Source of the DNA: a virus
Length of the DNA: 20,197 bases
Strand: one strand, 5' to 3'
IMG/VR virus record: IMGVR_UViG_3300035664_000111
Coordinates: 1-20,197 of that record
How positions within the stretch are numbered: the first letter of the stretch is position 1; each line of letters opens with the position of its first letter. The notes under the pieces were generated by a model. It saw nothing but the letters and a program-made list of their open reading frames with translations. It was not told where the DNA came from and made no database searches. This document shows positions 1 to 20,197 of the stretch, piece by piece. A program made the position numbers and the translations under genes.

Positions 1-1
1 A

Positions 2-115
2 AAAGAAGCCGCGTTAATTTGCGTAGATGAAATTTTAGAAACAATTTCCGAATATCACTTACAAGCGGAATGGTGGCAAGAAGTTAAACAAGAAATAAAA
101 AAGATATGCAATTAA
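2..115 (+). CDS. 3' end of a truncated phage gene of unknown function
   Basis: An open frame enters from the left edge in phase 2 and stops with TAA at 113-115, giving 37 residues that end in EVKQEIKKICN. The start lies outside the window. The visible part is amphipathic and helical, with a Trp-Trp pair in AEWWQEV. It overlaps the next gene's ATG (106) by 10 bases, as is usual in this gene cluster. The ending resembles short helical proteins often found in the early region of Bacteroidota phages, but I cannot name a family and assign no function. Confidence 0.6.
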   Translation, partial: KEAALICVDEILETISEYHLQAEWWQEVKQEIKKICN

Positions 116-513
116 AGAACAAATTTACCACACTAATCGAAGATAACGACTTACGCAAACGTAGCAGAAAACGCAAGTACGTTAACCAACGGGGATACGT
201 AATTAAATTAATGCGGGGGTACGGATTCAGTTATATTGAAATCGGGGAAATGTTAGGCTTGAATCACGCGACTTGTATACACGCCTTCAACAACGCGAAT
301 CTTTGGGAATCAATTAACGACCGCCATTTTTACAACGACACCGAACACCTACGCGCAGCAATGAACGATTTTAAAATAACGCGAACTATTAATGATTTAT
401 ATTTAGACGTTAAAAGCGCGGGTGGGTTAAAAGACTTAGAACATATACAGGAACGAATTTACCGAGGGGAATATCAAATAAATTTTCAATACGATGAACA
501 TATATTAAATTAA
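106..513 (+). CDS. DnaA domain IV-like DNA-binding protein
   Basis: A 135-residue basic protein. Residues about 36-64 contain GFSYIEIGEMLGLNHATCIH, which follows the pattern of the helix-turn-helix in DnaA domain IV: a helix, then 'IG..LG', then 'HATV.HA'. In bacterial DnaA the H-[AST]-T motif contacts the DnaA box. The N-terminus is rich in Lys/Arg (RKRSRKRKY). There is no AAA+ ATPase domain, so it is not a complete initiator. It may bind origin-like sites or act as a regulator. It is the last gene before the only large gap of the early region (514-639) and sits just upstream of the replication initiator, which fits a role in replication control. The fold assignment is fairly secure; the role is inferred. 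Confidence 0.7.
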   Translation: MQLKNKFTTLIEDNDLRKRSRKRKYVNQRGYVIKLMRGYGFSYIEIGEMLGLNHATCIHAFNNANLWESINDRHFYNDTEHLRAAMNDFKITRTINDLYLDVKSAGGLKDLEHIQERIYRGEYQINFQYDEHILN

Positions 514-518
514 TTAGT

Positions 519-526
519 TATATTTG
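519..526 (+). promoter_or_regulatory. Candidate Bacteroidota -7 promoter element
   Basis: TATATTTG matches the Bacteroidota primary sigma factor -7 consensus TAnnTTTG exactly. It lies six bases after the stop of the DnaA-like gene. No convincing -33 TTG/TTTG element is present 19-21 bases upstream, so the promoter may be weak or need an activator. The predicted start point, a few bases downstream at about 531-533, coincides with the first stem of the structured RNA candidate. Confidence 0.5.
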
Positions 527-530
527 TAAA

Positions 531-624
531 CGCATTCATCCTACATTATAAATGCGAAAAGAAGTTATTAAGCTCTTAAATGAACGTGAGGTAGGATGCA
601 CGGGATTTTAAGGGCTTTTTTTAT
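531..624 (+). ncRNA. Candidate structured RNA: two hairpins with complementary loops and a terminator-like end
   Basis: Hairpin 1 has stem CGCATT (531-536) with AATGCG (551-556) and a 14-nt loop (537-550). Hairpin 2 pairs 570-580 with 607-617 (11 bp, one G-U). Above that is a 4x4 internal loop in which 582/605 and 583/604 can form tandem G-A pairs, then CGTG (585-588) with CACG (599-602) closing a 10-nt loop (589-598). The loop segments CATCCTAC (537-544) and GTAGGATG (591-598) are exactly complementary over 8 bases, allowing a kissing-loop or pseudoknot. Hairpin 2 is followed at once by a run of T (616-622), as in an intrinsic terminator. The -7 element at 519-526 would start transcription at the base of hairpin 1. 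It could be a small RNA or a leader/attenuator of the replication initiator gene. I do not recognise a named RNA family. Confidence 0.55.
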
Positions 625-639
625 TTATTAAAATTTAAT

Positions 640-1263
640 ATGAGCGGTTGGATTAAGATACACCGAAAGTTTTTAGATTGGGAATGGTTTAACAAAAGCG
701 AAGCGGTACACCTATTTATTTATTTGCTATTAAAAGCGAATCACAAAGACGCAAGTTGGCAAGGTATGGAAGTTAAACGAGGCGAATTTATTTCGTCTTT
801 AGGTAAGATTTCTTCGGATACAGGAATCAGTTTACAAACGCTTAGAACACTTTTAAAAAAGTTGGAAAGTACAAACGAAATCGAAGTAAAATCAACAAAC
901 AAATTTACTACAGTAACTATTTGTAAATATGATAGTTACCAAGACGAAACGGAAGACACTAACAAGCAACTAACAAACAATCAACAAACAACTAACAAAC
1001 AACTAACAACAAACAAGAATGATAAGAATAAAAAGAATGAAGAAAACATATACAGGCGCTTCGCTCATTTGTGTTTAACTCAAGATGAATTTGAAGGTTT
1101 AAAAATAAATTGGACTGAAGAACAAATAAACGAAATTTTAGACCAAATAGAAAACTACGCTAAAAATAAAGCCTATAAAAGTTTAAATTTAACGGCTCAA
1201 AATTGGTTAAAGAAAAGTTATCCGATAAAAAAAGACGAACCGTTTAAGTTCGCTTGGCAATAA
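640..1263 (+). CDS. Phage replication initiator-like protein (winged helix, DnaD/primosome type)
   Basis: A 207-residue protein opening MSGWIKIHRKFLDWEWFN, the typical N-terminus of phage replication organiser / DnaD-like proteins. Residues about 1-100 form a winged-helix DNA-binding domain (ISSDTGISLQTLRTLLKKLE is the recognition region). Residues about 105-135 are a Thr/Asn/Gln/Lys linker (TNKQLT repeated every 11 residues). The C-terminal part, about 136-207, is a helical domain including QNWLKKSY and probably recruits a helicase or other replication protein. The linker DNA consists of 11-bp direct repeats, so the origin may lie inside this gene, as in lambda O. The gene starts 16 bases after the T-run of the upstream structured RNA and is followed by the RecA-like ATPase. 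The role comes from family resemblance and context. Confidence 0.75.
   Translation: MSGWIKIHRKFLDWEWFNKSEAVHLFIYLLLKANHKDASWQGMEVKRGEFISSLGKISSDTGISLQTLRTLLKKLESTNEIEVKSTNKFTTVTICKYDSYQDETEDTNKQLTNNQQTTNKQLTTNKNDKNKKNEENIYRRFAHLCLTQDEFEGLKINWTEEQINEILDQIENYAKNKAYKSLNLTAQNWLKKSYPIKKDEPFKFAWQ
967..1010 (+). repeat. Four tandem 11-bp iterons inside the replication initiator gene; candidate replication origin
   Basis: Copies begin at 967, 978, 989 and 1000. Copies 1 and 3 are CAACTAACAAA, copy 2 is CAATCAACAAA and copy 4 is CAACTAACAAC. Further looser CAAACAA units continue to about 1017. The 11-bp period is close to one helical turn and is not a multiple of three, so the matching protein repeat recurs only every 11 codons. 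Strand asymmetry is marked (almost no G). Known initiators such as lambda O bind iterons in their own gene; that this is an origin is inference. Confidence 0.5.
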
Positions 1264-1280
1264 TTAAAAACGAAAACGCT

Positions 1281-2171
1281 ATGAAAGGATTTAAAGTAAC
1301 AAAAGCACACGAAGTAATTGACGACCTTTTCAGGTATAGAAACAATTACCACGAAAAAGGTAAATACTTAGGCTTTGAAGGAATGGACGCATACTATTCG
1401 ATGAGTTTGGGTAATTGCACGGATTGGACGGGATTCCCAATGTCGGGTAAAACTCAGGTACTTATGGAATGCCTTATGAATACTTCCCGTTTTTATGGTT
1501 GGAAGCATTTGGTTTATTTTCCCGACGTAGGTTCGAACGTGGAAATTATCGCGGACTTAATTAATAAGAAAACAGGCAAAAGTTTTAACCCTGAATCGTT
1601 TAACGTAATTACGGACGAAGAAATATTACACGCGATTGATTGGGTAACGCATCATTTTAAGGTACTAACGCGCGACGATATTAAAGCGAAAATGACACCC
1701 GTTGAATTTTGGGATTATGCGGTACAACTAAAAAAAGACGAAGGACTAGAAACGGCTTCTATTGATTCGTGGAAGGACTTAAACCACCCTTACAACGATT
1801 TCGGTGGTTACGCTCAGTATTTAGAGTTCGTTCTTCCGTATCGTAACCAAATCGCAGAAGACAACGATTTACACTTGCATACGATTATCCACCCTAAATT
1901 AACCGAAAAGGAAAACGGAAAAAGAAGCGCACCCGTTCCATACGATTTAAAAGGAGGTTCGGAGTGGTTTAACTCGGGAAAATGTATGATAACCGTACAC
2001 CGCGAAGACCCAACTTATTATAAAGCGGAATTATATTTTAATAAAATTAAACCGCGTTCAAACGGTAATATAGGAAAACACGAAATCTTTTTTGATAAGG
2101 AAAAATTAGTTTACTTTGAACAGGAACAAAAAGGGAATACATTAATTAAAAAATACGCAAAAGGAAAATAA
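1281..2171 (+). CDS. RecA/DnaB-like ATPase, probable replicative helicase-type protein
   Basis: About 296 residues from the ATG at 1281. A longer reading would need a TTG at 1254 inside the previous gene. The ATG is preferred because it is preceded by ACGCT, as at two other starts here. The Walker A motif GFPMSGKT lies at about residues 51-58 and a Walker B-like strand ending in Asp (TASIDSWKDL) at about 158-167. A histidine-containing strand (LHTIIHP) follows, like motif 3 of SF4/RecA-fold helicases. The protein is shorter than DnaB (about 450 residues) and lacks a DnaB N-terminal domain. The position right after the initiator fits a helicase or loader-type ATPase at the phage replisome. The ATPase fold is well supported; helicase activity is inferred. 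Confidence 0.72.
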   Translation: MKGFKVTKAHEVIDDLFRYRNNYHEKGKYLGFEGMDAYYSMSLGNCTDWTGFPMSGKTQVLMECLMNTSRFYGWKHLVYFPDVGSNVEIIADLINKKTGKSFNPESFNVITDEEILHAIDWVTHHFKVLTRDDIKAKMTPVEFWDYAVQLKKDEGLETASIDSWKDLNHPYNDFGGYAQYLEFVLPYRNQIAEDNDLHLHTIIHPKLTEKENGKRSAPVPYDLKGGSEWFNSGKCMITVHREDPTYYKAELYFNKIKPRSNGNIGKHEIFFDKEKLVYFEQEQKGNTLIKKYAKGK

Positions 2172-2461
2172 TGGACGATTACACAACACTACGCGCTCAG
2201 GTTCTTTTATCGCATACTTACCTAAAGATTCAAGGAAGTTTAAACGAAATAAAAGAAAAGAACCCTAACCGAAAGGACTTAATAGATTCAATGGAAGAAA
2301 CCTTAGAACATTTACAGGAATGTAAGGTATATTGGAATCAGTTAGAACAAGAATACCGAGCGTTGCGCCAAAACGCGTATAGATTAGAATTAGTTAACTT
2401 GGACTTAAACACGGAAAACAAACGTTTAGAAGCCATAAATAAAGCCTTAAATTATGAATAG
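2171..2461 (+). CDS. Small coiled-coil phage protein
   Basis: A 96-residue protein. The ATG at 2171 shares its A with the previous TAA stop (TAATG), which suggests translational coupling to the ATPase gene. The second half (about residues 45-94) is a long heptad-patterned, charged helix with repeated Leu and Glu (LEHLQECKVYWNQLEQEYRA and onward), probably a coiled coil. No catalytic motif is visible. Coupling to the ATPase suggests a replication accessory protein, but that is only context. The family is not recognised. Confidence 0.65.
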   Translation: MDDYTTLRAQVLLSHTYLKIQGSLNEIKEKNPNRKDLIDSMEETLEHLQECKVYWNQLEQEYRALRQNAYRLELVNLDLNTENKRLEAINKALNYE

Positions 2462-2810
2462 AATAAAAGGTTTATATATATGTAAATGTTACAGGATTAT
2501 AGATAATAAATTACAGCCTGTATTAAAATATGGAAAAACAAATAATATAAATACAAGAATGTATTTTTATAATAAAAATGGTTTAGCTTATAAATTAATT
2601 GCATTTTTTCCGTGTAAAGATTTTATTGATAAAAGAGAAAATTTAATACACCAAAATTATGAAGCATATAGAATTACAAGAAGCGAACATATTTTATACG
2701 AAAAAGGTGAATTTAATCAATTATATGATATTGTTAAAGAGGCATCGGAAGTAACGATTAAAAAATTATATAATAAACAACGAAAATGTATAGGTTTCTC
2801 AATACAATAA
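2454..2810 (+). CDS. GIY-YIG-like nuclease (T5orf172/Mug113 type)
   Basis: A 118-residue protein with a GIY-YIG-like layout: G6-L7-Y8 on the first strand, K25-Y26-G27-K28-T29 on the second, and a conserved Arg at 35 (NNINTRM). Next comes RENLIHQNYEAY with a candidate acidic residue (E58), then SEHILYEKGEF. This order matches T5orf172/Mug113 versions of the fold, which make single-domain nucleases in phages. The gene overlaps its upstream neighbour by 8 bases, and the next gene starts one base after its stop. Its codons are clearly more AT-rich (many AAT, TAT, ATA, TTA) than those of the flanking genes, so it may be a recent insertion, for example a free-standing homing-type endonuclease. No DNA-binding extension is seen. 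The catalytic assignment is tentative. Confidence 0.55.
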   Translation: MNRIKGLYICKCYRIIDNKLQPVLKYGKTNNINTRMYFYNKNGLAYKLIAFFPCKDFIDKRENLIHQNYEAYRITRSEHILYEKGEFNQLYDIVKEASEVTIKKLYNKQRKCIGFSIQ

Positions 2811-2811
2811 T

Positions 2812-3327
2812 ATGAAGTGTAAGAACTGCAAAGCCGAATTCACTCCCGTTCGATTTAATCAAAAGTTTTGCTTTGATACTGAATGTGTCCGTGTTTGGGT
2901 AGAACTTGAAAAGGAAAAACAATGGAAGAAAAAGAAAAAGGTACTAAAAGACGAACTCCAAACGGTTCAAGAACTAACTAAACTTGCCCAAGTGGTATTT
3001 AACAAGTATATAAGGCTACGAGATAAAGATAAACCTTGCGTAAGTTGCGGTTGTAAACTCGGTTCAAAGTTTGACGCAGGCCATTATTTTAGTAGTGGCG
3101 GACACAAAGCCGTTACATTCGACGAAGACAACGTACACGGGCAATGCGTAACCTGCAACCAACATAAACACGGAAACTTATTAAACTACCAAATCGGAAT
3201 CCAACAAAGAATTGGCGCGGATAGTTTAATAGAACTACACGCCAAAGCACACAAAACGCGAAAGTACACACGCGAAGAACTCAAAGAAATAATAAAAACA
3301 TACAAACAAAAGATAAATGAGATTTGA
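2812..3327 (+). CDS. ninG: NinG-like recombination protein (lambda Rap family)
   Basis: A 171-residue protein. The N-terminal zinc-binding module has C3-x2-C6 and C20-x4-C25. A basic helix follows (KKKKK at about 39-43), then the NinG core: NKYIRLRDKDKPCVSCG (64-80), DAGHY (88-92), and NVHGQCVTCNQHKHGN (107-122), whose Cys pairs and His/Asn residues form a treble-clef/HNH-like site. In lambda, NinG (Rap) stimulates recombination and binds branched DNA such as Holliday junctions. Here it sits just before a PD-(D/E)XK nuclease candidate and upstream of the ERF/exonuclease pair, forming a recombination cluster. The family assignment is strong. Confidence 0.85.
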   Translation: MKCKNCKAEFTPVRFNQKFCFDTECVRVWVELEKEKQWKKKKKVLKDELQTVQELTKLAQVVFNKYIRLRDKDKPCVSCGCKLGSKFDAGHYFSSGGHKAVTFDEDNVHGQCVTCNQHKHGNLLNYQIGIQQRIGADSLIELHAKAHKTRKYTREELKEIIKTYKQKINEI

Positions 3328-3724
3328 AACGCTTAAAGACCTACAAAACGAATCGGAAGCAATAGCAATTTTTTGCGATGAATACGAATTAAGTTGCAGA
3401 AAATTAGACGAACACGATATAGATTTTCAACTACTTAAAGACGAACGAATAATAGGCTATGCAGAAGTAAAAGGAAGAAACAAAACAATGCAGGAAGCCT
3501 ACCCGCTACCAATAGCCGTAAGAAAATTAATTAAGCTAATGGACAAAAAAACGAACCCCGTAATTATTTGGAAATGTTACGACGGAATTATATACGGCAA
3601 ACTTGAAAAACTCAAAGGAGAAATAAGAATAGGGGGAAGAAAACCCCGTGAACATTCCTTTAACGATATTGAGTTAATGGCTTATTTTGATAGGTCAAAG
3701 GAATTAATCGAAAAGAAATTTTAA
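3317..3724 (+). CDS. Putative PD-(D/E)XK-fold nuclease
   Basis: A 135-residue protein overlapping the NinG gene by 11 bases. Residues 34-54 hold DIDFQLLKDERIIGYAEVKG, a PD-(D/E)XK arrangement with D36 ending one strand and E50-V-K52 at the end of the next. E14 in the first helix could be the additional acidic ligand. After that comes a basic/aliphatic helix (AVRKLIKLMDKK) and a strand (PVIIWKCYDG), the expected remainder of a small nuclease core. VRR-NUC or resolvase-like proteins of this size occur in phage recombination regions. Next to NinG it might cut branched DNA or support repair. Substrate is unknown. Confidence 0.5.
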   Translation: MRFETLKDLQNESEAIAIFCDEYELSCRKLDEHDIDFQLLKDERIIGYAEVKGRNKTMQEAYPLPIAVRKLIKLMDKKTNPVIIWKCYDGIIYGKLEKLKGEIRIGGRKPREHSFNDIELMAYFDRSKELIEKKF

Positions 3725-3754
3725 CATTTTTTAACAAATAAATTATATCGAAGT

Positions 3755-3785
3755 ATTGTTAATTGAAATAATATATTTATATTTG
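3755..3785 (+). promoter_or_regulatory. Bacteroidota-type promoter upstream of the recombination genes
   Basis: A -33-like element ATTGTTA (3755-3761) and an exact -7 element TATATTTG (3778-3785) are separated by 19 bases counted from the TTG to the TA, within the normal range for Bacteroidota promoters. The gap 3725-3807 is very AT-rich. Transcription would begin near 3791 and read the 77-residue ORF, ERF and exonuclease genes. Confidence 0.7.
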
Positions 3786-3807
3786 TATATAATTAAAAAC
3801 AAACGCT

Positions 3808-4041
3808 ATGAAAAAATGCAGAACCAAAAAAGATTTAATTAATAGTCCTTATGTATCGGGTATACATACCGAATATCAATATGGGGTATTTGATAATTAC
3901 GACGATATATATATATTATCTTTAAAAGGGGGTTATTGGTTTAAGGAAGAACAAGTTGGTTGTTTACACGAACCGACAATTTCGAGATTAATTTCAAGAT
4001 TTAATTCAATGACAATAAGCAAAAGAACAGACGAATTTTAA
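3808..4041 (+). CDS. Small conserved-type phage protein of unknown function
   Basis: A 77-residue protein starting MKKCRTKKDLINSPYVSGI. It has no recognisable domain. The middle (YDDIYILSLKGGYWFKEEQVG) looks like two beta strands joined by a turn, and the C-terminus is a short helix with SRLISRFNSM. It is the first gene behind the promoter at 3755-3785, and its ATG is preceded by ACGCT. A hairpin (4056-4075) separates it from the ERF gene, so it may be made in larger amount than the genes that follow. Function unknown. Confidence 0.6.
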   Translation: MKKCRTKKDLINSPYVSGIHTEYQYGVFDNYDDIYILSLKGGYWFKEEQVGCLHEPTISRLISRFNSMTISKRTDEF

Positions 4042-4055
4042 TAAAAAAACAAGGG

Positions 4056-4080
4056 GTGCGACTTGGTTAACGCACGTTTT
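4056..4080 (+). terminator. Small hairpin followed by a T-rich tract, possible attenuator
   Basis: GTGCG (4056-4060) pairs with CGCAC (4071-4075) across a 10-base loop, and is followed by GTTTT and a T-rich stretch up to 4088. The stem is only 5 bp, so termination would be partial at best. It lies between the first small gene of this transcript and the ERF gene. Alternatively it is a leader structure near the ERF start. Confidence 0.35.
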
Positions 4081-4094
4081 AATTTTTATACGCT

Positions 4095-4613
4095 ATGAAA
4101 AATTTATTTAAATCGTTGGCAGCCTTCCAACAGGAAGTACCCGTAATTCACAAGGGTACACAAGGCTACGGGTATAGTTACGCAGATTTACCAAAGATTT
4201 TTGAAGTAGTTAATCCGCTACTAAATAAACACGGATTAGGATTTACGCAGTTACTCGACACTAAAGAAGGAATCGATTATATTGCAACCGTTATTTTTCA
4301 CGTTGAAACAGGCGAAACGTTAGAATCTAAAGTAGCCATTCCGCAAGTCGAGTTAAAAGGAATGAACGATTATCAAAGTTTCGGAAGCGGGGTTACTTAC
4401 TTCCGTCGCTACGCTTTGAGTTCGGCGCTTGGATTGGTTACGGACAAGGATACGGACGCTTCAGGCGAACAAGTAAAGAAAAGACCTACTATCGATAACA
4501 AACGATTAGGTAAGGCTTTAGAAATGATTGCAGACGGCAAATACACCAAAGAACAATTAATTGAAAATTTTGAATTAACTGAAGGTCAAACCAAATTAAT
4601 TGAAAATGTATGA
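4095..4613 (+). CDS. erf: ERF-family single-strand annealing recombinase
   Basis: A 172-residue protein with the ERF core: GYGYSYADLPKIFEVVNPLL (about 24-43), HGLGFTQ (46-52), the FHVETGETLES strand pair, and the family signature DYQSFGSGVTYFRRYALSSA (about 92-111) followed by LGLVTDKDTDA. P22 Erf forms rings on single-stranded DNA and anneals complementary strands; it helps circularise and recombine phage DNA. The C-terminal part (about 130-172) is a short helical domain. The exonuclease gene starts inside its stop (ATGA, 4610-4613), giving the classic exonuclease/annealase pair. The family assignment is secure. Confidence 0.9.
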   Translation: MKNLFKSLAAFQQEVPVIHKGTQGYGYSYADLPKIFEVVNPLLNKHGLGFTQLLDTKEGIDYIATVIFHVETGETLESKVAIPQVELKGMNDYQSFGSGVTYFRRYALSSALGLVTDKDTDASGEQVKKRPTIDNKRLGKALEMIADGKYTKEQLIENFELTEGQTKLIENV

Positions 4614-5281
4614 AAGTCCGATGTTCTCAAATTGGTAAGATAATGACTAACCCCCGCAAAGGCGGGGAAGTCTTATCTCAAACAGCTAAAACGTACGTTC
4701 AAGACCTTGTATTAGAAGAAAAGTACGGAATTCGAAAAGAATTTAGTTCACGTTACACGGATAAAGGTAACGAAGTAGAAGACCTTTCGATAGGATTAGT
4801 TAACGACGTTTTAAATTACAAGTTTATTTACAAGAACGACGAACACTTTAACAACGATTGGATAACAGGAACGCCCGACGTAAACACGGACGAAGTATTA
4901 ATAGACGTTAAAAGTAGTTGGGACGCTTCAACGTTTCCGTTCTTTGAAACCGAACTACCTAACAAAGATTACTATTACCAACTTCAGGGGTATATGTGGT
5001 TAACGGGTAAAATGGAATCCGTGTTAGCGTATTGTTTAATCGACACTCCGTTAGAAATGGTAGAAGACGAAATACGTCGTGCGCATTGGAAGTTTCATCT
5101 TATAGATGAATCGCAGGAATTACGCGAAGAAATCGAAGCGAAGCACAAGTTTAGCCATATACCAAAAAACCGTCGTGTTAAATATTGGTTTGTACAAAAA
5201 GACGAAGCCGTAATAGAAGCAATTAAAGAACGCGTGGAGCTATGCCGTGAATACTATAACCTATTAATGAAAACAATATGA
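4610..5281 (+). CDS. Phage recombination exonuclease (YqaJ/lambda-exonuclease, PD-(D/E)XK family)
   Basis: A 223-residue protein translationally coupled to ERF. The nuclease motifs are in order: helix KGNEVED (52-58), GTPD (87-90, D90 on the first metal-binding strand), IDVKSSW (98-104, D99-x-K101 on the second), then YYYQLQGYMWLTG (121-133), the helix typical of YqaJ/lambda Exo. The D replacing E in the (D/E)xK motif is allowed in the family. Such enzymes resect double-stranded DNA 5' to 3' and hand the 3' strand to the annealing protein. The C-terminal region is helical and charged. Length is close to lambda Exo (226). The assignment is strong; direction and processivity come from the family. 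Confidence 0.82.
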   Translation: MKVRCSQIGKIMTNPRKGGEVLSQTAKTYVQDLVLEEKYGIRKEFSSRYTDKGNEVEDLSIGLVNDVLNYKFIYKNDEHFNNDWITGTPDVNTDEVLIDVKSSWDASTFPFFETELPNKDYYYQLQGYMWLTGKMESVLAYCLIDTPLEMVEDEIRRAHWKFHLIDESQELREEIEAKHKFSHIPKNRRVKYWFVQKDEAVIEAIKERVELCREYYNLLMKTI

Positions 5282-5493
5282 ACATAACACAAGAAAACGA
5301 GCCAATAAAACACGAAGACACGGTATTAATGGCAGTAATGACAAAATACCACGAACGGAGTAAACGAGGAATACGAAAATACGGAACGAACTTAGATAGA
5401 AAAGACGTTGATTTATTAGGGTGGTTAAATCACTTACAAGAAGAATTAATGGACGCAACGTTATACATTGAAAAATTAAAGAAGGAAATATGA
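5278..5493 (+). CDS. Small conserved phage protein, MazG/phosphohydrolase-like helix pattern
   Basis: A 71-residue protein starting inside the exonuclease stop codon (ATGA). The sequence KRGIRKYGTNLDRKD followed by WLNHLQEELMDATLYIEKLK (50-69) resembles short phage proteins distantly related to dATP/dGTP or MazG-type nucleotide phosphohydrolases, whose helices carry EE..DA..Y metal-binding residues. Here E55, E56 and D59 fit part of that pattern, but the protein is too short to hold a full active site, so activity is doubtful. It may be an accessory or remnant. The gene itself is credible because of tight coupling on both sides. Confidence 0.65.
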   Translation: MNITQENEPIKHEDTVLMAVMTKYHERSKRGIRKYGTNLDRKDVDLLGWLNHLQEELMDATLYIEKLKKEI

Positions 5494-5711
5494 AGGCGAT
5501 ACTTGAATTTAACTTACCCGAAGACGAAGCGGAATACTATTGCGCAAATAAGGGAACTGCGATGCTTAACGTTCTTTGGGAACTTCAACAGGAACTACGT
5601 AAGATGTACAAGTACGAAGAACTAAACAAAGACGAAATCTTAATAGTTGAGCGAATGCGTGATTTTCTAAACGATAGCTTAAACGACCACGAAATAAACT
5701 TAAATAAATAA
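5490..5711 (+). CDS. Small acidic phage protein of unknown function
   Basis: A 73-residue protein starting inside the stop of the preceding gene (ATGA at 5490). It begins MKAILEFNLPEDEAEYYCAN, an opening common to small Bacteroidota phage proteins of unknown role, and continues as two helices (MLNVLWELQQELRKMYKYEE and DEILIVERMRDFLNDSLN). It is acidic and has no catalytic motif. It sits between the exonuclease and the SSB-tailed protein, so an accessory role in replication or recombination is plausible but unproven. Confidence 0.65.
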   Translation: MKAILEFNLPEDEAEYYCANKGTAMLNVLWELQQELRKMYKYEELNKDEILIVERMRDFLNDSLNDHEINLNK

Positions 5712-5716
5712 ATAAA

Positions 5717-5953
5717 ATGGAAACAAAAACAAACACGGGAGCGATTTTTAAGAACGACAAGAAACAAGGTAACCAACCCGACTACCGAGGTAAAGTAAAC
5801 GTAAACGGCAAAGAAATGGAAATAGCACTTTGGCTTAAAGAATCTTCCAAAGGATTAAAATACTTTTCGTGTTCATTTAGCGAGCCTTACGTGAACGAAA
5901 CCCCGAAACAAGTCCACACGCAGATAATAGAAGACGACGATTTACCCTTTTGA
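5717..5953 (+). CDS. Small DUF736-like protein with an SSB-type acidic C-terminal tail
   Basis: A 78-residue protein. Residues about 8-56 (GAIFKNDKKQGNQPDYRGKV, then EIALWLKESSKGLKYFSCSF) form a strand-rich pattern resembling DUF736-type small proteins. The last residues are EDDDLPF (72-78), nearly identical to the acidic tip of bacterial single-stranded DNA-binding protein (DDDIPF), which recruits repair and replication enzymes. The core could be a minimal single-strand-binding fold, or the protein could present an SSB-like tip to host partners. It lies in the replication/recombination cluster. No classical SSB OB-fold signature is visible, so DNA binding is unproven. Confidence 0.65.
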   Translation: METKTNTGAIFKNDKKQGNQPDYRGKVNVNGKEMEIALWLKESSKGLKYFSCSFSEPYVNETPKQVHTQIIEDDDLPF

Positions 5954-5955
5954 TT

Positions 5956-6165
5956 ATGTTTATAGACGATAATAGTTTACGCAAGGAGTTAAAAGAAATT
6001 CTTCTTACGAAAACACGAAACCAAGTAGTAAAGGAAATAAAATCCAAAGGCTTAAAGATGCACCAATATACAATAGACCGCTTCTTAAGTGGCGCGTTGG
6101 TAAGCATTAAAACTTTAAGAACTTTAGACGAGTACGTTTACCGAACTCAAAAAGGTTTTAAGTAA
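5956..6165 (+). CDS. Small helix-turn-helix-like protein, possible regulator
   Basis: About 69 residues from the ATG at 5956. A TTG at 5950 overlapping the previous stop is possible but less likely. The pattern RNQVVKEIKSKGLKMHQYTI, then DRFLSGALVSIKTLRTLDEYV, is a compact all-helical layout like a lambda-repressor-type helix-turn-helix: the 'turn' is at SKGLKMH, and the recognition helix is followed by a helix ending in LDEYV. It is the last gene before a gap with a possible terminator and the promoter of the sigma-factor gene, so it could regulate the early-to-late switch. Family assignment is tentative. Confidence 0.5.
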   Translation: MFIDDNSLRKELKEILLTKTRNQVVKEIKSKGLKMHQYTIDRFLSGALVSIKTLRTLDEYVYRTQKGFK

Positions 6166-6170
6166 AGAAA

Positions 6171-6199
6171 TACCCCGCCGTAAAAAGTGTGGTTTTTTA
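6171..6199 (+). terminator. Possible weak terminator at the end of the early operon
   Basis: Just after the stop codon at 6165, the sequence has ACCCC near 6171 and GTGTGG followed by six T (6187-6198). A short imperfect stem between the C-rich and G-rich segments can be drawn. The T-run and location (end of one operon, before a new promoter) support a terminator, but the stem is poor. Confidence 0.3.
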
Positions 6200-6202
6200 T
6201 GG

Positions 6203-6235
6203 ATTGTTATGTTTAGAAATTAATCATTATATTTG
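6203..6235 (+). promoter_or_regulatory. Bacteroidota-type promoter for the sigma-factor gene
   Basis: ATTGTTA (6203-6209) serves as -33 element and TATATTTG (6228-6235) is an exact -7 element, with 21 bases between the TTG and the TA. The same seven-base -33 sequence occurs in the promoter at 3755, which suggests both are read by the host primary sigma factor. The start codon follows 17 bases after the -7 element, so the leader would be about 10 bases or less. Confidence 0.7.
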
Positions 6236-6251
6236 ACGACAAACTAAGCAA

Positions 6252-6785
6252 ATGGAATGGCTTAAAATAGTTGCAAAAGACCACAAAGAATGGGTTAAAC
6301 TTGTTCAAAGTTTCGGAGAAGATTTCTTTGCGGAAGACATCGTACAAGAATCTTACCTTAGATTACATAAGTATTGTAAACCCGAAAACATTATTCACGA
6401 TGGGCAAGTTAATAAAGGTTTTATGTATTTTGTTTTACGCAATCTTTACTTATTACATATTAAAAGCGAAAAGAAGAATGCGATGGTAAGCCTAAACGAG
6501 TTAGCCGTATTAAAAGACGAACCCACTAACCTAACTAAAGAAGAAGCCTATTCGAGATTGCTCAGTAAGATACACGAAGAAGTTGATTCTTGGCATTGGT
6601 ACGACAAGCAACTATTTACAATCTACAAAGACACGGATTTATCAATAAGGGATATAGCTAAAGAAACTACAATAAGTTCGAGTTCAATATTCAACACGTT
6701 AAAGAACTGCAAAAGCAAAGTAAGAACGAAGTTCAAAGAAGACTACGAGGACTACAAAAACGAGGATTACGAATTAATAAAATAA
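6252..6785 (+). CDS. Phage-encoded RNA polymerase sigma-70-like factor
   Basis: A 177-residue protein with the two-domain layout of a small sigma factor. A region-2-like helix pair covers about 20-80, with EDIVQESYLRLHKY and then GFMYFVLRNLYLLHIKSEKK, the counterpart of the -10 binding and core-binding helices. A region-4-like helix-turn-helix covers about 118-165 (DLSIRDIAKETTISSSSIFN, then LKNCKSKVRTKFKE). Such factors redirect host polymerase to phage late promoters. It is the first gene behind its own host-type promoter and precedes the terminase and structural genes, where I see no host-type promoter. This suggests control of late transcription. Assignment is by fold pattern. Confidence 0.7.
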   Translation: MEWLKIVAKDHKEWVKLVQSFGEDFFAEDIVQESYLRLHKYCKPENIIHDGQVNKGFMYFVLRNLYLLHIKSEKKNAMVSLNELAVLKDEPTNLTKEEAYSRLLSKIHEEVDSWHWYDKQLFTIYKDTDLSIRDIAKETTISSSSIFNTLKNCKSKVRTKFKEDYEDYKNEDYELIK

Positions 6786-6789
6786 CGTT

Positions 6790-6972
6790 ATGAAATACGT
6801 ATTAAAAGTATTGAACGAAGAATTAAAGCAGCGCGAAAAAAGAGCGCACGAATGGTACGATAAATATCAAAAACTTTACGAGGATTACCACGACTTAAAA
6901 AGGGAAAACGAAATACTAAGAAACGACTTATTCGAACTAAGTCAAGATTACTTTAAGAATAAAAATAAATAA
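6790..6972 (+). CDS. Short leucine-zipper-like coiled-coil protein
   Basis: A 60-residue protein that is almost entirely one charged helix with heptad repeats (LNEELKQREKRAHEWYDKYQ, then LYEDYHDLKRENEILRNDLF). It follows the sigma-factor gene by four bases and precedes the next gene by two. The size and composition suggest a dimeric or trimeric coiled coil. It could pair with a neighbouring protein such as the sigma factor, but nothing in the sequence shows this. The family is not recognised. Confidence 0.6.
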   Translation: MKYVLKVLNEELKQREKRAHEWYDKYQKLYEDYHDLKRENEILRNDLFELSQDYFKNKNK

Positions 6973-6974
6973 CT

Positions 6975-7382
6975 ATGGCACGACCAAGAAAAAAACAAGC
7001 CGAAGGATTAGGCGACACGGTAGAAAACATTTTAGAAACTACGGGAATAGCAAAAGTAGCGAAATGGGTAATGGGCGAAGATTGCGGATGCGAAGAACGC
7101 AAACAAAAACTTAACGACCTTTGGCGCTACACTAAACCCGAATGCCTAACGGAAGACGAATACACCTACTTAGACGAATTCTTTAAGCGGGGTAGGAATT
7201 CAGTTGCACCAAGTGAGCAAAGAGAACTATTAAAGATTTACAATAGGGTATTTAAGCAAAGAATGCAACCGACTTCGTGCGGTAGTTGTCTACGGGAAGT
7301 AGTAAACAAATTGAATCAACTTTACGCAATCTATAAAGCCGAACAAGATGCCACTACCGAAGCCAACACCGAAGGAGAATAA
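6975..7382 (+). CDS. Phage protein with two Cys pairs, function unknown
   Basis: A 135-residue protein. A basic N-terminus (MARPRKKQ) is followed by GLGDTVENILETTGIAKVAK, then MGEDCGCEERK with a C-x-C pair. Next come an acidic helical section (KPECLTEDEYTYLDEFFKRG) and LKIYNRVFKQRMQPTSCGSC with a second C-x2-C pair. The four cysteines could form one zinc site bridging two helices. The layout is familiar from genes lying upstream of terminase in Bacteroidota phages, but I know no function for it. The last 35 bases overlap the next gene. The position suggests a packaging or late-gene role; unproven. Confidence 0.65.
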   Translation: MARPRKKQAEGLGDTVENILETTGIAKVAKWVMGEDCGCEERKQKLNDLWRYTKPECLTEDEYTYLDEFFKRGRNSVAPSEQRELLKIYNRVFKQRMQPTSCGSCLREVVNKLNQLYAIYKAEQDATTEANTEGE

Positions 7383-7557
7383 AAAAGAGTTCGTAATGCG
7401 TTGTATGTCGGACGAAACAATGGTAAAAGAATTCCCCGAAACCGACCAACGTTTAGCAGTTTGTTCGTCTACTTACGAAGAAAACTTATCAAATGAAAAT
7501 AGAAAAAGTAAAACTATCGGAAATAAAACCGAACCCGAAGAATCCAAGGCTAATTAA
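7348..7557 (+). CDS. Small conserved phage protein (MPLPKP type)
   Basis: A 69-residue protein starting MPLPKPTPKENKKEFVMRCM, then EFPETDQRLAVCSSTYEE. The motif order 'P.P...E....F..RCM.......E....QRLAVC' is a recognisable small module seen alone or at the start of larger phage proteins near terminase or head genes. Its function is not known to me. It overlaps both neighbours, upstream by 35 and downstream by 65 bases. The last 20 residues are dual-coded with the ParB-like gene and look unstructured, so the functional part is probably residues 1-45. Confidence 0.6.
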   Translation: MPLPKPTPKENKKEFVMRCMSDETMVKEFPETDQRLAVCSSTYEENLSNENRKSKTIGNKTEPEESKAN

Positions 7558-8086
7558 AGACGAAAAGTTTAAGAAATTAGTCAAATCAATTAAGGACTTT
7601 CCACAAATGTTGGAACTTCGTCCAATAGTAGTGGATGAGAATAACATTATTTTGGGCGGAAATATGCGTTTTAAGGCACTTAAAGAAGCGGGGTATAGTG
7701 AAGTGTCAATAGTTAGGGCAAACGACCTTACAATCGAACAAAAAGACGAATTCATAGTAAAAGACAACGTAGGTTTTGGGGAATGGGATTGGGACATTTT
7801 AGCGAATGAATGGGACACCAAAAAATTAGATGATTGGGGATTAGGTTTACCAATTGACATTGAAGAAATAAAAGAAACAAAAGACATTCCCGATATTGGA
7901 GAAATAGAATTTAGCGAAGAATTATTTTTAGAACATAATTATATTGTTTTATATTTTGACAATGCAATGGATTGGGAAGTAGCACAAGAAATTTACGGAT
8001 TAAAACAAGTAAAAAGTAAAACAAGCGCAGAAGGAACTCAAAAAATTGGAATTGGTAGAGTAATAAACGGAAAAAATTTTATATGA
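7493..8086 (+). CDS. ParB-fold (ParB/sulfiredoxin-like) phage protein
   Basis: A 197-residue protein. Residues 1-75 show the ParB N-terminal nuclease-like core: KLSEIKPNPKNPRLI (7-21), LRPIVVDENNIILGGNMRFK (42-61, with the GGNxR phosphate-binding signature) and ALKEAGYSEV. The segment to about 125 (DWDILANEWDTKKLDDWGL) is typical of phage ParB proteins near terminases, which are often fused to or paired with DNA-modifying enzymes. The C-terminal third is a separate small alpha/beta segment (NYIVLYFDNAMDWEVAQEIY). From about 7860 the codons become more AT-rich, continuing into the next gene, which overlaps by 4 bases. There is no ParB DNA-binding helix-turn-helix, so it is not a partition protein. 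Activity is unknown. Confidence 0.7.
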   Translation: MKIEKVKLSEIKPNPKNPRLIKDEKFKKLVKSIKDFPQMLELRPIVVDENNIILGGNMRFKALKEAGYSEVSIVRANDLTIEQKDEFIVKDNVGFGEWDWDILANEWDTKKLDDWGLGLPIDIEEIKETKDIPDIGEIEFSEELFLEHNYIVLYFDNAMDWEVAQEIYGLKQVKSKTSAEGTQKIGIGRVINGKNFI

Positions 8087-8841
8087 ATGTTATAATACCA
8101 AGTTACAAAAGAAGCCACGATTTAAAAGGAAAAGATTATTTTTTTATGGCTAAATATTGTGTCCCTAAAAGTCAAGAAAAAGAATATATTGCAGCAGTTG
8201 GAAAAGACAGGGTTATTACTTTGCCCGATAGCGAAGATGGCGACATAGTAAAAAAACGAAATTGGATTTTAAACAATATAGAATTTCCGTTAATAATGAT
8301 TGATGATGACGTTAAAAGCATAAATTATTATGAAAATAGAAAAGGCGAAAATGATGGAGAACACAAAAACAAAGAATTAGACAAACACGAATTAATTAAT
8401 TTTTTTAAACATAATTTTAAGTTATGCGAAGATTTTAATTGTAAAATGTGGGGATTAGGACAAAACGAAGACAATAGAATATTTAAAGAATTTTTACCTT
8501 TTAATTTAACAAATATTATTTTGGGTCCTTTTCAAGCGCATTTAAAACACGAATTAAAATTTGATAATAGAGTAGGGACAAAAGACGATTACGATATGGC
8601 ATTACAACAACTTCAAAAATATAAAAAAGTATTAAGGTTAAATAAGTTCCATTATTTATGCGAACACGGCGATAACAAAGGCGGAATTGTTAGTTATAGG
8701 ACTAAAGAAAAAGAAATACAATATTGTAAACAAATTATGATAAAGTGGGGTAAAAAAATAATTCAATATAAAATACCACCTCAAAAAATGACTGATTTAT
8801 TAAACGCAAAAAAAGTAAATGTTCCGATAAAAGGAGTTTAA
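8083..8841 (+). CDS. GT-A-fold glycosyltransferase-like protein
   Basis: A 252-residue protein. It begins with a nucleotide-sugar-binding style strand and loop (VIIPSYKRS, 3-11). DGDIVKKRNWILNN (52-65) matches the 'G...KRN' helix of GT-A enzymes, and PLIMIDDDVKS (69-79) carries the DDD/DxD metal-binding motif at 74-76. KFDNRVGTKDDYDMALQQLQ in the second half may supply the catalytic acid. The overall pattern resembles glycosyltransferases found in phage genomes next to ParB-like and DNA-modification genes (TET-associated type), but no TET/JBP oxygenase is present here. Possible targets are modified DNA bases or a virion/host surface sugar. The gene is AT-rich compared with its neighbours and translationally coupled to the ParB-like gene (ATGA). 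Confidence 0.6.
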   Translation: MNVIIPSYKRSHDLKGKDYFFMAKYCVPKSQEKEYIAAVGKDRVITLPDSEDGDIVKKRNWILNNIEFPLIMIDDDVKSINYYENRKGENDGEHKNKELDKHELINFFKHNFKLCEDFNCKMWGLGQNEDNRIFKEFLPFNLTNIILGPFQAHLKHELKFDNRVGTKDDYDMALQQLQKYKKVLRLNKFHYLCEHGDNKGGIVSYRTKEKEIQYCKQIMIKWGKKIIQYKIPPQKMTDLLNAKKVNVPIKGV

Positions 8842-8867
8842 ATAAACAACAAGAATACAACTATAAA

Positions 8868-9200
8868 ATGGCAAATAAAGATATCCAACCACGTTGGGAA
8901 AAAGGCGAAAGCGGAAACCCAAACGGAAGACCAAAAGGAAGTAAGAACCGAAGCACGATAGCACGGCAATGGTTGGAAGTAAATCAAAATTTAAAGAATC
9001 CATTAACAGGCGAAAACGAAAATATGTCGCAAGAAGACCTAATGACTTTAGCGTTAATTAAAAAAGCGCGTGAAGGCGATGTAAACGCCTATAAAGCATT
9101 AATGGATAGTGGTTATGGCGCTCCCGTTCAGCAAATCGAACAAACAAATATAGAAATTCCTTTATTCCCCGATGTTCAAGAGGACAACAGCAACGAATAA
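8868..9200 (+). CDS. Probable terminase small subunit (DUF5681-like)
   Basis: A 110-residue protein. The opening RWEKGESGNPNGRPKGSKNR (9-28) is the GNPxGRPKGSKN signature of DUF5681-type proteins that often stand directly before TerL. The middle is helical (SQEDLMTLALIKKAREGDVN, then AYKALMDSGYGAP), a layout expected for a DNA-recognising small subunit. Small terminases bind the packaging start site and regulate TerL. The gene overlaps the TerL start by 29 bases. The position is strong evidence; the precise family could still be an accessory protein rather than the true TerS. Confidence 0.65.
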   Translation: MANKDIQPRWEKGESGNPNGRPKGSKNRSTIARQWLEVNQNLKNPLTGENENMSQEDLMTLALIKKAREGDVNAYKALMDSGYGAPVQQIEQTNIEIPLFPDVQEDNSNE

Positions 9201-10332
9201 GGTACTCGGACTTAAGAACCGCGTTAAGATTATTCAAGGCGGTACTTCGGCTTCAAAAACTTATTCAATTTTAGCGGTGCTAATTAACAAGGCGGTAAGT
9301 AACCCTAGTTTAGAAATAAGCGTAGTTGCGGAAACAATCCCACACTTAAGGCGGGGGGCATTAAAGGATTTTATTAAGATACTAAAGTGGACGAACCGTT
9401 TTAACGATAAGCAGTTTAATAAGTCCTTACTAACGTACGAATTTAGAAACGGAAGTATAATCGAATTCTTTTCCGCAGATGATTCAAGTAAGTTAAGGGG
9501 AGCGCGGCGCGATATTCTATATATCAATGAGTGTAACAATGTAACCTTTGACGCTTATAACGAATTGGCTATTCGAACACGGAAGGAAGTATTTTTAGAC
9601 TTTAACCCTGCTCACGAATTTTGGGTACACAAAGAACTAAAAAACGAACCTGATTCGGACTTCCTAATTTTAACTTACAAGGATAACGAAGCCTTAGACC
9701 AAAGCATTATAGACCAAATAGAAAAGAACAAAGAAAAGGCGAAGACGTCAAGTTATTGGGCAAATTGGTGGAAGGTTTACGGCGAAGGTCAATTAGGAAT
9801 GCTTGAAGGGGTTGTTTTCAGTAATTGGAAAACTATTGACACAATCCCAAAAGAAGCGAAGTTACTCGGAATAGGGTTGGACTTTGGTTACACGAACGAC
9901 CCTACCGCAATTATAGAAATATACAATTACAACGGACAACGAATAGTAAACGAATTAGTTTACCAAACGGGTTTACTAAATAGCGACATCGCGAAACTTC
10001 TACCAAAACACGTACCCGTATATGCTGATTCTTCCGAGCCGAAATCAATAGACGAAATAAAACGCTTCGGGGTAACGATTAAAGGAGTAACCAAAGGCAA
10101 GGATTCAATAAACTACGGAATCGACGTAATGCAGCGTAACGAATACTTAGTAACGTCAAACAGCAGTAATTTAATCAAAGAATTACGCTCGTATGTTTGG
10201 GGCACGGACAAGCAAGGCAACCGCTTAAACAAGCCAATAGATTTTAATAACCACGCTATCGATGCTTTTCGTTATCACGAAATGGAAACGCTCGGGATAG
10301 GCTCAAATTACGGAAGTTATGCAATACGATAA
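9172..10332 (+). CDS. terL: Terminase large subunit (ATPase and nuclease)
   Basis: A 386-residue protein. Walker A is GGTSASKT (23-30), with Walker B plus catalytic Glu at DILYINE (114-120). The coupling region follows and includes LDFNPAHEFW. The RNase H-like nuclease domain starts at LDFGYTNDPTAII (about 235-247, first metal-binding Asp). VYADSSEPKSIDEIKRFG (about 283-300) provides the second acid and NHAIDAFRYHEME (about 359-371) the third. The enzyme pumps DNA into proheads and cuts the concatemer. Length is slightly short for the family (about 400-450). The ATG at 9172 lies inside the small-subunit gene; starting there places Walker A at the usual distance from the N-terminus. The assignment is secure. 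Confidence 0.93.
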   Translation: MFKRTTATNKVLGLKNRVKIIQGGTSASKTYSILAVLINKAVSNPSLEISVVAETIPHLRRGALKDFIKILKWTNRFNDKQFNKSLLTYEFRNGSIIEFFSADDSSKLRGARRDILYINECNNVTFDAYNELAIRTRKEVFLDFNPAHEFWVHKELKNEPDSDFLILTYKDNEALDQSIIDQIEKNKEKAKTSSYWANWWKVYGEGQLGMLEGVVFSNWKTIDTIPKEAKLLGIGLDFGYTNDPTAIIEIYNYNGQRIVNELVYQTGLLNSDIAKLLPKHVPVYADSSEPKSIDEIKRFGVTIKGVTKGKDSINYGIDVMQRNEYLVTSNSSNLIKELRSYVWGTDKQGNRLNKPIDFNNHAIDAFRYHEMETLGIGSNYGSYAIR

Positions 10333-10501
10333 AACTAACGATATGCAAGTAATGATTTCTCGCGTTGAGGAATATATTTACGAGCGTACGGGCAAGCGGG
10401 TTCGAATAGTGTTTAACAATATGCCACGTTTCACGATTCACTTTGATATGCTAATTAAAGCACACGAATACGTCGTGAATTACAAAAACACGAATAAATA
10501 A
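10319..10501 (+). CDS. Small phage protein of unknown function
   Basis: Sixty residues from the ATG at 10319, which overlaps the TerL end by 14 bases. An in-frame ATG at 10343 would give 52 residues (MQVMISRVEEYIYERTGKRV) and is an equally good start. The protein is basic, with one helix (VEEYIYERTGKR), a strand and a second helix (DMLIKAHEYVVNY). It has no catalytic motif. Small proteins with an 'E.YIYERTGK' pattern occur near terminases of related phages. No function is assigned. It sits where a portal gene would be expected, but is far too small to be one. Confidence 0.55.
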   Translation: MQYDKTNDMQVMISRVEEYIYERTGKRVRIVFNNMPRFTIHFDMLIKAHEYVVNYKNTNK

Positions 10502-10511
10502 TTATAAGTAT

Positions 10512-11243
10512 ATGAAGTTAGAAATAAACGTTCCAAGTTCAATTAGCGAAATACCTTTAGTAAACTACCAAAAGTTCCTAAAGTTGCAGCAGTCATCTAA
10601 CGACGAAGAATTTATAGCGCAGAAAATGATAGAAATCTTTTGCGGTATTCAGTTAAAGGACGTTGTTAAAATGAAACTAACAAGCGTTAATGAACTTATT
10701 TTACACTTTAAAAATATCTTTGCAGAAAAACCAAAGTTCAAACCAACGTTTAAGATAGGCGAAATCGAATACGGGTTTATAACCGATTTAGAAAATATAA
10801 GTTTTGGCGAATACGTGGACTTAGATAACTACTTGGCTAAGTGGGAAGACTTCCATAAGGCAATGGCGGTTATGTACCGACCTATTAAAATACGGAACAA
10901 AGATAAATACGAAATAATCGAATACAACGGAGCGGGCGAATACGCGGAACTAATGCAGTACGCGCCAATGGACGTAGCTATATCCGCTTCGGTTTTTTTT
11001 TGGACTTTAGGAAGCGAGTTGTTAAGCGCTACCCTAAACTATTTAGAGAAGGAACTGAAGACGATGAGCGAGAACGAACAAGCGACTTTAGCGCACGAAC
11101 TCAATTCGGAAAAAAGTGGGGGTGGTATAGTTCAATCTATGGACTTGCTAAAGGAGACCTTACAAAGTACGACGAAGTTACTAAATACGGATTATATAAA
11201 TGTCTCACCTATCTTACCTTCGAAGCAGAAAAAAACGAAATAG
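10512..11243 (+). CDS. Tail assembly chaperone-like protein (frame-0 product)
   Basis: A 243-residue protein. The N-terminal part (MKLEINVPSSISEIPLVNYQ onward) and the SFGEYVDLDNYLAKWEDFHK and AMAVMYRPI sections follow the pattern of siphophage tail assembly chaperones from Bacteroidota phages. These bind the tape measure and tail-tube subunits but do not enter the virion. After VFFWTLGSELL the helical C-terminal region continues to ILPSKQKKTK. From about 11000 to 11243 a second frame (-1) is also open and codes for a convincing chaperone C-terminus, so the gene very probably makes a second, frameshifted product, as lambda G/GT does. No membrane segment. The role is by resemblance plus the frameshift architecture. 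Confidence 0.6.
   Translation: MKLEINVPSSISEIPLVNYQKFLKLQQSSNDEEFIAQKMIEIFCGIQLKDVVKMKLTSVNELILHFKNIFAEKPKFKPTFKIGEIEYGFITDLENISFGEYVDLDNYLAKWEDFHKAMAVMYRPIKIRNKDKYEIIEYNGAGEYAELMQYAPMDVAISASVFFWTLGSELLSATLNYLEKELKTMSENEQATLAHELNSEKSGGGIVQSMDLLKETLQSTTKLLNTDYINVSPILPSKQKKTK
10993..11001 (+). promoter_or_regulatory. Candidate -1 ribosomal frameshift site A (run of nine T)
   Basis: Frame-0 codons here are GTT TTT TTT TGG, so T-TTT-TTT (10994-11000) is a canonical X-XXY-YYZ slippery heptamer in the correct phase. A slip leads into the -1 frame that stays open to 11275. This is the best heptamer by rule, although the -1 frame sequence immediately after it is unusually Arg-rich. Confidence 0.4.
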
Positions 11244-11275
11244 AATTAATGGAAATTAAAAAAAGTTATAAATGA
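11000..11275 (+). CDS. -1 frame C-terminal extension of the tail assembly chaperone
   Basis: This frame has no good start codon; the first candidate is a TTG at 11000 inside a T-run. It is best read as the second part of a frameshift product of the chaperone gene. From about 11106 it encodes FGKKWGWYSSIYGLAKGDLT and then KYGLYKCLTYLTFEAEKNEI, the typical C-terminus of such chaperones (K.WGWY..IY.LA.GD, then L..CL..L.FE..K). It ends in IKKSYK. The stop TGA overlaps the next gene's ATG (11272). In lambda, the shifted GT protein recruits the tail tube protein to the tape measure. The shift may occur at 10994-11000 or at 11108-11116. The two frames share about 240 bases, so this stretch is dual-coded. 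Confidence 0.65.
   Translation: MDFRKRVVKRYPKLFREGTEDDERERTSDFSARTQFGKKWGWYSSIYGLAKGDLTKYDEVTKYGLYKCLTYLTFEAEKNEIELMEIKKSYK
11108..11116 (+). promoter_or_regulatory. Candidate -1 ribosomal frameshift site B (GGAAAAAAG)
   Basis: The frame-0 reading is GAA AAA AGT and the -1 reading GGA AAA AAG. A slip of one base with AAA in the P site is easy on the run of six A. It is not a perfect tandem heptamer. It lies exactly where the conserved -1 frame block (GKKWGWY) begins, which favours it on protein grounds over site A. Confidence 0.35.
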
Positions 11276-11727
11276 ACGGATACTACTCATTACTAAACGA
11301 ACTTAGAACACACTTTAATGCGGATGCGATAGTTAACACCGTTTCCCAAGGTTCAATTTTTAACGTTGACTTAGGCAAGCAAACTATATTTCCGTTAGTT
11401 CATATAATGGTTAATCAGGTTACGTTTAACGATAACGTAATGACTGCGAACGTTACTTTAATGGCTATGGATAACGTAAGCCAACGCAAAGAAGAAGCGC
11501 CCGATTCGTTCGAAACCGCGGACAACGAAATAGACGTTTTAAATACTCAGTTAGCAGTATTAAACCGAGCGTTTGAAATGTTGAAACACGGAAATATTTG
11601 GGATAACCTTTACCAATTAAACGGAGCGCCAACTTGCGAACCTTTTATAGAACGCTTTGAAAATTACTTAGCAGGGTGGGGAATGACATTCGATGTAGAT
11701 TTTCCTAACGATATGACACGTTGTTAA
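11272..11727 (+). CDS. Tail-module protein, possibly tail terminator-like
   Basis: A 151-residue protein starting inside the stop of the chaperone extension (ATGA). It opens MNGYYSLLNELRTHFNADAI, then TVSQGSIFNVDLGKQTIFPL and VHIMVNQVTFNDNVMTANVT, a helix followed by beta strands. That layout is used by tail terminator/completion proteins, which cap the tail tube. Later parts (ETADNEIDVLNTQLAVLNRA) are helical, and the C-terminus (YLAGWGMTFDVDFPNDMTRC) returns to strands. I recognise the overall layout from Bacteroidota phage tail clusters but not a named family. The adjacent neck-like gene supports a head-tail joining role. Confidence 0.5.
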   Translation: MNGYYSLLNELRTHFNADAIVNTVSQGSIFNVDLGKQTIFPLVHIMVNQVTFNDNVMTANVTLMAMDNVSQRKEEAPDSFETADNEIDVLNTQLAVLNRAFEMLKHGNIWDNLYQLNGAPTCEPFIERFENYLAGWGMTFDVDFPNDMTRC

Positions 11728-12249
11728 ATGGATAAGGAACTACAACTTAAAGCGCTCGAAGAATTTAGGGACTACGTAATTAAACGTAGCAAGGCAAACC
11801 TACGCAAGAAAAAAAGCACGGGAAATTTAAGTAAAAGTTTAAGCGCTGAAGTAAAGGTTATGCCGAACTCGATTCGTTTCTTTTTCGAAATGGCAGAATA
11901 CGGATTTTACCAAGACAAAGGGGTAAGCGGTACACGTAAAAAATATAATACGGAGTTTAGTTACACTACCAAAGCGCCACCACCCAAGGCGTTCGACAAA
12001 TGGATAGTACGAAAAGGAATAGCGCCACGAGATAAAAGCGGAAAATTCCTAACTCGAAAATCTTTGCAGTTTGCGTTGTCGCGTTACATATTTGTAAACG
12101 GAATTAAACCGAGTTTATTTTTTACACGACCTTTTGAAGCCGCATTTAAGGAACTACCTAACGAATTAATAGAAGCGTACGGGTTAGAATCAGAAGAACT
12201 ATTCGATACTATAATGAAAGAAAATTTTAGAAACTATGCCAATAAATAG
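11728..12249 (+). CDS. Neck/tail-completion protein, HK97 gp10-like
   Basis: A 173-residue basic protein starting directly after the previous stop. The layout is: helix EEFRDYVIKRSKANLRKKKS, short strands (LSAEVKVMPNSIRFFFEMAE), the loop YGFYQDKGVSG, then AFDKWIVRKGIA, and finally GIKPSLFFTRPFEAAFKELP, similar to the 'G..P..F..PA' end of HK97 gp10-family proteins. These form a ring connecting head and tail. Strong basicity is expected for a protein near the DNA channel. The next gene's ATG overlaps by 14 bases. Family assignment is moderate. Confidence 0.55.
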   Translation: MDKELQLKALEEFRDYVIKRSKANLRKKKSTGNLSKSLSAEVKVMPNSIRFFFEMAEYGFYQDKGVSGTRKKYNTEFSYTTKAPPPKAFDKWIVRKGIAPRDKSGKFLTRKSLQFALSRYIFVNGIKPSLFFTRPFEAAFKELPNELIEAYGLESEELFDTIMKENFRNYANK

Positions 12250-13327
12250 AATATTTGCACGAAGCCCGTATATTATAGAAGTAAACGAAGTAGGGCAAAG
12301 CGGAAGTAAAGTAGAATTATTTATATATCAAAACGGAACTACCCCGCCACCTTCGCCAAGTTACACGTTAGAAAAGTTAATACCTTCTTCGAACGATATA
12401 AAAAACTATTATAATATTTCTCCTTATTTAATGGAGCAAATTAAACACGATACCGTTTCTCAAAACTATTCAACGGATTCGGGAATATGGGGAGTAGACA
12501 ACTATATTAAAGTAGACGTAAAGCGCTATAAGTTAACGTTGTCGGGTTATGTTTTTTTAGACACTACTACTTATTGGGCGTTTGATGGATATGGCTATTA
12601 CTCGCAAGGTTATAACCCTTTGCATATTGGAATAATGCCCGTACACTTAGACTCAAAAGATTATTACTATTGGGTAGATGCAAACAACAACCCCGCAGTT
12701 AATCAGTTAGAACGAGCGGGTACATTTACGGCTTATTTAAGAGCAGGAAGAACGATTAGGTATACCCAATTTCAAACGGGCTTAACATATTCGTATAGCG
12801 TGCTAACCGATGACGTTTTTAACTTATATCGTGTTTACCCAAGTTACTATTTAACAGGTAACAAAGTAGAAGTTTTGGTAGGTGCTTCGATTGTTTGGGA
12901 AGCAAATTTTTACCCAATAGAAGAATGTAGGTACGACGTAATTACAATAGATTTTATAAATATGTACGGAGCGTGGCAACGTGAATTTATGTTTAAGGCT
13001 TCTTACGAAAGTTTATCTACGACGACAACCGAATTTAATTTAATGCAAACGTTGGGCTTATTTGGTTCGTGGAATACCAACTTAAACCAACGACAAACGT
13101 TTAACACGAACGGAACAATAAGCTACCGAGTTAACACGGGGTGGGTAGACGAATCCTTTAACTCAAACATTCAGCAACTACTTTTAAGCGAACGAATTTT
13201 ACTTAACAATCAACCCGTTAAGATGAAAACAAAAGAATTCGAAAAGCAAAAGAACATAAATAATAAGACGATTAATTACGTACTTGAATTTGAACAAAGC
13301 AACGACCTAATTAACAACGTTATCTAA
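12236..13327 (+). CDS. Tail structural protein (distal tail/baseplate type)
   Basis: A 363-residue, mostly beta-strand protein rich in Tyr, Asn and Thr, starting MPINRIFARSPYIIEVNEVG with a short Pro-rich turn (TTPPPSPSYTLEKL, about 35-48). The C-terminal section LLLSERILLNNQPVKMKTKE and then INYVLEFEQSNDLINNVI is a pattern I associate with tail proteins encoded just before the large tail-tip protein in Bacteroidota phages. No enzyme motif, signal peptide or membrane segment. It ends one base into the next gene's ATG (TAATG-type junction). Probably part of the tail tip or baseplate that contacts the next gene's product. Confidence 0.5.
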   Translation: MPINRIFARSPYIIEVNEVGQSGSKVELFIYQNGTTPPPSPSYTLEKLIPSSNDIKNYYNISPYLMEQIKHDTVSQNYSTDSGIWGVDNYIKVDVKRYKLTLSGYVFLDTTTYWAFDGYGYYSQGYNPLHIGIMPVHLDSKDYYYWVDANNNPAVNQLERAGTFTAYLRAGRTIRYTQFQTGLTYSYSVLTDDVFNLYRVYPSYYLTGNKVEVLVGASIVWEANFYPIEECRYDVITIDFINMYGAWQREFMFKASYESLSTTTTEFNLMQTLGLFGSWNTNLNQRQTFNTNGTISYRVNTGWVDESFNSNIQQLLLSERILLNNQPVKMKTKEFEKQKNINNKTINYVLEFEQSNDLINNVI

Positions 13328-15747
13328 TGAAAAGACAAGTACGCATATTTGTAGAAGGTAGGCAATTAGATTTATTTAACGATGAAACAATAGAAGTAAA
13401 TTCTACAATCCAAAACATTCAAGATATTTCCAAAACGTTTACGGATTTTTCGCAGTCGTTTACAATACCCACGAGCGCGAATAATAACGCTATTTGGGAA
13501 TACTTTTACGAGAACGCAGTAAATAGTTCAATTAACTACCAAGAACGCTTAGACGGCTATATAGAAATAGATATGACCTTTTTCCGTAGGGGTAAAATCC
13601 AAATGGAAAAGAGCCAACTAAAAAACGGACAACCTAACTCCTACACGATAACTTTTTACGGGGATGTAACTACCTTAAAAGATTTAATAGGCGAAGACCT
13701 ATTAAGCGATTTAGATTATACGACTATAAACCACGATTACACGTTTAACGAGGTTTTTGATAGGGTACAAAATTACGGAACGGATTGGAACGTATGTTAT
13801 CCGCTTATTTCTTCTAATCGTATTTGGGAATTTATGAACCAATACGCTAACGCAAATATACCCGCGTGGTTGGTTAATCAACTTGGGTTAAATGCAAACG
13901 ACATTCACACGAATCAAGGTGCAATTAACTACACCGAGTTATTTCCCGCAGTACGGGTAAAATCAATTTTCGATATTATCGGTTTTCAATACGGGGTAAC
14001 TTTTACGGGTGCATTTTTAAATGACCCGCGTTTTACGCAGGCTTATTTGTGGTACAAAAATAAAAACGATTTCGAGTTTAGTGGGCAACCGCAACAACTT
14101 GACTTTGACACTGTAATAAGTTTTTTTACTCCAACTTACCCGCTTAATTTTTACGTTAATACTTCGTTAAACCAAATTACAACCCCGTTTTTTAACGGAG
14201 CTACGTGGATGAATCACGTAATAACGTTAGACGTTACTTCGGTAAGTTCGCCTACAACAAGTTATTGGATAGACACGTATAGAAACGGCGCGTTATTTTC
14301 TACAACGCAAGGAACGGGAACGGCTATTTATGGACTTGCTAATGTTACAAATGTTCAAGGCTTAAACGATGTTTGGGAGTTTTATATTCGTTCTAATTTT
14401 CCTTTAACGTTTGATTCCGAAATACAATACGAAGTAACTTACATTACTTCCGTGAATCCGATTACTACAACGGAATTTATTAGGTATTCAACCGTTACTT
14501 TAAACCTTTCAGCGTTCACGAACTTAGCGCAGTTAGCGCCACAAATGAAAATCAACGATTTTATTTCGGGAATCTTAAAGCAATTTAATTTAACGTGTTT
14601 TGGTACGGGGGTAAACACTTACGAAATTGTACCTTTGGACGATTGGTACGGAGCGGGTGCGGTTATAGATATTACCGAGTTTACGGACAAAACCGAAATA
14701 GGAGTAGATAGGGTAAAACTTTACAAAAAAATCGGGTTTGCGTTTGAGCAATCCAATTCGTTAATGAATAAAGCATTCTTTGAACAAGGGTTAAAGGAAT
14801 ACGGAAACACGGAATACCAATACCCCTACGATGGCGGGGAATTTACTATTAAAGTTCCGTTCGAAAACCTTTTATTTAACCAATTTACCCACACGGGTAC
14901 ACCAACGGGAATACAAGTAGGTTATTCGTTAGATAGTTCGTTTTCTCCTTATATACCTAAGCCGTGTTTACTTTACAAGTATGGCGGAGTTACTGCAACG
15001 CACCATATACATTTTACGGATGGTTCTTCGCATAACATCACGAATGACTATACGATGTTCGGACAAGACTTAACCGACAACGGGATAAAGTATTCTACAA
15101 ACTTCGCGCCCGAAACTTCGTCTTATTGGTTAACTCCGATTCAACAAAGCATATTTGCTACGTATTATTTTCCTTACTTGGCTAACTTATTTAACCCTAA
15201 AAATAGGCTAACAACGATTAAGGCAAATTTACCCGTTTCAATTTTTACGGGGTTAAAGTTGAACGACCGCTTAATTATTCGGGACAAGCGTTATATTATT
15301 AACGAAATGAAAACGAATTTAGTAACGGGAGAAACTACCTTCCAACTATTGAACGATTTTATGCCCGTGCTACCCGCGATAATAATTAATGCTTCGCCAA
15401 ATACACCCACTTCGCCACCCCCGCCACCCGTGCCAATCGTAGGGGTTCCGATTACGTTTCCTAACTTAGCACCAAGCCGAGGTAACACGATACGAGCCAC
15501 GTTTTCAAGTTCTAACCCCGATGTTATTTTACCCGCACCAATTACAAGCAGTCAACGAGTAACGTTTATTCTTCCCGATGTAACAGGTAACGAAGAACGA
15601 ATAACCGAGGAAGCAGATTTAAGGATAGTGGAAGACGGAAGGCAATTAAATACGGAAGGCGCTAACGATGTTATAGATATTAGGGTAACTTACGAAGGCG
15701 AAGACGGAAGCGAACAAACGCAAGAAATAATAATTATTAGGCAATGA
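13327..15747 (+). CDS. Large tail-tip/baseplate protein with proline hinge and C-terminal beta domain
   Basis: An 806-residue protein. The N-terminus (MKRQVRIFVEGRQLDLFNDE, then SKTFTDFSQSFTIPTSANN) resembles hub/tip proteins that assemble on the tail tube. The central 600 residues are strand-rich with many aromatic residues. A Leu/Ile-rich segment at about 405-425 (QLAPQMKINDFISGILKQFN) and EIVPLDDWY fit the tail-hub pattern. At about 684-706 lies a hinge ending in PTSPPPPPVPIVGVP. After it comes a roughly 100-residue beta domain with acidic, Thr-rich strands (RVTYEGEDGSEQTQEIIIIR), like an Ig- or carbohydrate-binding-type module. It probably acts at the tail tip in host contact; receptor binding by the last domain is an inference. 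Confidence 0.55.
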   Translation: MKRQVRIFVEGRQLDLFNDETIEVNSTIQNIQDISKTFTDFSQSFTIPTSANNNAIWEYFYENAVNSSINYQERLDGYIEIDMTFFRRGKIQMEKSQLKNGQPNSYTITFYGDVTTLKDLIGEDLLSDLDYTTINHDYTFNEVFDRVQNYGTDWNVCYPLISSNRIWEFMNQYANANIPAWLVNQLGLNANDIHTNQGAINYTELFPAVRVKSIFDIIGFQYGVTFTGAFLNDPRFTQAYLWYKNKNDFEFSGQPQQLDFDTVISFFTPTYPLNFYVNTSLNQITTPFFNGATWMNHVITLDVTSVSSPTTSYWIDTYRNGALFSTTQGTGTAIYGLANVTNVQGLNDVWEFYIRSNFPLTFDSEIQYEVTYITSVNPITTTEFIRYSTVTLNLSAFTNLAQLAPQMKINDFISGILKQFNLTCFGTGVNTYEIVPLDDWYGAGAVIDITEFTDKTEIGVDRVKLYKKIGFAFEQSNSLMNKAFFEQGLKEYGNTEYQYPYDGGEFTIKVPFENLLFNQFTHTGTPTGIQVGYSLDSSFSPYIPKPCLLYKYGGVTATHHIHFTDGSSHNITNDYTMFGQDLTDNGIKYSTNFAPETSSYWLTPIQQSIFATYYFPYLANLFNPKNRLTTIKANLPVSIFTGLKLNDRLIIRDKRYIINEMKTNLVTGETTFQLLNDFMPVLPAIIINASPNTPTSPPPPPVPIVGVPITFPNLAPSRGNTIRATFSSSNPDVILPAPITSSQRVTFILPDVTGNEERITEEADLRIVEDGRQLNTEGANDVIDIRVTYEGEDGSEQTQEIIIIRQ

Positions 15748-15929
15748 GTTATATTAATCAAATCGTCCAACTTTTACAAGTAGCGGAATTCGTAGGCGAA
15801 CACGAATATATAGAAATCGCAAAAGGAAAATATAAACTAAACGACAAAATTAAACCCGCGTACAAACAAATGCTTCGCGAGTTATATATAAAAAAACTAA
15901 ATAGAAATGGCGGAAAAACGAACGATTGA
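15744..15929 (+). CDS. Small protein before the tape measure gene, unknown function
   Basis: A 61-residue protein starting inside the stop of the tail-tip gene (ATGA) and overlapping the tape-measure start by 23 bases. It is helical and basic (MSYINQIVQLLQVAEFVGEH, then KPAYKQMLRELYIKKLNRNG). It occupies the place directly before the tape measure where chaperones are usually found, but it is too short and lacks the chaperone motifs seen at 11106-11275. It may be a small assembly factor. Function unknown. Confidence 0.55.
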   Translation: MSYINQIVQLLQVAEFVGEHEYIEIAKGKYKLNDKIKPAYKQMLRELYIKKLNRNGGKTND

Positions 15930-18351
15930 GTTAGAAGTTAAAGACAACGTAAAATCTTTAAAAGCGCAGTATAAAGAAGCCGTTGTAGAACTTCAAAGGG
16001 TAAGCGCCGCCTACGGAGAAACAAGCACCGAAGCAATTCAAGCCGCAAAGGCAGCCGCAGAACTTAAAGACCAAATAGGATTTACGAACGACTTAGTAGA
16101 TTCATTTAACCCCGACGCTAAATTTAACGCGTTAACCAAATCTTTCGGCGGTGTATTAGACGGATTTCAAGCCGTTGAAGGTGGGTTAGGTTTAATCGGA
16201 ATAGAAGGCGAAGCGGTACAACAAGCAATGGTACGCGTTCAAAGTGCTATGGCGTTTTCTCAAGGTGTCCAAGGAGTTTTAGAAGCGCGTGATTCATTTA
16301 AGCAATTAGGCACGGTAGTTAAAGACGTAGTCGCGGGATTATTTAAGAAAAACGCAGTAACGGCAGCGGGTGCAGCCGTAGACAAAACAAACGTAGCAGT
16401 AACCGCAGCGCAAGGAGTTGCTTCAACGGGATTAGCCACGGCACAAACGGGCGTAGCAGTTTCTACGGGAGTAGCGAGCAACGCTATGAAATTATTTAGG
16501 GTTGCTTTGATTTCTACGGGTATCGGTGCAATCGTTGTGGCGGTTGGTTTACTTATTGCGAACTTTGACAAGGTAACGGCAGCCGTAATGGCGGCACGCG
16601 AACGCTTCGAAAAATTAGGCACGGGGGTGAAAATAGTTCTTTCTATTTTGTTTCCTTTTGTGGGTATTATATACGGAATAACCAAAGCGCTCGAAGCTAT
16701 GGGGGTTATTGACGATGTAAAGACGGCTAAACTCAAAAAGAACGCAGAAGCACACACGGAAGCGGTTATAAAAAGTGCGGATAAACGAGCCAAAGCAATT
16801 AAAAAGGAACAAACGCAAAACGATAAAAAAGCACAAAGAGAAATAGATTTAGCGAAGGCTTCGGGTAAAGCCACTTACGAAATGGAACTATCCAAGGCAA
16901 AATCACACTTAAACAGTGGGCGCGTTTACTTAGAAGTGCAAAAGTCTAAAATGAAGGCAATAAAAGCCGAAATGGATTTACTATTAGCAAGCGAAGACGT
17001 AGATTCCGACCGCTACAAATCATTAAAAAAGCGAGCCGATGCAGTCCGTAAAATAATGGACGAAACCTACAAAGATAACGTAGATACAAAACACTCCATT
17101 GAAATAATGGAAGCCGAACATCAAAAAGAAATGGCGGCTAAGGCTAAGCAAGGAGCGGATAATGCAAAGCAAACCGCAGAACAAAACCGCAAAACATACA
17201 TAGACAACCTAAAGAAACAAAACGACGACCAAGCCAAGTTAGAAGAAGAATCCGAAAATCAAAAACTTGCGTTAATGCAAGACGGAATAGATAAAGAAAA
17301 GGCGCTTCGACAAGACGCGTTTAACGATTACCGCAATAACTTCTTAAAGGAACGAACTCAAGAAGAACAAGCAGCGTTAGATAAGCAATACCAAGACGGA
17401 AAAATTAGCCGCGAACAATACAATAGAGAGCTTGAAGAACTAAGGTTAAACGCTGAATCTAAACTAACGGAACAAGAACGCCAAATTTTAGTAAACGCTA
17501 AAGACCTTTTGAACAAAGATTTGTTAGCAATAGAAGAAAAGAACCAAGCCGAAGTTAAAAAGCGTACGGAAGATTTTCAAAAGAAAATGCAAGACGAAGA
17601 AAAGAAACGGAGGTTAGATTTCGATATGCAAATAGAGCAGTTACAAGAACAAAACTACCAACAAAGTTTAACCGACCAAGAACGCGAAATATATTTACTT
17701 GAAGAAAAGTACGCGGAAATGCAGTTATTAGCAAAAGGTAACGCGGATGCCGAAAAGACAATAGCCGAAACCAAAGGGCGCGAACTTGACGCAATAAATA
17801 AAAAGTACGATGAAGAAGAAAAAAAACGTAGACAAGACCAAATTGCTCAAGGATTAGATTTAGCAAAAGGACAATTTCAAGCGCTCGGAGATTTAGCGAT
17901 AGGGTTTAATGCAAAATCTAAAGAAGGACAAAAGAAAGCATTTAACGTCAAAAAAGCGGCAGATATAGCAAGTGCAACGATAGATACATTTAAGGCAGCG
18001 CAACAATCATATACTTCAATGTCGGGTATTCCCGTAGTCGGGCCCGTATTAGGTGGTATTGCCGCTGCAATAGCAGTAGCAACGGGGGTACTAAACGTAA
18101 AAAAAATAGCTTCGCAAAAATTTGAAGGCGGTGGTTCAATAAGCGGTGGCGGTGGCGGCGGCGGCGGTGGTTCAATGCCAACGGGAGCAAGTGGCGGTAC
18201 ACAAGCGCCTTCGTTTAACGTGGTAGGTAATAACGGACTAAACCAACTTGCACAACTTCAACAACAACCGACACAAGCCTACGTAGTTAGTGGACAAGTA
18301 ACCACGGCTCAAAGTTTGGATAGGAATAGAGTACAAAACGCAACACTTTAA
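15907..18351 (+). CDS. Tape measure protein
   Basis: An 814-residue protein. It starts MAEKRTIELEVKDNVKSLKA with a helical, Ala-rich N-terminal region (to about 150). It then has two hydrophobic segments (about 199-221, STGIGAIVVAVGLLIANF, and about 241-265, VLSILFPFVGIIYGI) and a long charged coiled-coil body (about 280-655, rich in Lys/Glu/Gln). A third hydrophobic stretch, PVVGPVLGGIAAAIAVATGV, lies at about 708-727. The C-terminus is Gly-rich (745-765), then Gln/Pro-rich. Length, coiled coil and hydrophobic segments are typical of siphophage tape measures, which set tail length and help DNA entry. At about 1.5 angstrom per residue the tail would be roughly 120 nm (family rule, inference). 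Identification is strong. Confidence 0.88.
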   Translation: MAEKRTIELEVKDNVKSLKAQYKEAVVELQRVSAAYGETSTEAIQAAKAAAELKDQIGFTNDLVDSFNPDAKFNALTKSFGGVLDGFQAVEGGLGLIGIEGEAVQQAMVRVQSAMAFSQGVQGVLEARDSFKQLGTVVKDVVAGLFKKNAVTAAGAAVDKTNVAVTAAQGVASTGLATAQTGVAVSTGVASNAMKLFRVALISTGIGAIVVAVGLLIANFDKVTAAVMAARERFEKLGTGVKIVLSILFPFVGIIYGITKALEAMGVIDDVKTAKLKKNAEAHTEAVIKSADKRAKAIKKEQTQNDKKAQREIDLAKASGKATYEMELSKAKSHLNSGRVYLEVQKSKMKAIKAEMDLLLASEDVDSDRYKSLKKRADAVRKIMDETYKDNVDTKHSIEIMEAEHQKEMAAKAKQGADNAKQTAEQNRKTYIDNLKKQNDDQAKLEEESENQKLALMQDGIDKEKALRQDAFNDYRNNFLKERTQEEQAALDKQYQDGKISREQYNRELEELRLNAESKLTEQERQILVNAKDLLNKDLLAIEEKNQAEVKKRTEDFQKKMQDEEKKRRLDFDMQIEQLQEQNYQQSLTDQEREIYLLEEKYAEMQLLAKGNADAEKTIAETKGRELDAINKKYDEEEKKRRQDQIAQGLDLAKGQFQALGDLAIGFNAKSKEGQKKAFNVKKAADIASATIDTFKAAQQSYTSMSGIPVVGPVLGGIAAAIAVATGVLNVKKIASQKFEGGGSISGGGGGGGGGSMPTGASGGTQAPSFNVVGNNGLNQLAQLQQQPTQAYVVSGQVTTAQSLDRNRVQNATL
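18127..18176 (+). repeat. GGN repeat encoding the glycine tract of the tape measure protein
   Basis: The 14-base unit GGCGGTGGTTCAAT occurs at 18127-18140 and again at 18163-18176 (period 36), with a run of GGT/GGC codons between them. It encodes a Gly-rich linker of nine consecutive Gly flanked by Gly-Gly-Ser units. Such low-complexity tracts vary in length by replication slippage. Confidence 0.75.
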
Positions 18352-18372
18352 GAATAATTAAATTAATAAGAT

Positions 18373-18951
18373 ATGAGAATCATTGAACTGATTATAGACG
18401 AAAAGGACGAACAAAGCGGAATCGATGCCGTTAGTGTAGTTCATTCTCCCGCAATCGAAGAAAACTTTATAGCGCTAAATAAACACGAAATTATATTAAA
18501 AGAAGTTGACACCGAAAAGCGTATTTTAATGGGTGCGGCCTTAGTACCTAATAAACAAATTTACCGCAGAAACGACAAGAACGAAGAATACTATATTTAC
18601 TTCAGTTCCGATACAATCCGAAAAGCAAGTGAATTGTTTTTAATGCGTTCAAACCAAAACAACGCAACGTACGAACACGAGAAAAAGTTAACGGGATTAA
18701 GCGTTGTTGAATCGTGGATAATCGAAGACGAAGAAAAAGACAAATCTAATTTATACGGATTCGACTTACCTAAAGGAACTTGGATGATTTCGATGAAAGT
18801 AAACAATGAAGAAGTATGGAACGATGTTAAAGAAGGCAAAGTAAAAGGCTTTTCAATCGAAGGTTACTTCGCTGATAAATTCGAAATGAGCGCAGAAGAA
18901 GACGAAGCCACCGAGGTGGTAAACGAACTTAAAAAACTATTAGGGTTATGA
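18373..18951 (+). CDS. Prohead protease-like protein (XkdF family)
   Basis: A 192-residue protein matching the XkdF phage serine protease pattern: MRIIELIIDEKDEQSGIDAV, SVVHSPAIEENFIAL, ILMGAALVPNKQIYRRND, EEYYIYFSSDTIRKASELFL, ATYEHEKKLTGLSVVESWII, then PKGTWMISMKV and KGFSIEGYFADKF. The histidine of YEHE and the serine of GLSVVES sit where the family keeps its catalytic His and Ser. These enzymes process scaffold and capsid precursors during head maturation. The gene begins a new group 21 bases after the tape measure gene. The scaffold-like gene lies further downstream, so this starts the head module. Confidence 0.8.
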   Translation: MRIIELIIDEKDEQSGIDAVSVVHSPAIEENFIALNKHEIILKEVDTEKRILMGAALVPNKQIYRRNDKNEEYYIYFSSDTIRKASELFLMRSNQNNATYEHEKKLTGLSVVESWIIEDEEKDKSNLYGFDLPKGTWMISMKVNNEEVWNDVKEGKVKGFSIEGYFADKFEMSAEEDEATEVVNELKKLLGL

Positions 18952-19130
18952 ACGAAAACGGAAACAAACCAAGAGCAAGTAGAACAAGCGGTAAACGTGC
19001 GTGCTTATGTAAAGACGGAACGTATAAACGAAAGTGTTGTACGGGCGAACTACAAAACCAAGGTATCGGAAGCGACGTAACACCACCGAACCCCGTTCCG
19101 CCACCCCCGTTATGGTATCCGAAGCCGTAA
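18948..19130 (+). CDS. Small Cys-rich, Pro-rich phage protein
   Basis: A 60-residue protein starting inside the protease stop (ATGA). After a basic N-terminus it has RACLCKDGTYKRKCCTGELQ followed by NQGIG, with four cysteines (C-x-C and C-C) that could bind zinc or form disulfides, then a Pro-rich tail (PPNPVPPPPLWYPKP). The motif 'CLC.DGTY.RKCC.G....QGIG' looks like a recurring small protein of Bacteroidota phages near head genes; its role is not known. A virion decoration or linker role is possible. The gap to the next gene (19131-19169) is AT-rich with no clear signal. Confidence 0.6.
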   Translation: MNENGNKPRASRTSGKRACLCKDGTYKRKCCTGELQNQGIGSDVTPPNPVPPPPLWYPKP

Positions 19131-19169
19131 CAAAATGCAACAAAACTTTTAACCTTTAATTATATAGAT

Positions 19170-19574
19170 ATGAAAACAATTTTAGACAAAATCAACAAGG
19201 CGGACGAAATCCAAGCTAAAAAAGTTGAGTTAGGTACACACGAAGTCGAGTTAGGTTCAATCGATAACTTAAATAAACTTTTGGAAGAAATAAAAGGCGC
19301 GGGAAGAAATATAGCACAAACGGGAAGAAAATCCGTAAGCGCTTTAGTTAATACTACTTTTCCGTTAATTGATTCAACAAGAAAAAAAATCGAACAAGCT
19401 AAAAAAGATTACGAAATAATCTTAAAGCAAACTAAAGATTTAGGTATTGAAATTCCTGCAAACGTTACAGCAAATATAAAAAATGCTATTGCTGAAGAAA
19501 GCGACCTATTGGAATTAAGAAAATCAATAGAAAAATATGAACTTCAGTATTTAGATTTAACTAGCGACTTTTAA
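19170..19574 (+). CDS. Helical head-module protein of unknown function
   Basis: A 134-residue protein that is almost fully alpha-helical and highly charged. It starts MKTILDKINKADEIQAKKVE. ELGTHEVELGSIDNLNKLLE is a tandem-like 'VELG' repeat, and DSTRKKIEQAKKDYEIILKQ forms a coiled-coil segment. It lacks catalytic motifs, Cys or membrane segments. Lying between the protease and the acidic scaffold-like protein, it may be a head assembly factor or minor scaffold. Codon use is slightly more AT-rich than its neighbours. The family is not recognised. Confidence 0.6.
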   Translation: MKTILDKINKADEIQAKKVELGTHEVELGSIDNLNKLLEEIKGAGRNIAQTGRKSVSALVNTTFPLIDSTRKKIEQAKKDYEIILKQTKDLGIEIPANVTANIKNAIAEESDLLELRKSIEKYELQYLDLTSDF

Positions 19575-19591
19575 TAAATAAATAAACACAA

Positions 19592-20191
19592 ATGAAAAAT
19601 AGCACACTACTAGAAAAAATCAAAGCGTTGTTATCTAACGAAATTAAGTTAGAACAAATGCTTATGGGCGATGGAGTAACCAAAATCGAAGCGGATTCGT
19701 TTGAGGCAGGAAAAGAAGTATTTGTCGTAACCGAAGACGAACAAAAGATAGCCGTTCCTGTTGGAGAATACGAATTAGAAGACGGACGTATTCTTGTTAT
19801 TGTTGAAGAGGGTATTATTTCCGAGGTTAAAGAAAAAGAAGAAGAAGTAGAAGAAGTTGAGGAAGAAGTGAAAGAAGAAACTACCGAGCCGATGCCCGAA
19901 GAAGAAATGTCCGCGCCTGTATCTACTCCTAAAAAAACAATCGAATCCATTGTTAAAGAATCATTCTTTAGCGAAATGGAAAAACTTAAAGAAGAAAACG
20001 AAGCGTTAAAAGCAGAATTGGCTAAACTTTCCAAAGTTAACGTGATTGCAAACGAAGCAACCGAACTAAGCGAAACACCTACCCCAATTTCTTTTAACCC
20101 CGAGAACGAGGCTAAAGCCGATTTTATTAAAATTGGTTCAAAAGCACCACGCGGAATTATGGATTCCGTACTAGAAAAAATTAATAAATAA
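19592..20191 (+). CDS. Acidic scaffold-like head assembly protein
   Basis: A 199-residue protein. The N-terminal part (about 1-75) has short strands (KEVFVVTEDEQKIAVPVGEY, then RILVIVEEGII). A strongly acidic Glu/Lys/Val stretch follows (about 79-106; EEEVEEVEEEVKEETTEPMP within it). Then comes a coiled coil (about 118-150, FFSEMEKLKEENEALKAELA). The C-terminus ends SKAPRGIMDSVLEKINK, similar to the tail end of scaffold or head proteins. An acidic linker plus coiled coil directly downstream of a prohead protease fits a scaffolding protein that is cut and expelled during maturation. A minor capsid protein is possible. The stop is six bases before the window end, so the gene is complete. Confidence 0.6.
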   Translation: MKNSTLLEKIKALLSNEIKLEQMLMGDGVTKIEADSFEAGKEVFVVTEDEQKIAVPVGEYELEDGRILVIVEEGIISEVKEKEEEVEEVEEEVKEETTEPMPEEEMSAPVSTPKKTIESIVKESFFSEMEKLKEENEALKAELAKLSKVNVIANEATELSETPTPISFNPENEAKADFIKIGSKAPRGIMDSVLEKINK

Positions 20192-20197
20192 TTAAAA

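Follow-up and report, generated by a model that had tools for sequence, protein, structure and literature searches.

A new family of kissing-hairpin leader RNAs, candidate attenuators of phage replication operons

The window, that is the whole 20,197-nucleotide stretch of viral DNA analysed here (IMG/VR record IMGVR_UViG_3300035664_000111, positions 1 to 20,197), contains at 531-622, directly 3′ of a TAnnTTTG promoter element, two hairpins, an 8-bp helix between their loops and a terminal T-run. Comparison with related sequences supports the view that this two-hairpin kissing RNA is a real, conserved RNA, and we describe it as a new RNA family of the leader/attenuator type. We give a probability of roughly 0.55 to the reading that the element is an independently promoted leader RNA acting as a transcription attenuator of Bacteroidota-type phage replication operons. 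Judging from sequence and position, it is probably a switch that meters the output of the replication genes, and we infer that it works as an attenuator, as a trans-acting small RNA or as both. The features of the window are the following:

106-513, plus strand: upstream gene, with a DnaA C-terminal helix-turn-helix (Pfam Bac_DnaA_C, E 1.2e-07)
519-526, plus strand: -7 element TATATTTG (TAnnTTTG, Bacteroidota housekeeping promoter), from the sequence and the consensus in PMC7366714
531-556, plus strand: hairpin P1, with stem CGCATT (531-536) / AATGCG (551-556) and loop 537-550
537-544, plus strand: 5′ strand of the loop-loop (kissing) helix, CATCCTAC, in loop 1, exact complement of 591-598
557-569, plus strand: linker AA...TTATT, 13 nt, unpaired and conserved
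570-617, plus strand: hairpin P2, the terminator stem, with outer stem 570-580/607-617, inner stem 585-588/599-602 and loop 589-598
581-584, plus strand: 5′ side of the internal loop, UGAA, which can form tandem G-A pairs with 603-606
591-598, plus strand: 3′ strand of the loop-loop (kissing) helix, GTAGGATG, in loop 2, exact complement of 537-544
603-606, plus strand: 3′ side of the internal loop, GGAU (GGA 94-98% conserved, U 78%)
616-622, plus strand: T-run (T7) of a predicted intrinsic terminator
640-1263, plus strand: first downstream ORF, replisome organizer / helicase loader, starting about 20 nt past the T-run

The first-pass annotation had proposed such an RNA at 531-624, and its coordinates for the hairpins, the 8-base loop complementarity, the internal loop, the T-run and the promoter are exact. 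The flanking genes, which it had called DnaA-like and initiator genes, were also correctly recognized, as Bac_DnaA_C is found in 106-513 and relatives of ORF 640-1263 are annotated as 'DnaD-like helicase loader' (phi18:3) or 'replisome organizer' (Dulem virus 39); this ORF has in addition a weak RepL match, under the Pfam cut-off. TAnnTTTG is the Bacteroidota -7 consensus (PMC7366714), and four bases separate TATATTTG from the start of P1. P2 has a predicted energy of -15.7 kcal/mol and, with the T-run, shows the sequence features of an intrinsic terminator; the predicted energy of the loop-loop duplex is -10.4 kcal/mol. The element heads a long run of same-strand genes in the window, whose terminase is nearest to those of Flavobacterium psychrophilum phages (52% identity).

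Taken alone, the sequence of the window gives a modest signal. The minimum free energy of the element has a z score of -2.1 (5 of 200 shuffles fold equally well), which becomes -0.3 once more flank is included, and complementary 8-nt words separated by at least 20 nt arise in 130 of 3000 dinucleotide shuffles (4%). The earlier argument that chance would rarely produce such a combination is therefore only mildly supported by the window itself. A generic sigma-70/terminator scan did not pick up the element because its loop is long and its promoter of a different type.

The case for the fold comes from comparison. Scanning viral contigs twice with proteins as guides yielded 108 loci. These and other loci were first searched with model R1, in which P1 is shifted by one column and which is superseded by R3. 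R1 matches 86 of 98 sources, without exception on the strand that carries the query gene, with a second, weak match at two loci; it also matches all 60 loci newly fetched by the exact linker pattern. In an alignment of 52 distinct relatives made without structure, the proposed pairs are kept in 93.0% of cells, as compared with 68.2% after shuffling (0 of 500) and 31-50% when the pairing is slid. Two-sided changes occur at 24 of 29 pairs, in 373 cells altogether. They are seen at all six pairs of P1, the outermost of which alone is poorly kept, at 8 of the 11 pairs of the P2 outer stem (97.0% paired) and at all four pairs of the inner stem. The loop-loop helix is paired in 96.3% of cells; six of its eight pairs covary and two are invariant.

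An unbiased mutual-information scan of 89 distinct sequences, from the promoter to the start codon, gave the same picture: the pairs of P1, of the loop-loop helix and of P2 come out on top, at up to 20 standard deviations, and no coherent competing or alternative helix appears. Several positions are conserved in these 89 relatives while being unpaired, namely UGAA (96-100%) and GGA (94-98%) of the internal loop, A..ATA of the P1 loop (93-100%), and AA (559-560) and TTATT (565-569) of the linker, which are 93-99% identical. All 56 class I relatives (the class of the window element) that were found by the linker pattern alone, the T-run not being required, have a T-run, counted as at least six T in 8 nt. 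The compensatory changes that the first-pass annotation had suggested looking for, in the two stems and the loop-loop helix alike, are thus decisively present in the sets of 52 and 89 sequences and in the class II set described below. Base 590 of the window, the second of the 5′ spacer in the P2 loop, correlates with 536, 551 and 537 in the covariation scan (about 6.5 standard deviations); this correlation with the P1 closing pair possibly reflects a tertiary contact or shared ancestry.

A second class of elements carries AGUA/GAAA as internal loop in place of UGAA/GGA, which we take to be the sequence signature of the loop-E/bulged-G motif. Class II was first met at locus L087, at the same site, and at L033, at a second site. 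A pattern scan for it gave many matches; of the 80 that were fetched, at least 71 have a loop-loop complement of at least five bases. Among 46 class II elements, 90.8% of the cells are paired against 70.6% when shuffled, two-sided changes occur at 19 of 22 pairs and all seven loop-loop pairs covary; the T-run is sometimes weak, as in L200, and 2 of the 46 have only five T in 8. Loci L202 and L265 are hybrids that combine a class I P1 loop with a class II internal loop; they were used for neither model, and R3 (67.7 bits) and R2 (39.6 bits) each match them. Since these hybrids link both classes, we consider on sequence grounds that class I and class II form one superfamily. One class II copy was found by R2 in each of 15 viral records. 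The records of L033 and L005 hold one copy of each class, both copies of L033 lying 3′ of a TAnnTTTG element and 5′ of an ORF; otherwise there is usually one copy per phage. In the class II elements at L224 (1480-1596) and L238 (1900-2017), the promoter is separated from P1 by an additional short hairpin (GCCGAAAGGC-like).

Four cultured phages carry the element: the Cellulophaga phages phi18:3, phi19:1 and phi10:1 (43-44 bits, E about 1e-6) and Flavobacterium phage 11b (35 bits, E 2e-5). Complementary loop words in these phages are CTTCTGAC/GTCAGAAG, GTACGAC/GTCGTAC and CGGGCAGG/CCTGCCCG. TAnnTTTG stands just upstream of the element in phi18:3, phi19:1 and 11b, and TATATTTA takes this place in phi10:1. 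In phi18:3 and phi19:1 the strands of the internal loop are swapped, with GGA on the 5′ side and UGAA on the 3′ side, which argues that the internal loop is a symmetric non-canonical motif and not an incidental sequence. In phi18:3 the element occupies 3075-3171 on the minus strand of NC_021794, with gp008 and gp007 on either side and the DnaD-like helicase loader gp006 coming next; in phi19:1 it lies 5′ of gp030/gp031, an HNH gene and a primase/helicase. A TTGGTTATCTTAAAACCA-like stretch, possibly a small hairpin, is found between T-run and start codon in phi18:3 (L344), in phi19:1 (L345) and at L197 and L232.

Of 117 distinct class I contexts, 116 have TA..TTTG ahead of P1 at a distance of 2-8 nt, mostly 3-5, and all six of its defined bases are at least 97% conserved. 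In about four fifths of these 117 contexts the next ORF starts 17-25 nt past the T-run, and the remaining spacings mostly correspond to earlier in-frame start codons picked by the script. The upstream ORF is usually DnaA-C-like (88 of 124 cluster with the window type). The first downstream genes vary: they encode a helicase loader or replisome organizer, DUF6291, NUMOD4-HNH, a BT4734-like N-terminal domain, Prim-Pol or short acidic ORFs, and helicase-loader and P-loop proteins follow beyond the first gene. The idea that the element controls the initiator gene is too narrow for the wider family, which fronts many different first genes of replication modules and not this initiator alone. That the RNA would be structured, start at the promoter and end at the terminator, as first proposed, agrees with all three measures, the pairs holding at 93%, the promoter in 116 of 117 contexts and the T-run in 56 of 56 relatives.

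Promoter, structured terminator leader and same-strand ORF together make up the layout of an attenuator leader. Where 17-25 nt separate T-run and start codon, another promoter would not fit, so that the gene would have to be reached by read-through, either from the promoter of the element or from upstream. The simplest account of such read-through would be an attenuator that yields both a short RNA and a metered mRNA: most polymerases starting at the promoter would stop at the T-run and release a compact RNA of about 90 nt, and a metered fraction would continue into the replication operon. As no antiterminator helix is conserved, we infer that no hairpin competition of the classical kind would be involved, and that read-through would be governed by how quickly and stably the loops kiss and the non-canonical internal loop forms or, alternatively, by a factor reading the fold (protein, ligand or the polymerase itself). 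When partial transcripts are folded by a simple procedure, the loop words pair before the 3′ arm of P2 has emerged, so that kissing could pre-organise the terminator. Classical antiterminator attenuation was rejected, no mutually exclusive helix being conserved by covariation. Peptide-leader attenuation was rejected as well: there is a 19-codon ORF at 553, and its start codon and frame are not kept on reading the aligned relatives. Several considerations count against attenuation as such. The downstream gene could be transcribed from further upstream, the element then being a plain small RNA; P1 at the very 5′ end is what one would expect of a small RNA that is free and stable; and some class II elements have the weak T-run noted above.

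In a subset of class II the P2 loop has a further potential partner. The P1-loop word occurs a third time in 18 of the 46 elements, 15-21 nt beyond the stem and next to the start codon; five different words are each matched in this way, against 0.85 hits expected by chance. The third copy stands directly before the start codon in, for example, L193 (1057-1137 and about 25 nt downstream), L212, L221, L227 and L231, and its sequence varies together with that of both loops. The P1 loop and the start region are thus rival partners of the P2 loop in this subset, which suggests an added translational or antisense arm. In class I, no third copy was found in 89 elements and no second complementary site within 400 nt downstream, so that a translational arm cannot be general. 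Loop words can also differ between phages that encode the same DnaA-like protein. This is the case for L081 and L082 (around 4424-4517), whose flanks are 99% identical on both sides and whose RNA elements are only 76% identical, a pattern suggestive of cassette-like exchange of the RNA allele. Among 12 comparable pairs, the identity of the RNA is lower than that of the flanks in four and higher in three; allele replacement hence occurs, and a general excess of change is not shown. It is tempting, if rather speculative, to see in the paired loops a self-recognition code, by which the P2 loop of each phage would recognise the P1 loop of that phage and, for some class II elements, the phage's replication mRNA as well, alleles being swapped between otherwise nearly identical phages in a way that avoids cross-control during co-infection. 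If true, this would be a phage counterpart of plasmid incompatibility and would define a new superfamily of phage replication-control RNAs.

Several other explanations deserve consideration. The one we take most seriously, while holding it to be unlikely, is a trans-acting small RNA: the P2 loop of the ~90-nt product would pair with other RNAs and exert a negative feedback scaling with the number of genome copies, the partner in class II being the start region of the phage's own replication mRNA, much as in plasmid antisense control. A 5′-terminal hairpin followed by a terminator is indeed the anatomy of a stable small RNA, the P2 loop is complementary to the start-codon region in the 18 class II elements mentioned above, and the different loop words of the nearly identical L081 and L082 are what one would expect if cross-talk is avoided. 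However, class I lacks the second complementary site, the intramolecular pairing largely occupies the loop words, a free small RNA would not need the short and constant spacing to the ORF, and the divergence of the RNA relative to its flanks is not general. A processive antiterminator, whose nascent two-hairpin RNA would stay on the polymerase and carry it past the T-run of the element and past later terminators of the replication operon, appears quite improbable to us. Its model is putL of phage HK022, a cis-acting RNA of about 70 nt with two stem-loops immediately downstream of an early promoter (PMC9378689). The put RNAs (putL and putR) resemble the element as short, cis-encoded two-hairpin phage RNAs right after a promoter (early timing being assumed for our element); furthermore, the element heads a long same-strand gene run and its conserved unpaired bases could contact the polymerase. 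In contrast, put suppresses termination whereas the second hairpin of the element ends in a conserved T-run, which is contrary to what antitermination would require; the loops of the element pair, and no loop-loop helix is described for put in PMC9378689, where the word 'kissing' has no occurrence. The hosts also differ, and no sequence relation was found.

A metabolite riboswitch, with an aptamer embedded in the terminator and sensing, for example, a nucleotide, seems to us a still fainter prospect. The compact form, the conserved unpaired bases and the core within the terminator stem recall the HMP-PP (thiS) riboswitch, a compact terminator-borne switch whose conserved core is part of the intrinsic terminator stem immediately 5′ of the gene (PMC6478431). 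The HMP-PP riboswitch, however, has a competing P1/pseudoknot form and precedes thiamin genes, whereas covariation reveals no competing structure or alternative helix in our element, the first genes vary and share only their place in the replication module, and there is no Rfam match. It is very improbable that the hairpins are inverted repeats acting at the DNA level, as protein-binding sites or as an origin. The element does adjoin a DnaA-like gene, and in part of class II a 6-7-bp word is present in three copies; nevertheless, stems, internal loops and linker are constrained as in an RNA, and the different words of L081 and L082, whose DnaA-like proteins are identical, imply that no protein-specific site is kept. 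Finally, P2 and its T-run would make a textbook terminator for the upstream gene. We give next to no credence to this reading, since a promoter separates that gene from the element and an ordinary terminator would neither conserve the loops, the linker and P1 nor make them covary with P2; as a full account it is excluded by the pair test and the covariation scan.

Plasmids of the pT181 and ColE1 type control their replication by antisense or attenuation RNAs with kissing loops. The rep-leader control of pMV158 shares with our element the placing of RNA loops 5′ of a replication initiator gene, the kissing and the diversifying loop words (PMC4485353). The element differs from plasmid antisense control in that both pairing partners lie in one same-strand RNA. 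A counter-strand TA..TTTG, as an antisense promoter would require, is present in only 10 of 89 loci, where it is scattered, and plasmid-type control by a counter-strand antisense RNA was rejected on this count. A hairpin loop paired with a later strand is also known from the Pistol ribozyme and other loop-pseudoknot RNAs of Rfam. No Rfam model matched the element at the gathering cut-off. Of the known kinds of RNA, the element would be closest in its working to leader attenuators, without their classical competing helix.

At the gathering cut-off, Rfam 15 gave no match for the window and for 16 loci holding relatives of both classes; at E<=10, the sole match in the region of the window is irrelevant (minus strand, 709-726). 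Comparison of the region with named phages by blastn produced short, chance-level matches only, and tblastn with the DnaA-like protein found nothing in phages. The RNA is absent at distant homologues of the initiator in six bacterial MAG contigs. None of 395 Bacteroidota genomes contained it by model or exact pattern, which is weak evidence of absence because the model scored only 11 candidates per genome. We found no description of the element in the openly available papers searched, and it may have been described elsewhere under another name. The element represents a strongly covarying RNA family without an Rfam model. Well above a hundred phage contigs contain it, as do the four cultured phages, which belong to at least three groups. 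Its place is the switch to DNA replication, in viruses with poorly understood gene control. As a defined terminator that contains a pseudoknot and occurs with either of two non-canonical cores, UGAA/GGA or AGUA/GAAA, it also offers a handle on the control of RNA polymerase by tertiary structure.

Elsewhere in the window, R2 has a weak match at 3810-3891, inside an ORF (E 0.044). The kissing-hairpin element was not found in the gaps 3725-3807 and 6166-6251, which hold a TAnnTTTG-like element near 3780 and 6230, respectively. Other promoter-proximal, terminator-like hairpins (AAGAAAACAGTTGTAAGCTCCCCAGCACGCAGCTGTTTTTT; AAACCCCCTACATCTTTGGTTAGTTTGGTAGGGGGTTTTTT) recur in the relatives, for example at L053 near 2045, L005 near 1234 and L045 near 1703.
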